A stretch of DNA of 64,000 nt from Actinomycetota bacterium (GTDB taxonomy: Bacteria; Actinomycetota; Thermoleophilia; Gaiellales; Gaiellaceae): NCBI GenBank assembly GCA_003161615.1, contig PMOB01000026.1, positions 31,548 through 95,547 on the forward strand, read 5' to 3'. Positions 1 through 64,000 of this stretch are shown in pieces. The position numbers and the translations under genes are program-made. Below the pieces are notes generated by a model. The model saw only the letters and a list, made by a program, of their open reading frames with translations, was not told where the DNA came from and searched no databases. Every line of letters begins with the position of its first letter. The first letter of the stretch is position 1.

Positions 1-362
1 TCACGCGCGGGGCGCTGACCACGTTCTCGATCGCGAACGACGTCGCGAAGTACTTCGCGATCCTGCCGGCGATGTTCGCGTTCACCTACGCGTCCAAGCA
101 GGGCTCGCGCGGTCCGCTGAACTCGCTCAACATCATGCACCTGGGCGACCCGAAGAGCGCGATCGTCTCGGCAGTCATCTTCAACGCGCTCATCATCCCT
201 GCGCTCGTTCCGCTCGCCCTCAAGGGCGTGAAGTACCGCGCGATCGGCGCCACCGCTCTGCTGCGCCGCAACCTGTTGATCTACGGTCTCGGTGGGATGA
301 TCCTTCCCTTCATCGGCATCAAGCTGATCGACCTCATCGTCCACGGCGTATTCGGAGCCTGA
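1..362 (+). CDS. kdpB: K+-transporting P-type ATPase subunit B, C-terminal fragment (truncated by window edge)
   Basis: Reading frame open from base 1; [18 protein letters not shown]...[35 protein letters not shown] matches the KdpB C-terminal membrane region. Confidence 0.93.
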
Positions 363-369
363 GCTCCCG

Positions 370-1461
370 GTGGCGCGTGGCCACTACCGGATCTTGCTGG
401 GCATGGCGGCGGGTGTCGGCAAGACCTACCGGATGCTCCTCGAGGGGCGGCAGGCGCAGGAGGACGGGAAGGACGTCGTAATCGGCTACCTCGAGCCGCA
501 CGATCGCCCAGGCACAACGGTGCTCGCCGAAGGTCTCGAAGTCGTGCCGCGCCTCCGTGCGCAGCACGGCGCGCTCGAGCTCGAGGAGATGGACACCGAC
601 GCCGTGATCGCCCGCGCGCCGCAGCTAGCTCTCATCGACGAACTCGCGCACACGAACACTGCCGAAATGCGCAACGAGAAGCGCTGGCAGGACATCGAGG
701 AGGTTCTCGACGCGGGGATCGACGTCATCTCGACCGTCAACGTCCAGCATCTCGAGAGCCTCAACGACGCGATCTTCGAGCTGACGGAGATCCGCGTTCG
801 CGAGACGTTCCCCGACCAGATTCTCGACGAGGCGGACGCGGTCGTCCTTGTCGACCTCTCCCCGGAGGAGCTGCAGGAGCGCCTGCAGGCCGGCAAGGTC
901 TATCCGGCCGAACGAGCCGCGGTCGCGCTCGAGAACTTCTTCCGCGCGGACAAGCTCGCGGCGTTGCGAGAACTGGCGCTGCGCGAGGTAGCGGACGACG
1001 TCGAGGCGCGTCGCGTCGCCCGCGAACTCGAGCCGCTCAGCAAGCACGCCGTCGGCGAGCGCGTGCTCGCCCTCGTCGAGCCGCAGCCCAAGTCGCAGCG
1101 AATCATGCGGCGCGCCTGGCGCTCGGCCCAGAGGCTCGGGACGACGATGGATGCGGTCTGGGTGCGGAAAGGGGGCTACACGCCGACGCCGGAGGAGACG
1201 ACGCAGCTCGCCGCCCTGCGACGCCTCGCCTCCATCCTCGGCGCGCACTTCATCGAGCAGGACGGCGACGATCTCGTCGGCACCGTACGGCGGGTTGCCG
1301 CCGAGCGCGGCTCGACGTACATCTTCGTCGGCACTCCCGACGAGTCGCGGCGCCGCGAGATCCTCGGCGGCTCGCTGCTCTCGCGGATGGTGCGCGAGCT
1401 GCCGGGGATCGACATTCGCGTCGTTGCCAACCGTGCCGACCGGGACAGGCTCGAGTCATGA
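370..1461 (+). CDS. KdpD-like sensor protein: N-terminal KdpD domain plus Usp domain, no histidine kinase part
   Basis: GHYRILLGMAAGVGKTYRMLLEG (Walker A of KdpD), ELAHTN, ISTVNVQHLESLND; ORF ends at 363 aa after a Usp-like domain. Confidence 0.88.
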   Translation: MARGHYRILLGMAAGVGKTYRMLLEGRQAQEDGKDVVIGYLEPHDRPGTTVLAEGLEVVPRLRAQHGALELEEMDTDAVIARAPQLALIDELAHTNTAEMRNEKRWQDIEEVLDAGIDVISTVNVQHLESLNDAIFELTEIRVRETFPDQILDEADAVVLVDLSPEELQERLQAGKVYPAERAAVALENFFRADKLAALRELALREVADDVEARRVARELEPLSKHAVGERVLALVEPQPKSQRIMRRAWRSAQRLGTTMDAVWVRKGGYTPTPEETTQLAALRRLASILGAHFIEQDGDDLVGTVRRVAAERGSTYIFVGTPDESRRREILGGSLLSRMVRELPGIDIRVVANRADRDRLES

Positions 1462-1970
1462 CTGCCGCCGTCGTCGCGCTCGGTTTCCTGGTCGTCGTCC
1501 TCGCCGCGGCGCTCGTCGCGAATCGCGGCGTCCACCTGCGGCGGCCGCAGCCGGGCAGCCGCCGGATTCTTGTGCCGTTCACGGGTGGGACTCTCGACCC
1601 AGCCGTGCTGGCCGCCGCGATCCGCATCGCCCAAACTCAGGACGCGACGCTTGTGCCCGCCTATCTGCTGCGCGTGCCGCTCCAGTACCCGGAGGACTCG
1701 CCGCTTGCACGCGAGGTGGAGGTGGCGCTGCCGCTACTAGAGGCGGTCGAGCATGCGGCGTTGCGGGCGGGCGTCCCCGTCGACGCGCGTGTCGAGAAGG
1801 GACGGACGCCGACCCACGCCTTGCGGCGTCTCTGGGAAGTGGAGCAATTCGACTGGATCGTCGCGCCGGCCTCGGACGGCGAAGACGGAGGCTTCACTCT
1901 GAAGGACGTGACGTGGATCCTCGCGCACGCGCCGAGCCAGACCGTGCTGCTCAAACCGGCCCCCGCCTAG
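1458..1970 (+). CDS. Universal stress protein family with N-terminal TM segment
   Basis: 170 aa, N-terminal hydrophobic helix followed by RILVPFTGGTLDPAVLAAAIRIAQ; ATGA overlap with upstream gene. Confidence 0.7.
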   Translation: MTAAVVALGFLVVVLAAALVANRGVHLRRPQPGSRRILVPFTGGTLDPAVLAAAIRIAQTQDATLVPAYLLRVPLQYPEDSPLAREVEVALPLLEAVEHAALRAGVPVDARVEKGRTPTHALRRLWEVEQFDWIVAPASDGEDGGFTLKDVTWILAHAPSQTVLLKPAPA

Positions 1971-2009
1971 CTCCAGCATTCCGGCCGCGCTGCGCTGTAG
2001 CGTCCCGGC

Positions 2010-4286
2010 GTGAGTTTGCCGCAGCGGAGCGAGGAGGCCCTCGAGCCAAGGCGCCTCCGCCGGGTCCTCGTCGGGCGGCCGATGCGGTCGGGGCAGATGA
2101 ACGAGACGCTGCTGCCGAAGTGGCTCGCGCTCCCGATCTTCGCGTCCGACCCTCTCTCGTCGGTCGCGTACGCGACTGAGTCGGCGCTCGTCGTCCTCAT
2201 CGCCGTTTCGGCGACGTCGGCGCATCTCGTCTTCCCGATCTCGATCGGGATCGCGTGTCTGCTCGGGATCGTCGTCCTCTCGTACCGGCAGACCGTGCGC
2301 GTCTACGAGACGAGCGGCGGCGCGTACGTCGTCGCCCGGGAGAACCTCGGCACGACACCGAGCCTCGTAGCCGCGGCGGCCCTCCTCACCGACTACGTGC
2401 TCACCGTCGCCGTCTCGATCTCGGCCGGCATCTACGCGATCACGTCGTTCGCGCCGTCGCTGCAGTCCCACAAGGTCGGGCTCTCGCTCCTCTGCCTGCT
2501 CGTGATCGTCCTCGTCAACCTGCGCGGCGTACGCGAGTCGGGGCTCCTGTTCGCGCTGCCGACCTACGCCTTCGTCACCTCGATCCTCGTGCTCGTCGGC
2601 GTCGGGATCTTCCAGGACGTCACCGGCAGCCTGCACCACGCAGTCGTCCCGCATCCGCTGCCCGCGGGTGTCGGCGCGATCGGCGTCTTCGTGCTCCTCC
2701 GTGCCTTCTCCTCGGGATCCACCGCCTTGACCGGGGTGGAGGCGATCGCGAACGGCGTCAACGCGTTCCGGCATCCGCAGGGGAAGAACGCCGCGACGAC
2801 GCTCGCCGTGCTCGGGACGATCGCGATCGCGATGTTTGTCGGCGTCTCGTTCCTCGCGGTGCACGTCCACGCACTGCCGAGCTCGACGGACTCGGTCGTC
2901 TCCCAGATCGCGCGGGCGGTGTTCCAGCCCGGCTCGTTCGGCGGCTTCATGTACTACGCCGTGCAGGGGACGACGCTGCTCGTCCTCGTCCTCGCTGCGA
3001 ACACGTCGTTCCAGGGATTCCCGCGCCTCTCGGCGCTGCTCGCCCGCGACCGTTTCGCGCCGCGCCAGTTCTCCAACCTCGGCGATCGCCTCGTCTTCTC
3101 GAACGGGATGCTCGTGCTCGCCGCGGCCGCGGCCGGGCTGCTCGTCGTCTACAAGGCGAACACCAACAGCCTCATCCACCTCTACGTGATCGGCGTCTTC
3201 ACGGCGTTCACGCTCTCGCAGGCTGGGATGGTGCGCTACTGGCTGCGGGTCCGAACGCCCGGCTGGCGCCACCGGATCCTGATCAACAGCGTCGGCGCCG
3301 CGGCGACAGGCCTCGTTGCAGTGATCGTCATCTGGACGAAGTTCGCGGAAGGCGCGTGGCTCGTCACGGTGGCGATCCCGCTGATTGTCATCGCGATGTT
3401 CGGCGTGCGCCGGCACTACGACCGCGTCGCGCGGCGCCTGCGCGCGGGTGCGGCGGCGGTCGCGTCGGCGCCGGATGCGCGAAACCGGACGCTGCTCGTC
3501 GTCGAGTCGCTCGATTCGGCGACGGAGCGCGGGCTCGCTCTCGCCCGCAACATCTCGCCCGAGGGGCTGCGCGCGATCCACGTTCCGCGGCATCGCACCG
3601 ACCCGGGAATTGCACCGCGCTGGTTCCGCTTCTCCGGCGGCACCCCGCTGCTCGAGACGCTCGAGGAGCGGGGTGGACCCGTCGAGACGGTGCTCGACCA
3701 GGTCTGGCGGCTGCCGCGCGGCGAGTCGGACTTCGTCACGGTCGTGATCCCGGAGCAGTTCCGCCGCCGCTCGCTCGTCGAACTGGCCCGGCATCCGTTC
3801 GAGCTCGCGCTGAAGTTCCGTCTCCTGACCGAGTCGAGCGTCGTCGTCGTGGACGTGCCGACAGTGGACGAGGCGCCGGCGTCCGAGCGCTCGCTCGCAG
3901 TCCGGATCTTCGTGTCGGGTGCGAACGCGACCTCGATGCGCGCCGTCAACTGGGCGCAGTCCGTCCGGCTGCCGAACACCCGCGCGGTCAACTTCGCCTT
4001 CGACGAGCTGGAGGCAGCGGAGATGCGGCGCGAGTGGCGAGCCGAGGGAGCGAGAGTTCCGCTCGAGGTGCTCGCGGCACCGTACCGCGACATCGGCGAC
4101 CCGATCCTCGCTTATCTCCGCGAGCTGACCAGCGAGGGGAACGACGTGGTCGTCGTCCTCCCCGAGCTCATCCTGCGCGGCTGGGCGCGGCTGCTGCACA
4201 ACCAGCGCGCGCTGTACGTGAAGCGGCTTCTCCTGCTCGAGCCGAACGTGATCCTCGCATCCGTCCCTTACCCGCTCGTGCGATGA
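2010..4286 (+). CDS. APC-superfamily permease, KimA/KUP-like potassium importer
   Basis: LPIFASDPLSSVAYATE motif, ~12 TM segments and long cytosolic C-terminus typical of KimA (YdaO) family. Confidence 0.8.
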   Translation: MSLPQRSEEALEPRRLRRVLVGRPMRSGQMNETLLPKWLALPIFASDPLSSVAYATESALVVLIAVSATSAHLVFPISIGIACLLGIVVLSYRQTVRVYETSGGAYVVARENLGTTPSLVAAAALLTDYVLTVAVSISAGIYAITSFAPSLQSHKVGLSLLCLLVIVLVNLRGVRESGLLFALPTYAFVTSILVLVGVGIFQDVTGSLHHAVVPHPLPAGVGAIGVFVLLRAFSSGSTALTGVEAIANGVNAFRHPQGKNAATTLAVLGTIAIAMFVGVSFLAVHVHALPSSTDSVVSQIARAVFQPGSFGGFMYYAVQGTTLLVLVLAANTSFQGFPRLSALLARDRFAPRQFSNLGDRLVFSNGMLVLAAAAAGLLVVYKANTNSLIHLYVIGVFTAFTLSQAGMVRYWLRVRTPGWRHRILINSVGAAATGLVAVIVIWTKFAEGAWLVTVAIPLIVIAMFGVRRHYDRVARRLRAGAAAVASAPDARNRTLLVVESLDSATERGLALARNISPEGLRAIHVPRHRTDPGIAPRWFRFSGGTPLLETLEERGGPVETVLDQVWRLPRGESDFVTVVIPEQFRRRSLVELARHPFELALKFRLLTESSVVVVDVPTVDEAPASERSLAVRIFVSGANATSMRAVNWAQSVRLPNTRAVNFAFDELEAAEMRREWRAEGARVPLEVLAAPYRDIGDPILAYLRELTSEGNDVVVVLPELILRGWARLLHNQRALYVKRLLLLEPNVILASVPYPLVR

Positions 4287-5251
4287 AACTGAAGATCCCC
4301 GATCCGCGTGCGCTCCCGCGGCGGGCGCACCGTCTCGCCCGCTGGACGGGCTCGGTCGCCTATCGCAGCGTCGTCGTGCCGCTGCTCGAGCTGGAGGAGA
4401 CCGAGCACTCGCTCGCGCTCGCTTGCCGGCTTGCCGCTCGGCGGGGCGCCCGAATCGTCCTCGTGGCGCCGCTCGTCGTCCCCCGCGAGCTCCCGTTCGA
4501 CGCCCACTTCGACGCGGAGCGCGCCGAGCTCGAGAGCAGGCTCGAGGAGGCGGCTTCCGTCGTCAGTTCCCGCGGCGTCACCTTGCGGCGAGAGATCGTT
4601 CGCACGCGGCCCGGGCGGCTGGGGGACGATGTCGCACGGGTAGCGGCGGAGCATCGGGCCGAGCTCCTCGTCGTCGGTGCGCCGATCAAGTCGCAGCGCG
4701 GCTTCCGGCGGCCGTTCCCCGAAGAGCTGCTGCCGCTGCTGCGCGCAGCTCCATGCCGCGTGCTGATCGCCACCGGCCCCGTGGCCGGCGGGGGCTTGCC
4801 AGGGCCGCAGGCGACGTTCACGAAGATCCTTGTCCCGATGAAGGTCGGGCCGATCGGGGACGAGATGGTCGCAACTGCGATCAAGCTCGCGCAGGAGCAC
4901 GGCGCGTCCGTCGAGGCGCTCCACGTGACCCGCGTGCCGCTCGACAAGCAGTTCGACGCCGAGCTGCCGGAGCAGGAGAAGCAGGCGGACGCCTCACTGG
5001 CCGAAGCGGCGAGGCTCGGCACAAGCCACCAGGTCGAGGTCGAGGGGCGCTCCGTGCGTGCGCGCTCGATCGGAGAGGCAATCGTCCAGGAGGCGCAGGA
5101 AAGCGGGGCGGATCTGATCGTGCTCGGCTCGTCTCCCCGCTGGCGGCGCCAGTCGCGCTTCTTCTCGCCAACGGTGGACTACGTCCTGAGCAAGGCGCCG
5201 GCCGAGGTGCTCGTGCTTGCGTTCCCCCAGGGCGTTCTCGAAGATGTCTGA
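4283..5251 (+). CDS. Tandem universal stress protein domains
   Basis: ATG at 4283 in frame of ORF 2255..5251; YRSVVVPLLELEETEHSLALACRLAARRGARIVLV and TKILVPMKVGPIGDEMVATAIKLAQEHGASVEALHV. Confidence 0.82.
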   Translation: MKLKIPDPRALPRRAHRLARWTGSVAYRSVVVPLLELEETEHSLALACRLAARRGARIVLVAPLVVPRELPFDAHFDAERAELESRLEEAASVVSSRGVTLRREIVRTRPGRLGDDVARVAAEHRAELLVVGAPIKSQRGFRRPFPEELLPLLRAAPCRVLIATGPVAGGGLPGPQATFTKILVPMKVGPIGDEMVATAIKLAQEHGASVEALHVTRVPLDKQFDAELPEQEKQADASLAEAARLGTSHQVEVEGRSVRARSIGEAIVQEAQESGADLIVLGSSPRWRRQSRFFSPTVDYVLSKAPAEVLVLAFPQGVLEDV

Positions 5252-5272
5252 GCGAGCTACGCTCCGCGGGCG

Positions 5273-5710
5273 ATGAACCTGAAGGCACTCATCATCGGCT
5301 GCGGCCGCGTCGGCTCGTCCGTTGCGCTGGAGCTGCAAGGGGAGGGCTGGGATGTGACCGTCGTGGACGAGAACCAGGACGCGCTCTCCCGCCTCGGCGA
5401 AAGCTGGCCGGGGACGTTCATCGTCGGCCACGGCATGGACGCCGACCTCCTTCGCGACGCCGGAATCGAAGACGCCGACGCCGTTGTGGTCGCGACCGAC
5501 GGGGACAACACGAACATCGTGATCGGCCAGGTCGCGCAGAAGCGCTTCGACGTCCGGTGCGTCGTCGTCCGCGTCCTCGACCCGGGCCGGGCGAAGTTCT
5601 ACGCCGAGCGCGGCCTCGACACGGTCTGCCCGACGAGCGTCGCGATCGACCGCCTGATGGATGCGGCCCGCACGTGCGCGATTCCGGCTGCGCAGGCGGA
5701 GAGCAACTGA
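5273..5710 (+). CDS. TrkA/RCK N-domain protein (NAD-binding, single domain)
   Basis: KALIIGCGRVGSSVALELQGEGWDVTVVDENQDALSRLGESW; 145 aa, no TrkA-C domain. Confidence 0.88.
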   Translation: MNLKALIIGCGRVGSSVALELQGEGWDVTVVDENQDALSRLGESWPGTFIVGHGMDADLLRDAGIEDADAVVVATDGDNTNIVIGQVAQKRFDVRCVVVRVLDPGRAKFYAERGLDTVCPTSVAIDRLMDAARTCAIPAAQAESN

Positions 5711-6372
5711 TGTACGTCATCGTCGCCGGCGGCGGCAAGATCGGCGCCAACGTCACGCGGTCGCTGCTCCGCCTCGGCCACGAGGTGACACTCATCGAGC
5801 AGCGCCGCGACCGCTTCGACCAGCTGGAGGACGAGTTCGAGCACCAGGTGCAGCGCGGTGACGCGACCGAGCTCTACGTCCTCGAGCGCGCGGGCATCGC
5901 GCGCCCGCCCGACATCGTCCTCGCCCTCACGGGCGACGACGAGGACAACATGATCATCGGCCAGATCGCGCGCGAAAAGTACGGCGTGCCGAAGGTGATT
6001 GCCCGCGTCAACGACCCGCGCAACCAGGCGCACTTCGACCTGCTCGGCATCTCGCCGACGATCTGCGCGACCTCGAGCGTCATGGCCCTCGTCGAGCACG
6101 AGGTGCCCGAGCACGACCTCATCCACCTGCTCGAGCTGCGGCAGGAGAACCTCGAGATCGTCGAGGTTCAGATCGACGGAGCCTCCCCGTCCGCCGGAAG
6201 AAGCGTCGAGACCCTGGCGCTGCCCGAGGGTTCGCGGCTCATCTCCGTGATGCGTGACGGCCGCGCCGAGATCGCGGTCGGCTCCACAGTCCTCGAGGCC
6301 GGCGACCAGGTTCTGGCGATTCTCGAGCCGGGTAAAGAGGACGAGCTACGTCGCGTTCTTCTTCGTCGCTAA
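5710..6372 (+). CDS. TrkA family potassium uptake regulator (TrkA-N plus TrkA-C)
   Basis: ATG at 5710 in frame of ORF 4423..6372; MYVIVAGGGKIGANVTRSLLRLGHEVTLIEQ and C-terminal SRLISVMRDGRAEIAVGSTVLEAGDQVLAI. Confidence 0.92.
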   Translation: MYVIVAGGGKIGANVTRSLLRLGHEVTLIEQRRDRFDQLEDEFEHQVQRGDATELYVLERAGIARPPDIVLALTGDDEDNMIIGQIAREKYGVPKVIARVNDPRNQAHFDLLGISPTICATSSVMALVEHEVPEHDLIHLLELRQENLEIVEVQIDGASPSAGRSVETLALPEGSRLISVMRDGRAEIAVGSTVLEAGDQVLAILEPGKEDELRRVLLRR

Positions 6373-7796
6373 TCGCCCTCGCCGCAGCGGGGGTCATCGC
6401 AGTCGCTTGCGGCAGCGGCGGCGCGTCGGGCGGCGTTCTCGGAGCGCGTGCGGCGAAGTCCACCGCGAGCGCCGACTGGACGCGCTTCGGCTGGGACGCG
6501 CGCCGCAGCAGCGACGATCCGAACGCGACGGGGATTACCGCGGCGAACGCCGGCCGGCTGCGGCGACAGCAGGTGCAGCTGCCGGGCACGGTCGACGCGT
6601 CGGTGATCTACCTCCACGGCGTGACGATCGGCGGCGCCGCCCACAACGCGCTCTTCCTCACGACGACGTACGGGATCACGCTCGCGATCGACGCGAGCAG
6701 CGGCTCGATTCTCTGGCAGTGGAAGCCGCCCAGCTACGCCTCGCTCGCCGGCAGCGCGCAGATCACGAACTCGACGCCGGTCGCCGACCCGGGCCGGCAG
6801 TGGATCTACGCGGCCTCGCCGGACGGGAAGATCCAAAAGCTCTCCGTCGCGAACGGCCACGCAGCCTGGCGCGTCTCAATCACCAAGCTCCCGTCGCGGG
6901 AGAAGATCGGCACCTCCCTCAACTACGCGAACGGGCACATGATCGCGACGACCGGCGGCTACAACGGCGACGCGCCGCCGTATCAGGGACACGTGGCGAT
7001 CATCTCGCCGGGCGGAAAGCTCCTCCATGTCTGGAACTCGCTCTGCTCGAACCGGCACGGTGTGATCGTCCCGGCGTCCTGTCCTGCAAGCGACTCTGCG
7101 ATCTGGGGACGCGCGGGCGCCGTCGTCGTCCCGGGCAGCGGCAACCTCCTCGTCGCGACCGGGAACGCCCCGTGGAACGGCCACACCGACTGGGGCGACG
7201 CGGTGCTGCTCCTCTCACCGAACGCGAAGCTGCTCGGCAACTACACGCCGACGGACACAGCGCAGCTGAACGCGGACGACCAGGATCTCGGCTCGACATC
7301 GCCGGCATTCCTCACGTCGAAGCTGATCGCGCAGGGTGGCAAGGACGGGAAGATCCGGCTCCTCTCGCTCGCGCGCCTGCACGGCACCGCGCCGCACCAG
7401 GGACATGAGCTCCAGATCGTCTCGACACCGTCCGGCTCGGATCTCTTCACGGCGCCCGCCGTGTGGCGGGAGAACGGGCGCACCTGGCTGATCGCAGCGG
7501 ACGGCGGCGCGACGCAGGCGTGGGTACTGCGGAACTCCCGTCTCAACTCGGTCTGGCGGAACGGCAACGCGGGCACGAGCCCGGTCGTTTCCGGCGGGCT
7601 CCTCTGGGTCTACGACCCCGGCGGTGCGCTGCGCGTCTACAAGCCGGCGAGCGGGAAGCTCGTCGCAACGCTGCCCACCGGCGGTGGCCACTGGAACAGC
7701 CCGATCGCGACGGACGGCGTCGTGGCGCTGCCCGAGGGCGACGCAAACGAGCACGCCACGTCCGGCGTACTCGACCTCTGGCGCCTGCCAGGCTAG
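6348..7796 (+). CDS. PQQ-like beta-propeller lipoprotein; probable non-canonical ACG start
   Basis: Body (ORF 6573..7796) has PQQ/BamB-like repeats. In-frame upstream codons 6348-6410 encode SRSSSSLIALAAAGVIAVAC, a lipoprotein signal, preceded by AGAGGA; no ATG/GTG/TTG is in frame before 6573. Confidence 0.7.
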   Translation, partial: TSRSSSSLIALAAAGVIAVACGSGGASGGVLGARAAKSTASADWTRFGWDARRSSDDPNATGITAANAGRLRRQQVQLPGTVDASVIYLHGVTIGGAAHNALFLTTTYGITLAIDASSGSILWQWKPPSYASLAGSAQITNSTPVADPGRQWIYAASPDGKIQKLSVANGHAAWRVSITKLPSREKIGTSLNYANGHMIATTGGYNGDAPPYQGHVAIISPGGKLLHVWNSLCSNRHGVIVPASCPASDSAIWGRAGAVVVPGSGNLLVATGNAPWNGHTDWGDAVLLLSPNAKLLGNYTPTDTAQLNADDQDLGSTSPAFLTSKLIAQGGKDGKIRLLSLARLHGTAPHQGHELQIVSTPSGSDLFTAPAVWRENGRTWLIAADGGATQAWVLRNSRLNSVWRNGNAGTSPVVSGGLLWVYDPGGALRVYKPASGKLVATLPTGGGHWNSPIATDGVVALPEGDANEHATSGVLDLWRLPG

Positions 7797-8020
7797 GCGG
7801 GACGGCGGCGGCGCACTGCCGGCGCCTGCTGGCCGAGCGCGGCGTACGCGAGCGCTTGCAGAGACTCGTTGAGCGTGGCGAGCTCGCGGCTGATGCGGAG
7901 GAAGTTCTCGTCGTTGTCGAGCCGCTTGTTCGTCTTCGCGAGCTCGTCGGCGATCCGGTCCAGCCGCTCGAGGATCAGATCGAAGCGCCGGTCGGAGAGG
8001 TCGTGCTCCACGGGAGTCAT
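7793..8020 (-). CDS. Small coiled-coil-like hypothetical protein (75 aa)
   Basis: ORF track; predicted helical DRRFDLILERLDRIADELAKTNKRLDNDENFLRISREL; overlaps the next minus gene by 4 nt. Confidence 0.6.
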   Translation of the reverse strand: MTPVEHDLSDRRFDLILERLDRIADELAKTNKRLDNDENFLRISRELATLNESLQALAYAALGQQAPAVRRRRPA

Positions 8021-8457
8021 CGTAGTTCCGCCAACTCGTCCCGTGAGCTGACGACGACTGCGTCCTCGCCGAGCGCTTCTCGCACCTCGGCGAGCGTGCC
8101 GACGACCTCGACATAGCGGGACGCGCCCGCATGGGCGAGGGCGAGCTCGGCGAGCTCGCGCGGCGCGTCGGTGAAGGCGCCGACGGGCGCGCCGGCTGCC
8201 GCGAGCCGCCGCAGCGCCGCGTTCGTCTCAGCCCGCGGCCGGAACCAGAGCGGCGCCCGGTCGGCCGCGAAGCGCTGCAGGAGCGGCCGCCAGTCGCCAA
8301 GCGTCTCGTCGAGGAGCGGGGCCGCCGCCGCGCGATCGGTTGGCACGTCGAGCTCGACGCGAGCGCGCCGGGACGCGTCCTCGAGCCACGCATCCCAGAC
8401 CGGGCGCGTATCCGCGAGCACGGCATCGAGGTCGACTGCGAGCGCGGGGCCGGCCAC
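8017..8457 (-). CDS. HAD-like hydrolase
   Basis: GTG at 8457; VDLDAVLADTRPVWDAWL (degenerate HAD motif I) and later GAFTDAPRELAELAL; ATGA coupling with 7793..8020. Confidence 0.6.
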   Translation of the reverse strand: MAGPALAVDLDAVLADTRPVWDAWLEDASRRARVELDVPTDRAAAAPLLDETLGDWRPLLQRFAADRAPLWFRPRAETNAALRRLAAAGAPVGAFTDAPRELAELALAHAGASRYVEVVGTLAEVREALGEDAVVVSSRDELAELR

Positions 8458-8484
8458 CAAGCTCGATGCTAGTGTCCGCCCACA

Positions 8485-8635
8485 AACCGGCGAGCGGTGA
8501 GGGAACTCCGGTGCAAGTCCGGGACGGTCCCGCCGCTGTAAGGGGAGGCGCTCTTCCGCCACGAAGCCACTGGGTCTCGAGACCTGGGAAGGCGGTGGGA
8601 GAGGGAGCCCCGAGTCAGAAGACCTGTCGCCCGCC
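8485..8635 (+). promoter_or_regulatory. Cobalamin (B12, AdoCbl-class) riboswitch
   Basis: GCGGTGAGGGAACTCCGGTGCAAGTCCGGGACGGTCCCGCCGCTGTAAGGG...GCCACTGGG...CTGGGAAGGCGG...GAGTCAGAAGACCTG, with the conserved GCCACTG box, directly upstream of btuF. Confidence 0.96.
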
Positions 8636-8668
8636 GCGAACCCCGAACCCCTCGTGGAAGGAGGATTC

Positions 8669-9532
8669 GTGCATCGCTCTGCCGTTGCATTCCTTGCGGT
8701 TCTCGCAACCGCTCTCGTCGCCGTCTCTCTCTCGGCGGCCGCGTCTCATCGCCTGGCGAAGGCGCACGTCTACCACCGGATCATCTCGCTCTCCCCGACC
8801 GTCACGGAAGACCTGTTCGCGATCGGCGCCGGCAAGCGGGTCATTGCCGTCGACCAGGACTCGAACTACCCGTCGCGGGCGCCGCGGACGAGCCTCTCCG
8901 GCTACACGCCCAACAGCGAGGCGATCGCCAACTACCACCCCGACCTCGTCCTCATCTCGTACAACCCGCACAACTTCGCGGCGCAGATGCGCAGCCTCGG
9001 GATCAAGGTCGTGATGGTCCCTGCGGCGGCGAACCTTGCGCAGACGTACAGCGAGATCCTGCAGATCGGCAAGCTGACAGGGCACCCGAAAGGAGCCGCC
9101 GGCGTCGTCGGCTGGATGAAGACGCGGCTGGCCCAGATCGTCGCGAGCGTGCCGGCTTCTCGCCGCCACCTGCGCGTCTACCACGAGCTCGACCAGACCT
9201 ACTACTCGGCGACGTCGAAGACGTTCATCGGCAGCATCTACAAGCTGTTCGGCTTCACGAACATCGCCGACGCGGCGGACACGAGCGGCAGCGGCTATCC
9301 GCAGCTGTCCGGCGAGTACATCGTTCAGCAGGACCCGCAGATCATCGTCCTTGCCGACACCCGCTGCTGCGACCAGACGGCGGAAACGGTGGCAGCGCGG
9401 CCCGGCTGGAGCGGGATCTCGGCGGTCGTCCACCATCGCGTGGTGGGAGTGAACGACGATGTCGCCTCGCGCTGGGGTCCGCGAATCGTGCAGTTCGCGC
9501 GGCGTGTCGCGGAGATCGCGAAGAGCGGCTGA
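8669..9532 (+). CDS. btuF: Cobalamin-type ABC transporter substrate-binding protein
   Basis: GTG at 8669 with GGAGG upstream; RIISLSPTVTEDLFAIGAGKRVIAVDQDSNYP; riboswitch context. Confidence 0.85.
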   Translation: MHRSAVAFLAVLATALVAVSLSAAASHRLAKAHVYHRIISLSPTVTEDLFAIGAGKRVIAVDQDSNYPSRAPRTSLSGYTPNSEAIANYHPDLVLISYNPHNFAAQMRSLGIKVVMVPAAANLAQTYSEILQIGKLTGHPKGAAGVVGWMKTRLAQIVASVPASRRHLRVYHELDQTYYSATSKTFIGSIYKLFGFTNIADAADTSGSGYPQLSGEYIVQQDPQIIVLADTRCCDQTAETVAARPGWSGISAVVHHRVVGVNDDVASRWGPRIVQFARRVAEIAKSG

Positions 9533-10602
9533 TGGGAGTAGCGGCGCCGCGAGTCGAGGCAGCGCCCCGGGTCGAGGCCCGGGGCGTCGGCCTCCGTGCC
9601 GGCCTCGTCACGGTCGGCTTCCTCGCCGTCGCGCTCGTCGTTGGGCTCGCGATCGGGCCGGTGCACATCGGCCTGGGCGCGATCCTCCGGTCGGCGTTGT
9701 CGTACGTGCCGGGCCTCCACGTCCACCAGCCGCTCGGCGTGGCCGACCACAACATCCTCTGGCAGCTCCGCGCCCCGCGCGTCGTCCTTGCCGGACTCGT
9801 CGGCGGGATGCTCGCGATCGCGGGAGCGTCGTACCAGGGCGTCTTCCGCAACCCGCTCGCCGACCCGTACCTGCTCGGCGTGGCGGGAGGAGCGGGGCTC
9901 GGCGCGACGCTCGCGATCATCTACGCAGCCACTGCGGCGGGGGGGCGCTGGACGGTGCCGCTCGCCGCCTTCGCCGGCGCGATCGCCGCGGTCGCGCTGA
10001 CGTACGTGCTCGGCCGCTCGGCCGGCGCCGCGCGTACGACAGGCGCGCTTGTCCTCGCCGGCGTCACCGTCGCGACCTTCACCGCAGCCGTGCAGACCTT
10101 CGTCCAGCAGCAGCACACGTCCGTCCTCCAGAACGTCTACGCGTGGCTGCTCGGCGGCTTCTCGACTTCGACGTGGAGCGACGTCGCGATCTGCGCGCCG
10201 TACATCGCAGCGAGCTCACTCGTGCTCGTCCTCCACCGCCGCGTACTCGACGTCTTGAGTCTGGGGGACGACGAGGCGGCAAGCCTCGGGGTGGACGTCG
10301 CGAGGGTGCGGCTGACGATCGTCATCGCGGCGACGCTCGGTACGGCAGCCGCCGTGTCGGTGAGCGGGCTGATCGCGTTCGTCGGGATCATCGTCCCGCA
10401 CACGATCCGGCTGCTCGTCTCGACGAGCTACCGCGCCGTCCTCCCGCTCTCGCTTCTCGCCGGGGCCGGCTTTCTCGTCCTCACCGATGTGCTCGCGCGG
10501 ACGGTGCTCTCGCCCCAGGAACTGCCGATCGGGGTCGTCACCGCGTTCTTCGGCGCGCCGTTCTTCGCGGTCGTCCTCCGCACCTCGCGGTCGATGCGGT
10601 GA
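9532..10602 (+). CDS. btuC: FecCD/BtuC family ABC permease
   Basis: LRAPRVVLAGLVGGMLAIAGASYQGVFRNPLADPYLLGVAGGAGLGA signature; ATGA overlap with btuF. Confidence 0.93.
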   Translation: MGVAAPRVEAAPRVEARGVGLRAGLVTVGFLAVALVVGLAIGPVHIGLGAILRSALSYVPGLHVHQPLGVADHNILWQLRAPRVVLAGLVGGMLAIAGASYQGVFRNPLADPYLLGVAGGAGLGATLAIIYAATAAGGRWTVPLAAFAGAIAAVALTYVLGRSAGAARTTGALVLAGVTVATFTAAVQTFVQQQHTSVLQNVYAWLLGGFSTSTWSDVAICAPYIAASSLVLVLHRRVLDVLSLGDDEAASLGVDVARVRLTIVIAATLGTAAAVSVSGLIAFVGIIVPHTIRLLVSTSYRAVLPLSLLAGAGFLVLTDVLARTVLSPQELPIGVVTAFFGAPFFAVVLRTSRSMR

Positions 10603-11360
10603 TCGAGACCCGCGACCTCTGGGTGCGCTTCGGGCCGGTCGCCGCCGTGCGCGGCCTGACGCTGCGGGCGGAGACGGGCGGCTGGACGGCGCTGATCGGG
10701 CCGAACGGCGCAGGCAAGACGTCGGCCTTGCGTGCGCTCGCCGGGCTCGTCTCGTACCAGGGGAAGGTTCTCGTCGACGGCCGCGACGCACGGAAGCTCG
10801 GCCGCCGCGAGCTCGCGCGGCTCGTCGCCTTTGTGCCGCAGAAGCCGGAGACGCCGCCGGACCTCACCGTCGCGGAGTACGTCCTCCTCGGCCGCACGCC
10901 GCACATCTCGTACCTCGGCGGCGAGAACCGCAGCGACCGCGAGGCAGCCGCACGCGCGCTGCGCAGGCTCGAGCTCGAGCAGTTCGCCGAGCGTCCGCTC
11001 GGGTCGTTGAGCGGCGGAGAGCTGCAGCGAGCGGTGCTCGCACGGGCGCTGGCGCAGGAGGCGCCGCTGCTCCTCCTCGACGAGCCGACCACGTCGCTCG
11101 ACCTCGGCCGCCAGCAGCTCGTGCTCGAGCTCATCGACACATTGCGCGGCGACGGGCTGACGGTCGTCACGACGATGCACGACCTCACGCTCGCCGGCCA
11201 GTACGCGGAACGGCTCATCCTTCTCGACGCCGGCTCGGTCGTCGCGGAGGGAAGCGCCGCAGAGGTTCTCTCGGCGCCGAACGTCGCTGCCCACTACGGC
11301 GCGAACGTCCGGGTCATGGAGGAGGACGGCCGCGTCTTCGTCCTGCCGGTTCGCCGTTAG
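10599..11360 (+). CDS. btuD: ABC transporter ATP-binding protein (cobalamin/siderophore type)
   Basis: GTG at 10599; Walker A GPNGAGKTS, signature LSGGELQRAVLARAL, Walker B LLLLDEPT. Confidence 0.93.
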   Translation: MIETRDLWVRFGPVAAVRGLTLRAETGGWTALIGPNGAGKTSALRALAGLVSYQGKVLVDGRDARKLGRRELARLVAFVPQKPETPPDLTVAEYVLLGRTPHISYLGGENRSDREAAARALRRLELEQFAERPLGSLSGGELQRAVLARALAQEAPLLLLDEPTTSLDLGRQQLVLELIDTLRGDGLTVVTTMHDLTLAGQYAERLILLDAGSVVAEGSAAEVLSAPNVAAHYGANVRVMEEDGRVFVLPVRR

Positions 11361-11383
11361 ACGACCGTCCGTACCATCGAGCT

Positions 11384-12103
11384 GTGCCCGCGACCGCGGC
11401 GATCCTCACAATCGGGAACGAGCTCGTCTCGGGAGACGTCCCGAACACGAACGCCTCCTGGCTCGCCCGGCGACTCGCTCCGTTGGGTGTCGAGGTGCGG
11501 CTGACCGCCGCGGTGCCGGACGAGATCGACACCGTGGCGGAGTTCGTTCGCAACGAGGCCGCGCGGGTCGACTTCCTCATCGCGACCGGGGGTCTCGGCG
11601 GCACTCCCGACGACCTGACCCGCGAGGCGATCGCGGCGGCCTTCGGCGTGCCGCAGGAGGAAGTGCCGGAGGTCGCCGCCGAACTGCGCGTCCGCTTCAA
11701 CCGCGACCCCGAGTACGCGGCCCGCTGGGCGCTGTTGCCGCGCGGCAGCCGTCCCCTCGCGAATCCGCTCGGCGGCGCGCCTGGTTTCGCGATCGAGAAC
11801 GTCTACGTCCTGCCGGGGCTGCCGAGCGAGATGGAGGCGATGTTCGCCTCGATCGAGGAGGAGTTCCGGCGCGGCAGCGCGATCGAGTCCTGGCGCCGCG
11901 TCTTCCCGACGTACGAGAGCGTCATCGCCGCGGCGCTCGCGGAGGCAGGCGAGCGCTGGCCGGCAGTCCTCGTCGGCTCCTACCCGAGCTTCGGTTCCGG
12001 CGGCTTCACGGTGGAGGTCGTCCTCAAGTCGAGTGACGTCGGCGCGCTCGCCGAAGCGTCGGCCTGGCTCTCCTCAGCGATCGAAGAGCGCAGCGGACGG
12101 TAG
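11384..12103 (+). CDS. CinA-like / molybdopterin-binding domain protein
   Basis: GTG at 11384 in frame of ORF 10487..12103; AAILTIGNELVSGDVPNTNASWLARRLAPLGVEV...TGGLGGTPDDLTREAIA. Confidence 0.88.
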   Translation: MPATAAILTIGNELVSGDVPNTNASWLARRLAPLGVEVRLTAAVPDEIDTVAEFVRNEAARVDFLIATGGLGGTPDDLTREAIAAAFGVPQEEVPEVAAELRVRFNRDPEYAARWALLPRGSRPLANPLGGAPGFAIENVYVLPGLPSEMEAMFASIEEEFRRGSAIESWRRVFPTYESVIAAALAEAGERWPAVLVGSYPSFGSGGFTVEVVLKSSDVGALAEASAWLSSAIEERSGR

Positions 12104-12667
12104 ATAGAAGGCCGCGATCGCGAACGTCAGCGCGACGCTCGCGAGCGGGCTCCAGACGGCGACGAGGAACGTGGCCGCGTACATCGGGACGCCGGGGTTG
12201 AAGGCCCGGGTGATCGCCCGCACCGCTCCGTCCGGGACGCCGTCCGCGATCAGCCTCCGTCCCCGCGACGCGTACCGCCACCAGGCGTTGTAGACGATCG
12301 CCATCAGGACGAACGTGGCGCAATACGCGTAGACGGCGGCGCGCTCCCCGCTGTGCTGGAGGTTCTGGGCGACGAGCCGCGTGGGGAACGGGAGGAAGGC
12401 GACGGTCATCAACAGCAGGAGGTTGAGGAACATCAGCGTCCGGTCGGCCCGCGCCATCGTCTCGACGCAGAAGTGGTGGTTCATCCAGATGATCCCGATC
12501 GTGAGGAAGCTCGTGGCGTAGGCGAGATACGCCGGCCAGAGGTGAAGGAGCCGGCCGCCGAGATCGCTGCCCGAGTGGACGGCGAACTCGAGCACGAGCA
12601 ACGTCGCCGCGATGGCGAAGACGCCGTCGCTGAACGCTTCGAGCCGCCCGGTTCCCGAGCCTTCCAC
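12074..12667 (-). CDS. TMEM175/DUF1211 family potassium channel-like membrane protein
   Basis: RLEAFSDGVFAIAATLLVLEF (RxxxFSD motif) and IGIIWMNHHFCVETMARADRTLMFLNLLLL. Confidence 0.88.
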   Translation of the reverse strand: MEGSGTGRLEAFSDGVFAIAATLLVLEFAVHSGSDLGGRLLHLWPAYLAYATSFLTIGIIWMNHHFCVETMARADRTLMFLNLLLLMTVAFLPFPTRLVAQNLQHSGERAAVYAYCATFVLMAIVYNAWWRYASRGRRLIADGVPDGAVRAITRAFNPGVPMYAATFLVAVWSPLASVALTFAIAAFYLPSAALFDR

Positions 12668-12735
12668 GTCCGGGATCGTCGTCGATCACCAGGACGTCTT
12701 GACGCCTCGGAACGCTAGGTATAGGGTGGCGAGGT

Positions 12736-13050
12736 ATGAAGGCCGAGGCGCTGAAGGGGCATCTCGACGCGATGATTCTCGCCGTCGTCGGCGCCGGTCC
12801 GGCGCATGGTTACGCGGTGATCGAGCAGCTGCGCCGTCGGAGCGGGGGAGTCTTCGACCTGCCTGAGGGGACGATCTATCCGGCATTGCACCGGCTCGAG
12901 GCGGACGGTCTGCTCGCGAGCTCGTGGCAAACCGCCGGCGGGCGGCGGCGCCGCGTCTACAAGCTCACTCGGCGCGGCCGGTCGGCACTCGGCGAGCGGC
13001 GCGGCGACTGGCGGCTCTTCGCGCAGGCGGTCGACGGAGTGCTCGCATGA
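12736..13050 (+). CDS. PadR family transcriptional regulator
   Basis: LKGHLDAMILAVVGAGPAHGYAVIEQLRRRSGGVFDLPEGTIYPALHRLEADGLLASSW. Confidence 0.93.
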   Translation: MKAEALKGHLDAMILAVVGAGPAHGYAVIEQLRRRSGGVFDLPEGTIYPALHRLEADGLLASSWQTAGGRRRRVYKLTRRGRSALGERRGDWRLFAQAVDGVLA

Positions 13051-13802
13051 TCGATCGTCTCGACCGCGAGCTCCAGGCTCTCGGCGTTCCCGCGCGGCGT
13101 CGTCGCCGCATTCGGCTCGAGCTGGAGGACCACCTCAGCTGCGACGCCGGAGCCGACCTCGGCGATCCCGTCGATCTCGCACATCGCTTCGCCGACGAGC
13201 TCGGCACGGCATACGCCCGCCGCGCCGGCTATTCGATCTTCGTCGCGCTTGTTCCTGTCGGCCTGCTCGCTGGAGTCCTCGCGCTCGTCAGCGCGGGGAC
13301 GGTCAACGTCGGGACGATCCTCGGCGGGCAGCTCGCCTTCGTCGGCGGCACGCTCGCACTGCTGCGTGCCTGGCGCCTGCGAAACGCGACGGTTGCCTCC
13401 GCCGCCGACGCCACCGTCCTCCGGCGCCGCGTCCTTCTCGGCATCGGCGGCGGCGCGCTGACGCTCGCCTCCATCGCCGTAGCGACCCAGCGCCCGCTCG
13501 CGCTTGCGGCCCTCGCGGTGGGAACCGTGGCGCTCGCAGCCGCAGGTGTCGCGTGGATCGCCGCGTCGCAGCTGCGCCCGCTGGCTGCCGGAGAGCCGCG
13601 CGACCTCTCGTTCGACCTCGGCAGCGCGGAGAGTCCGTGGCGTCTCGCTTTCCTGATCGCCGGCGCGGTTGCGTTCTGCATTGCAGTCGCCGGGATCGCC
13701 CAGTCCGATCCACTCGACGGGCTCGTCCGCGCGGCCGCCGATGGAACGTTGTGCCTCGCCGGCTTTGCGATCCTCGGCCGCCCGCTCGGCCTGCGGCGCT
13801 AA
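13047..13802 (+). CDS. Multi-pass membrane protein with N-terminal HAAS-like domain
   Basis: ATG at 13047 (ATGA overlap with padR); RLDRELQALGVPARRRRRIRLELEDHLSCD then several TM segments. Confidence 0.72.
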   Translation: MIDRLDRELQALGVPARRRRRIRLELEDHLSCDAGADLGDPVDLAHRFADELGTAYARRAGYSIFVALVPVGLLAGVLALVSAGTVNVGTILGGQLAFVGGTLALLRAWRLRNATVASAADATVLRRRVLLGIGGGALTLASIAVATQRPLALAALAVGTVALAAAGVAWIAASQLRPLAAGEPRDLSFDLGSAESPWRLAFLIAGAVAFCIAVAGIAQSDPLDGLVRAAADGTLCLAGFAILGRPLGLRR

Positions 13803-13833
13803 AGCCTCCCGAACCCCTCGCTATCCTCGACCG

Positions 13834-15990
13834 GTGGCTGCGACGACGCCGGAGACCTACCTCGCCGACCTGAATCCGGCGCAGCGCGAGGCTGTCCTCC
13901 ACACCGAAGGCCCCGTTCTCGTCATCGCCGGCGCCGGCTCGGGCAAGACCCGCGTCCTCACGCGGCGCATCGCGCACCTGCTCGGCGCCGTCGGCGTGAA
14001 GCCGCCGGAGATCCTCGCGATCACCTTCACGAACAAGGCGGCGGCGGAGATGCGGGAACGCGTCGAGGAGCTCGTCGGCCCGCCCGCGCGTGCGGCCTGG
14101 GTGATGACGTTCCACTCGGCGTGCGGCCGGATCCTGCGGCGCGAGGCGCAGCGCCTCGGCTACCGCTCCAACTTCACGATCTACGACCAGGCCGACCAGA
14201 TCCGCCTCACGAAGCGCTGCCTCGAGGAGCTCGACCGCGACCCGAAGCGCTTCACGCCGCGCGGCATCCACTCCCAGATCTCGAACGCGAAGAACACGCT
14301 CGTCTCCCCGGAGGCCTACGGCGAGCGCGTCGCGAGCTTCTACGACCAGACGGTCGCGGAGGTCTACGACCTCTACCAGAAGCGCCTCTTCGCCTCGAAC
14401 GCCGTCGACTTCGACGACATGCTCTTCCTCACCGTCGACGTGCTCGAGCGGTTCCCCGAAGCGCGGCAGAAGTGGCAGGACGCCTTCCGCTACGTCCTCG
14501 TCGACGAGTACCAGGACACGAACCACGCCCAGTACCGGTTCCTGCAGCTGCTGGCGGAGAAGCACCAGAACGTCTTCGCGGTCGGCGACCCCGACCAGTC
14601 GATCTACGCGTTCCGCGGCGCCGACATCCGCAACGTCCTCGAGTTCGAACGCGACTTCCCCGGCTCGTACACGATCGCGCTCGAGCAGAACTACCGCTCC
14701 ACCCAGAACGTCCTCGACGCGGCGAACGGCGTCATCAAGCACAACCGCGAGCGGAAGGAGAAGAACCTCTGGTCGGAGCTCGGCGAAGGCGATCCAGTCC
14801 GGGTCGTCGAGGTGGAGGACGAGCACGCGGAGGCGCGGTTCGTCGCGGCGGAGATCGCGCTTGGTGTCGAGGAGGGCTTCTCCGGCAACGAGGTCGCGGT
14901 CTTCTACCGGATGAACGCGCAGAGCCGCGTCCTCGAGGACATCCTCGTCCGCCAGGGGGTCGCGTACCAGGTGATCGGCGGCCCGCGCTTCTACGAGCGC
15001 GCCGAGGTCAAGGATCTCGTCGCCTATCTCCAGGTGATCGACAACCCGTACGACGCTGTCTCGCTCCTGCGCATCGCGAACCGGCCGCGGCGCGGCATCG
15101 GCGAGTCGAGCCTCGCCCGCCTCTCGACCTGGGCCGACCAGCGCGAGATCTCCCTCTGGGAGGCGACGGCCGAGGCGGAGATGGCCGGGGTCGGCGCGGC
15201 GCCGCAGAAGGCGCTCAAGGCGTTTCGCGGCACGATCGAGTCGCTCATGTCCGCGGCGATGGAGTACGACGTCCCGGAGCTGATCGAGGAGGTGCTCGCC
15301 CGCAGCGGCTACATGGCCTCACTCGAGGCCGAGCGGACGATCGAGGCGCAGGGCCGGATGGAGAACCTGCAGGAGCTCGTCTCCGTCGCCCGCGAGTGGC
15401 GGGAGCAGACCCAAGAGGCGACGCTCTCCAGCTTCCTGCAGGAGATCTCCCTCTACTCCGACCAGGACGCGATCCGCGGCGACGGCTCCCTCGTGACGCT
15501 GATGACCCTCCACAACGCCAAGGGCCTCGAGTTCCGCGCGGTCTACATGATCGGGATGGAGGAGGGGATCTTCCCTCACTCCCGCTCGATCGAGGAACAG
15601 GGGATCGAGGAGGAGCGGCGGCTCTGTTACGTCGGCATGACCCGGGCGAAGGAGCGGTTGACGCTCCTGCACGCCTCGTCGCGAATGCTCTACGGCGGCC
15701 GCAACCACAACCTCCCGTCGCGCTTCCTCGACGAGGTGCCGGACAAGCACGTCGAGCGCGAGCGGCTGCGGCCGAGCTCATGGTCGGGCTACGGCTCGCC
15801 GCGTCTCAGCCAGGTCGCGCCCCGTGAGGACGTGCCGAGCCTCTCCACCGGCGACTCCGTCCGCCATTCGACGCTCGGCGAGGGCGTGGTCGTGCGGGTC
15901 GAGTCCGGCGGGATGGTCACCGTCCGTTTCGCGGACGACGGCAGCGAACGGAAGCTCATGCTCGACTATGCGCCGCTCGAAAAACTCTAG
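13834..15990 (+). CDS. pcrA: UvrD/PcrA-family ATP-dependent DNA helicase
   Basis: LNPAQREAVLHTEGPVLVIAGAGSGKTRVLTRRIAHLL, VDEYQDTNHAQ, TLHNAKGLEF; GTG at 13834. Confidence 0.96.
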   Translation: MAATTPETYLADLNPAQREAVLHTEGPVLVIAGAGSGKTRVLTRRIAHLLGAVGVKPPEILAITFTNKAAAEMRERVEELVGPPARAAWVMTFHSACGRILRREAQRLGYRSNFTIYDQADQIRLTKRCLEELDRDPKRFTPRGIHSQISNAKNTLVSPEAYGERVASFYDQTVAEVYDLYQKRLFASNAVDFDDMLFLTVDVLERFPEARQKWQDAFRYVLVDEYQDTNHAQYRFLQLLAEKHQNVFAVGDPDQSIYAFRGADIRNVLEFERDFPGSYTIALEQNYRSTQNVLDAANGVIKHNRERKEKNLWSELGEGDPVRVVEVEDEHAEARFVAAEIALGVEEGFSGNEVAVFYRMNAQSRVLEDILVRQGVAYQVIGGPRFYERAEVKDLVAYLQVIDNPYDAVSLLRIANRPRRGIGESSLARLSTWADQREISLWEATAEAEMAGVGAAPQKALKAFRGTIESLMSAAMEYDVPELIEEVLARSGYMASLEAERTIEAQGRMENLQELVSVAREWREQTQEATLSSFLQEISLYSDQDAIRGDGSLVTLMTLHNAKGLEFRAVYMIGMEEGIFPHSRSIEEQGIEEERRLCYVGMTRAKERLTLLHASSRMLYGGRNHNLPSRFLDEVPDKHVERERLRPSSWSGYGSPRLSQVAPREDVPSLSTGDSVRHSTLGEGVVVRVESGGMVTVRFADDGSERKLMLDYAPLEKL

Positions 15991-16011
15991 GCGTGTAGGG
16001 TCCCGACCCTC

Positions 16012-16653
16012 TTGGGAGGGAGGAAGGTGCTGTTGGCAGCCGCATGCGCGGCTGCGCTGGTTCTCGCTGCGCCCGCGGCGGCTCAGTCGCGCGCGCACTC
16101 CTTCGTCTGGCCCGCCTCCGGCACGATCACGAACCCGTTCGGCATCACCGACATGGGATTCCACCCCGGCATCGACATCGGGATGCTCCGCTCGCTCGAC
16201 ATCCGTGCCGCGACGGCGGGGGTCGTGGCCGCGGTCGGCTACACGACCGGCTTCGAGGGATACGGCAACATCGTCCTCGTCGACGACGGCTCTGGCCTGC
16301 AGACCCTGTACGCGCACCTCTCGCAGCCGCGCGCGAGGATCGGCGAGCACGTCGTCCCCGGTCAGCTCCTCGGGATCGCCGGCTGCACCGGCAGCTGCAC
16401 CGGCACGCATCTCCATTTCGAAGTCCGTCTGCACGGAACGGCGATCAATCCGCTGCGCTTCCTGCCCGGCGGGATTCCGGCGGCGCCCGCGGGACCGGCC
16501 TTCGCCCGGCGGCTCGAGATGGCGCACGCCGCCCGGACGATGCTCACGCACCTGACGGGATTCCGTCTCGCCACCTGGCTCGGGCCTCGGCAGAGGGCGG
16601 CACGGCCCAGCCTCGTCCGGTTGCTGGCGGGTGCGGCGCGTCTGTCGCGCTAG
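16012..16653 (+). CDS. Secreted M23-family (LytM) peptidase
   Basis: Signal peptide; NPFGITDMGFHPGIDIG, GYGNIVLVDDGSGLQTLYAHLS, GTHLHFEVR. Confidence 0.9.
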   Translation: MGGRKVLLAAACAAALVLAAPAAAQSRAHSFVWPASGTITNPFGITDMGFHPGIDIGMLRSLDIRAATAGVVAAVGYTTGFEGYGNIVLVDDGSGLQTLYAHLSQPRARIGEHVVPGQLLGIAGCTGSCTGTHLHFEVRLHGTAINPLRFLPGGIPAAPAGPAFARRLEMAHAARTMLTHLTGFRLATWLGPRQRAARPSLVRLLAGAARLSR

Positions 16654-16781
16654 AACCTGCCGAATCCTGCCGCGAAACCTCGAAAGAGGGACTCGAAGTT
16701 GCTACCTCTTCCGGGGGATGCTAGAAACCGCCCCTAGACCTAAATTCCGGCTCTCCCCCGAGGCTGGAGGGAACTGCGTAC

Positions 16782-18560
16782 ATGCGGACTCCCAAGCGAG
16801 AAAGTCTTCCACGGGCCATCAGGTGCCTTGGCCTGCTCAGCGCTGTTGCCGCAGCGGCGGCTCTGGCTGCGTCCGCATCGCACTCGCCGCGCCCCGTCCA
16901 GCCATCGAGCGCCTTCGTGTCGCCGCAGCTCGTCGCGGCCGCGCGCGCTCATCCGGGGCGCGTCTTCCACGTCATCCTGCAGGGAGCCGGATCGCGTGGA
17001 GAGCGGACGGTCGTCTCGGCCGTCCGGCGTGAGGTAAGCGGCAAGGGCGTCGGTCTTGGACGCCGCCTCGGGACGATCGCCGGCGCCTCGGCCGGTGTCA
17101 CGGGCGGCCAGTTGCTGGCGCTCTCGCGGACGAAGGGAGTCGCCGCGATCACGCTCGACCGCCCGGTGCGCCTCGCCGGACTGACGAATTCCCAGGACTG
17201 GCCCGCCGCAGCGACCGTCAAGGCGACGTGGCCGTCGGTGACGAGCGGCTCGCTGCCGACGCCGCCGGCGATCGCCGTCGTCGACTCGGGCGTGCAGGCC
17301 AATCGCGCCGACTTCGGCAACGGCTCACGCGTCATCGCGCAGACGACGATCGTCAACAGCGGCACGCCGAACTCCGCGGGAGACGGCTACGGCCACGGCA
17401 CCTTCGTGGCGGGCATCGCCGCCGGCAACGGGAAGGGCTATGCCGGTACGTCGCCAAGCGCGCCGATCGTCTCGATCGACGTCTTGAACGACCAAGGGAT
17501 GGCGCTCACGAGTGACGTGATCGCGGCCTGTGACTGGATCGTTCAGCACAAGACGCAGTACAACATCCGCGTCGCGAACTTCTCGCTCAACTCGACGGCG
17601 CCGGCGAGCGTGTTCTGGGATCCGCTCGATCGCGCGGTGGAGAAGCTCTGGTTCGACAACGTCGTCGTCGTCGCGGCAGCCGGCAACTACGGCACGGGTG
17701 ACGCGCCAAGCGGAGTCTTCTATGCGCCCGGAAACGATCCGTTCGTGATCACGGTCGGCGCGGACGACACGGGCGACACGAAGAAGCCGGGGGACGACAC
17801 TGCCGCGCCGTGGTCGGCCTGGGGCTACACGTACGACGGCTTCGCCAAGCCGGATCTCTCGGCGCCGGGCCGGTACATGATTGGGCCGGTTCCCGACAAC
17901 TCCACGCTCGCGACGACGCGGCCCGACTCGATGGTCTCCTCGGGGTACATCCAGCTCTCGGGGACGTCGTTCGCCACGCCGGTCGTCTCGGGTGCGGCGG
18001 CCTACCTCCTCGCTCTCAACCCGAACTGGACGCCCGACCAGGTCAAGGGCGCCCTCATGCTTGCGGCCAAGCCGGAGAAGTCCGCCACGCCGGGCTCGGT
18101 CGGGGTCGGGCTCGTCGATGTCAACGCGGCTGGGCAGGTCACCTCGCCACCCAACCCGAACCTCGGGCTCGACAGTTTCGTCGGGGCGGATCCGGGCGGT
18201 GGGTCGATCCCGGTCTTCAACTCGTCCGCGTGGCAGCAGACGGCTCTGAGCGATCCCTCTTGGGATGCCGCCTCCTGGGGATCCGCCTCTTGGGGCTCGG
18301 CTTCATGGGGCTCCGCCTCATGGGGATCGGCTTCGTGGGGGTCGGCTTCGTGGGGATCGGCCTCGTGGGGCTCCGCTTCCTGGGGCTCGTCGACTCTCGC
18401 GCAGAGCCTGGCGAGCGCGTCGTGGGGCTCGACCGCGCCTAGCGCAGTCGCGACCGCAGACGTGCGCTCCGAGCGTGGCCACCCGTATCTGATCCGGAAG
18501 CATCGAGCCTTCCTCCGGAGCCGCCGGCTTTCAGGACGCTCCCGCGCGGCTGCGCACTAG
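16782..18560 (+). CDS. Secreted S8 (subtilisin-like) serine peptidase with C-terminal WGSAS repeats
   Basis: AIAVVDSGVQ (Asp), GYGHGTFVAGIAAG (His), LSGTSFATPVVSGAAAYLL (Ser); C-terminal (WGSAS)n. Confidence 0.94.
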   Translation: MRTPKRESLPRAIRCLGLLSAVAAAAALAASASHSPRPVQPSSAFVSPQLVAAARAHPGRVFHVILQGAGSRGERTVVSAVRREVSGKGVGLGRRLGTIAGASAGVTGGQLLALSRTKGVAAITLDRPVRLAGLTNSQDWPAAATVKATWPSVTSGSLPTPPAIAVVDSGVQANRADFGNGSRVIAQTTIVNSGTPNSAGDGYGHGTFVAGIAAGNGKGYAGTSPSAPIVSIDVLNDQGMALTSDVIAACDWIVQHKTQYNIRVANFSLNSTAPASVFWDPLDRAVEKLWFDNVVVVAAAGNYGTGDAPSGVFYAPGNDPFVITVGADDTGDTKKPGDDTAAPWSAWGYTYDGFAKPDLSAPGRYMIGPVPDNSTLATTRPDSMVSSGYIQLSGTSFATPVVSGAAAYLLALNPNWTPDQVKGALMLAAKPEKSATPGSVGVGLVDVNAAGQVTSPPNPNLGLDSFVGADPGGGSIPVFNSSAWQQTALSDPSWDAASWGSASWGSASWGSASWGSASWGSASWGSASWGSASWGSSTLAQSLASASWGSTAPSAVATADVRSERGHPYLIRKHRAFLRSRRLSGRSRAAAH

Positions 18561-18569
18561 GCGGCTCGT

Positions 18570-19940
18570 TTGATCGCGACTGCGGCAAGACGGCTTCCAC
18601 TGCCGCGGCGCCGGCCGAGCACTCCCGGCCCGCTGACGCCGGCGGCCTGGCTCTACTGGTCGACGATCGTCCTTCCTGCGGCCGCGGGACTGCTGCTCGG
18701 TCTCGCGCGGCTGCACAACGAGCCGTGGAGCCGCTTCGCCGTCCTGCTGGCGCTCGCTTCCGTCTCGCAGCTGCTCTCGTTCCATCTGCACCGGAGTCGC
18801 GTCTTCCATACCGGGATTGCGTTCACGGTGGCCGCGGCGCTCCTCCTGCCGCCAGAGCTGATCATTCTCATCTGCGTCCTGCAGCACGTGCCCGAGTGGA
18901 TGCGGCAGCGCTACCCCTGGTACATCCAGACGTTCAACATCGCGAACTACGTGGCAGCCGGAGTCGGCGCCTGGGCCATGGCGCAGGCAGTCGGGTTCCC
19001 TGGGTCGGGGGAGCGGGAAGCTCTGGCCGGCGCGCTCGCGGCGCTGACGTTCGTGGTCATCAACCGCGTTCTCCTGCTGCCGATGCTTTCCCTCGGCCGC
19101 GGCCTCGGTCCCCGCGAGACAGGCTTGCTCGACTTCGAGGACATCTCCCTCGAGCTCGTGCTCTCCCTCATGGCCGTCCCGTTCGCGGCGATCTGGGCGC
19201 ACAGCGTGTCGCTCGCCGCGCTCTCGCTCGTGCCACTGTTCGTCGTCCACATCACCCAGCGTGCCGTGCTCAGGCTCGAGGAGGCGGGCGACACGATCCG
19301 CCGGCAGAACGAGTCCCTCGAGGAGGCCCACCTTGAGCTCATTCGCTCCACGACCGCTGCGCTCGAGGCGCTCTCGGCGACGGTCGACCTCAAGGACAAG
19401 TACACCGCCGGCCACTCGCGCCGCGTCGCGCAATACGCGCGGGAAATCGCAGCGCAGTTGAACCTCGAGGACGCGCTGATCGAGGTCGTCGGCCAGGCCG
19501 CGCTGCTGCACGACATCGGCAAGATCGCCGTCCCTGACGCCGTGCTCCTCAAGGAGGGCGAGCTGACCCAGGCCGACGAGACGGTCATGCGCACCCATCC
19601 GGAGGAAGGCGCGAGGATCATCGAGCGCTACGGCTACCTCGGCGAGATCGTCCCCGGTATCCGCTTCCACCACGAGCGGCCGGACGGGCGGGGCTATCCC
19701 ACGGGGCTGATGGGGGAGGAAATCCCGCTGGTCGCGCGGATCATCCACGTCGCCGACTCGGTCGACGCGATGACGACCGCGCGCGTCTACCGCGACGCGC
19801 TGAGCTTCGACGCGGCGATGGCCGAGATCCGGCGCCATCGCGGCTCGGATTTCTGCGAGTCCTGCGTCGACGCGCTCGAGCGGGCGGTTGCAACGCGCGA
19901 CGGTCTGCTCGGCCGGCTCCGGGGAGTCGCTGCGGCATGA
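18570..19940 (+). CDS. HD-GYP domain protein with N-terminal membrane sensor domain (probable c-di-GMP phosphodiesterase)
   Basis: TTG start; LLHDIGKIAVPD and HHERPDGRGYPTGL motifs; N-terminal TM region. Confidence 0.92.
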   Translation: MIATAARRLPLPRRRPSTPGPLTPAAWLYWSTIVLPAAAGLLLGLARLHNEPWSRFAVLLALASVSQLLSFHLHRSRVFHTGIAFTVAAALLLPPELIILICVLQHVPEWMRQRYPWYIQTFNIANYVAAGVGAWAMAQAVGFPGSGEREALAGALAALTFVVINRVLLLPMLSLGRGLGPRETGLLDFEDISLELVLSLMAVPFAAIWAHSVSLAALSLVPLFVVHITQRAVLRLEEAGDTIRRQNESLEEAHLELIRSTTAALEALSATVDLKDKYTAGHSRRVAQYAREIAAQLNLEDALIEVVGQAALLHDIGKIAVPDAVLLKEGELTQADETVMRTHPEEGARIIERYGYLGEIVPGIRFHHERPDGRGYPTGLMGEEIPLVARIIHVADSVDAMTTARVYRDALSFDAAMAEIRRHRGSDFCESCVDALERAVATRDGLLGRLRGVAAA

Positions 19941-21151
19941 CCGTGGTGGCGTACGCGAAGACGCTCCGCCGGCCGCGCGTGCTCGGGCTGCCCGATCGCG
20001 CCCGGATGTTCCTGTACGGGACGATCGCCGTTGCCGTCGTCGCGGCGGGCGCCACCTCGACAGGGTCGGTGGCCCATACGCGCTGGATCGACTTCGGCGT
20101 CATTCTCGGCGCAGCCTGCCTCGCCCAGGTCTTCGCGACCCACACGTCCGGCAACCAGGTCTTCCACACGGGTCTCGCCTTCTCGGTCGCGGCAGCGCTT
20201 CTCCTGCCGCCGGAGCTCGTCGTCGCCGTCTGCGTCCTACAGCACTTGCCGGAGTGGCTTCGCCAGCGCTACCCGTGGTTCATCCAGAGCTTCAACATCG
20301 CGAACTTCACCCTCAGCGCCCTCGCGGCGTGGTCGGTGCGGGCGGCGTTCGGAAGGACGGGTGTCCACGTCGTGGCTGGGGCGAGCATCTCGGCCGTGCT
20401 GGCCGCCGCTGCCGCCGCGGCTGCGTTCCTGCTCGTCAACCACCTCCTCCTCGCCCGGATGCTGCAACTCGCCCGCGGCCACGACGTCGAGGAGAGCGGG
20501 CTGTTCTCGCTCGACGCGTTGATCGCGGACGGCGCTCTCGCGTCGGTCGGCATCGGCGTCGCCTTTGCCCTCCTGCACGGGCCGGCCCTCGCCATCGTGG
20601 TGGCCGTCCCGCTCGTTCTGATTCAGCGCGCGCTCGCCTTGCCGTCGCTACGGGAGCAGGCAAACACCGACCACAAGACCGGCCTTCTCAACTCGCGCGG
20701 AATCGACCAGCCCGCCCGCAACGAGTTCGTCCGCGCGCAGCGACTCGGCCGCTCGATGTCGGTGCTCATCTGCGACGTCGACGACATGCGTGGGATCAAC
20801 AACCGCTTCGGTCACCTGCAGGGTGACGCAGCGCTCGCGGCGGTCGCGGAGTCCTTCCGGATGGAGCTGCGGCCGTACGACATCTGCTCGCGCTTTGGCG
20901 GCGACGAGTTCCTCGTCGTCCTGCCGGAGACAGAGCAGCGAGACGCCGTCGCGGTCGCCAGCCGGATCCAGGCATGGCTCGCCACGCATCCGATCGAGAC
21001 GAAGCACGGGCTGTTCGAGGTCGGACTCTCGATCGGCGCGGCGTCGCTGCGGGAGGACGAGCTACAGATCGGCAGCATCATCGGCCGCGCCGACGCCGCG
21101 ATGTACATCGCGAAGCGCGCCGGTCGCACCTCCTTCCTCACCGTCGGCTGA
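19937..21151 (+). CDS. GGDEF domain diguanylate cyclase with paralogous membrane sensor domain
   Basis: DHKTGLLNSRG, CSRFGGDEFLVVLPET; N-terminal region similar to upstream gene; ATGA overlap. Confidence 0.93.
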   Translation: MTVVAYAKTLRRPRVLGLPDRARMFLYGTIAVAVVAAGATSTGSVAHTRWIDFGVILGAACLAQVFATHTSGNQVFHTGLAFSVAAALLLPPELVVAVCVLQHLPEWLRQRYPWFIQSFNIANFTLSALAAWSVRAAFGRTGVHVVAGASISAVLAAAAAAAAFLLVNHLLLARMLQLARGHDVEESGLFSLDALIADGALASVGIGVAFALLHGPALAIVVAVPLVLIQRALALPSLREQANTDHKTGLLNSRGIDQPARNEFVRAQRLGRSMSVLICDVDDMRGINNRFGHLQGDAALAAVAESFRMELRPYDICSRFGGDEFLVVLPETEQRDAVAVASRIQAWLATHPIETKHGLFEVGLSIGAASLREDELQIGSIIGRADAAMYIAKRAGRTSFLTVG

Positions 21152-21181
21152 AGATAGGCGCCGGTACAATCCGGCCGACCG

Positions 21182-21254
21182 GGGCGGTTAGCTCAGTTGG
21201 GAGAGCACCAGCTCGACAAGCTGGGGGTCACTGGTTCGAGCCCAGTACCGCCCA
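21182..21254 (+). tRNA. tRNA-Val (GAC)
   Basis: Folds as GGGCGGT/ACCGCCC acceptor, GCTC/GAGC D arm, CCAGC-TCGACAA-GCTGG anticodon arm, ACTGG-TTCGAGC-CCAGT T arm, A73; CCA not encoded; 73 nt. Confidence 0.95.
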
Positions 21255-21280
21255 TTCCCGGCGTCTCTGCGGACACGGCT

Positions 21281-22273
21281 GTGTGGCTCGACGTCTCCCG
21301 GCGTTGCGAGTACGCAACGTTCTTCCACACGCCCCTGTGGTCGGAGCTCATCACGCGCGCGTTTCCGGCTCTTCGCAACGCGACCCGCTACGAGACCTTG
21401 GCCAATGGCGTGCGTGTCGTCTTCCCTCTCGTGGAGGTCGATCGACGTCTCCACGGCCGCAGCATGGTCGCACACTCGAGCGGCTTCGGGTATTACGGCG
21501 GGCCGATCGCCGACGGCCCTCTCGACGAGCGTGCGCTCGGTCGCGTCTATCGCGATGCGCTTCGTGGCCGCATCGGCGACCTGGAGGTCTTCCAGAATCC
21601 TCTCGCACCGTTCCCGCCGCCCCGCCCTCGCACCGCGAGAGTGCAGGAGGACTTCACGGACATGGTGTCTCTCGAGGGCGGCCCGTCGCGCGTGATGGAG
21701 CGCTTCGACGGCGAGCGTCGGCGGTTGGTCAAGAAAGGGAAGGCGTCGGGTGTGCGATCGAGGATCGCTACGACGAAAGATGACTATCGGAGCTATTTCG
21801 CGACCTACCAGGACTCCCTGAACCGTTGGGGAGAAGGGCTCGTCGGTGAGCCAGTACCGTGGAATCTGTTCGAGGCGTGTCACGACCTTGCAGGCAGACA
21901 TCCGGCCCATCTGAAGCTTTGGCTGGCCGAGCAGGACGGTGAGACGCTCAGCGGAATCGTTTGCCTCTACTGGAATCGGCATGTGTCCTGCTGGCACGCC
22001 GCGGGATCCGCGCGGGGGCGCGAGTCGTTTGCACTCTTCGTCCTGATGGCAGATGCCATGGAGGAGGCTTGCGACAGTGGTTTCTCGTGGTTCGATCTCC
22101 ACGGAAGCGGGGGACTCGAGGGCGTTGCCTGGTACAAAAGCCGGTTCGGCGGCGAACGCAAGCCGCTCGTTCGAGTCCGCTACCAGACGCCCCTGGTTCG
22201 GTTCGCCGGCACGGCTCGAAACAGGCTTGGTGCGCTGCGAGCCCTGACCGGTGGCAAGCTCAGGACGCCTTGA
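21281..22273 (+). CDS. GNAT/FemAB-like acyltransferase
   Basis: GTG at 21281 after the tRNA; FFHTPLWSELITRAF..., ERFDGERRRLVKKGKASGVRSRIA, SGIVCLYWNRHVSCWHAAGS..., GLEGVAWYKSRFGGE. Confidence 0.75.
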   Translation: MWLDVSRRCEYATFFHTPLWSELITRAFPALRNATRYETLANGVRVVFPLVEVDRRLHGRSMVAHSSGFGYYGGPIADGPLDERALGRVYRDALRGRIGDLEVFQNPLAPFPPPRPRTARVQEDFTDMVSLEGGPSRVMERFDGERRRLVKKGKASGVRSRIATTKDDYRSYFATYQDSLNRWGEGLVGEPVPWNLFEACHDLAGRHPAHLKLWLAEQDGETLSGIVCLYWNRHVSCWHAAGSARGRESFALFVLMADAMEEACDSGFSWFDLHGSGGLEGVAWYKSRFGGERKPLVRVRYQTPLVRFAGTARNRLGALRALTGGKLRTP

Positions 22274-24038
22274 CCGTGGTTGCGATCACGCGCGCGTAGA
22301 TCAGGCACCCGCTCGGGTAGGGGTGTGTCCCGTCCGAGAGCATCGAGTTGTTCGAGTGCGTGTACCAGTCGGCGAGGTGCGCCGTGCGCCAGCCGTGCAG
22401 CCAGGTGCCGAGCGCGCGATTCGACTCCTGCTCCCAGCTCGTCGAGTTCCGGACGTTGACGACGATCACGTCGGGCACTCCGTGCAGCGCGGCTTTGAGC
22501 CGCACGAGGTCGTGGTAGAGGAGCGGGCCGTTGTTGCCGACCTGGAGGATGACGGTCTTCGGTAGGTGGCCCCACTTGTGGCGGATCCGCTGGAGCTCGG
22601 CGATCGTGTCGTCGATCTGCCGCGCGACGAGAGCGTCAACGCGAACGCGGTTGTGGAGGGCCGTCCGTAGCTCCGAGGCGCAGCCGAGCATCACGGAGTC
22701 GCCCAGCGCGAGGATCCGTCCGCCCGGCGGTCCTGGCTGATTCGACTTCTTCTTGTGGTGCTGCGTTGTCGTCGTAGTTGTCGTCGCAGTCGTCGTGGTG
22801 GTGGTCGTGGTCGTCGGGCGTGTGCTTGCCACGGCGTTGAGCGCCGAGGGAGTCAGGAAGAGGACGACGAAGCCCGCGACGAACGCGGCGGCGCCTGCGG
22901 CGACGATCTCGAGCCGCCGCCTTGCCTGGAACTTCGCCAGCCGGCGCTGCAGGCTGCCGGTGCGGATCGGCTGCTCGACGAAGCGGTAGGAGAGCGCGGC
23001 GGCGATGACGGTCAGCGCCGCCTGCGCCGCGATGATGCGCGGCCCCGTCCACGAGACGTCGAGGCCGGGGCGGGTGATGGCGATGATCAGCCAGTGCCAG
23101 AGATAGATGCCGTAGCTCCGCTCGCCGATCCAGCGGAGTGGTGCGATCCCGAGCGCCTTGCCGAGGCGCGTCGCAGGATGCGCGACCGCCGCGATGAGTA
23201 CCGCAAAGCAGAAGGACGCCGCGAGGTCGCCGCCCTGGTAGATCGACGCGTAGTAGTCGTGCACCGTCCAGAACAGGTAGATCGTCGTCCCGAGCGCGGC
23301 GACGCCGAGCAACTCGAGCAGCGGTAGCGAGCGCCTGATCCGCTCGACGTACGGCCAGAGAAGCGCGAGCAGGATGCCCATCAGCAGCAGGAACGCGCGC
23401 GTGTCCGTCCCGTAGTAGACGCGCGACGGGTCGCTGTCCGGCCCCTGGTAGAGGAGCCACATCAGCGCCGCCGAGCCGGCGATCCCGGCCGCGACGAGGA
23501 ACGGCAGATAGCGCCGGCCGAGGAAGACGAGCCCCGGCACGAGCAAGAGCGGCCAGACGATGTAGAACTGCTCCTCCACCGCGAGCGACCAGAAGTGCTG
23601 CAGGAGCGACGGCTGGCCCATGAGGGTGAAGTAGGAGTGGTTCGCGACGATCAGGTGCCAGTTCGCGTAGTAGAGAAGCGAAGGGACTGCGTCGCTCCTT
23701 GTCCTCGCGAGATCGGTGCGCGCGAAGATTGAGGAGAGCAGCAGCGAGGCAAGTACCACGACGACGACCGCCGGGAACAGCCTCCGCGCACGCCGACCCC
23801 AGAAGCGGAGCAGCACGATCCGGCCGTGGTGCTCCCACTCGACGAGCAAGATCGACGTGATCAGGTAGCCGCTGAGGACGAAGAACAGGTCGACGCCGAA
23901 GAAGCCGCCCGGCAGCCACGGGCTCCCGTCCGAATGCGGCCGCGCGTGGTAGAGGAAGACGCCCGCGACCGCCAGCGCTCGCAGCCCGTCGAGGCCGGGG
24001 CGGTAGGTGAGATGAGGTCCTTTGGCCGGCTTGGGCAC
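22260..24038 (-). CDS. Acyltransferase-3 (OafA-type) with C-terminal SGNH-like domain joined by Thr-rich linker
   Basis: YRPGLDGLRALAVAGVFLYHA, FFGVDLFFVLSGYLITSILL; linker TTTTTTTTATTTTTTT; GDSVMLGCASELRTAL, DGTHPYPSG. Confidence 0.92.
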   Translation of the reverse strand: MPKPAKGPHLTYRPGLDGLRALAVAGVFLYHARPHSDGSPWLPGGFFGVDLFFVLSGYLITSILLVEWEHHGRIVLLRFWGRRARRLFPAVVVVVLASLLLSSIFARTDLARTRSDAVPSLLYYANWHLIVANHSYFTLMGQPSLLQHFWSLAVEEQFYIVWPLLLVPGLVFLGRRYLPFLVAAGIAGSAALMWLLYQGPDSDPSRVYYGTDTRAFLLLMGILLALLWPYVERIRRSLPLLELLGVAALGTTIYLFWTVHDYYASIYQGGDLAASFCFAVLIAAVAHPATRLGKALGIAPLRWIGERSYGIYLWHWLIIAITRPGLDVSWTGPRIIAAQAALTVIAAALSYRFVEQPIRTGSLQRRLAKFQARRRLEIVAAGAAAFVAGFVVLFLTPSALNAVASTRPTTTTTTTTTATTTTTTTQHHKKKSNQPGPPGGRILALGDSVMLGCASELRTALHNRVRVDALVARQIDDTIAELQRIRHKWGHLPKTVILQVGNNGPLLYHDLVRLKAALHGVPDVIVVNVRNSTSWEQESNRALGTWLHGWRTAHLADWYTHSNNSMLSDGTHPYPSGCLIYARVIATTVKAS

Positions 24039-24048
24039 GTTGAAGAGG

Positions 24049-25011
24049 TTAGGCGGTTCTCGACGGAGCCGTGAGCTCCTTCTCGACGATCTCCGCGAGG
24101 CACTGCGCGGTTTGGCCGAGCGCTCGTTCGCGGCCGCACAGTGCCACGAGAGATACGGCGTCGACCGGTGCTTTCGTCACGAGCTCGCCGACGACGACGA
24201 GTGCCGGAACGCCGGCGCGGGAGGCCCGCTCGAGCACGCCTCCGACGACCTTGCCGGTGAGTGACGTCGCGTCGAAGAGGCCTTCGCCCGAGATGACGAG
24301 GTCTGCTTCGAGGAGACAAGAGTCGAGATCGAGCCTGTCCGCGACGAGATCGAAGCCGCGGACGAGCGTCGCGCCGAGCGCAGCGAGGCCTCCCGCGAGC
24401 CCGCCGGCCGCACCGGCGCCGGGGAGGTCGGGGACGTCGAGGGCGGCGAGCCGGTCGCGCAGCACCGAGACCTGCTCCGGCGTCGCTCCCTTCTGCGACG
24501 CGAAGATCTCGGCGGCTTCGAGGAAGCGCGCGTCGACGTCGCACGCAACCTCCACGGGAACCAGCAGCGGAAGGATGGAACGGAGCGCCTCGACCGCGCC
24601 GGAGCCGCCGTCCGTCGATGCAACGCCGCCGACCGCGACGACGATGCGCTCGGCTCCGGCTGCGATCGCGGCGGCGACGAGCTCGCCGACGCCGCGGCTC
24701 GTCGCGCGGAGCGGGTCGTTCCCTGCCGCGCCGCCGGCGAGCGAGAGCCCGCACGCCAGCGCTGCCTCGATCAGCGCGGTCCCGTCGTCGTCGAGCCGCC
24801 ACGCGGCCTCGATCGGGTCGCCGAGAGGCCCTGTCACGACCGTGGTCCGGTTGCCGCCGCCGAGCACGTCGAGCGTCCCCTCGCCGCCGTCGGCGAGCGG
24901 CAACTCCACAGCCTTCCGGCCCGCGCGTGCCGCCCCGGCCGCGATCGCGGCAGCAGCCTCGCGCGCCGTCAGCGTGCCGCGGAACTTGTCGGGGGCGACG
25001 AGGACACGCAT
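24049..25011 (-). CDS. Glycerate kinase (GlxK family)
   Basis: [26 protein letters not shown]...[49 protein letters not shown]. Confidence 0.94.
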
Positions 25012-25124
25012 GTCTTCCGGATTCTCGCTACCGTTTCCGCTGTTCTAGTACCGAGCGCGCACCGGGGCCGCACTACCAGTGCCTCCCAGTCCGTTCAGAG
25101 CTTCCGCGGAGGGAGGTGTTTCAT

Positions 25125-25331
25125 ATGGCAACCGGAACCGTGAAGTGGTTCAACGATGCGAAGGGGTATGGCTTCATCACCCCTGACGAGGGCGGCAAGG
25201 ACGTCTTCGTCCACTTCAGCGCGATCACCAGCGAAGGCTTCAAGACCCTCGCCGAAGGCGCGCGCGTGGAGTTCGAGCCCGCCGAGGGCGAGAAAGGCCC
25301 CGAGGCCCGCAACGTCGTGCCTGTGGTGTAA
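25125..25331 (+). CDS. Cold shock protein (CspA family)
   Basis: ATG at 25125, 68 aa; [34 protein letters not shown]. Confidence 0.98.
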
Positions 25332-25394
25332 CCGGGTAGAGCGCGGGCGTCTCGCCCGAGGCGCCCCCGCTCCCTTCCATCTACCAGGAGTTCA

Positions 25395-25859
25395 GTGGAA
25401 ACTCGCTTTCACGGAACACTGACGAGTCTGCGGCCGGCCGACGGCGGCGACGTCGACCGGCTCGTTGCCTGGCATGCCGATCCGGACGTCGCGCGCTACT
25501 GGGACGACGAGACGTTCACGCGCGCCGAGATGGAGGAGAGGCTGGCGCGCGCGGACGTCGAGGCGTGGATCGTGGAGGAGAAGGGCGACCCGGTCGGCTA
25601 CCTCCAGGTTCATCCGGAGGGCCTCGACATGTTCCTCGTCCCGGGTGCTCGCGGCCGCGGACTCGGTCCGGACGCCGCCCGGGCCATGGCCCGCCACCTC
25701 ATCGACGAGTGTGGCCGGGGTCGCGTCACCGTCGACCCGTACGCGTGGAACGACGGCGCCGTGCGTGCCTGGGAGCGCGCCGGCTTCGTCGAGGTGTCGC
25801 GCCATCAACCTGACGACGGGCACACCGCAGAGTGGGTGCTCATGGAGTACGTGGGGTAA
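25395..25859 (+). CDS. GNAT N-acetyltransferase
   Basis: TLRPADGGDVDRLVAWHADPDVARYWDDE...FLVPGARGRGLGPDAARAMARHL. Confidence 0.88.
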   Translation: METRFHGTLTSLRPADGGDVDRLVAWHADPDVARYWDDETFTRAEMEERLARADVEAWIVEEKGDPVGYLQVHPEGLDMFLVPGARGRGLGPDAARAMARHLIDECGRGRVTVDPYAWNDGAVRAWERAGFVEVSRHQPDDGHTAEWVLMEYVG

Positions 25860-25962
25860 GCTCGTGACGTGCACGCTGCGCGGACATCGACAGCCACACT
25901 CGCCGGCTAGCCCGGCGACTCGTCGTTCCTTTCCGGCTGTCCGTTCCAGGAGGTGCATGTAG

Positions 25963-27867
25963 ATGAAGGTCGTCCTTCCCGACAAGTCAGAGCTCGAGCT
26001 TCCCGCTGGTGCGACCGGCCTCGACGCCGCGCGCGCGATCGGGCCGAAGCTCGCGGAGCAGGCCGTCCTGGTTCGTGTCGACGGGCAGGTGCAGGATCTC
26101 CGGACGCCGCTCGGCGACGGCGACGAGATCCAGCTCCTGACGACGCGCGACACGCAGGATCCTGACGCGCTCGCCGTCCTCCGCCACTCGTCGGCGCACC
26201 TGCTCGCGGAGGCCGTCCGGCGCCTCTACCCGGGCGTCAAGATCGCGATTGGCCCGCCGATCGAGAACGGCTTCTACTACGACTTCGACTTCCCCGAGCC
26301 GCTCCGAGAGGAGGATCTCGAGCGCATCGAGGCCGAGATCAAGCGCGAGATCTCCGAAGGCCGCCACTGGGAGCGGAGCGAGATCTCGCGCGACGAGGCG
26401 AAGACGCGCTTCGCAGCCGAGGGCGAGCCGTACAAGGTCGAGCTCGTCGACACCGCAGACGGCGACATCTCCCTCTACACGCAGTCGCACGACGGCTCCG
26501 ACGACTTCACGGATCTCTGCCGCGGCCCGCACCTCCAGAACTCGAAGCCGATCAAGGCGCTCAAGCTGACGCACCTCGCCGGTGCGTACTGGCGCGGCGA
26601 CTCGACCAAGCCGCAGCTGACGCGGATCTACGGCACCGCCTTCTACTCGCAGGAGGATCTCGACGCGTATCTCGAGCGGCTGGAGGAGGCGCGCCGCCGT
26701 GACCACCGCCGGCTCGGAGTCGAGCTCGACCTCTTCCACCTCTCCGAGGCGTCCCCCGGCTCGCCGTTCTGGCATCCGAAGGGCATGGTGGTGTGGAACG
26801 AGCTCGAGGACCTGCGCCGCCGCGAGAACGCGAAGCGCGGCTACGCCGAGGTGAAGACGCCGCTGATCTACGACAAGAGCGTCTGGGAGACGAGCGGCCA
26901 CTGGGAGAAGTTCCGCGACAACATGTTCCTCGTAGCCGGCGAGGGCGAGGAACCGCACGCAGGGCTGAAGCCGATGAACTGCCCGGGCCACATGCTCCTG
27001 TTCGGCTCACAGCTGCGGAGCTACCGCGATCTGCCGATTCGCTACGCCGAGTCGTCGACCCTGCATCGCAACGAGCTCGCCGGGACGCTGCACGGCCTGC
27101 TCCGCGTCCGCCACGTGACGCAGGACGATGCGCACATCTTCTGCACGGAAGAGCAGGTCCCTGGCGAGATCGACGGCTGCATCGAGTACGCGAAGACGCT
27201 CTACGAGCTCTTCGAGGTCGTCCCGCACGCGGAGCTCTCGACCCGGCCGGAGAACCGGCTCGGCTCCGACGAGGAGTGGGATCGCGCCGAGGGAATCCTC
27301 CAGGAGGCGCTAGAACGGCACGGGATCCCATACGTGATCGGCGAGGGCGAGGGGACGTTCTACGGGCCGAAGATCGACCTCCACATGGACGACGCGCTCG
27401 GCCGTTCCTGGCAGATGGGAACGATCCAGGCGGACGCGCAGATGCCGAAGCGCTTCGGCCTTACGTACATGGGCGCCGACAACACCGAGCACACGCCGGT
27501 CGTCATCCACCGCGCCTTGCTCGGCTCGCTCGAGCGCTTCGTCGGGATCCTGACCGAGCACTACGCGGGCGCCTTCCCGTTCTGGCTCGCGCCGGTGCAG
27601 GTGCGGGTGCTGCCCGTCGGAGACGCGCACCTCGACGCTGCGCGGACGCTCGTTCTCCGCTTGCTCGAAGCCGGCTACCGGGCCGAGGTGGCGGAGCCGA
27701 GCGAGACGATCGGCAAGCGAATCCGGGCCGCCGAGCTGGAGAAGATCCCGTTCACGGTGGTCTACGGCGACCGCGAAAGCAACGAGAGCCTCGCGGTGCG
27801 CGATCGCGGCGGCGAGCAGTCCGAGTTGTCGCTCGCGTCCTTCGTCGACCGACTTGCTACCCTCTGA
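25963..27867 (+). CDS. thrS: Threonyl-tRNA synthetase
   Basis: TGS domain, then GPPIENGFYYDFDFPEPLREEDL, LKPMNCPGHMLLF, HRALLGSLERFVGILTEHYAGAFPFWLAPVQV. Confidence 0.98.
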   Translation: MKVVLPDKSELELPAGATGLDAARAIGPKLAEQAVLVRVDGQVQDLRTPLGDGDEIQLLTTRDTQDPDALAVLRHSSAHLLAEAVRRLYPGVKIAIGPPIENGFYYDFDFPEPLREEDLERIEAEIKREISEGRHWERSEISRDEAKTRFAAEGEPYKVELVDTADGDISLYTQSHDGSDDFTDLCRGPHLQNSKPIKALKLTHLAGAYWRGDSTKPQLTRIYGTAFYSQEDLDAYLERLEEARRRDHRRLGVELDLFHLSEASPGSPFWHPKGMVVWNELEDLRRRENAKRGYAEVKTPLIYDKSVWETSGHWEKFRDNMFLVAGEGEEPHAGLKPMNCPGHMLLFGSQLRSYRDLPIRYAESSTLHRNELAGTLHGLLRVRHVTQDDAHIFCTEEQVPGEIDGCIEYAKTLYELFEVVPHAELSTRPENRLGSDEEWDRAEGILQEALERHGIPYVIGEGEGTFYGPKIDLHMDDALGRSWQMGTIQADAQMPKRFGLTYMGADNTEHTPVVIHRALLGSLERFVGILTEHYAGAFPFWLAPVQVRVLPVGDAHLDAARTLVLRLLEAGYRAEVAEPSETIGKRIRAAELEKIPFTVVYGDRESNESLAVRDRGGEQSELSLASFVDRLATL

Positions 27868-27947
27868 CCTCTGAAAAGCAGGGGCGGACCCGTTCCTCAC
27901 CTTCTGGCCCACACGGCGCTGGCAGGTTCAACCGAGTCGCGAACGAC

Positions 27948-27980
27948 GAGGAAACGGGCCGCTGCATGACAGCGGCTTTT
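27948..27980 (+). terminator. Candidate intrinsic terminator/attenuator in the infC leader
   Basis: GCCGCTG-CATGA-CAGCGGC (27958-27976) followed by TTTT; preceded by GAGGAAACGGG, which can pair with CCCGTTCCTC at 27889-27898. Confidence 0.55.
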
Positions 27981-28030
27981 CAGTTCCCGAATCCAAATAG
28001 GAGGAACAAGCCCGACTTGGTGACTACCAC

Positions 28031-28720
28031 TTGAGGCCCAGACGCCGGCCGTTCGATCAGGTCCGCCCGTCGCCACGCGACACGACGCGCATCAACGACG
28101 CGATCAGGTCGTCGCGCGTGCGGCTGATCGACGACGACGGTGCTCAGCTCGGTATCAAGACCACGGACGAGGCGCGGGAGTACGCCTACGGCAAGAACCT
28201 CGACCTAGTCGAGGTCGCCGCCCAGGCCGATCCTCCTGTCGCCAAGGTCATGGACTACGGCAAGTACAAGTACGAGCAGGAGCAAAAGGCGAAACAGGCC
28301 CGCAAGCACCAGAGCCAGATCCAGGTCAAGGAGATCAAGCTCCGGCCAAAGATCGGCATTCACGACTACAACACCAAGAAGGGGCACGTCGAGCGATTCC
28401 TCAACCAGCGCGCGAAGGTGAAGGTCACGATCATGTTCCGGGGTCGCGAGACGACCCATCCGGAACGGGGCCGCGACCTGCTCCTCCGGCTCGCCGACGA
28501 ACTCAAGGAGATCGGGCAGATCGAGTCCCAGCCTCTCCTTGACGGACGCAACATGGTGATGCTGCTGGGCCCGACAAAGAACGCAGGAGTGAAACGAGAT
28601 GCCGAAGACGAAAACACGCAGCGCAGCGAAGAAGCGCTTCAAGGTAACGGGGACGGGCAAGCTCCTGCGCCGGCCGGCGATGCGCAGCCACAACCTGGAG
28701 AAGAAGTCGTCGAAGCGTAA
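28031..28720 (+). CDS. infC: Translation initiation factor IF-3 with acidic C-terminal extension
   Basis: TTG start; [35 protein letters not shown]...[25 protein letters not shown]; 3' end overlaps rpmI by 122 nt. Confidence 0.93.
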
Positions 28721-28796
28721 GCGCGGCTTCCGTAAGTTCCGCGAGGCGACCGGCGCCGACCGCGCCGAGATCAAGAAGATGCTGGGGATGCGCTAG
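28599..28796 (+). CDS. rpmI: 50S ribosomal protein L35
   Basis: [46 protein letters not shown]. Confidence 0.97.
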
Positions 28797-29180
28797 ATGC
28801 CGAGGGTCAAGCGTTCCGTCCACGCGCAGAAGAAGCGCCGCAAGGTCCTCGAGCAGGCGAAGGGCTATTGGGGCCGTAAGAGCACGCACTACCGCTACGC
28901 GAAGGAGCAGGTCGAGCACTCGCTCGTCTACGCCTACCGCGACCGGAAGGTGCGCAAGCGGGAGTTCCGGAAGCTCTGGATCACCCGGATCAACGCCGCC
29001 GCGCGCGCGAACGGCCTCTCCTACAACCAGTTCGTGCACGGTTGCTCGAAGGCGGGGATCGAGCTCGACCGGAAGGTGCTCGCCGACCTCGCCGTCAGCG
29101 ATCCCGTCGCGTTCGGGGCGATCGCCGAAAAGGCGAAGTCCGCGCTCGCCACAGCGGGCAGCTCCGCGCCGGCAAGCTGA
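28797..29180 (+). CDS. rplT: 50S ribosomal protein L20
   Basis: [62 protein letters not shown]. Confidence 0.98.
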
Positions 29181-29851
29181 TCACCTCGCGCGACAACGAG
29201 CGGCTCAAGCTGCTCCGCAAGCTCCACGAGCGGCGCTGGCGGGACAAGCTCGGGCTGTTCGTGGTCGAAGGGGAGGATCTCGTCGAGGCCGGCCTGGCCG
29301 CCGGTCTCGAGCCTGCCGACGTGCTCGTCGCGGGCGAGGACGTCGGCGCTGCGCTGCTCGCCGAGGTCTCGTCGCTCGCGCACCCGCCGCGCGTCGTCGG
29401 CGTCTTCCGCCGCGACGACCTGCCGCGCGGCACGCGTCCGGTCACGCTCGCGCTCTGGCGCGTTGCGGATCCGGGAAACGTCGGGACGCTGTTGCGCGCC
29501 GCCGACGCATTCGGTGCCGGCGTGGCGCTCTCTGACGGCTGCGCCGATCCGACCGGGCCGAAGGCACTGCGGGCATCGATGGGAGCGATCTTCCGCGTTC
29601 CGGTCGCCGGCTTTGCCGAGCCTGGCGGCCGGCGCGTCGCCCTCGTGCCGCACGGTGGCACGCCGCTGCCCGAGCTCGCGCCCGGCGGCGACGTCGTGCT
29701 CGTCCTCGGCGCAGAGCGCGACGGCCTGCCGGCCGAGGTGGCCGGGGCCTGCCAGGAGCAGGTCTCGATCCCGCAGCCCGGCGGCGGAGAGTCGCTCAAC
29801 GTCGCGATCGCAGGCGCAATCGCGCTCTACGAGCTGTCTCGCAGCAGCTGA
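29177..29851 (+). CDS. TrmH/SpoU-family RNA methyltransferase; probable CTG start overlapping rplT stop
   Basis: Conserved beginning [L/M][39 protein letters not shown] encoded from CTG 29177; SpoU motifs [38 protein letters not shown]. Confidence 0.85.
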
Positions 29852-29871
29852 AGCGAGGTCTTCTCAGAGGA

Positions 29872-30033
29872 ACAAAAAAAGACCGGCCCCGTTAGGGGCC
29901 GGTCCAAAGAATTCGCCGAGTCCGTTTCGCTTTCGTCCCCCTCATCCAACCGGCCTTCCGACTTAGGATTGCTCCCTTACCGTTTGACCGCTCGGTCGAG
30001 GCTTCGACCTACTCGCGTTCGGTGCTCGGCGCA
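29872..30033 (-). ncRNA. Candidate structured ncRNA; apical motif resembles the SRP (4.5S) S-domain, assignment unproven
   Basis: Minus-strand promoter-like TTGATC-N17-TAGGTT (30068..30040); rod closed by CGCCGAG (30031-30025) and CTCGGCG (29920-29914); central GGTCAAACGGTAAGGGAGCAATCC (29989-29966); 10-bp GC hairpin plus U7 at the 3' end; no convincing ORF. Confidence 0.5.
29874..29904 (-). terminator. Strong intrinsic terminator (minus strand)
   Basis: Minus strand GACCGGCCCC-TAAC-GGGGCCGGTC followed by TTTTTTT (plus-strand A7 at 29874-29880). Confidence 0.88.
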
Positions 30034-30105
30034 AGAGGAAACCTAGGGGATAGTCGACACCGGATCAAGACCCCCCGTCAACGATTTTGTCGCAATTTGC
30101 GCGGA

Positions 30106-30807
30106 TCACTTTCGCGCGGCGATCCAGACGCTGTCCTCGCCTCCGGCGAACGGGCGCCGGTCGAACCAGCCGTAGCACGCGATGACGTCGAAGCCGGCCT
30201 CGGCGAGGAGTGAGTGCCATCGCTCGGGCTCGAGCCACCAGAGCGTCATCGTCGAGGAGCCCGCCGGCCCGCGCACCGAGAGCGTCAGCGTCTGCTCCTC
30301 GAGATCCCAGTCGGCCCGCTCGTCGATTCCGGGCTCGCGCTCTATCCAGCGGCCGTGCGTCTCCTCGATGTCGGCGCGCGACGGCGTGAAGACGTCGAAG
30401 ACGAGCCGCCCGGCCGGACGGAGCAGCTCCCGCGCGGCTCTCAGGGCTGCGAGCCGCTCCTCGTCGTCGCGCAGATGGAGATACGCCCGGAACGGGCAGG
30501 TCACGAGCGAGACGCGCTCGTCCACCGGCGGGTTGAGCAGGTCTCCGAGCCGCAGGTCGAGCCGAGCACCGATGCCGGCCTCGCGTGCGCGCTCCGCGCA
30601 GACCGCGAGCATCTCCGCCGACGAGTCGACGCCGATCACGTCGATGCCGGCCATCGCCGTCGGGATCGCGATGCGACCAGTGCCGACGCCGAGCTCGACG
30701 ACCGGGCCGCCGGCCTCGAGCGCCTCGTCGACGTAGAAGGAGATGTCCTCGATGACGCTCGCGCTCCACGGGTCGTAGAGGCGCGCGATTGCGTCGTACG
30801 CACTCAC
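30106..30807 (-). CDS. Class I SAM-dependent methyltransferase (paralog 2)
   Basis: GTG at about 30807; VSAYDAIARLYDPWSASVIEDISFYVDEALEAGGPVVELGVGTGRIAIPTAMAGIDVIGVDSSAEMLAVC. Confidence 0.88.
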   Translation of the reverse strand: MSAYDAIARLYDPWSASVIEDISFYVDEALEAGGPVVELGVGTGRIAIPTAMAGIDVIGVDSSAEMLAVCAERAREAGIGARLDLRLGDLLNPPVDERVSLVTCPFRAYLHLRDDEERLAALRAARELLRPAGRLVFDVFTPSRADIEETHGRWIEREPGIDERADWDLEEQTLTLSVRGPAGSSTMTLWWLEPERWHSLLAEAGFDVIACYGWFDRRPFAGGEDSVWIAARK

Positions 30808-31490
30808 GCCGGCTTGCGGGTGACCCAGACCATCTCGAGCGATTCGTCCGCGTACGGCTCCTGGTCGAAGCCGCCGTAGAGCGCCTCGACCTCCAGGCCC
30901 GCGACGTCGATCAGCCCTTCCCACTCGGACTTCGTCGCCCACCAGAGGCGAATGGTCGCTCCGTCGTCGCGCGTGATGTCGATGCGGTTGTCGGCGGGCG
31001 CGTAGTGGATCGTGTGGACGACGCCGTTCTGATCCTGCGTCTGGCCGTCGATCCGCGCGGCGATCGTGTGGCTGAAGACGAAGGCGTTGAACGCGAAGCG
31101 GCCGCCGGGGCGCAACGACCGCGCGACCCGCTCGAAGACCTCCCGCTTCTGTGTCCAGCCGTGGAGGTGGAGGAGCGAGCGAAACGGGACGTAGATCAGC
31201 GCCGCAGGCTCGTCGAGCTCGAGCTCGCGTACGTCGCCGAGCCGCAGTTCGAGCGGCAGGCCCGACGAGCGCTCCCGGGCGATCTCGAGCATCGCGGGAG
31301 ACGAGTCGATCCCGAGCACCGGCTTGCCGGTCTCGCGCACGACCTCGATCGCGACCCGGCCGCTGCCGACCATCAGCTCGACGATCGGCCCGTCGGCCTC
31401 GCGCGCGAGGCGGAGGTAGTGCGCCACGTCCTCGGTCATGTGCGCGGCCCACGCGTCGTAGATGGGCGCCCACGGGTCGTACTCGCTCAT
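30804..31490 (-). CDS. Class I SAM-dependent methyltransferase (paralog 1)
   Basis: ATG at about 31490; MSEYDPWAPIYDAWAAHMTEDVAHYLRLAREADGPIVELMVGSGRVAIEVVRETGKPVLGIDSSPAMLEIA. Confidence 0.88.
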   Translation of the reverse strand: MSEYDPWAPIYDAWAAHMTEDVAHYLRLAREADGPIVELMVGSGRVAIEVVRETGKPVLGIDSSPAMLEIARERSSGLPLELRLGDVRELELDEPAALIYVPFRSLLHLHGWTQKREVFERVARSLRPGGRFAFNAFVFSHTIAARIDGQTQDQNGVVHTIHYAPADNRIDITRDDGATIRLWWATKSEWEGLIDVAGLEVEALYGGFDQEPYADESLEMVWVTRKPA

Positions 31491-31519
31491 CCGGAGGATC
31501 GTATGGATACAGTCGCCGG

Positions 31520-32536
31520 GTGGAGGCCGAGGCACTTCAGAAGGAGGCGCTCGCCGCTGCAGAAGCGGCGCAAACGCTCGCGCAGCTCGACGAGGCGCGC
31601 GTCCAGTACCTCGGTCGCAGCAGCGAGTTGAAGCTGGCTCTGCGCGAGGTGCGCGACCGCGAGACGGGGATGGCGCTCAACGCCGTGCGCGAGGCGCTCG
31701 AGGCGGCGTTCGCGGCTCGGCAGTCCGAGCTCGAGCGAGCGGAGCTCTCGGCGCGGCTCACGACCGAGCGCGTCGACGTCACGCTGCCGGCCGAACTGCT
31801 CGGCGACGTGCGCGTCCGGCCGCGCGGATCGCTCCATCCGACGACGCTCATCCGCCGCGACGTCGAGGACGCGTTCATCGGGCTCGGCTACGAGATCCGC
31901 GAGGACCGGGAGATCGAGACGGTCGAGTACAACTTCGACAAGCTCGCGTTCCCGGCTTGGCATCCGGCGCGATCGTCGCGCGACACCTTCTACGTCGACG
32001 CCGACACTGTCCTGCGCACGGAGACGTCGCCGTCACAGATCCACATCCTCGAAGAGAAGCCGCCGCCGGTCTACATGGTCTCGATCGGCCGCGTCTACCG
32101 CCGTGACGCGATCACGCCGACGCGCTTCCCGATCTTCCACCAGTTCGAGGGACTTGCGATAGACCGGGGCATCACGATGGCCGACCTGAAGGGGACGCTG
32201 CTGCACGTGATGCGCGCGCTCTTCGGCGAGGAGCGCGAGGTGCGCTTCCGCACGCACTACTTCCCGTTCACCGAGCCGTCGATGGAGCCGGACGTCTCGT
32301 GCGGCGTCTGCGGCGGTAGCGGCTGCCCGACGTGCAAGTGGTCGGGCTGGATCGAGATCGGCGGCTCGGGGATGGTCGACCCGCAGGTACTTGCGAACGT
32401 GGGGCTTGATCCGGGCGAGTGGGGCGGCTTCGCCTTCGGGCTCGGGCTCGAGCGCGCGGCGCAGCTGCGCTACGACATCCCGACGATCAGGCCGTTCTGG
32501 GAGAACGACCTGCGCTTCGTGAGGCAGTTCCGATGA
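31520..32536 (+). CDS. pheS: Phenylalanyl-tRNA synthetase alpha subunit
   Basis: GTG at 31520; GSLHPTTLIRRDVEDAFIGLGYEI, TPTRFPIFHQFEGLAID, CGVCGGSGCPTCKWSGWIEIGGSGMVDPQVL, FAFGLGLERAAQLRYDI. Confidence 0.97.
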   Translation: MEAEALQKEALAAAEAAQTLAQLDEARVQYLGRSSELKLALREVRDRETGMALNAVREALEAAFAARQSELERAELSARLTTERVDVTLPAELLGDVRVRPRGSLHPTTLIRRDVEDAFIGLGYEIREDREIETVEYNFDKLAFPAWHPARSSRDTFYVDADTVLRTETSPSQIHILEEKPPPVYMVSIGRVYRRDAITPTRFPIFHQFEGLAIDRGITMADLKGTLLHVMRALFGEEREVRFRTHYFPFTEPSMEPDVSCGVCGGSGCPTCKWSGWIEIGGSGMVDPQVLANVGLDPGEWGGFAFGLGLERAAQLRYDIPTIRPFWENDLRFVRQFR

Positions 32537-34785
32537 GAGTGCCGCTCTCGTGGCTGCGCGAGTACGTGCGCGTCGAAGCGGACGCGGCGCGGATCGCGGA
32601 CGCGCTCTCGATCTCGGCCGCCGAGGTGAACACGATCGAGCGCCGCGGGCCGGCCGACACGTCGCTCTATGTCGTCGGACGCGTGCTCGGGGCCGGTAAG
32701 CATCCGAACGCCGACCGGCTCCAGCTGTGTCAGGTCGACGTCGGAGAAGGCAAGCCCGCGCAGATCGTCTGCGGCGCCTGGAACTTCTCCGCCGGCGCGA
32801 CCGTCGCCGTCGCCAAGGCGGGTGCGACGCTCCCGAACGGGCTCACGCTCGAGCGCCGCGAGCTGCGCGGTGAGATGTCGGAAGGGATGATCCTGGCCGA
32901 GGACGAGATCGAGCTCGGCGCCGATCACACCGGGATCATCGTCCTCGCCGACGGCCTCGAGCCGGGGTCGCCGCTCGCGAACGCGGTGCCGCTCGTCGAG
33001 GAGATCCTCGACATCGACCCGACCGGCAACCGCGTCGATCTCCTCTCGGTCTACGGATGTGCGCGCGAGGTCGCCGCGCTCTTCGACGGCGAGCTGCTGC
33101 CCATGCCGGGCACCGACCCTGCGCAGGATGGCGAGGAGAAGGTCGAGATCGAGATCGACGACCTCGACGGCTGCCCGCGCTACGTCGGCCGTCTCTTCCG
33201 CGACGTCACGATCGCCGAGTCGCCGCTCTGGTTGAAGGCGCGGCTGCGCGACGCGGGCGTCCGCTCGATCTCCAACGTCGTCGACGTCACGAACTACGTG
33301 ATGCTCGCCCTCGGCAACCCGCTGCACGCCTTCGACTACGACAGGCTGGAAGGCGGCCGCATCGTCGTCCGGCGCGCGAGGAAGGGAGAGGAACTGCGGA
33401 CGCTCGACGGCACGCAGCGCGCGCTCGAGAAGTCCGACCTCCTGATCGCCGACGCGAAGCGCGCGGTCGCGCTCGCGGGGATCATGGGCGGCGAGGAGAC
33501 CGAGGTCTCCGACACGACGACGGCCATCCTCCTCGAGGCAGCGAATTTCGAGCCGGTCGGGATCCTGCGGAGCTCCGAGCGGCTCGCGCTGCGCACGGAA
33601 GGGTCGAACCGTTGGGAGAAGGGCGTCGATCCTTATCTCGCCGGACCGGCGGCAACGCTCGCGACGCAGCTGCTCGTCGAGCTCGCCGGCGCGCGCTGGC
33701 CCGGCGCGGCGGACGTTCAGGGCGAGCTGCCGCAGCCGTCGGTCATTCCGCTTCGTCCCGAGCGGACGAACGAGGTGCTCGGGCTCGACGTGGCGCCCGA
33801 GCGGCAGGAGGAGATCCTCCGCCGCGTCGGCTTCGAGCGCGAGAAGGCGGGCTTCCGCGTGCCGACCTGGCGCGCGCGCGACGTGACGAGGGAGATCGAC
33901 CTCATCGAGGAGGTGGCGCGCTTCCAGCTGTCCGAGATTCCGTTCACGCTGCCGCGCCGCGAGGCGATGTTCGGCCGGCTGACGCGCTGGCAGCGGCTGC
34001 GGCGCGTCGTCGAGGACGTCCTCGTCGGCTGCGGCTGGTCGGAGGCGTACACGCCTTCGCTCGTCCCCGCCGGCCCGATCGTCCTGCCGGAGCCCATTTC
34101 CGCCGAGCTCGGAGCGATGCGCGAGACGCTCCTGCCGAGCCTCGTCGAGGCGGCGCGCGCGAACCGCGCCGTCGATGTCGAGAATGTCGCGCTGTTCGAG
34201 ATCGCGCACGCGTATCCCGAGCGTGGGCGCGAGCCCTGGCACGTCGCGGGGATCGTGGACGGCGGCTTCGCCGAGGCGAAGTGGGCCGTGGAGCAGATCT
34301 ACGCGGCGGCCGGCATCGAGCCGGCGTACGAGCGGGCGAGCGAGCCCTTCCTCCACCCGGGCAAGGCTGCGCGCACGGCCGAGGGATGGGTCGGCGAGCT
34401 CCATCCGGCCGAGCTCGAGGGCACCTGGGGCGCGTTCGAGCTCGATCTCGACGCGCTCGCCGCCGCGGCGGGGGAGACCGTGCGGTTCGAGGAGGTCAGC
34501 CCGTACCCGGAGCTGCGGCAGGACCTCGCGTTCGTCGTCGACGAGGACGCTTCGGCGGCCGAGCTTCTCGCCGCGGTTCGCGCGGCGGGCGGCGAGCTTC
34601 TCCGTGGCGTCGAGGTGTTCGACGAGTACCGCGGCGCGCAAACCGGTGAGGGGAAGCGCTCGCTCGCCTTCCGGCTCGCCTTCGGCTCCACCGAGCGGAC
34701 GCTGACCGACGAGGACGTCGCGCCGCTGCGCGCGGCGATCGCCGACGCGGTCGGCAAGCAGTTCGGCGCTGTGCTGCGCGCCTAG
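32533..34785 (+). CDS. pheT: Phenylalanyl-tRNA synthetase beta subunit
   Basis: ATG at 32533; MRVPLSWLREYV, HPNADRLQLCQVDVGEG, SNVVDVTNYVMLALGNPLHAFDYD, C-terminal anticodon-binding domain. Confidence 0.97.
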   Translation: MRVPLSWLREYVRVEADAARIADALSISAAEVNTIERRGPADTSLYVVGRVLGAGKHPNADRLQLCQVDVGEGKPAQIVCGAWNFSAGATVAVAKAGATLPNGLTLERRELRGEMSEGMILAEDEIELGADHTGIIVLADGLEPGSPLANAVPLVEEILDIDPTGNRVDLLSVYGCAREVAALFDGELLPMPGTDPAQDGEEKVEIEIDDLDGCPRYVGRLFRDVTIAESPLWLKARLRDAGVRSISNVVDVTNYVMLALGNPLHAFDYDRLEGGRIVVRRARKGEELRTLDGTQRALEKSDLLIADAKRAVALAGIMGGEETEVSDTTTAILLEAANFEPVGILRSSERLALRTEGSNRWEKGVDPYLAGPAATLATQLLVELAGARWPGAADVQGELPQPSVIPLRPERTNEVLGLDVAPERQEEILRRVGFEREKAGFRVPTWRARDVTREIDLIEEVARFQLSEIPFTLPRREAMFGRLTRWQRLRRVVEDVLVGCGWSEAYTPSLVPAGPIVLPEPISAELGAMRETLLPSLVEAARANRAVDVENVALFEIAHAYPERGREPWHVAGIVDGGFAEAKWAVEQIYAAAGIEPAYERASEPFLHPGKAARTAEGWVGELHPAELEGTWGAFELDLDALAAAAGETVRFEEVSPYPELRQDLAFVVDEDASAAELLAAVRAAGGELLRGVEVFDEYRGAQTGEGKRSLAFRLAFGSTERTLTDEDVAPLRAAIADAVGKQFGAVLRA

Positions 34786-34976
34786 CTCGCGCGGCGGCGA
34801 GCGAGCTTCAACGCGACGCGAAGCACGACGGCGGCGCCTGTTGCTACGCCGACTCCCGCGCCGACCTTCTTGCCCTTTGCAGTGGCGAGACCGAGCTCCG
34901 CGCGTAGCGATGAGACCGCGGCCTTCAACTCGCGCCGCTCGTCGGCGAGCTCCTTGCGCAGCTCCGAGTCACTCAC
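34782..34976 (-). CDS. Small membrane-anchored hypothetical protein (64 aa)
   Basis: MSDSELRKELADERRELKAAVSSLRAELG then a Gly/Ala hydrophobic segment; overlaps 34969..35340 (ATGAG). Confidence 0.55.
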   Translation of the reverse strand: MSDSELRKELADERRELKAAVSSLRAELGLATAKGKKVGAGVGVATGAAVVLRVALKLARRRAS

Positions 34977-35340
34977 CCCTGAGCATCTCCCGGGTCAGCT
35001 GTGCCTCCTTGATCGCGGCTTCCGGGACCGCTCTCGAGCCGCGCCGGAGAAGCATGATGCCCAGGAGGGCGAGCAGGATGGAGGCAAGAACAAGCCCGCC
35101 TGCAACGAGGAGCAGTGCGACCCAGATACGCACGTGCGTGGCGAGAAAGGCCGTGCCTCCTGCCAGGGCGAACGCGAGTGCGAAGAAGCTGACAACCGCG
35201 GCGACGAGCGTGAGGCCGATCCCGGCGCCGAGCGCGATCGCCTTCCGCTTCAGCTCCGTCAGGGCGAGCTGAAGCTCGAGCTGGACGAGCGAGCGCGCGT
35301 GGTCAGCGACGCGCTTCGTCGCGTCCGTCAGACCGGGCAT
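34969..35340 (-). CDS. Phage-holin-family / Holin-X-like membrane protein
   Basis: MPGLTDATKRVADHARSLVQLELQLALTELKRKAIALGAGIGLTLVAAVVSFFALAFALAGGTAFLA... Confidence 0.65.
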   Translation of the reverse strand: MPGLTDATKRVADHARSLVQLELQLALTELKRKAIALGAGIGLTLVAAVVSFFALAFALAGGTAFLATHVRIWVALLLVAGGLVLASILLALLGIMLLRRGSRAVPEAAIKEAQLTREMLRGE

Positions 35341-35981
35341 CAGGACGGGCGCCGGCCGATGCTGAAGAGGGCTCCTTGCGTGCCGATGGGATTGACGTCG
35401 CTCAAGACGCGCGTGATCTGGACGTGTCCCGCGATCGCGGCCTCGTCGAGGCGGGCTAGGCAGCGGCCGACCATTCCGGCGGAAGCGCCGTAGCCGCGCG
35501 AGTTGGCGGAGCGGAAGCGGAAGCCCGGACGTCCTGCCGACTGAATGGGGTTGAGCGGCGCGCAGAGGACAGCGCCGCGGTCGACGTCGGCGCTCGACTC
35601 GAGCTCGAGCTCGACGACGAGATCGCTCCAGTCTGCGGGGAGGACCGCGAGCGCGGCGTTCCATTCGGCCGCGAGCGTCCGCGGCGCCACGACCGCCGGC
35701 GCTTCGGCCTCGCTCGCCGAAACGAGCTCCAGCTGGCCCGCGATTCCCTCCGCGTCGATCCGGCTCAACAGCCGGCGCGCCGCCTCGGGTCCGATCCCGT
35801 GTCCGGTGCGGTTCACGGAGAAGCGGATCGTGTCGCCGGAGAAGCCCGGGCCGGCCGGCCCGAGCAGCGCAGCGGCGCGCTCGCGCGCGGCGTCCGGCTC
35901 GATCCGAAGCCTCAGTCGAACGTCGCTCCAGCTCGGATCCAAGCCGTTTTCGACCCCGTTCCACTGCTCGACGAGCCGCAC
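35340..35981 (-). CDS. Protein of unknown function with two tandem homologous ~75-aa domains
   Basis: GTG at 35981; domain 1 WSDVRLRLRIEPDAARERAAALLGPAGPGFSGDTIRFSVNRTGHGIGPEAARRLLSRIDAEGIAGQLELV aligns with domain 2 WSDLVVELELESSADVDRGAVLCAPLNPIQSAGRPGFRFRSANSRGYGASAGMVGRCLARLDEAAIAGHVQIT. Confidence 0.7.
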   Translation of the reverse strand: MRLVEQWNGVENGLDPSWSDVRLRLRIEPDAARERAAALLGPAGPGFSGDTIRFSVNRTGHGIGPEAARRLLSRIDAEGIAGQLELVSASEAEAPAVVAPRTLAAEWNAALAVLPADWSDLVVELELESSADVDRGAVLCAPLNPIQSAGRPGFRFRSANSRGYGASAGMVGRCLARLDEAAIAGHVQITRVLSDVNPIGTQGALFSIGRRPS

Positions 35982-36005
35982 GGCGCGAACCGTACACTCC
36001 GGCCC

Positions 36006-36977
36006 GTGGCGAGGGTTGAGGCAAGGGCGAGCCTGGCGAAGGCGGATCTCCAGGACGTGCTGCGGGAGATGCTGCTCATCCGGCGATTCGAGGAGAAGGT
36101 CGAGGAGCGCTTCCGCGCCGGCGAGCTCCCGGGCTTCCTCCACGTGGCGATCGGCCAGGAGGCGTGCGCCGTCGGCGTCTGCCGCGCGCTCGAGGACGGC
36201 GACGTGATCGCGTCCACCCACCGCGCGCACGGCCACACGCTCGCGAAAGGGACGCACCCGAACGAGCTGATGGCCGAGCTGTACGGCAAGCAAGAGGGCT
36301 GCTCGCACGGCTACGGCGGGTCGATGCACCTCTACGACATCGAGCGCGGCAACCTCGGCGCGAACGCAGTCATCGGCGGTGGCCTGCCCCAGATCACCGG
36401 AGCGGCGCTCGCCTTCCAGTTGCGCGGCGAGCCGCGCGTTGCGGTCGCTTTCTTCGGGGACGGCGCGACGAACATCGGCACCTTCCATGAGGCTTTGAAT
36501 CTCGCGCAGCTGTGGAAGGTTCCCGCGGTCTTCGTGCTCGAGGACAACAAGTGGGCGGAGTCGACGCCGGAGAGCCAGCACTCGCCGATCCGCGACCTCT
36601 CCGAGCGCGCGAAAGCGTTTGGGATGAAGACGATGAAGGCGGACGGGCAGGACGTCGAGGCCGTCTACAAGACGGCGCGGAAGGCGCTCGACCACGCGCG
36701 CGGCGGCGACGGGCCGGTCTTCGTCCACCTCGACACTGTCCGCTTCTCCGGTCACTACATCGGCGATCCGCAGGTCTACAGGGACAAGGACGAGGCTCGT
36801 GAGCTGCGGGAGACGCGTGATCCGGTCGAGCTTCTGCGCGCCAAGATCGAGCTGTCCGACTCCGACTTCTCCGAGCTCGACACGGAGGTGACCGAGATCG
36901 TGGAAGCCGCGCTCGAGTTCGCGAAGAACGGCACGGATCCCGCGCCCGAAGACGCGCTGAAGAACGTCTATGCCTGA
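36006..36977 (+). CDS. Thiamine-PP-dependent 2-oxoacid dehydrogenase E1 alpha subunit
   Basis: GTG at 36006; EMLLIRRFEEKVEERF, GEPRVAVAFFGDGATNIGTFHEALNLA, THRAHGHTLAKG. Confidence 0.95.
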   Translation: MARVEARASLAKADLQDVLREMLLIRRFEEKVEERFRAGELPGFLHVAIGQEACAVGVCRALEDGDVIASTHRAHGHTLAKGTHPNELMAELYGKQEGCSHGYGGSMHLYDIERGNLGANAVIGGGLPQITGAALAFQLRGEPRVAVAFFGDGATNIGTFHEALNLAQLWKVPAVFVLEDNKWAESTPESQHSPIRDLSERAKAFGMKTMKADGQDVEAVYKTARKALDHARGGDGPVFVHLDTVRFSGHYIGDPQVYRDKDEARELRETRDPVELLRAKIELSDSDFSELDTEVTEIVEAALEFAKNGTDPAPEDALKNVYA

Positions 36978-37950
36978 GCTGACGTACCGGGAAGCAGTGC
37001 GGGACGCGCTCGTGCAGGCGATGCGCTCCGACGAGGACGTGTTCATCATGGGCGAAGACATCGCCGAGATGGGCGGCTCGATGGGCGTGACGGCCGGCAT
37101 GCTCGACGAGTTCGGCCCGGAGCGCGTCCGCAACACGCCGATCTCCGAGATGGCGCTCGCCGGCGCTGCGATCGGTGCGGCGATGCAGGGAATGCGCCCG
37201 ATCGCGGAGATCATGTACGAGGACTTCATGACGCTCGCCGCCGAGCAGGTCGTCAACCAGGCGGCGAAGCACCGCTACATGTCCGGCGGGCAGGTCACGG
37301 TGCCGGTCGTATTCCGCACGCAGGGCGGCGCCGGCTGGTCGCCGGGGGCGCAGCACGCGCAGCAGCTCGAAGCGTGGTTCGTCCATATCCCTGGGCTCAA
37401 GGTCGTCTTCGCCTCGACGCCCGAGGACGTCCGCGGGCTCCTCTGGTCGTCCATCTACGACGACAACCCCGTCGTGTTCTTCGAGCACCGCACGCTCTAC
37501 CCGATCAAGGGGAACGTTCCCGAGGAGATCGAGCCGATCCCGCTCGGGCGCGCGCGCGTCCACCGCGAGGGCGAGGACGTGACCGTGATCGCGACGGGCC
37601 GGCTCGTGCACGAGTCGCTGCGCGCGGCGGAGGAGGCGGAGAGCGACGGGATCTCGGTCGAGGTCGTCGACCCGCGCACGCTGCAGCCGCTCGACGAGGA
37701 GACGCTGGTCGGCTCGGTGAAGAAGACGAACCGCGCGGTCGTCGCGCACGAGGCGGTGACTCGGATGGGCTTCGGCGCCGAGGTGGCGGCCCTCCTCCAG
37801 TACCAGGCGTTCGACTGGCTCGACGCGCCGATCGAGCGCGTCGGCGCCAAGTTCACGCCGCTCCCGTTCGCGCCGGTGATGGAGAACTTCGTCATCCCGG
37901 ACGCGGCCGACGTGCTCGCGGCGATCAAGCGGACAGTGGGGAAGGGCTAG
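36970..37950 (+). CDS. 2-oxoacid dehydrogenase E1 beta subunit
   Basis: ELTYREAVRDALVQAMRSDEDVFIMGEDIAEMGG...RNTPISEMALAGAAIGAAMQGMRPIAEIMYEDF. Confidence 0.96.
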   Translation: MPELTYREAVRDALVQAMRSDEDVFIMGEDIAEMGGSMGVTAGMLDEFGPERVRNTPISEMALAGAAIGAAMQGMRPIAEIMYEDFMTLAAEQVVNQAAKHRYMSGGQVTVPVVFRTQGGAGWSPGAQHAQQLEAWFVHIPGLKVVFASTPEDVRGLLWSSIYDDNPVVFFEHRTLYPIKGNVPEEIEPIPLGRARVHREGEDVTVIATGRLVHESLRAAEEAESDGISVEVVDPRTLQPLDEETLVGSVKKTNRAVVAHEAVTRMGFGAEVAALLQYQAFDWLDAPIERVGAKFTPLPFAPVMENFVIPDAADVLAAIKRTVGKG

Positions 37951-39153
37951 GTGGCCACCGAGGTCATTCTCCCGCGGCTCGGCCAGGGCATGGAGTCCGG
38001 CACGATCGTTCGCTGGCTCAAGTCGGAGGGCGAGGCGGTGGAGAAGGGCGAGCCGCTCTTCGAGCTCGACACCGACAAGGTGACGCAGGAGGTCGAGGCC
38101 GAGGCGAGCGGCGTCCTCCTCAAGATCGCGGTGACGGCGGGCGAAGTTCCCGTCGGCCAGACGGTCGCGTTCATCGGCAAGGAGGGTGAGGACGTTCCCG
38201 ATGTGGCTTCCGAGCCGGCGCCGGCGGAGAAGGCCCCGGAGCCGGAAGCGGCCGCCGAGCCCGAGCCCGCGCCCGTCGAGGAGCCCGCGGCGAACACGAC
38301 GAACGGGCGCGTCAAAGCCTCGCCGCTCGCGCGGCGTCTCGCACGCGAGCGCGGTATCGATCTCGGCTCCATCCGTGGCACAGGCCCGGAGGGCCGCATC
38401 GTCGCCGAGGATGTCGAGCGCGCCGAGGCGGGCGGCCCGTCGACAGCATCTGTGCCGTCGCGGCCAGTTCCCACCGGCGAAGTCCAGCGCATCCCGCTCA
38501 CGAACATCCGCAAGACGATCGCCCGCCGCCTCACCGAGGCGTGGCAGATCCCGGTCTTCCAGCTTCAGACCTCGGCCGACATGACCCGCGCGAACCTCGT
38601 CGTCGCGAAGCTGCGCGAGCGTGACCCGGATGTGCGGGTCACCGTGACCGACCTCCTGACCAAGATCTGCGCCCAGGCGCTCATTCGTCACCGAGAGGTC
38701 AACGCGGAGTTCACGGAGGAGGCGATCCTGCTCCACCCGAGTGCGAACGTCGGCATCGCGGTCGCCGCGCCGCAGGGCCTCGTCGTCCCCGTCGTCCTCA
38801 GCGCCGAGCGTCTCTCGCTCACCGAGATCGCGGCGGTGCGCGGCGATCTCGTCGGTCGCGCCCGCGACAACAAGCTGCGGACGGAGGATCTCGAAGGCGG
38901 CACGTTCACGATCTCCAATCTCGGCATGTACGCCGTCGAAAGCTTCACCGCAGTCCTCAACCCGCCGCAGGCGGCCATCGTCGCCGTCGGCGCATCCGAG
39001 GACCGCGTCGTGCCGGTCGACGGCGAGCTCGTCGTCAGGCCGATGCTCACCCTCACGGCCACCTTCGACCATCGAGCCGTCGACGGCGCGCCGGCCGCCG
39101 CGTTCCTCCAGACGCTGAAGGAGAATCTCGAGCTTCCGGGGCTCGCGCTCTAG
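37951..39153 (+). CDS. Dihydrolipoamide acyltransferase E2
   Basis: Lipoyl domain FELDTDKVTQEVEA, E3-binding KASPLARRLARERGIDLGSIRGTGPEGRIVAEDV, catalytic TFDHRAVDGAPAAAFL. Confidence 0.96.
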   Translation: MATEVILPRLGQGMESGTIVRWLKSEGEAVEKGEPLFELDTDKVTQEVEAEASGVLLKIAVTAGEVPVGQTVAFIGKEGEDVPDVASEPAPAEKAPEPEAAAEPEPAPVEEPAANTTNGRVKASPLARRLARERGIDLGSIRGTGPEGRIVAEDVERAEAGGPSTASVPSRPVPTGEVQRIPLTNIRKTIARRLTEAWQIPVFQLQTSADMTRANLVVAKLRERDPDVRVTVTDLLTKICAQALIRHREVNAEFTEEAILLHPSANVGIAVAAPQGLVVPVVLSAERLSLTEIAAVRGDLVGRARDNKLRTEDLEGGTFTISNLGMYAVESFTAVLNPPQAAIVAVGASEDRVVPVDGELVVRPMLTLTATFDHRAVDGAPAAAFLQTLKENLELPGLAL

Positions 39154-39162
39154 GACTGCGTC

Positions 39163-39498
39163 ATGCCGCCGACCGTCTGGTATCGCGTTCGCGACCTCGA
39201 GGAGGGGAGGCGCTTCTACCGCGAGACGCTCGGCTTCGAGGAGCTCGGCGTCGATTTCGACGAGCGCTGGTCGACGCTGCGCCGCGGCGAGATGGAGATC
39301 GGGCTCGCGGAGGGCGAGCCGAGCGAGGACGGCGTCGCGCACGTCGACGTCGATGACCTGAAGGCCGAGGCGGATCGTCTCCGCGAGGCGGGCGTCGAGG
39401 TCGGGATCGTGGTCGAGCTGCATGGAGCGATGCGGCTGCTCGACGTCTTCGATCCCGACGGGAACCGGATCCAGTTCGCCCAGGAGCTGGGCGCGTAA
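39163..39498 (+). CDS. VOC/glyoxalase superfamily protein
   Basis: VWYRVRDLEEGRRFYRETLGFEELGVDFDERW...LLDVFDPDGNRIQFAQ. Confidence 0.9.
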   Translation: MPPTVWYRVRDLEEGRRFYRETLGFEELGVDFDERWSTLRRGEMEIGLAEGEPSEDGVAHVDVDDLKAEADRLREAGVEVGIVVELHGAMRLLDVFDPDGNRIQFAQELGA

Positions 39499-39500
39499 CG

Positions 39501-39947
39501 ATGCTTCGGCCGGCCGACCGCCAAGACATGCGCTTCCTCCGCGACATGCTGCGGCACGCCTACCACTGGCGGATCGCGGAGAATCCCGACCTCCCCGTCT
39601 TCCGCTACGTCCAAAATTGGGGACGCCGCGGTGACGGCGGCGTGATTGCCTTCGCCGGGCCGAACGTCTACGGCGCAGCCTGGTATCGGCTCTTCCCGGC
39701 GAGCATGCCCGGCTTCGGTTTCGTGGACGAGGAGACGCCGGAGCTGACAGTCGCCGTCGTCCCCAGCCACCGCGGCCACGGCACGGGAGGCGAGCTGCTC
39801 GAGGCGTTGCTCGAGCGCGCCCGCGCGGACGGCTTCGCGCGCGTCAGCCTCAGCGCCGAGCCGGGCCAGACGGGCTTCTACGAGAAGTACGGCTTCCGCG
39901 AGCACAGCCGCGAGGACGGAACCGTGAGGATGGTCGCCGACCTCTAG
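39501..39947 (+). CDS. GNAT N-acetyltransferase
   Basis: ELTVAVVPSHRGHGTGGELLEALLERARADGFARVSLSAEPGQTGFYEKYGF. Confidence 0.9.
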   Translation: MLRPADRQDMRFLRDMLRHAYHWRIAENPDLPVFRYVQNWGRRGDGGVIAFAGPNVYGAAWYRLFPASMPGFGFVDEETPELTVAVVPSHRGHGTGGELLEALLERARADGFARVSLSAEPGQTGFYEKYGFREHSREDGTVRMVADL

Positions 39948-40400
39948 CTCGCGAGAGCTTTGCTCTCGCTCGCCGGGAGAAGGAACTCCGCGGGCCGGAA
40001 GCGCGGTTCCGTCCCGCTCCGTGTTGTTTCCTGCTGGTGATGCTCTGGATGGACCGGCTACCTCGTGCGCTCGCGCGCGGCGTAGGCCGGCGCGAGCGCA
40101 GTGCGGCCTCCAGCTAAGTCGCCGCCGCAGCGGCTGTCTTAGCCTCCGGCCTCTTGCCGCACCGTGGTTCAACCGGCTCGAACCTCAGGCGGACCAGGCG
40201 GCGGCGTAACCCCCGTTACGCCGCCGCGGAGTAGCGAGCGGGCACGCCGCAGGCCTGCGCGCTCGCGACGGAAGAGCGATCACGAACCTTGCGTCAGCCC
40301 CAACGAGCTCTCCGCACGTAGCCGGCCGGAGACCCCGCTCTCCGGCCGGCGGAGTTTCTTCCCCACCTAGCGAGAGCGCAGCTCTCGCTAGGTTTCCAAT
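39948..40400. repeat. Intergenic cluster of long inverted repeats/palindromes
   Basis: Perfect inverted repeats: GCGAGAGC/GCTCTCGC (39951-39969); TGCGCTCGCGC/GCGCGAGCGCA (40066-40100); GCGGCGGCGTAAC/GTTACGCCGCCGC (40198-40227); GCCGGCCGGAGA/TCTCCGGCCGGC (40321-40350); ACCTAGCGAGAGC/GCTCTCGCTAGGT (40365-40393). Confidence 0.8.
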
Positions 40401-41810
40401 ATGGACGTTGACGTCGCTGTTCTCGGCGGTGGGCCGGGCGGGTACACCGCCGCCATCCGCGCCGTGCAGCTCGGCGCGAAGGTCGCCTGCATCGAGATGG
40501 AGCCCGAGCTCGGCGGCACATGCCTGCGCGTCGGGTGCATCCCGACGAAGGCGTGGGTGCAGACCGCGTTCGCCCTCAAGGAGGCGGAGGAGCACTTCGG
40601 AAAGTTCGGCGTCTCGGTCGGCGAGGCGAAGCTCGACTTCGCCGCCTCGAACGCCTGGAAGGACGGCGTCGTCAAGCAGATGACGTCGGGCGTCGCAGGG
40701 CTCTTCAAGGCGAACGGCGTCGAGTGGGTCAAGGGCAAGGGCACGTTCAAGGACGCGAACACGATCGCGGTCGAGGGTGGGGAGGACGTCACCTTCAAGT
40801 CTGCGATCGTCGCCACCGGCTCGTTCCCGCTCCGTCCGCCGATCGAGGGCCTCGACTCGCCGCGCTGCGTCGATTCGACGGGCCTCCTCGCCCAATCAGA
40901 GGTGCCCGCCCGGCTCGTCGTTCTCGGCGGCGGCATCATCGGCTGCGAGTTCGCCTCGATCTTCAACCGTTTCGGCTCCGAGGTGACGATCGTCGAGATG
41001 CTCGACTCACTCATCCCGCTCGAGGACGCGGACGCGGCGAAGGAGCTCGCGAAGCAGTTCGCCAAGCGCGGCATCTCCCTTCAGCTCGGCAAGCAGTGCT
41101 CGAAGGTCGAAGACGACGGCTCCCAGCTCACTGTCCACTACGGCGACGGCGAGACGGTGCAGGCCGACCTGATGCTCGTCTCCGTCGGGCGCGCTCCGCT
41201 CGTCGAGGGGCTCGGTCTAGAGGCCGCCGGCGTCGAGTTCGACAAGCGCGCAGGGATCGCGACCGATGAGCACCGCCGCACTAGCGTCCCGCACATCTAC
41301 GCGGTCGGCGACTGCGCAGGCTACTGGCAGCTCGCGCACACGGCCTTCCGCGAGGGCGAGGTCGCGGCCGAGAACGCCACCGGTCACGAGGCGACGGTCG
41401 ACGCGCGTGCAGTACCGCGGCCGATCTACACCGATCCCGAGATCGCGGGCGTCGGGCTGACCGAGGCCCAGGCGCGCGAGCAGTACGGCGACGACGTCGC
41501 CGTCGGACAGTTCCCCTGGGTCGCCAATGCGCGCGCGGTGATGCAGGACGAGACGGTCGGCTGGGTGAAGTCGATCCACGAGACGCGCTACGGCGAGCTG
41601 CTCGGCCTCATCATGGTCGGGCCGCACGTGACCGACCTGATCGAGGCGGGTGTCGTCGCGATCGACGCGGAGTCGACGGTCGAAACGGTGGCCGACGGAA
41701 TCGCGCCGCATCCGACGCTGTCGGAGGCGATCAAGGAAGCAGGGTTGGTCGCGCTGGGGCGGGCGATCCACGTCCCGAACCGCAAGCCACGCGCCAAGAC
41801 ACCGGCGTAA
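40401..41810 (+). CDS. lpdA: Dihydrolipoamide dehydrogenase (E3)
   Basis: DVDVAVLGGGPGGYTAAIRAVQLGAKVACIE, GGTCLRVGCIPTKAW, YAVGDCAG, C-terminal HPTLSEAIKEA. Confidence 0.96.
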   Translation: MDVDVAVLGGGPGGYTAAIRAVQLGAKVACIEMEPELGGTCLRVGCIPTKAWVQTAFALKEAEEHFGKFGVSVGEAKLDFAASNAWKDGVVKQMTSGVAGLFKANGVEWVKGKGTFKDANTIAVEGGEDVTFKSAIVATGSFPLRPPIEGLDSPRCVDSTGLLAQSEVPARLVVLGGGIIGCEFASIFNRFGSEVTIVEMLDSLIPLEDADAAKELAKQFAKRGISLQLGKQCSKVEDDGSQLTVHYGDGETVQADLMLVSVGRAPLVEGLGLEAAGVEFDKRAGIATDEHRRTSVPHIYAVGDCAGYWQLAHTAFREGEVAAENATGHEATVDARAVPRPIYTDPEIAGVGLTEAQAREQYGDDVAVGQFPWVANARAVMQDETVGWVKSIHETRYGELLGLIMVGPHVTDLIEAGVVAIDAESTVETVADGIAPHPTLSEAIKEAGLVALGRAIHVPNRKPRAKTPA

Positions 41811-41935
41811 ACGCTCCGTAAAACCGGGACGGGAAGCCCACGCCGCAACAATTCGCGGGGCCACACTGCCGGTGGACATCCTCGTCCCTGTCCCGGGTCG
41901 AGCGCCGCCCGCGGACGACCCGGGACTGTTCTTTC

Positions 41936-41975
41936 GGAAGGGCCGCCACCCGCAGGGCGGCTCTTCCGTTTTCTG
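41936..41975 (+). terminator. Intrinsic terminator after lpdA
   Basis: GGAAGGGCCGCC-ACCCGCAG-GGCGGCTCTTCC followed by GTTTT. Confidence 0.75.
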
Positions 41976-42031
41976 CGGAGGCTCGCTCCGTCGCGATGCG
42001 CTAGCCTCGGTCCGAGGACAGGAGGAGAGCT

Positions 42032-42157
42032 ATGAGCATCGTCAACAGGCGGAACGCAGTCGTGGGCTGGCTCACGCTGAAGATCGGGAAGGTCGTCGCG
42101 CGCCGGCAGGCGAGGAAGGTGGCCCGCAAGCTCCCGTTCGGGCGCGGGAAAACCTGA
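42032..42157 (+). CDS. Small cationic protein (41 aa)
   Basis: GGAGGAGAGCT then ATG at 42032: MSIVNRRNAVVGWLTLKIGKVVARRQARKVARKLPFGRGKT; below the ORF-track size cut-off. Confidence 0.6.
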   Translation: MSIVNRRNAVVGWLTLKIGKVVARRQARKVARKLPFGRGKT

Positions 42158-42158
42158 T

Positions 42159-43253
42159 TTGAGTCTCTTCCGCGACTCGATCGCCGAGCTCGTCCCGTAC
42201 GAGCCGGGCAAGCCGGTCGAGGCGGTACAGCGGGAGCTCGGGCTCGAGCGGGTCATCAAGCTCGCTTCCAACGAGGGGCCGTTCCCGCCCTTCCCTGCCG
42301 CGCTCGAGGCGATGGCCGGCTCGGCGCACGAGCTGAACCGCTATCCCGACGGCGGCGTCTGGGAGCTGCGGAAGGCGCTCGCCGACCGCGCAGGGGTCGC
42401 GTTCGAGGAGCTGGTCGTCGGCGCGGGGGCGGACGGGATCATCGACCTCCTCTCGCAGGCGACGCTCGACCCGGGCGACGACGTCGTCTGCGGCTGGCCG
42501 TCCTTTCCCTCCTACGTTCTCGACGCGGCGAAGCTCGGGGCTGAGGCGAAGCGGGTGCCGCTGCGCGCCCACACGTACGACCTCGACGCAATGCTCGAGG
42601 CAATCGGCCCACGGACGAAGCTCGTTTACGTCTGCCATCCGAACAACCCGACGGGCACGGCGAACGGGAGGAAGGAGCTCGTCGCGTTCCTCGACCGGCT
42701 GCCGGAGCACGTTCTCTGCGTGCTCGACCAGGCGTACTTCGAGTACATCGACGACCCGGACTACGCCGACGGCATCGCGCTCTTCCGCGAGGGGCGGCGA
42801 CTGGTGGTGCTGCGGACCTTCTCGAAGATCTACGGGCTCGCAGGCCTGCGGGTCGGCTGGGCGGTCGCGCCTGCGGATGTCGTGATCGCGACATCGAAGG
42901 TGCGCCGCGCGTTCGACGTCACGGCGCAGGCGCAGGCGGCGGCGCTCGCGAGCCTCGACGATCCGGCCGAGATCGCGCGGCGCCGCGAGCTGAACGCGAC
43001 CGGACGGGAGCGACTCGCCGAGATCCTGCGCGGCCACGGGCTCCAGCCGGTCGAGCCGGCGCTCGGCAACTTCCTCTTCGCCGACGTCGGCGGCGGTCGC
43101 GCGATGTTCGAGCGGCTGCAGCGGGAAGGCGTGATCGTCCGGCCGCTCGACGGCTTCGGCGCGCCGGAGGCGATCCGCGTCAGCGTCGGGACGCCGGAGG
43201 AGAACGAGCTCTTCGAGGTTGCGCTCGGACACGTCCTTTCTGGCGTCTCGTAA
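42159..43253 (+). CDS. hisC: Histidinol-phosphate aminotransferase family
   Basis: LASNEGPFPPFPAALEAMAGSAHELNRYPDGG, VYVCHPNNPTGTANG, TFSKIYGLAGLRVGWAV. Confidence 0.92.
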   Translation: MSLFRDSIAELVPYEPGKPVEAVQRELGLERVIKLASNEGPFPPFPAALEAMAGSAHELNRYPDGGVWELRKALADRAGVAFEELVVGAGADGIIDLLSQATLDPGDDVVCGWPSFPSYVLDAAKLGAEAKRVPLRAHTYDLDAMLEAIGPRTKLVYVCHPNNPTGTANGRKELVAFLDRLPEHVLCVLDQAYFEYIDDPDYADGIALFREGRRLVVLRTFSKIYGLAGLRVGWAVAPADVVIATSKVRRAFDVTAQAQAAALASLDDPAEIARRRELNATGRERLAEILRGHGLQPVEPALGNFLFADVGGGRAMFERLQREGVIVRPLDGFGAPEAIRVSVGTPEENELFEVALGHVLSGVS

Positions 43254-43289
43254 ACGGCTGACACGGGTGGTACTTTCGGGCGCACGCGC

Positions 43290-44558
43290 GTGAGGCTGTC
43301 GGCTGCCCAACTTGCCCCGCTCCGGCTCCCGGGGTTCCGGAATCTCTTCCTCGCCACGCTCGGCTCGAGCGTCGGCACGCTGCTGGCCGCCGTCGCGCTT
43401 GCGATCGACGTAGCCGACCGGACGAAACACTCCTCTCACACCGGCCTCTGGGTCGCCGCGGTGCTCGTCGTCGAGTTCCTGCCGACGATCGCGGTCGGGC
43501 TGCTGCTCGGGCCGCTTCTCGACCGGCTCGAGCGCCGCGCGCTGATGATCGCGGCCGACGTCCTGCGCGTCGGGGTCTTCGTCGCACTGCCGTTCGCCTC
43601 GAACGCGTCGACCGTCGTCGCGCTCGCGCTCGTCGCCGGGCTCGCGACCGGCTTCTTCCGGCCGGCGGTCTATGCCGGGGTGCCGAACCTCGTCGGCGAG
43701 GACGTCCTGCCGCAGGCGAACGCGCTGCTGCAGACGGTGGAGAACCTCAGCTGGACGATCGGGCCGGTCGTCGGCGGCCTCCTTACTGCCGCTGCGGGGC
43801 CTTCAGCTGCCTACGGCATCAACGCAGCGTCGTTCGTCGTCTCGATCGTGCTCGTAGTCCGGATTCCGCCGAACCTCCTCCAGAGCGAGCGTGCGCTCTC
43901 GCGCGGCCACTGGCGCGACCTCGCCGACGGCTTCGCCGCCGCGCTCCGCTCGCGCTCGATGCTCGCGGTGCTCGTCGCCTGGGGCGTGGCCTCGCTCGGC
44001 GTCGGCGCCGCAAACGTCTCGGAGATCTTCCTCGCCAAGAACACGTTCTCGGCCGGCGACTTCGGTTACGGCCTTCTCTACGGCGCGATCGGGATCGGCC
44101 TCGTCGTCGGCAGCTTCGCGAGCGCCGCCGTGCTCGAGCGGCTCGGCGTCGCGGCGGCGTACGGCGCGAGCCTCCTCGTGATGGCGATCGGCTATGCGGC
44201 GACCGGCGCGAGCCCCAACGTCTGGGTCGGCGCTGTCTGCTGCGCGGTCATGGGCGTCGGGAACGGCGCGGCGGTGGCGAGCAACGCGCTGCTCGTCCAG
44301 CGCGGCACGTTCGACGCGCTGCGCGGCCGCGCGCTGACGTTCGTCATGAGTGCGACGTACCTCGCCGTCGGGATCGGCGAAGGCGTCGGAGGCGTGGTGC
44401 TCCATCGCGTCGGCGCACGCTGGGAATGGGGCGGCGCGGGAGTGGCCCTGACCGTCGCCGCGCTCGCCGGCTGGGCGCTCGCGCGGAGCCTCGGCGGCGA
44501 GACGGCGGCCGACGGTGAGCTCCTGACAGACACTGCTTCAGCCGTAGCCGCCAACTAG
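43290..44558 (+). CDS. MFS transporter
   Basis: ~12 TM; LLLGPLLDRLERRALMIAADVLRVGVF motif; LPGFRNLFLATLGSSVGTLLAAVAL. Confidence 0.9.
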   Translation: MRLSAAQLAPLRLPGFRNLFLATLGSSVGTLLAAVALAIDVADRTKHSSHTGLWVAAVLVVEFLPTIAVGLLLGPLLDRLERRALMIAADVLRVGVFVALPFASNASTVVALALVAGLATGFFRPAVYAGVPNLVGEDVLPQANALLQTVENLSWTIGPVVGGLLTAAAGPSAAYGINAASFVVSIVLVVRIPPNLLQSERALSRGHWRDLADGFAAALRSRSMLAVLVAWGVASLGVGAANVSEIFLAKNTFSAGDFGYGLLYGAIGIGLVVGSFASAAVLERLGVAAAYGASLLVMAIGYAATGASPNVWVGAVCCAVMGVGNGAAVASNALLVQRGTFDALRGRALTFVMSATYLAVGIGEGVGGVVLHRVGARWEWGGAGVALTVAALAGWALARSLGGETAADGELLTDTASAVAAN

Positions 44559-44562
44559 CATC

Positions 44563-45567
44563 GTGCGGGTGCCGACCCGCCGCGACTGGACACGCGAGGA
44601 TCTCGCCGCCGGCATCCGCAGTGGCGACCGGCGCGCTCTTGCTCGCGCGATCTCACTCGTCGAGGACGGCGACCCGCTTGCCTACGGCGTCGTCGCCGAC
44701 GTCTATCCCCACACCGGCTCCGCCTACTCCGTCGGCATCACCGGCCCGCCGGGCGTCGGCAAGTCGACTCTCGTTTCCGCCCTGATCCGCCACGTCCGGG
44801 AGCAGGGCAAGGCGGTCGGCGTCGTCTCGGTCGATCCGTCGAGCCCGTTCACGCACGGCGCCCTGCTCGGCGATCGGATCCGGCTCAGCGACCACTTCCT
44901 CGACCCCGAGGTCTTCATCCGCTCGATGGGGACGCGCGGCCATCTCGGCGGGCTCGCCGAGGCGACGCTGCAGGCGCTGCTCATCCTCGATGCCGCCGGC
45001 AAGGATCTCGTCTTCCTCGAGACGGTCGGCGCCGGCCAGAGCGAGGTGGAGATCATCGGGATCGCCGACACGGTCGTCCTCGTCCTGATGCCCGGCTCGG
45101 GCGATGCGGTGCAGGCGTTGAAGGCGGGGATCATGGAGATCCCGGACGTGATCGCGATCAACAAGATGGATCACCCGGCCGCGAAGACGATGCTCAACGA
45201 GGTGCGCTCCATCCTCGGGCTCGACCGCAAGCGCGACTGGAATCCGCCGATCGTCCTCACCGAGGCGGTGCGCGGCGAGCAGGTGCCGGAGCTGTGGGAG
45301 AAGATCGCGGAGCACCGCTCCTTCCTCGAGCAGAGCGGGGAGCTCGAGGAGCGCCGGCGGGCGAATCTCGCGCGGGAGGTTTTCGCGGTGGCGGCGAGCC
45401 GCGCCGGCCGTCATCTCGAGCGGGCGGTGGCGGACGACGCCGAGCTGCGGCGACTGCTCGCCGAGGTGCAGGCGCGGGAGCTCGACCCGCTGACGGCGGT
45501 GCAAGAGATACTCGAGAAGGTCTTCCGAATCCACGATGGCGACAGTGACGGCACCCGGACTTCCTGA
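44563..45567 (+). CDS. meaB: MeaB/ArgK-family GTPase (methylmalonyl-CoA mutase chaperone type)
   Basis: VGITGPPGVGKSTLVSALIRHVREQGKAVGVVSVDPSSPFTHGALLGDRIRLSDH, FLETVGAGQSEVEI. Confidence 0.94.
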   Translation: MRVPTRRDWTREDLAAGIRSGDRRALARAISLVEDGDPLAYGVVADVYPHTGSAYSVGITGPPGVGKSTLVSALIRHVREQGKAVGVVSVDPSSPFTHGALLGDRIRLSDHFLDPEVFIRSMGTRGHLGGLAEATLQALLILDAAGKDLVFLETVGAGQSEVEIIGIADTVVLVLMPGSGDAVQALKAGIMEIPDVIAINKMDHPAAKTMLNEVRSILGLDRKRDWNPPIVLTEAVRGEQVPELWEKIAEHRSFLEQSGELEERRRANLAREVFAVAASRAGRHLERAVADDAELRRLLAEVQARELDPLTAVQEILEKVFRIHDGDSDGTRTS

Positions 45568-46720
45568 GATCGAGCGCGCGCGCGAGCTGCTCGACGGCGT
45601 TGCGCGCGTCACTCCGGTCTACCCGTCCGAGACGTTCTCGCGGCTGGCCGGCCGTCCCGTCACGCTCAAGGCGGAGAACCTGCAGCGGACGGGCTCCTTC
45701 AAGATCCGCGGCGCCTACACGAAGCTGTCCTCGCTCAATCCTGAACGGCTCGCGGCGGGCGTCGTCGCGGCGAGCGCCGGCAACCACGGCCAGGCGGTCG
45801 CGTGGGCGGCGCGCGAGCTCGGCGCGCCGGCGCGGGTGTTCATGCCGCACGACTCGCCGATGGCGAAGTTCGACGCGACGCGAAGTTACGGCGCCGACGT
45901 CGAGCTGACCGGACAGGCGATCGAGGAGTCGATCACCGCCGCACTCGCCTACGTCTCCGAAACGGGCGCGACGTTCATCCATCCCTTCGAGGATCCGGTG
46001 GTCATCTCCGGCCAGGGGACGATCGGCCTCGAGATCGCGGAGCAGGTCTCCGAGCTCGAGACGGTCGTGATCCCGATCGGCGGTGGCGGGCTCGCGTCCG
46101 GCATCTCGCTCGCGCTGCGCGCGGTGCGGCCGGGGCTTCGCCTCGTCGGCGTCCAGGCGACGGGAACGCGACCCGGCGGCTCGGGGTTCACGATCGCCGA
46201 CGGCATCGCCGTGAAGGAGCCGGGCGAGCTGACGATGGGGATCCTCTCCGAGACGCTCGACGAGATCGTTTACGTCGAGGATGAGCAGATCGCGGAGGCG
46301 ATCGTGCTTCTCGCCGAACGGACGAAGCTCGTTGTCGAGGGAGCCGGTGCCGTCGGCGTGGCCGCGCTTCTCGGCGGCGCCCTCGCGGGCACGGGACCGG
46401 TGCTTTCGCTCCTCTCCGGCGGCAACATCGACGCGTCGCTCATGGTGCAGGTGATGCGGCGCGGCCTCGCGCTGAGCGGCCGCTACCTCGTTCTGCGGAC
46501 GCGCGTGCCCGACCATCCCGGCGAGCTCGCGAAGCTGCTCGGCCTTCTCGCGGCCGAGCGCGTCAACGTCGTCGAGGTCGAGCACCAGCGGGAAGCGGTC
46601 GGAGTCCCGGTCGGCTACACCGGCGTCGAGCTGACGCTGCTCACACGCGACACCGCGCACTGCGACCAGCTCATGGCGCGACTCGCGGAGTGGGGCTACC
46701 CGGTCGAGCGGCTCGACTGA
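45536..46720 (+). CDS. ilvA: Threonine ammonia-lyase with C-terminal ACT-like domain
   Basis: LKAENLQRTGSFKIRGAYTKL, SAGNHGQAVAWAA, PIGGGGLASGISLAL; C-terminal VRTRVPDHPGELAKLLGLLAAERVNVVEVEHQRE. Confidence 0.93.
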   Translation: MATVTAPGLPEIERARELLDGVARVTPVYPSETFSRLAGRPVTLKAENLQRTGSFKIRGAYTKLSSLNPERLAAGVVAASAGNHGQAVAWAARELGAPARVFMPHDSPMAKFDATRSYGADVELTGQAIEESITAALAYVSETGATFIHPFEDPVVISGQGTIGLEIAEQVSELETVVIPIGGGGLASGISLALRAVRPGLRLVGVQATGTRPGGSGFTIADGIAVKEPGELTMGILSETLDEIVYVEDEQIAEAIVLLAERTKLVVEGAGAVGVAALLGGALAGTGPVLSLLSGGNIDASLMVQVMRRGLALSGRYLVLRTRVPDHPGELAKLLGLLAAERVNVVEVEHQREAVGVPVGYTGVELTLLTRDTAHCDQLMARLAEWGYPVERLD

Positions 46721-46739
46721 GTCGAACTCGGGCGCAGAC

Positions 46740-48074
46740 TCAACTGCCGCAGCGGCGGAAGCCGGACAGCTCGCCGCCACGCGCGTGCCAACCGACGATG
46801 CCGCCCACGAGCACGGGCCTCGCCGCGACGCCGGCGGCCTGCAGCACGCTCGCGGCGATCGCCGCTCGCGGGCCTGACTCGCAGATCGTCACGACCGGGC
46901 GTCCGTCGAGTAGCCCCGCCTCCGCCGCGGCTCGCGCCGTCCGGTACGGAAGATGGCGCGAGCCGGGGATGTGTCCCTCGTCCCGTTCGTCCGCCTCCCG
47001 CACGTCGAGCAGCTCGACCGCGTTGTCGGCCAGCAGCCGCTCGAGCTCCTCGAGCGAGACGGGCTCGAGCTGTTCGTCGCCGCCGCCCTCCTGCCAACCG
47101 GCGAGATCGAAGACCGCAACCGCCTGCAGCGACAGCGCCGCGTCTCGTGCCTCGGCCTCGTCGCTCGCGTGGATCACGACCGGCAGCTCGGGCAGGACGA
47201 ACGCCGCCTTCGTCGCGAAGCTCGAGCCGGAGACCGGAATCCCGACAGCGCCGGGACGATGGCCCGCCGCGAAGAGCGCCGTGTCGCGGACGTCGAGGAC
47301 GACGGCGTCGCCCGGCACATCGCCCGTCCGCTCCAACTCCGGCTGCGCGCCGAGAAGCTCGCCGCGGTTCAGCTCGACGATCCGCTCCATGTTCGGCGGC
47401 CGCGGAGGCTGGACGAGCGCCGCGGCCATGAAGTCCGCGAGGTCGCCCTGCAGCGCGTGGTTGAAGCGGCGCTCGAAGCCGATCGTCGTCGAAGCCTTTG
47501 AGCTCATCGCAGCGCCGCAGAGCGAGCCGGCGACGTGACCGGGGAAGACCTCGACGCCGTCGCCGAGCTCGACGAGGCGCCGCAGGCTGTGGAAGAGGCC
47601 TTCGCCTCCCTCTTTCGCGTCGACCGCGAGATCCGGGCGGGCGGCGTCGCCGACGAAGAGCGAGTCGCCGGTCAGGACGAGCCAGGGCTCGTCGCCGCGC
47701 GAACGGTCGACGACCGCGAAGCAGCAGTGCTCGGGCCGGTGGCCCGGTGTGTGGATCGTCCGCAGGACGACGTCGCCGACCTCGATCTCCGTTCCGTCGG
47801 CGAGCGGCTCGTGCTCGAAGGTCACGCCCGCGGCGGAGTGCACCCGAATCGGGACGCCGTGCTCGAGCGCGAGGCGGCCGTGGCCCGAGACGTGGTCGGC
47901 GTGGGTGTGCGTCTCGAGGACGCCGACGAGCCGGACGCTGCGCCGGTTCGCCTCATCCAGGAGCGGCTCGATCGCGTAAGGAGGATCGACAGCGACGGCG
48001 ACTCCGGCGTGCTCATCTCCGACGATGTACGAGGCACAGCCGAGATCGTCGGCGACGAACTGGCGGAACAGCAC
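46740..48074 (-). CDS. Metallo-beta-lactamase fold hydrolase with two rhodanese domains (persulfide dioxygenase-like)
   Basis: THTHADHVSGHGRLALEHG, FPGHVAGSLCG; C-terminal rhodanese LLDVREADERDEGHIPGSRHLP and ICESGPRAAIAASVL. Confidence 0.9.
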   Translation of the reverse strand: MLFRQFVADDLGCASYIVGDEHAGVAVAVDPPYAIEPLLDEANRRSVRLVGVLETHTHADHVSGHGRLALEHGVPIRVHSAAGVTFEHEPLADGTEIEVGDVVLRTIHTPGHRPEHCCFAVVDRSRGDEPWLVLTGDSLFVGDAARPDLAVDAKEGGEGLFHSLRRLVELGDGVEVFPGHVAGSLCGAAMSSKASTTIGFERRFNHALQGDLADFMAAALVQPPRPPNMERIVELNRGELLGAQPELERTGDVPGDAVVLDVRDTALFAAGHRPGAVGIPVSGSSFATKAAFVLPELPVVIHASDEAEARDAALSLQAVAVFDLAGWQEGGGDEQLEPVSLEELERLLADNAVELLDVREADERDEGHIPGSRHLPYRTARAAAEAGLLDGRPVVTICESGPRAAIAASVLQAAGVAARPVLVGGIVGWHARGGELSGFRRCGS

Positions 48075-48101
48075 GGCGCGAACCTAGCACCCGATGCGGC
48101 T

Positions 48102-50045
48102 ATGAATCCGAAAGTGAAGCGCGTTCTTCCCGCTGTCGCGTTCCTCGCGCTGGCCCTGCCGGCCGCGGCGTCGGCGCACGCGAATCTCGTTTTGACGGAG
48201 CCTGCGTCGGGGGCCGTCGTCGCCCGCGCGCCGGCCGTCGTGCGGGTCGTCTTCGACGACGTCGTGCGCGTCGGGCCGGGGATCGAGGCCGTTCGGAACG
48301 GCGGCGGCTCCGTCCTCGGCGGCGCGCCGACCACGCAGGGGAAGACGCTCGTCGTGCCGCTGCGGCCGCACCTCCCGGATGGCAACTACTCCGTCCGCTG
48401 GTCGATCATCTCCGACGACGGGCACCTCGAGTCGGGCGTCCTCGCGTTCGGCGTAGGTGTCGGCCGCGCGCCGCCGACTGCGGTTCTGACGGCGGAGTCG
48501 ACGGGTCCGGGACTGGGGATCACGTCGGCGCGCTGGCTCTTCCTCGCGGGCGTCCTTGCCGCCGTCGGGATCGCGCTCTACACGCTGCTCGTCTTGCGCG
48601 GTGTGGAAGGGGACGCGGGCAGGCGCCTCGCGATCGTGCTCGGGGTGGCGGCGGTGCTCGCGGCGATCGGGGCGGGGATCGAGGCGCATCGCGTCGGGCT
48701 CGAGACGCGGTATGGCGCGGCGATGGGTGCCGGCTTCGCGGTGGCGGGCCTCGTCGCGCTCGGGGCGATCGTGGCGCTGCGGCCGGCGCTCGTCCTCGCG
48801 CTCGGCCTCGCTGCGGTGCCGGCGTTCTCGGGTCACGCCCTCGACCCTGGCCTGCCGCTCGTGAATCTGCCTGTCGACATCGCGCACGTCCTTGCCGCGT
48901 CTGCGTGGGTCGGCGTCCTGTTCGGGCTCGTCGTCGTGCCCGGCGATAGGCGTCGAGCCGGTCTGCTCGCCGGCGGCGGAGTGATCCTGCTCGGGCTGAC
49001 GGGAGCGGTGCGCGCGGGCTTCGAGCTGACCTCTGTCTCCCAACTTTGGGACACCTCGTACGGCCAGGCGATCCTCGTCAAGACCGGCATCGCGCTCGCC
49101 GCGCTCGGGCTCGGCTCGCTCCTCCGCACCCGGATCAGGCGGCGGGCGGCGCTCGAGCTCGTGTTCGTCGCGGGCCTCGTCGTCGCGGTCGCGGTGCTCG
49201 TGCAGCTTCGGCCGGGGCGGAACTACGTCCCGGTGTCAGCTCGCCCGAGCGCGCTCGAGCCGACGCCCGACCCGCCGGCCCCGCCGCCGGGCGCGATCGT
49301 CCTCGCGCGCGAGGCCGGTCCGCTCGCGGTCGCGCTCGAGGCCGAGCCTCACCTGCTGACCGCGATCGTCCTCTCGCCGGCCGGCGGCGGGATGAGCGGC
49401 CTGCGCGTCCGTTTCCTCCCATCGGGCGTCACTGCCACACCCTGCGGAAGCGGCTGCTACCGCGCCGCCGTCACGCCCGGTCGCCAAATCCGGGTCGAGG
49501 TGGACGGCTTCGGCTCGCCGGAGACCGCGTCGTTCGCGCTACCGCGCCACGCGCCGTCCGCCGCCGCCATCGTCCGCCGCTTCGAGCAGGCGTATCGCTC
49601 GCTGCGCGGCGTCACCTTCGAGGAGCGGCTCGCGTCGAGCCCGACGAACGCGATCGTGTCCCGCTGGCGGCTCGAGCTGCCCGACCGGATGGAGTACGTG
49701 ATCACCGGCAACCAGGCGGCAGCCGGGATCGTGATCGGCGGCCGCCGCTGGGATCGCAGCTCGGCCCGTGGGCGGTGGCAGCCGTCCACCCAGGATCCGA
49801 AGCTGCCCGAGCCGTCGCCTCTATGGGAGCGCGTTACGAACGCGCACGTCCTTTCCGTCCGCGGACGCTGGGAGACCGTCTCGTTCGCGGACCCGACCCT
49901 CGGCGCCTTCTTCTTCCTCACCTTCGACCGCCACACGCTGCTGCCGCGGATCGTTCGCATGACCGCGTCCGCGCACTTCATGTCCGACCGCTACGCGGGC
50001 TTCAGCTCCGGACGGGAGATCCGTCCGCCTCGCTCTCCTCGTTGA
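48102..50045 (+). CDS. CopC-CopD fusion copper transport/resistance protein
   Basis: ATG at 48102; signal peptide then HANLVLTEPASGAVVARAPAVVRVVFDDVV (CopC); 8-9 TM CopD region HVLAASAWVGVLFGLVV. Confidence 0.88.
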   Translation: MNPKVKRVLPAVAFLALALPAAASAHANLVLTEPASGAVVARAPAVVRVVFDDVVRVGPGIEAVRNGGGSVLGGAPTTQGKTLVVPLRPHLPDGNYSVRWSIISDDGHLESGVLAFGVGVGRAPPTAVLTAESTGPGLGITSARWLFLAGVLAAVGIALYTLLVLRGVEGDAGRRLAIVLGVAAVLAAIGAGIEAHRVGLETRYGAAMGAGFAVAGLVALGAIVALRPALVLALGLAAVPAFSGHALDPGLPLVNLPVDIAHVLAASAWVGVLFGLVVVPGDRRRAGLLAGGGVILLGLTGAVRAGFELTSVSQLWDTSYGQAILVKTGIALAALGLGSLLRTRIRRRAALELVFVAGLVVAVAVLVQLRPGRNYVPVSARPSALEPTPDPPAPPPGAIVLAREAGPLAVALEAEPHLLTAIVLSPAGGGMSGLRVRFLPSGVTATPCGSGCYRAAVTPGRQIRVEVDGFGSPETASFALPRHAPSAAAIVRRFEQAYRSLRGVTFEERLASSPTNAIVSRWRLELPDRMEYVITGNQAAAGIVIGGRRWDRSSARGRWQPSTQDPKLPEPSPLWERVTNAHVLSVRGRWETVSFADPTLGAFFFLTFDRHTLLPRIVRMTASAHFMSDRYAGFSSGREIRPPRSPR

Positions 50046-50742
50046 GGAGACGGACGACGAAATAGCCCATCGTGAGGAGGAAGACGAGCGTCTGCTCGCC
50101 GTTCATGAGGATGCCGCCGAGATTCTGGTCGCGCGTCGGCGACAGTCCCCACAGCCGAGGCGCGTGCTCGTAGAACGAATAGAACGCGCTGCTCGAGAAG
50201 ATGTAGGCGAGCCCGAGGAAGGCGGAGCCGACGAAGGCGACCGCGAGGTAGGCAAGCCCGGCCGGCGGGCCAAGCCGGCCGCTGATGATCGGCCACCAGA
50301 AGAGCAGGCCGGCGGCGATCAGGATCGCGTGCTCGATGTTCAGTCCCCAGCCGGTGCGCAGGGCCCAGTCGTAGAACGGCGCGACGTGGGTCAGGTACCA
50401 GGCGGCGAGCCAGACGGGGAGGATCCACCGCGAGCGGATCCGTCCGAGGCCGTGGCGGGCGAGGTTGTCCCGCATCGCCGGAGTCATGCCGAGCATCACG
50501 AGAAGCGGTGCGATGTCGGCGATGAGCCCGTTCTGCAGCAGGTGGATGAGCAGGAGGTAGTGCGCCGCGATGTTCTCGAGCGGGGAGTTGAGCGAGGCCG
50601 CGATCAGGAAGAGGCCCGATCCGAAGGCGATGAGCCGCCAGCGCGGCGGCGGGTCGCGCCGTGCCGCGCGCCAGTAGAGGGCGGCGGCTGCGACTGCGAG
50701 CGCGAGAAAGAGCGGCTCGAAGCCGAAATCCGTCGGGCTCAT
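50002..50742 (-). CDS. CtaG/Caa3-type cytochrome c oxidase assembly protein (paralog A)
   Basis: Multi-TM; HYLLLIHLLQNGLIADIAPLLVMLGMT...LTHVAPFYDWALR. Confidence 0.85.
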   Translation of the reverse strand: MSPTDFGFEPLFLALAVAAAALYWRAARRDPPPRWRLIAFGSGLFLIAASLNSPLENIAAHYLLLIHLLQNGLIADIAPLLVMLGMTPAMRDNLARHGLGRIRSRWILPVWLAAWYLTHVAPFYDWALRTGWGLNIEHAILIAAGLLFWWPIISGRLGPPAGLAYLAVAFVGSAFLGLAYIFSSSAFYSFYEHAPRLWGLSPTRDQNLGGILMNGEQTLVFLLTMGYFVVRLLNEESEADGSPVRS

Positions 50743-51509
50743 GCGGCGGCCAGGCGGGCGCCCGGCCGCCAGCGCGGGCGCAACAGCAGCGCGACGCAGA
50801 TCCCGAGCGTCAGGAGCTGCTCGGCCATCATCACGATCCCGGAGACTTGCTGGTCCGCGAGCGCCGAGAGCCCGTACGCGCCGTGGTAGTACGGGTAGAG
50901 CGGCGTGAAGGAGAAGACGAGGACGTCGGTGAGGATCTGTCCAGCCGCGAACATCATGGCCGCGAGCGCCACGCGGCCGCCGACGGTCAGCCGGCGGTGC
51001 GAGCCGGGATCGACGAGCAGCGTCCAGACGAGGATCCCGCAGAACGTCCAGCAGAGGTGCTCGAAGTCGTGGAGGTTCTGGTGGGCGAGCGCGAGGTCGT
51101 AGAGGTACGGCACATGCCAGATCGCGAGGTTCGCCGCCCAGAGCGAGAACGCGACGCGCGGGCGGAGGAGCGTGCCGAGGACTGAGCGGACTCCCGCGTT
51201 GCGCGCGAGCGGCGCCAGCACCGGCGCGGGGAGGAGGAAGACGAGCAGCGGGCCGCGCAGCGCCAGGATCATCAGCGCCGGGCCCATGTCGCCGATCAGG
51301 ACGTGCTGGGTCATGTGCGCCGAGAGGAGCTTGGAGTCGGCGAGCCGGTCGAGCGGGCCGACAAGCGCGAAGAGCGTCACCGCGAGCCCTACCGCGAAGA
51401 GCGCGACGCGATCCCAGCCGGCGAGGTCCGCGCGCCCGCGGCGCCGCAGCCGCACGACCGCCTGGGCGAAGAGCAGTGCCGCTACAGCGGCGAAGACGAG
51501 CGGCAGCAC
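50739..51509 (-). CDS. CtaG/Caa3-type cytochrome c oxidase assembly protein (paralog B)
   Basis: SAHMTQHVLIGDMGPALMILALRGPLL, LAIWHVPYLYDLALAHQNLHDFEHLCWTFCGILVWTLLVDP. Confidence 0.9.
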   Translation of the reverse strand: MLPLVFAAVAALLFAQAVVRLRRRGRADLAGWDRVALFAVGLAVTLFALVGPLDRLADSKLLSAHMTQHVLIGDMGPALMILALRGPLLVFLLPAPVLAPLARNAGVRSVLGTLLRPRVAFSLWAANLAIWHVPYLYDLALAHQNLHDFEHLCWTFCGILVWTLLVDPGSHRRLTVGGRVALAAMMFAAGQILTDVLVFSFTPLYPYYHGAYGLSALADQQVSGIVMMAEQLLTLGICVALLLRPRWRPGARLAAA

Positions 51510-51525
51510 GAAGGGATTGTGCCGC

Positions 51526-52659
51526 TCAGAGACCCAAGTGCCGCGCGATCACCATCCGCTGCACCTCGTTCGTCCCCTCGCCGATCTCGAGGATCTTCTG
51601 GTCGCGGTAGAGGCGCGAGATGGCGAACTCCTCCATGAAGCCGTAGCCACCATGGATCTGGAGGGACGAGTTGACGACGCGGTTCGAGAGGAGCCCCGTG
51701 AAGAGCTTCGCCTGCGCCGCCGCGAGCGCGTATTCGCGGCCGTGATCCTTCAGCCAGGCGGCTTTGTAGACGAGCTGGCGGCCGGCGTCGATCTCCGTAG
51801 CCATGTCCGCGAGCTGGAACTGGATCGCCTGGAACTCCGCGATCGGCTTGCCGAACTGCCGCCGCTCCTTCGCGTAGCCGAGCGCCAGGTCGTACGCGCC
51901 CTGCGCGAGCCCGACGCCCATTGCCGCGACCGAGATCCGCCCGCCGTTGAGGATCTCCATGAACTGCTGGAAGCCGCGCCCGCGCTCGCCGAGGAGGTTC
52001 CCCTCCGGCACGGCGCAGGAGTGGAACGACAGCTCGCGCGTGTCCGATGCGTGCCAGCCGAGCTTCTTCATCGGCGCCGAGATCTCGTAGCCGGGCGTGC
52101 CGTTCGGGACGACGATGTTCGAGATCTCGTTCTCGCCCGTGACTGCTGTGATCGTGACGCAGGCGCTGATGTCGGTGCCCGCGTTCGTGATGAAGATCTT
52201 CGAGCCGTCGATCACCCACTGGCCGTCGCGCAGCTCGGCCTTTGTGCGTGTCGCACCGGCGTCGGAGCCCGCGTCCGGCTCGGTCAGCCCGAACGCGGCG
52301 AGGCCTTGCCCCGAGGCGAGCTTCGGCAGCCATTCGCGCTTCTGCTCCTCGTTGCCGAACAGGAGGATCGGCATCGTGCCGAGAGACGTGTGCGCGGCGA
52401 CGGTGATCGCGACGGACGAATCGATCCGCGTCAGCTCCTCGATCGCGATCGCGTACGAGACGGTGTCGCCGCCGGCGCCGCCGTACTCCTCCGGGATGGG
52501 CAGTCCCATCAGCCCGAGCTCCGCGAGCTCCGCGACGATCTCGTATGGGAAGCGCGCTTCTCGGTCGAGCTCCTCGGCGACCGGCGCGACCTTCGACTCT
52601 GCGAAGTCGCGGACGGTCTTGCGGATCAGCTCCTGTTCGTCAGAGAGCTCGAAGTTCAC
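51526..52659 (-). CDS. Acyl-CoA dehydrogenase
   Basis: GTG at 52659; FELSDEQELIRKTVRDFAESKVAPVAEELDRE, AFGLTEPDAGSDAGATRTKA, QIHGGYGFMEEFAISRLYRDQKILEIGEGTNEVQRMVIAR. Confidence 0.97.
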   Translation of the reverse strand: MNFELSDEQELIRKTVRDFAESKVAPVAEELDREARFPYEIVAELAELGLMGLPIPEEYGGAGGDTVSYAIAIEELTRIDSSVAITVAAHTSLGTMPILLFGNEEQKREWLPKLASGQGLAAFGLTEPDAGSDAGATRTKAELRDGQWVIDGSKIFITNAGTDISACVTITAVTGENEISNIVVPNGTPGYEISAPMKKLGWHASDTRELSFHSCAVPEGNLLGERGRGFQQFMEILNGGRISVAAMGVGLAQGAYDLALGYAKERRQFGKPIAEFQAIQFQLADMATEIDAGRQLVYKAAWLKDHGREYALAAAQAKLFTGLLSNRVVNSSLQIHGGYGFMEEFAISRLYRDQKILEIGEGTNEVQRMVIARHLGL

Positions 52660-54140
52660 GCGAACGACTCGCCGAGCTCGGCGATGAGCCGGACGCCCCA
52701 GCCCGTCCCGCCGGGAACGAGGAGATAGTCGCCCCGGCTGCGCTCGATGAACGCCGGGCCGGCGCAATCGACGTGCGCCCAAGGCCCGTCGCCGGCGAAC
52801 TCGTGCAGGAACTCCGCGGCGAGGGCGGGGGACGCCTCGCGCAGAGTCGAGCCGTTCTTCATGTCCGCGAACGCGGAGTCGATGTAGCGGCGGTAGCGCG
52901 GATGGAGCGGGAAGGGCCAGACCCAGTCGCCGCTGCGCTTGCCCGCCTCGACGATCCGCTCGAGCCATTCGCCGTCGTTCGCGAAGACGCCGGAGTAGAG
53001 GTCGCCGAGCGCGAGCGCCATCGCGCCGGTCAGCGTCGCCATGTCCATGACGTGTGTCGCGCCCTCGCGCCGTGCGTACCAGAGCGCGTCGGCGAGGACG
53101 AGCCGTCCCTCGGCGTCGGTGTTGATCACCTCGATCGTCTTGCCGTTCGCGGCGTGAAGGATGTCGCCCGGCCGGAAGGCGCTGCCGCCGGGCATGTTCT
53201 CCGCGGCAGCGAGCAGCGCGATCGCGCGCACCGGCGTCCCGAGCGCGGCGAGCGCGCCGATCCCGTGCAGGGTCCCCGCGCCGCCGGACATGTCGCCCTT
53301 CATGTTCTGCATCCCGGAGCCGGGCTTGAGCGAGATCCCGCCGGTGTCGAAGGTGACGGACTTGCCGACGAGCCCGAGCAGGACGTCCTTGTTCGTTACC
53401 TCGGGCGGCTCGTAGCGGAGGATCACGAGGCGCGGCTCGTTGCGACTCCCCTGGCCGACGGCGAGGAGCGCGCCCATGCCGAGCTCGCGCATCTGGTCCG
53501 GGCCGAGGGATTCGGCTGTCAGATACTCGTGCTCCGCGGCAAGCTGTTCCGCCTCCTCCGCGAGCGTCGCCGGGGTGAGCTCGTTCGGCGGCATGTTCGC
53601 GAGATCGCGGGCGCGGCTCGAGCGCTCTGCGAGCAGCGCCGCACGCTCGACGGCGGCGCGCAGCTCGGGCGTGTCCTCGTGGCCGATGACGATCTGCTCG
53701 AGCGCCCGCGACTCGTCCTTCGACTTCCAGCGGCCGGGCGAGTAGGAGCCGAAGATCGTGCCCTCGACGAGCGCCGCTGCCTGCTCGGGCAGCGGCACGG
53801 GAAGCGACTCGTCGAGCAGCCAGACAAGCGTTCCGCCGGCGCGCGAGAGCGCATCGGCAGCCGCAGCGCCCGCGGTGCGCAGCGCGTCCGCATCGACGTC
53901 TTCGCGTTTGCCAACGCCGGCGGCCACGAGTCGCGGCGCCTGCAGCTCTCCGTCGAGATGCAAAAGGAGGGCCTCGCCCTTCTCCCCGCGCAGATCGCCG
54001 CTCTCGACCAGTCGCGCGAGCAGGCCGCGGAGCTTCTCGTCGACGATCGCTGCGCCGTCGCCACCGAGTGGCTGCGCAACCGGCAGCGCGAGCGCGTCAG
54101 CTTTCACCTGTCCGGGGAGGGCAATCTCCACCTTGACCAT
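52656..54140 (-). CDS. pepA: Leucyl aminopeptidase (M17)
   Basis: LVGKSVTFDTGGISLKPGSGMQNMKGDMSGGAG, NTDAEGRLVLADALWYARR. Confidence 0.97.
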   Translation of the reverse strand: MVKVEIALPGQVKADALALPVAQPLGGDGAAIVDEKLRGLLARLVESGDLRGEKGEALLLHLDGELQAPRLVAAGVGKREDVDADALRTAGAAAADALSRAGGTLVWLLDESLPVPLPEQAAALVEGTIFGSYSPGRWKSKDESRALEQIVIGHEDTPELRAAVERAALLAERSSRARDLANMPPNELTPATLAEEAEQLAAEHEYLTAESLGPDQMRELGMGALLAVGQGSRNEPRLVILRYEPPEVTNKDVLLGLVGKSVTFDTGGISLKPGSGMQNMKGDMSGGAGTLHGIGALAALGTPVRAIALLAAAENMPGGSAFRPGDILHAANGKTIEVINTDAEGRLVLADALWYARREGATHVMDMATLTGAMALALGDLYSGVFANDGEWLERIVEAGKRSGDWVWPFPLHPRYRRYIDSAFADMKNGSTLREASPALAAEFLHEFAGDGPWAHVDCAGPAFIERSRGDYLLVPGGTGWGVRLIAELGESFA

Positions 54141-54203
54141 CGCGGCGCGATGCTAGCTGTCCGAGACGTAAACTCGCCCCGCAAACCGAGCAAGGAGCGA
54201 CAG

Positions 54204-54518
54204 ATGGCACAAACCGTGCAGGAGTTCTTCGACACTCTCGCCGACCGCGCCGACACCAGTCAGACGGCCGGGATGAACAACTCCTACGCCTTCGACATCG
54301 AGGGCGCAGGCCAGTGGACAGTCAAGGTCACCGAGGGTGCGGTCGCAGTCGGCGACGGCCTGGAGGACGCCGACGTCACGATCAGCACCTCGCAGGAGGT
54401 CTTCGAGAAGATCATCGCCGGCGAGCAGAACCCGACGAGCGCCTACATGACCGGCAAGCTGAAGCTGAAGGGCGATATGGGCGCCGCCATGAAGCTCCAG
54501 AAGCTCTTTCCCAGTTAG
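54204..54518 (+). CDS. SCP2 sterol-binding domain protein
   Basis: ATG at 54204 with AAGGAG upstream; AYAFDIEGAGQWTVKVTEGAVAVGDG-type SCP2 fold, TSAYMTGKLKLKGDMGAAMKLQKLF. Confidence 0.93.
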   Translation: MAQTVQEFFDTLADRADTSQTAGMNNSYAFDIEGAGQWTVKVTEGAVAVGDGLEDADVTISTSQEVFEKIIAGEQNPTSAYMTGKLKLKGDMGAAMKLQKLFPS

Positions 54519-54519
54519 G

Positions 54520-55383
54520 TCAGCGCCCGAAAGAGATCTCGGCCGACTCGCAGACGCGGCGGTAGCCGATCCGTTCGTAGATCGCGTTCGAGGTCGGATT
54601 GGCGAGGTCGGTGTAGAGGAAGCAGAAGCGGCGGCCGCCCTCCACGAGGCGGCCGTCGAGCAACTGCTGCGACAACTCGGCGGTGACGGCCGTCGCGTAG
54701 CCGCGCCCGCGGAGCTCCGGCGGCGTGTAGACGGGGCCGACGCGGATTCCGTTCGGCGTCCGCCCGCCCCAGCCGGCGAACGAGACCACTTCGCCGCCGT
54801 CCTCCCAGAGCAGGATTCCCGTGCGCGGGGAGGAGAGGCGGTGGTCGACGGTCGCCTCGGCCATGTCGCGGCCGGGGCCGCCCTCGTGCAGCACTTCCTC
54901 GCCGAAGGCGATCCACCAGCGGAGCACGAGGGCGCGGTCGTCCATCGTCGCAACGCGCGCCGTGCCCCGAACCGGCGGCAGCTCCTCGACGCGCTCGAGG
55001 GCGTAGACGCCCTGTCGCATGCCGAGCCGCGCCGTCGTCCCGGCGCGGGGCGCCCACAGCTGTGCGAACGCCTCGGCTTCGGGCGTCGCGCCGACGACTC
55101 CGGGGAACTCCTCGGCGGCAACGGCAGCGGCGAGCGCGGCGAGGGCTTCGTCCGACTCGGGGACGCCGAGGATGAGGTTGTACGGCGGCGTCCGCAAGGC
55201 TGCGGCGACAGGCCGGCCATCGTCGGAGACGAGCCACAGGTGCCGCTCGGGATAGAGGTCTGGGGTGTCGCGGATCGTTCCCGCGATGCCGAGCAGGAGG
55301 TTGTGACGCGCCTCGTCGGCGAGCAAGAGCGGCTCGGCCCGCGCGAGGAACTCGCCGGCGTCGTCGAAGCGCTCGACGTTCAC
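54520..55383 (-). CDS. GNAT N-acetyltransferase
   Basis: GTG at 55383; RVGPVYTPPELRGRGYATAVTAELSQQLLDGRLVEGGRRFCFLYTDLANPTSNAIYERIGYRRV. Confidence 0.9.
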   Translation of the reverse strand: MNVERFDDAGEFLARAEPLLLADEARHNLLLGIAGTIRDTPDLYPERHLWLVSDDGRPVAAALRTPPYNLILGVPESDEALAALAAAVAAEEFPGVVGATPEAEAFAQLWAPRAGTTARLGMRQGVYALERVEELPPVRGTARVATMDDRALVLRWWIAFGEEVLHEGGPGRDMAEATVDHRLSSPRTGILLWEDGGEVVSFAGWGGRTPNGIRVGPVYTPPELRGRGYATAVTAELSQQLLDGRLVEGGRRFCFLYTDLANPTSNAIYERIGYRRVCESAEISFGR

Positions 55384-56999
55384 TCGTCGAGCTCCACGAG
55401 CACCGCTCCACTCCCAACGCGGTCGCCCTCGCTCACGTGTACCGCGCGCACCGTCGCAGCGTACGGCGAGACGAGCGGCGTCTCCATCTTCATCGCCTCG
55501 AGGACGACGAGGGGCTGGCGTGCCGAGACCTCGGCGCCGGCCTCGACGAGGACGCGGATCACGGTGCCCGGCATCGGCGCGACGACCGCTGACTGTTCCT
55601 CGGCTCCCGCGCCAGGCCCACCGGCAAGCGCGTCGGCGTCCAGTGCCGCCTGCGGCGCGGGCGCGGGGAGGTTGAGACGCCACGGCTCGCTCCAGACTGC
55701 GGTGGGCGCAGTCACCGGCCACTCGGACATTGGCGGGGTCTCGGTGAGGAACGCGGTCGTGACGCGTCCGGCCCGGACGAGCGGGTGGGAGACGAGCCAG
55801 CGCAGGAACGGCAGGTTCGTCGTCACGCCGCCGACCTCGGTCTCGCGCAGCGCCTCGGCGAGCCTGTCGAGCGCCTCCTCGCGCGTGTCACCGGCGGCGA
55901 TGAGCTTCGCAATCATCGGGTCGTACGCCGTGCCGATCTCGTCGCCTTCGCGCACCCCGGCGTCGACGCGGATCCCCTCCGGCAGCCGCAGCTTCTCGAG
56001 CGTGCCCGCCTGCGGGAGGAACGTCCGCGGATCCTCGGCGTAGAGCCGCACCTCCACCGCGTGACCTCGCAAGTGACAATTCGTTACTGAGTCGGACAGC
56101 GCTTCCCCGGACGCGATTCGCAGCTGCTCCCGCACGATGTCGACGCCGGTCACGAGCTCGGTCACCGGATGCTCGACCTGGATCCGCGCGTTGAGTTCGA
56201 GGAACCAGAAGTCGCGGCCGTCGAGGACGAACTCCGCCGTGCCGGCGCTCTCGTAGGCGATAGCGCGCGCGAATGCGACCGCGGCGTCGCTCATCCGCTG
56301 CCGCAGCTCCGGGTCGAGCGCGGGGGAGGGCGACTCCTCGAGCACCTTCTGGTGACGGCGCTGGATGGAGCAGTCGCGCTCGCCGAGCGCGACCACAGTG
56401 CCGTGCGTGTCGGCGAGCAGCTGGATCTCGACGTGACGCGGCCGCTCGAGGTAGCGCTCGCAGAAGACGGTGTCGTCTCCGAACGCAGCCGCGGCCTCCC
56501 GGCGCGCCGCCGCCAGCGCGTCGTCGAGATCTTCCTCGCTGCGGACGATGCGCATGCCGCGGCCGCCACCGCCTGCCGCCGCCTTGACGAGGAGCGGGAA
56601 GCCGATCTCTTCCGGAGTCCCGCTCGGGAGGACGGGAACGCCAGCAGTACGAGCCGCTTCCTTCGCCGCGAGCTTGTCGCCGCCTGCGCGCAACGCCGCC
56701 GGCGGCGGTCCGACCCAGGTCAGCCCCGCCTCGAGAACCGCCTCGGCGAGCTCTGCGCTCTCGGAGAGGAAGCCGTAGCCGGGATGGACGGCGTCGGCGC
56801 CGGACTCGAGCGCCGCACGAACGTGCTCGGCCGGGTCGAGGTAGGAGGCGATCTCGACCAGCGCATCCGCCGACTCGGCGTGGAGCGCGTCGCGGTCGTC
56901 GGGCGCCGCGACCGCGACCGTCTCGATGCCCTCCTCGCGGCAGGCGCGAAAGATGCGCAACGCGATTTCCCCACGGTTCGCGACCAGCAGCCGGCGCAT
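55380..56999 (-). CDS. Acyl-CoA/acetyl-CoA carboxylase biotin carboxylase fused to biotin carboxyl carrier domain
   Basis: MRRLLVANRGEIALRIFRACREEGIETVAV, HPGYGFLSE, FLELNARIQVEHPVTELVTGVDIV; C-terminal VVLEAMKMETPLVSP biotinylation motif. Confidence 0.95.
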   Translation of the reverse strand: MRRLLVANRGEIALRIFRACREEGIETVAVAAPDDRDALHAESADALVEIASYLDPAEHVRAALESGADAVHPGYGFLSESAELAEAVLEAGLTWVGPPPAALRAGGDKLAAKEAARTAGVPVLPSGTPEEIGFPLLVKAAAGGGGRGMRIVRSEEDLDDALAAARREAAAAFGDDTVFCERYLERPRHVEIQLLADTHGTVVALGERDCSIQRRHQKVLEESPSPALDPELRQRMSDAAVAFARAIAYESAGTAEFVLDGRDFWFLELNARIQVEHPVTELVTGVDIVREQLRIASGEALSDSVTNCHLRGHAVEVRLYAEDPRTFLPQAGTLEKLRLPEGIRVDAGVREGDEIGTAYDPMIAKLIAAGDTREEALDRLAEALRETEVGGVTTNLPFLRWLVSHPLVRAGRVTTAFLTETPPMSEWPVTAPTAVWSEPWRLNLPAPAPQAALDADALAGGPGAGAEEQSAVVAPMPGTVIRVLVEAGAEVSARQPLVVLEAMKMETPLVSPYAATVRAVHVSEGDRVGSGAVLVELDE

Positions 57000-57036
57000 G
57001 GCGACGGAGTCTACGTTTGCCCTCTACCCTTCCCGA

Positions 57037-58635
57037 ATGAGGCGGGGGATAGCTCTCATGGCAGTCCTGTGCGCGGCGGCTGGGGCGACATCGGCGCGCG
57101 CCGGTACCGAGCTGGTCGTGACCGGCCACGGCTGGGGACACGGCGTCGGGATGAGCCAGTGGGGCGCCTACGGCTACGCGCGCCACGGCTGGAGCTACCG
57201 CCGGATCCTCTTCCACTACTACCCCGGCACGAAGCTCGGGCGCAGCAGCGAGCCGCGCGTCCGCGTCCTTCTCGCGCAGAACGTCCACGTCGCGACGATC
57301 GGCTGCGCGGCGCCGCTGAAGGTCAACAACGGCCGGACCTTCACCCATCGCTTCAAGGCCGGGACGTTCGGGGTCGGCCCGCGGCTCGTTCTTCCCATCC
57401 GGAAGGACGGACGCGGACGGTCGCTCGGCCATCTCGCGGTCTTCAGCTGCGCGCGGGCGCCACTCACGCTCGACGGGCGCTCCTACCAAGGCACCTTCGT
57501 GGTGCGCGGCAACGGCTCGACGCTCGACGTCGTCAACGCGCTCAAGCTCGACACCTATGTCCGCGGCGTCGTTCCGTCGGAGTCGCCGTCCCGCTGGCCG
57601 CTCGCCGAGCTCGAGGCGCAGGCGGTCGCGGCGCGCTCGTACGCGGTCGCCGAGTTGAAGTCGAAGGCGAGGTACGACCTTCTCCCCGACACACGCGACC
57701 AGGTCTACGGCGGTGTCGCCGCCGAGCGGCCGCACAGCGATCTCGCCGTCTACAAGACGCGTGGCCAGATCCTCACCTGGGATGGAGGTGTCGCCCGGAC
57801 GTACTACTCGTCGAGCTCGGGCGGCCGCACCGAGTCGGTGCAGGACGCGTGGCCGGGGGCCGCTCCGATCCCGTATCTCCGCTCGGTGCCGGATCCGTAC
57901 GACACGTTCTCGCCGCATCACGACTGGGGGCCGTACGCGTTCACCGGGTCGCGGCTCGCGCAGCGGCTCGGGTTGCGTGGGACGATCGAGTCCGCGCGGA
58001 TCGAGCGGGACTCGAGCTGGCGGGTTTCTTCGGTGCGGCTGCGGCTCTCCTCCGGCGCGACGGCCAGCCGCAGCGGAGCCGCGGTCGCGCAGGCGCTCGG
58101 CCTCCGCTCGACCTGGTTCTCCATCGGCGAGCTCGAGCTGTCGACGAGTGAGCAACGCGTCCTCTACGGTCGCGCCGTCCGCGTCGTCGCTCGCGCGGTC
58201 GGCGCGAAAGGCGCGCGGCTCCAGCAGCAAAGCGGCGACGGCTCGTGGCGGACCATGCGTCGCGTCCGCGGCAGGACGGAGCTCTCGCTCGTGCCGCACG
58301 CGAGCACGGCGTTCCGGCTTCTCGTGCCCGGGACGAGCGGCACGAGCGTCGACGTCGCCGTCGCGCCGCGATTGCGTGTCCAGGCGCTCGGCACGCATCT
58401 TCTCGGCGGCGAAGTCCTGCCGCACACCGCCGGGCCGGTCGAGGTGTGGAGGCTGGAGCGCGGCGCCTGGACGGTCGTCTCCCGGCCGCACGTCCTGCCA
58501 AGCGGCGACTTCAGGACGCCGCTGCGCCTGCGCCCGACCGTCTACCGGATCACCGCCGGCGGCGACGGCGTGCTCGCCTCGACCCGGACTCGACTCGTCG
58601 TCACACGCTCGCTTCTCGCGACGCTGCGCCACTAG
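57037..58635 (+). CDS. SpoIID/LytB-domain secreted protein
   Basis: ATG at 57037; GHGWGHGVGMSQWGAYGYARHGWSYRRILFHYYPG; LDTYVRGVVPSESPSRWPLAELEAQAVAARSYAV. Confidence 0.92.
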   Translation: MRRGIALMAVLCAAAGATSARAGTELVVTGHGWGHGVGMSQWGAYGYARHGWSYRRILFHYYPGTKLGRSSEPRVRVLLAQNVHVATIGCAAPLKVNNGRTFTHRFKAGTFGVGPRLVLPIRKDGRGRSLGHLAVFSCARAPLTLDGRSYQGTFVVRGNGSTLDVVNALKLDTYVRGVVPSESPSRWPLAELEAQAVAARSYAVAELKSKARYDLLPDTRDQVYGGVAAERPHSDLAVYKTRGQILTWDGGVARTYYSSSSGGRTESVQDAWPGAAPIPYLRSVPDPYDTFSPHHDWGPYAFTGSRLAQRLGLRGTIESARIERDSSWRVSSVRLRLSSGATASRSGAAVAQALGLRSTWFSIGELELSTSEQRVLYGRAVRVVARAVGAKGARLQQQSGDGSWRTMRRVRGRTELSLVPHASTAFRLLVPGTSGTSVDVAVAPRLRVQALGTHLLGGEVLPHTAGPVEVWRLERGAWTVVSRPHVLPSGDFRTPLRLRPTVYRITAGGDGVLASTRTRLVVTRSLLATLRH

Positions 58636-58644
58636 CCTGCCTGC

Positions 58645-59361
58645 ATGAACCCAAGCTTTCTGTTGGGCGGCGAGCTCGAGGTGCGCCGCGTCGGCTTCGG
58701 CGCGATGCGGATCGTCGAGGATCCGGACGAGGGGAGGAGCGTCCTCCGCCGCGCGCTCGAGCTCGGCGTCAACTTCGTCGACACCGCCGATGTCTACGGT
58801 GCCGGCCGCAGCGAGGAGCTGGTCGCCGAGGCGCTCCATCCGTATCCGCCGGGACTCGTCATCGCGACGAAGGGCGGGCTAGGGCGCGGCTTCCAGGAAA
58901 GGCACCGCGACGCGCGTCCCGAGCGGCTACGCGAAGCATGCGACGAAAGCCTCCGCCGCCTGCGGCTCGAGCGGATCGACCTCTACCAGCTGCACCGGCA
59001 CGACCCGGAAGTGCCGATCGAGGAATCCGTGGGGGCGCTCGAGCAGCTGCGGCAGGAAGGGAAGGTCCGCTTGATCGGGCTTTCGAACGTCTCGGTCGGC
59101 CAGCTGCGTGCGGCGCAGTCGGTGACGTCGATCGCGTCCGTTCAGAACGAGTACAACCGCGGCCTGCTCACCTCGGAGGACGTGCTGGCGGCGTGCGAGG
59201 CGGACGGGATCGCGTTTCTGCCCTGGCGTCCGCTCGGTGAGGGGCTTCAGTCTCCGGCGGAGGAGATCCGCTGGCTCCTCGACCGCTCGCCCGTCATCCT
59301 GCCGATCCCGGGGACGTCGAAGGTCGAGCACCTCGAGGCCAACATGGCCACCGTGCCGTGA
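58645..59361 (+). CDS. Aldo/keto reductase
   Basis: FGAMRIVEDPDEGRSVLRRALELGVNFVDTADVYGAGRSEELV, LIGLSNVSVGQLRAAQS, VILPIPGTSKVEHLEAN. Confidence 0.95.
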   Translation: MNPSFLLGGELEVRRVGFGAMRIVEDPDEGRSVLRRALELGVNFVDTADVYGAGRSEELVAEALHPYPPGLVIATKGGLGRGFQERHRDARPERLREACDESLRRLRLERIDLYQLHRHDPEVPIEESVGALEQLRQEGKVRLIGLSNVSVGQLRAAQSVTSIASVQNEYNRGLLTSEDVLAACEADGIAFLPWRPLGEGLQSPAEEIRWLLDRSPVILPIPGTSKVEHLEANMATVP

Positions 59362-60160
59362 CCGACGCCGCCGCGAACGAAAGCGCATAGATCACGGCCG
59401 CCACTCCGATGATGGCGCTGCTGGGCGGGAACGACGGGATCACGTAGGCGAGGACGACCCCGAGCCAGAGCGAGGCGATTGCGAACACGCTGGAGAGGGT
59501 GAGCGCGAGGTACGGGCTCGCCGTGAGCCGAGCGGCGGCCCCGGCGGGCACGGCGATCAGCCCGAGCATGAGCAACGCGCCGACGACCTGCGTCGCCTCG
59601 GCCGCGTCGACGCCGACGAGCACGAGGAACCCGGCTCCGAGCGCGGTCACCGGCAGACCTTGGGCGGCGGCCACCTTGGAGTCGATCGTGGCGCAGAGCA
59701 GCGGCCTGGCGATCGCGAGCATGATCACGAAGAGCGCCACGCCGATCACCGCGGCCAGCCGTGCCTGGCCCCCGCTCAGTCCGAAGATCGAGCCGAACAG
59801 AGTGCGGGCGGCGATGACGCCGTTCCCGCCGCGGCTCGAACGGTTGAAGAGGTCGAGGAAGAAGGCGCCGAGGCCGAGCACCCAGGCGAGCGTCGTCCCG
59901 ATCGCGACATCGTCGCTCGCGGCCCGGTCTCCGAGCAGGGCGAGGAGCAGCGCGACGACGACTGTTGCAGCGAACAGGCCGAAGCGAAGATCGACGCCCG
60001 CTGCCGCCGCTGCGAGGGCGCCGGTGAAGGAGACGTGGCTGAGCGTGTCGCCGGCGAAGACCTGGCCGCGAAGAACTACGAAGTAGCCGATCGCCCCACT
60101 CGCGAGCGCGATCGGCGTTCCGGCGAGCAACGCGAGCCGGATGAAGTCCTGCGACAGCAT
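59294..60160 (-). CDS. Metal (zinc/manganese) ABC transporter permease, second subunit
   Basis: ATG at 60160; VLRGQVFAGDTLSHVSFTGALAAAAAG, ATQVVGALLMLGLIAVPAGAAARL. Confidence 0.92.
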   Translation of the reverse strand: MLSQDFIRLALLAGTPIALASGAIGYFVVLRGQVFAGDTLSHVSFTGALAAAAAGVDLRFGLFAATVVVALLLALLGDRAASDDVAIGTTLAWVLGLGAFFLDLFNRSSRGGNGVIAARTLFGSIFGLSGGQARLAAVIGVALFVIMLAIARPLLCATIDSKVAAAQGLPVTALGAGFLVLVGVDAAEATQVVGALLMLGLIAVPAGAAARLTASPYLALTLSSVFAIASLWLGVVLAYVIPSFPPSSAIIGVAAVIYALSFAAASVTARWPCWPRGARPSTSPGSAG

Positions 60161-60975
60161 CACGACCTCACGAGCCGGCGGAAGAGCCGCGCAGCGAGGT
60201 ACACGGCGAAGGCGAGCGTCGTCACATAGAAGCCGACCGAGTAGTCGGTGTAATACGAGAGCAAGAGCCCGGTCCAGGTGACGAGGAGCCCGATCGCGAC
60301 GCTGAGGCCGATCCCGCCGGCGATGCTTGACGTGAGCTGCTGTGCGGCGGCGGCCGGAGCGACGAGGAGCGCGAAGACCAGCAGGACGCCCGTGATCTGC
60401 GCGGTGGAGGCCACGGCGAGGCCGAGGACGAGCAGGAAGGCGATCTCGAGGGCGCGCACCGGCACACCTCCGGCGCGAGCGACAAGGTCGTCGATAGAGC
60501 TGAAGAGCAGCGGCCTGCCTACGACCGCGAAGAACGCGAGTGCGCACACGGCAACACCGGCGAGGACATCCACCTGCGTCGCCGTGATCCCGAGGAAGGA
60601 GCCGAACAGAAGATTCTCGAGGTTCTCGAGAATCCCGCCGTAAAGACTCAGGAAGAGGAAGCCGAGGGCGAAGCCGGTGACCTGGACGGCGCCGATCACG
60701 GCCGACTCCTGGGCGAGATTTCGCCGATTGTCCGTCCGCGAGCCGGCGGCGATCGCGGCGGCCGCGATCCCACATGCGGCGAAGTAGCCGAGTGGCAGCG
60801 GCAAGCCGGCCAGCGCGGCGCCGCTCGCTCCGGGGAACGACATCACCGAGAGGGCGTGCCCGGCGAACGTCTGCCGGCGAAGCACGACGAACCAGCCGGT
60901 GACCGCCGCCATCACGGCGACGATCGTCCCCGCCTCGAGCGCGTGGACCATGAACGGGTAGGCGAAGAAGCTCAC
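60160..60975 (-). CDS. Metal (zinc/manganese) ABC transporter permease, first subunit
   Basis: GTG at 60975; VLRRQTFAGHALSVMSFPGASGAALAG, TAQITGVLLVFALLVAPAAAAQQL. Confidence 0.92.
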   Translation of the reverse strand: MSFFAYPFMVHALEAGTIVAVMAAVTGWFVVLRRQTFAGHALSVMSFPGASGAALAGLPLPLGYFAACGIAAAAIAAGSRTDNRRNLAQESAVIGAVQVTGFALGFLFLSLYGGILENLENLLFGSFLGITATQVDVLAGVAVCALAFFAVVGRPLLFSSIDDLVARAGGVPVRALEIAFLLVLGLAVASTAQITGVLLVFALLVAPAAAAQQLTSSIAGGIGLSVAIGLLVTWTGLLLSYYTDYSVGFYVTTLAFAVYLAARLFRRLVRS

Positions 60976-61775
60976 GGATGCGCGTGCCGGTCGGCGTGGT
61001 GCGCGGGAGCCTCCGGGAGGCCGACGACGACCAGCCGTCCGTCGGACGTGCGCAGCACCTCGATCGGCGTCCGGTACAGGGCGGTCAACGTCTCGTTCGT
61101 GATCACCTGTGCCGGAGGGCCGGCGAGAACGCGGCCGCCGGCGACGTAGATGACGCGGTCGAGGTACGGGAGCAGCGGGTTGACGTCGTGGGCAACGAGC
61201 AGCACCGTCACGTCTCGCTCGCGCCGGATCCGGTCGACGAGAGCAGAGACCGAGCTCTGGTTCGGCAGGTCGAGGCTGTCGAGCGGCTCGTCGAGTAGCA
61301 GGAGTTGGGGCGAGCTGATCAGCGCCCGCGCGATCAGGAGTCGCTGCTGCTCGCCGCCGGAGCACTCGCCGATTGCCCTGCCGGCGTACTCGGTCGCACC
61401 GACGAGCTCGATTGCCTCCTGCACCTGCGCGCGGTGGCCATCACGCCACGGGAGCGGCAGGCCGAAGCGCGTCCCGTCGAGGCCGAGTCGGACGACGTCG
61501 GTGCCGCGGATCCGCGGCGTCTGGTCAAACGCGTGCCGCTGTGGCACGTAGCCGATTTCGCTGCCGTGGGTGCCCGGAGCTGCGCCGAGTACGGAGACGG
61601 TGCCGGCGCTGGGACTGAGGAGGCCGAGCAGCAACTCGATCAGCGTCGACTTGCCGGCGGCGTTCGGCCCGAGCACCGCGACGAACTCCCCCCGTTCGAT
61701 GTCGACATTCGCCCCGCTCCAGACGGTGCGGCCGTCTCGTGCGACCGCCACATCCGCCAGTTCGATGGCGGGCAT
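60972..61775 (-). CDS. znuC: Metal ABC transporter ATP-binding protein (ZnuC-like)
   Basis: ATG at 61775; LGPNAAGKSTLIELLLGLL, CSGGEQQRLLIARAL, LLLLDEPLDSLDL. Confidence 0.93.
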   Translation of the reverse strand: MPAIELADVAVARDGRTVWSGANVDIERGEFVAVLGPNAAGKSTLIELLLGLLSPSAGTVSVLGAAPGTHGSEIGYVPQRHAFDQTPRIRGTDVVRLGLDGTRFGLPLPWRDGHRAQVQEAIELVGATEYAGRAIGECSGGEQQRLLIARALISSPQLLLLDEPLDSLDLPNQSSVSALVDRIRRERDVTVLLVAHDVNPLLPYLDRVIYVAGGRVLAGPPAQVITNETLTALYRTPIEVLRTSDGRLVVVGLPEAPAHHADRHAHP

Positions 61776-61780
61776 GTCTT

Positions 61781-62695
61781 CTACCTCCCGGTCGCCGCGT
61801 GCAGCGCGTTGATCAGTCCCTTTAGCTCGGCCACCTGCCACTGCTCGAAGGTGTCGCCCGCGGGCGAGAGCGTCTCGGTCACCGTCGCGATCGGGATGTG
61901 CTTGGAGCGGCAGATCGCATTGATCCGCTGGATGTCCGGCGTCGCGTTCTGGCTGTTGTAGATCCAGACCTTGATCAGTCCCCTCTGCGCCTGCGCGTCG
62001 ACCGTCTCCTTGTCCTGCGCGCTGATCTCTGTGCCCTCCGCGACGGCCTTGGCGAAGCTGTAGGGAGTGAGGAGCTTGAGGCCGAGCGCCTGGCCGAGAG
62101 GCTGGAAGATGCTCTCGCTGTAGCCGATCGGCACGCCGGAGAAGCGCGTGCGGATCTCGGCGCTCAGATGGTTGTACGTCGAGAGCGAGCTGCGCTCGAA
62201 GTGCTGCTCGCGTGCCGCGAAATATGTCTTGTCGGCCGGATCGAGCTTGTCGTAGTCGGTGACGATCGCGGCGATCACCTTCTGCACACTCGTCGGCGAG
62301 TACCACTGGTGCGGGTTGTCGCCATCCACGAGACCGAGCAGGTTGCCAACGTCGAGCGTCGTCCGGCCCGAGACCGGGTTCGCTGCGAGCAGGCGCGACG
62401 CCCACGTGTCGTAGCCGATGCCGTTCACAAGCGCGAGCTTCGCGCCGGCCAGAGTACGGGCGTCGCCGGCCGTCGGCTCATACGAGTGGGGGTCGGTGCT
62501 CGGGTTGACGATGATGCTGTGCACCGAGACCTTTGAGCCGCCAAGCTGGGAGGCGATGCTGCCCCAGAAGTTCTCCGCAGCGACGACCTGCAGCTTCCCC
62601 TGCGCGGCAGCCGGATTCCCGCCGCCGCAGGCGGTGAAGGTGATGGCCGCGAGTGTGCTCCCCGCGACTACGAGAATGGTTCTCACTATCATCAC
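61781..62695 (-). CDS. znuA: Zinc ABC transporter substrate-binding lipoprotein (ZnuA-like)
   Basis: Lipobox TFTACGG; GSKVSVHSIIVNPSTDPHSYEPTAGDARTLAGAKLALVNGIGYDTW; DNPHQWYSP. Confidence 0.92.
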   Translation of the reverse strand: MMIVRTILVVAGSTLAAITFTACGGGNPAAAQGKLQVVAAENFWGSIASQLGGSKVSVHSIIVNPSTDPHSYEPTAGDARTLAGAKLALVNGIGYDTWASRLLAANPVSGRTTLDVGNLLGLVDGDNPHQWYSPTSVQKVIAAIVTDYDKLDPADKTYFAAREQHFERSSLSTYNHLSAEIRTRFSGVPIGYSESIFQPLGQALGLKLLTPYSFAKAVAEGTEISAQDKETVDAQAQRGLIKVWIYNSQNATPDIQRINAICRSKHIPIATVTETLSPAGDTFEQWQVAELKGLINALHAATGR

Positions 62696-62712
62696 GAGCT
62701 AGAATAGGGCAC

Positions 62713-63135
62713 GTGTCAACCGAAGCGCAAGATCTGTCCGCTCTTCTCGATCGCCATGGCGTCCGCGCAACCCCGCGACGGCTCGAGGTGCTCCAGGAAC
62801 TCGCGCGCGAGCCCGACGACGTGACGGCGCAGGAGCTCTGGAGCCGGTTGCGCAGGGGTGCCTCGACCACCGGGCTTGCGACCGTCTACCGGACGCTCGC
62901 CCTGCTGAGCGACGCAGGCGTGGTCGATGTCCTCTCCCACCACAGCGGCGAGCAGTGCTATCGCCTCTGCGGCGAGGCGCACCATCATCACCTCGTCTGC
63001 GAGCGCTGCCACCGCGTCGTGGAGGTGGAGGAGTGCGACCTCGGCGGCTGGGTGAACAAGGCCGCGAAGCGCCACGGCTTCGTCGCCACCGAGCATCGCG
63101 TCGAGATCAGTGGACTTTGCGCAGCCTGCCGGTAG
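62713..63135 (+). CDS. Fur-family transcriptional regulator, probably Zur-like
   Basis: GTG at 62713; HGVRATPRRLEVLQELAREPDDVTAQELWSRLR, GLATVYRTLALLSDAGVVDVL, HHHHLVCERCHRVVEVE, GLCAACR; divergent from znuA. Confidence 0.92.
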   Translation: MSTEAQDLSALLDRHGVRATPRRLEVLQELAREPDDVTAQELWSRLRRGASTTGLATVYRTLALLSDAGVVDVLSHHSGEQCYRLCGEAHHHHLVCERCHRVVEVEECDLGGWVNKAAKRHGFVATEHRVEISGLCAACR

Positions 63136-63145
63136 GGTCGCGCTG

Positions 63146-63700
63146 ATGCGCATCGCAGCCGTTCTCGTGGTCACCCTGGCGCTCTCAGGCTGCGCGATAG
63201 GCAGCACGAAGACATCGACGGTGACCGTCACGCGGACGGTCACGACGCAGACGACTCCGACTCCAGGCGGCGCACTCGCGCAGACCGACAACGCCCGCTA
63301 CTTCGGCACGCCGGTCTCGATCACGCAGGCCGACCCGCGCCACTACCTGCTCGTCATCAAGCCGCAGTTCTTCCTTGTCGGCGTCACCGCGAACGTCGCC
63401 TTCGCGGCGTCGCAGGGAACGGCATGCGCTCCGCTCACGTGCCCCGGCGTCCCCGACGACCGTTGGGTGATCCCCGCGGGAAGCCAGAACCTGACGTTCG
63501 CCCTTCCCGCCAAGACGAGCGGCACCGTGCTGACTCTCGGCAAGCAGCAGATGCAGACGACGACGGTGACGGCCGCGCAGCTGGCCGCGATCATCGGCGG
63601 CGCGAAGACGCCGAAGCTCGTCGAGCCGCTCGACTCAGGGCTCTGGCTGACGGTCGACGTCGACAAGGTGACGTCGTTCGCGCAGCAGTTCCAGCCCTAG
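63146..63700 (+). CDS. Hypothetical lipoprotein
   Basis: ATG at 63146; MRIAAVLVVTLALSGCAIGSTKTSTVTVTRTVTTQTTPTPGG, lipobox LSGC plus Thr-rich linker. Confidence 0.75.
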   Translation: MRIAAVLVVTLALSGCAIGSTKTSTVTVTRTVTTQTTPTPGGALAQTDNARYFGTPVSITQADPRHYLLVIKPQFFLVGVTANVAFAASQGTACAPLTCPGVPDDRWVIPAGSQNLTFALPAKTSGTVLTLGKQQMQTTTVTAAQLAAIIGGAKTPKLVEPLDSGLWLTVDVDKVTSFAQQFQP

Positions 63701-64000
63701 GGCTTCCAGCTCGGAGGGCGCTTCTCGAGGAAGGCGCGCAGACCTTCCTGGCCCTCCTCGCTCGTCCGGCGCTCGGCGATCCAGCGCGCCGTCTCCGGGC
63801 CGTCCGGCCGCTCGCGCACGAGCCGCTTCGCCCACCGCGCGGCGTGCGGTCCGGCGCCGAGCAGCTCCCCGATGATTCGCTCGACCGCGGCGTCGAGGTC
63901 GTCCGCGACCTCGTGGACCAAACCGATCCGCAGCGCCGCCTCCGCGTCGAAGCGCTCACCCGTCAGGAAGTACCGCCGCGCGGCCGACGGGCCGATCTTG
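63697..64000 (-). CDS. Enoyl-CoA hydratase/isomerase family, C-terminal part (truncated by window edge)
   Basis: Minus frame from the window end reads KIGPSAARRYFLTGERFDAEAALRIGLVHEVADDLDAAVERIIGELL...SEEGQEGLRAFLEKRPPSW. Confidence 0.92.
   Translation of the reverse strand, partial: KIGPSAARRYFLTGERFDAEAALRIGLVHEVADDLDAAVERIIGELLGAGPHAARWAKRLVRERPDGPETARWIAERRTSEEGQEGLRAFLEKRPPSWKP

Follow-up and report, generated by a model that had tools for sequence, protein, structure and literature searches.

Several described bacterial RNAs invite comparison with the locus analyzed here. 6S RNA (RF00013, SsrS) is a stand-alone, rod-like regulatory RNA, and Ms1 and the actinobacterial 6S-like RNAs are abundant rod RNAs. 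The bacterial small SRP RNA (RF00169) forms a rod hairpin of about 100 nt, whereas bacterial Y RNA is a rod closed by paired ends. The protein-titrating sRNAs RsmX/Y/Z and CsrB occur in several copies per genome and share a palindromic upstream activating sequence (GacA sites). Most classes of near-universal covarying RNA (6S, SRP, and tmRNA) serve core functions. The locus studied lies on the minus strand of a 64,000-nt window (the whole stretch of DNA that was analyzed) from a Gaiellaceae genome (Actinomycetota; Thermoleophilia). It resembles 6S RNA and the 6S-like RNAs in being a stand-alone rod, SRP RNA in its hairpin form, Y RNA in its paired ends, and the Rsm/Csr sRNAs in being multicopy, with each copy behind a shared upstream palindrome.

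Comparison with described RNA classes

A scan against Rfam 15 at gathering score, including the Bacteria_small_SRP and 6S models, gave no match at the RNA gene. The only matches in the window are a tRNA and a cobalamin riboswitch (RF00174, 93 bits) at 8456-8645 on the plus strand. With lenient E-values, the gene has sub-threshold matches only, mostly to its terminator hairpin. A literature search for ncRNA in Gaiella, Thermoleophilia, or Gaiellales found nothing relevant.

The preliminary description of this DNA had noted an SRP-like apical motif and suggested a divergent 4.5S RNA, based on a superficial apical similarity (GGTCA...GGGAGCAATCC). This suggestion is refuted and retains next to no probability, because RF00169 has no hit in the window, a canonical SRP RNA is present elsewhere in the window genome (G000:C33:96180-96277, 65 bits) and separately in all five relatives tested, and the apex is not conserved. 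The motif taken for an S-domain falls where conservation within the RNA family is lowest, and the conserved SRP S-domain motif is missing from the family consensus.

A 6S-like regulator had also been suggested. Membership in the 6S family is rejected, since RF00013 has no hit at the RNA gene or elsewhere in the window and separate 6S candidates occur in relatives. An RNA that exceeds the RF00013 gathering score is present in two of the six genomes tested and has BLAST homologs in many relatives; in the window genome itself, 6S RNA was not firmly found and the candidate is uncertain. Among Gaiellaceae, this distinct 6S-like RNA is conserved (L057, L058, L198-L203; RF00013 up to 48 bits), with an apparently reversed strand in one hit (L060). 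What stands of the suggestion is a 6S- or Ms1-like mode of working, in which the RNA would bind the RNA polymerase holoenzyme or core and repress transcription. The rod shape, the stand-alone gene, and the location of the most common copy near the primary sigma gene are consistent with such a role. However, the large central bubble that mimics an open promoter, a hallmark of 6S, is absent from the consensus rod, which has only small internal loops, and one to six copies per genome would be unusual for 6S. The rod is also much shorter than Ms1 and its actinobacterial relatives. A role of this kind is unlikely.

Two further classes were rejected for lack of their protein partners. A CsrA sponge is untenable because CsrA is absent from the window genome, as it is from eight of ten other genomes, and the rod RNA differs from RsmX/Y/Z and CsrB in having no GGA hairpin loops. 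A bacterial Y RNA was dismissed because the Ro60/TROVE protein was found in none of 11 genomes.

A free-standing RNA gene on the minus strand

The locus forms an independent RNA gene, complete with promoter and terminator (Table 1). All of the promoter, rod, and terminator elements listed in the preliminary description, which proposed a self-contained ncRNA gene, are present. The start predicted near 30033 is likewise supported, as in 104 of 115 distinct copies the conserved first base of the rod follows the end of the -10 hexamer at a distance of exactly 6 nt. In the rod, CGCCGAG (30031..30025) pairs with CTCGGCG (29920..29914), as read directly on the minus strand. The computed fold of the transcript is a single rod followed by the terminator hairpin. 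Compared with dinucleotide shuffles, fold stability reaches z = -5.1 for the transcript and z = -4.4 for the rod alone, and in both cases none of 200 shuffles was as good. A covariance model (R1) was built from 47 copies, and a wider model (R2) was made later; the rod core scores 120 bits with R1, of which the window copy is a training member, and 93.9 bits with R2.

Table 1. Positions of the RNA gene, its internal elements, and its upstream signals in the window.
Feature	Position	Strand	Remarks
Predicted ncRNA transcript	29874..30033	minus	Start about 30033, end in T7; promoter and terminator read directly
Rod-shaped core, 122 nt	29912..30033	minus	Matches covariance models R1/R2; covariation
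Proposed activator site, palindrome CGCAAATTGCG	30091..30101	minus	Centred near -63
-35 element TTGATC	30063..30068	minus	TTG at 16-18 nt spacer in 112/115 copies
-10 element TAGGTT	30040..30045	minus	TANNNT in 113/115 copies; 17-nt spacer to TTGATC
Conserved internal loop, 5' strand AGUAGGUCGAA	30003..30013	minus	Columns 75-100% conserved, 116 distinct members
Apical region, earlier called SRP-like	29966..29989	minus	Poorly conserved, length differs between copies (alignments A1/A2)
Conserved internal loop, 3' strand GGACGAAA	29931..29938	minus	Columns 91-99% conserved
Terminator overall (hairpin and T7)	29904..29874	minus	
Terminator hairpin, 10 bp	29881..29904	minus	Read directly; folds fully
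Terminator T7 run	29874..29880	minus	Read directly

ORFs were called across or at the edge of the interval at 29463-29966 and 30022-30213 on the plus strand and at 30065-30769 on the minus strand. They look spurious, in agreement with the earlier statement that no good ORF occupies the interval, because they overlap, in different reading frames, the genes for the SpoU methylase and the methyltransferases and because the interval evolves as a conserved, covarying RNA.

Distribution, covariation, and internal loops

A BLAST search with 211 nt was positive in 35 of the 61 relatives searched, among them 21 genera of Gaiellaceae, and identified a second copy of the element in the window genome (C16:16700-16853). 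With the covariance model, matches were found in 81 of the 82 Gaiellaceae genomes, each with one to six copies, and, beyond this family, in five genomes of family f2 and three of family f4, in addition to one weak match in family f3. No homolog was found outside the order Gaiellales. The wider model, applied to 398 genomes sampled from the phylum, for which stricter filters apply, returned nothing outside Gaiellaceae. As far as tested, the RNA class is an order-level feature of Gaiellales. Named records that carry the element are MAGs of Gaiellaceae, other Thermoleophilia, or Actinomycetota. One contig labeled Burkholderiales (L119) has two copies in a typical Gaiellaceae context and is probably mis-binned. 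Copies arranged in tandem, 240-300 nt apart, are frequent, and each keeps its own promoter. At three loci (G025:C64:7351-7565, G165:C32, and G170:C73), two rod RNA units lie head to tail with 1 nt between them instead of this usual distance.

Covariation in these homologs is extremely strong. Among 47 sequences (alignment A1, not fitted to the covariance model), compensatory changes were observed at 20 of the 28 predicted pairs. In a larger alignment of 116 distinct sequences (A2), which was fitted to the model and leans towards its structure, 95.7% of cells are paired and 25 of the 28 pairs change on both sides. Two-sided cells in A2 number 475, compared with 135 in shuffles, and the covariation score is 0.474, compared with 0.163. 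In slid controls, with partners moved by 1-3 columns, pairing falls to 24.7-35.5%. This conservation and covariation establish an RNA gene far beyond chance. Of the options raised in the preliminary description, an undescribed rod-like RNA is the one that agrees with these patterns, and the presence of a conserved, trans-acting RNA gene is practically certain.

The conserved bases are nearly all in helices or structured internal loops. In family f2, the closing stem is almost wholly changed (GCGCCGCTCAGGG), whereas the internal loop at the core (AGUAGGNCGAA / GGACGAAA) is retained. A similar UA...GAA pattern is seen in a second internal loop, closer to the apex. The UA element is missing from both loops in a diverged subtype (CCCG-AGGUUGA), which occurs as tandem copies in G033 and also elsewhere. 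Judged by sequence, the two UA/GAA loops may resemble loop-E/bulged-G modules. Of 115 copies, 66 have GGTCC (or GGACC) in the 3' flank, directly behind the U run. A pairing of this post-U-run GGTCC with the GGAC loop was considered and dropped, as loop and tail showed no covariation when examined by eye.

These patterns bear on a base-pairing regulatory sRNA that would act on mRNAs. Many regulated sRNAs have a comparable organization, in which a stand-alone gene is served by a palindromic operator and by a promoter and terminator of its own. However, the rod has no long conserved single-stranded seed, its conserved positions being those of helices and structured loops, and such a role has perhaps a one-in-several chance. 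The loops may alternatively mark a ribosomal-protein decoy resembling 5S or another rRNA, or the scaffold of another housekeeping RNP. The inferred loop-E type of both loops is compatible with this idea, as is the copy in the window's genus that adjoins rpmI-rplT. Other copies lie away from ribosomal genes, and the loop-E geometry derives from base patterns alone, which leaves a decoy or scaffold rather improbable.

Promoter, palindrome, and proposed regulon

About 21-22 nt upstream of the -35 element, the copies have a palindrome of the form CGCNNNNNGCG, most often CGCAAATTGCG. The exact 10-mer core GCAAATTGCG has just two occurrences in the entire window genome, one at each copy of the RNA; this exclusivity was established for the two copies of that genome. 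A dedicated regulator is likely to act at this site. Across 13 genomes, searches with the composite element of palindrome, -35, and -10 returned 22 hits, compared with one for the reversed control, and most hits are rod RNAs. Three others (G033:C1:861477, G101:C51:16228, and G134:C1:2752287; L232, L241, and L244) are followed immediately by a hairpin of 12-15 bp that ends in a T-rich tail; this may be a second RNA, of about 45 nt, and it has no Rfam match. Two more (G029:C2:80467 and G191:C57:6849; L229 and L245) precede a Cys-rich protein of about 60 aa (MSKA..TC.DCYF..AGLCAL), for which no Pfam family was found. An extra palindrome hit at G033:2348127 looks coding and has only 11.5 bits with the RNA model; it was taken as a chance occurrence.

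The presence of the composite promoter at the hairpin RNA and the small protein, in addition to the rod RNAs, points to a dedicated regulon. In a fuller version, one palindrome-binding activator would control several rod RNAs, the ~45-nt hairpin RNA, and the small Cys-rich protein, and this RNA-centered regulon, restricted to Gaiellales, would act on a core cellular machine; that idea is tentative, with somewhat less than an even chance.

Gene context and mode of action

The most common copy is flanked by sigA-uppP on one side and, on the other, by a converging apt-MerR-FHA-RsiG cluster. The window copy occupies a genus-specific place, with rplT/SpoU methylase as one neighbor and, as the other, two methyltransferases near pheST. 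Other copies are scattered, many of them singletons, so that the one to six copies per genome have unrelated gene contexts. The gene thrS lies within a few kb of two f2 copies (L215 and L217) and in the vicinity of the window copy as well.

A cis-acting leader or riboswitch is largely refuted by this context and is very improbable for the class. Two f2 genomes do have one copy that ends about 35-60 nt upstream of the start codon of a same-strand response regulator, and a leader role is possible at these two copies. However, the next gene after the window copy is encoded on the other strand, the neighbors that most copies face are unrelated or converging, and no consistent place upstream of a same-strand gene was found. 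The location of copies at many unrelated places, usually with no gene after them on their own strand, instead suggests action in trans.

The best reading, to be taken with moderate confidence, is a stand-alone, trans-acting, and probably protein-binding RNA that represents a new structured class confined to Gaiellales and is under a dedicated regulator. From a promoter of the housekeeping type, RNA polymerase would begin transcription at the foot of the rod, as the position-locked conservation indicates, and a dimeric regulator on the upstream palindrome may turn this promoter on or up. The RNA folds into one long rod with covarying helices, a nearly fixed core loop, and a second UA/GAA-like loop nearer the tip. 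Acting in trans, as the gene contexts of the copies imply, it may bind one abundant protein through its internal loops and titrate or regulate that protein, with a dosage that may depend on the number of copies and on the shared regulator. Protein binding is proposed because of the loop conservation and by analogy with the multicopy, operator-controlled Rsm/Csr sRNAs and with protein-binding rod RNAs such as 6S; as the mode of action, its chances appear evenly balanced.

The new part is the RNA family, which has no match in Rfam or in the literature found; its mode of action may resemble a known one. Few RNAs are at once near-universal, multicopy, strongly covarying, and under position-locked promoters. 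The rod RNA is confined to one order of abundant, almost uncultured soil Actinobacteria, and both its partner and its regulator are directly testable.
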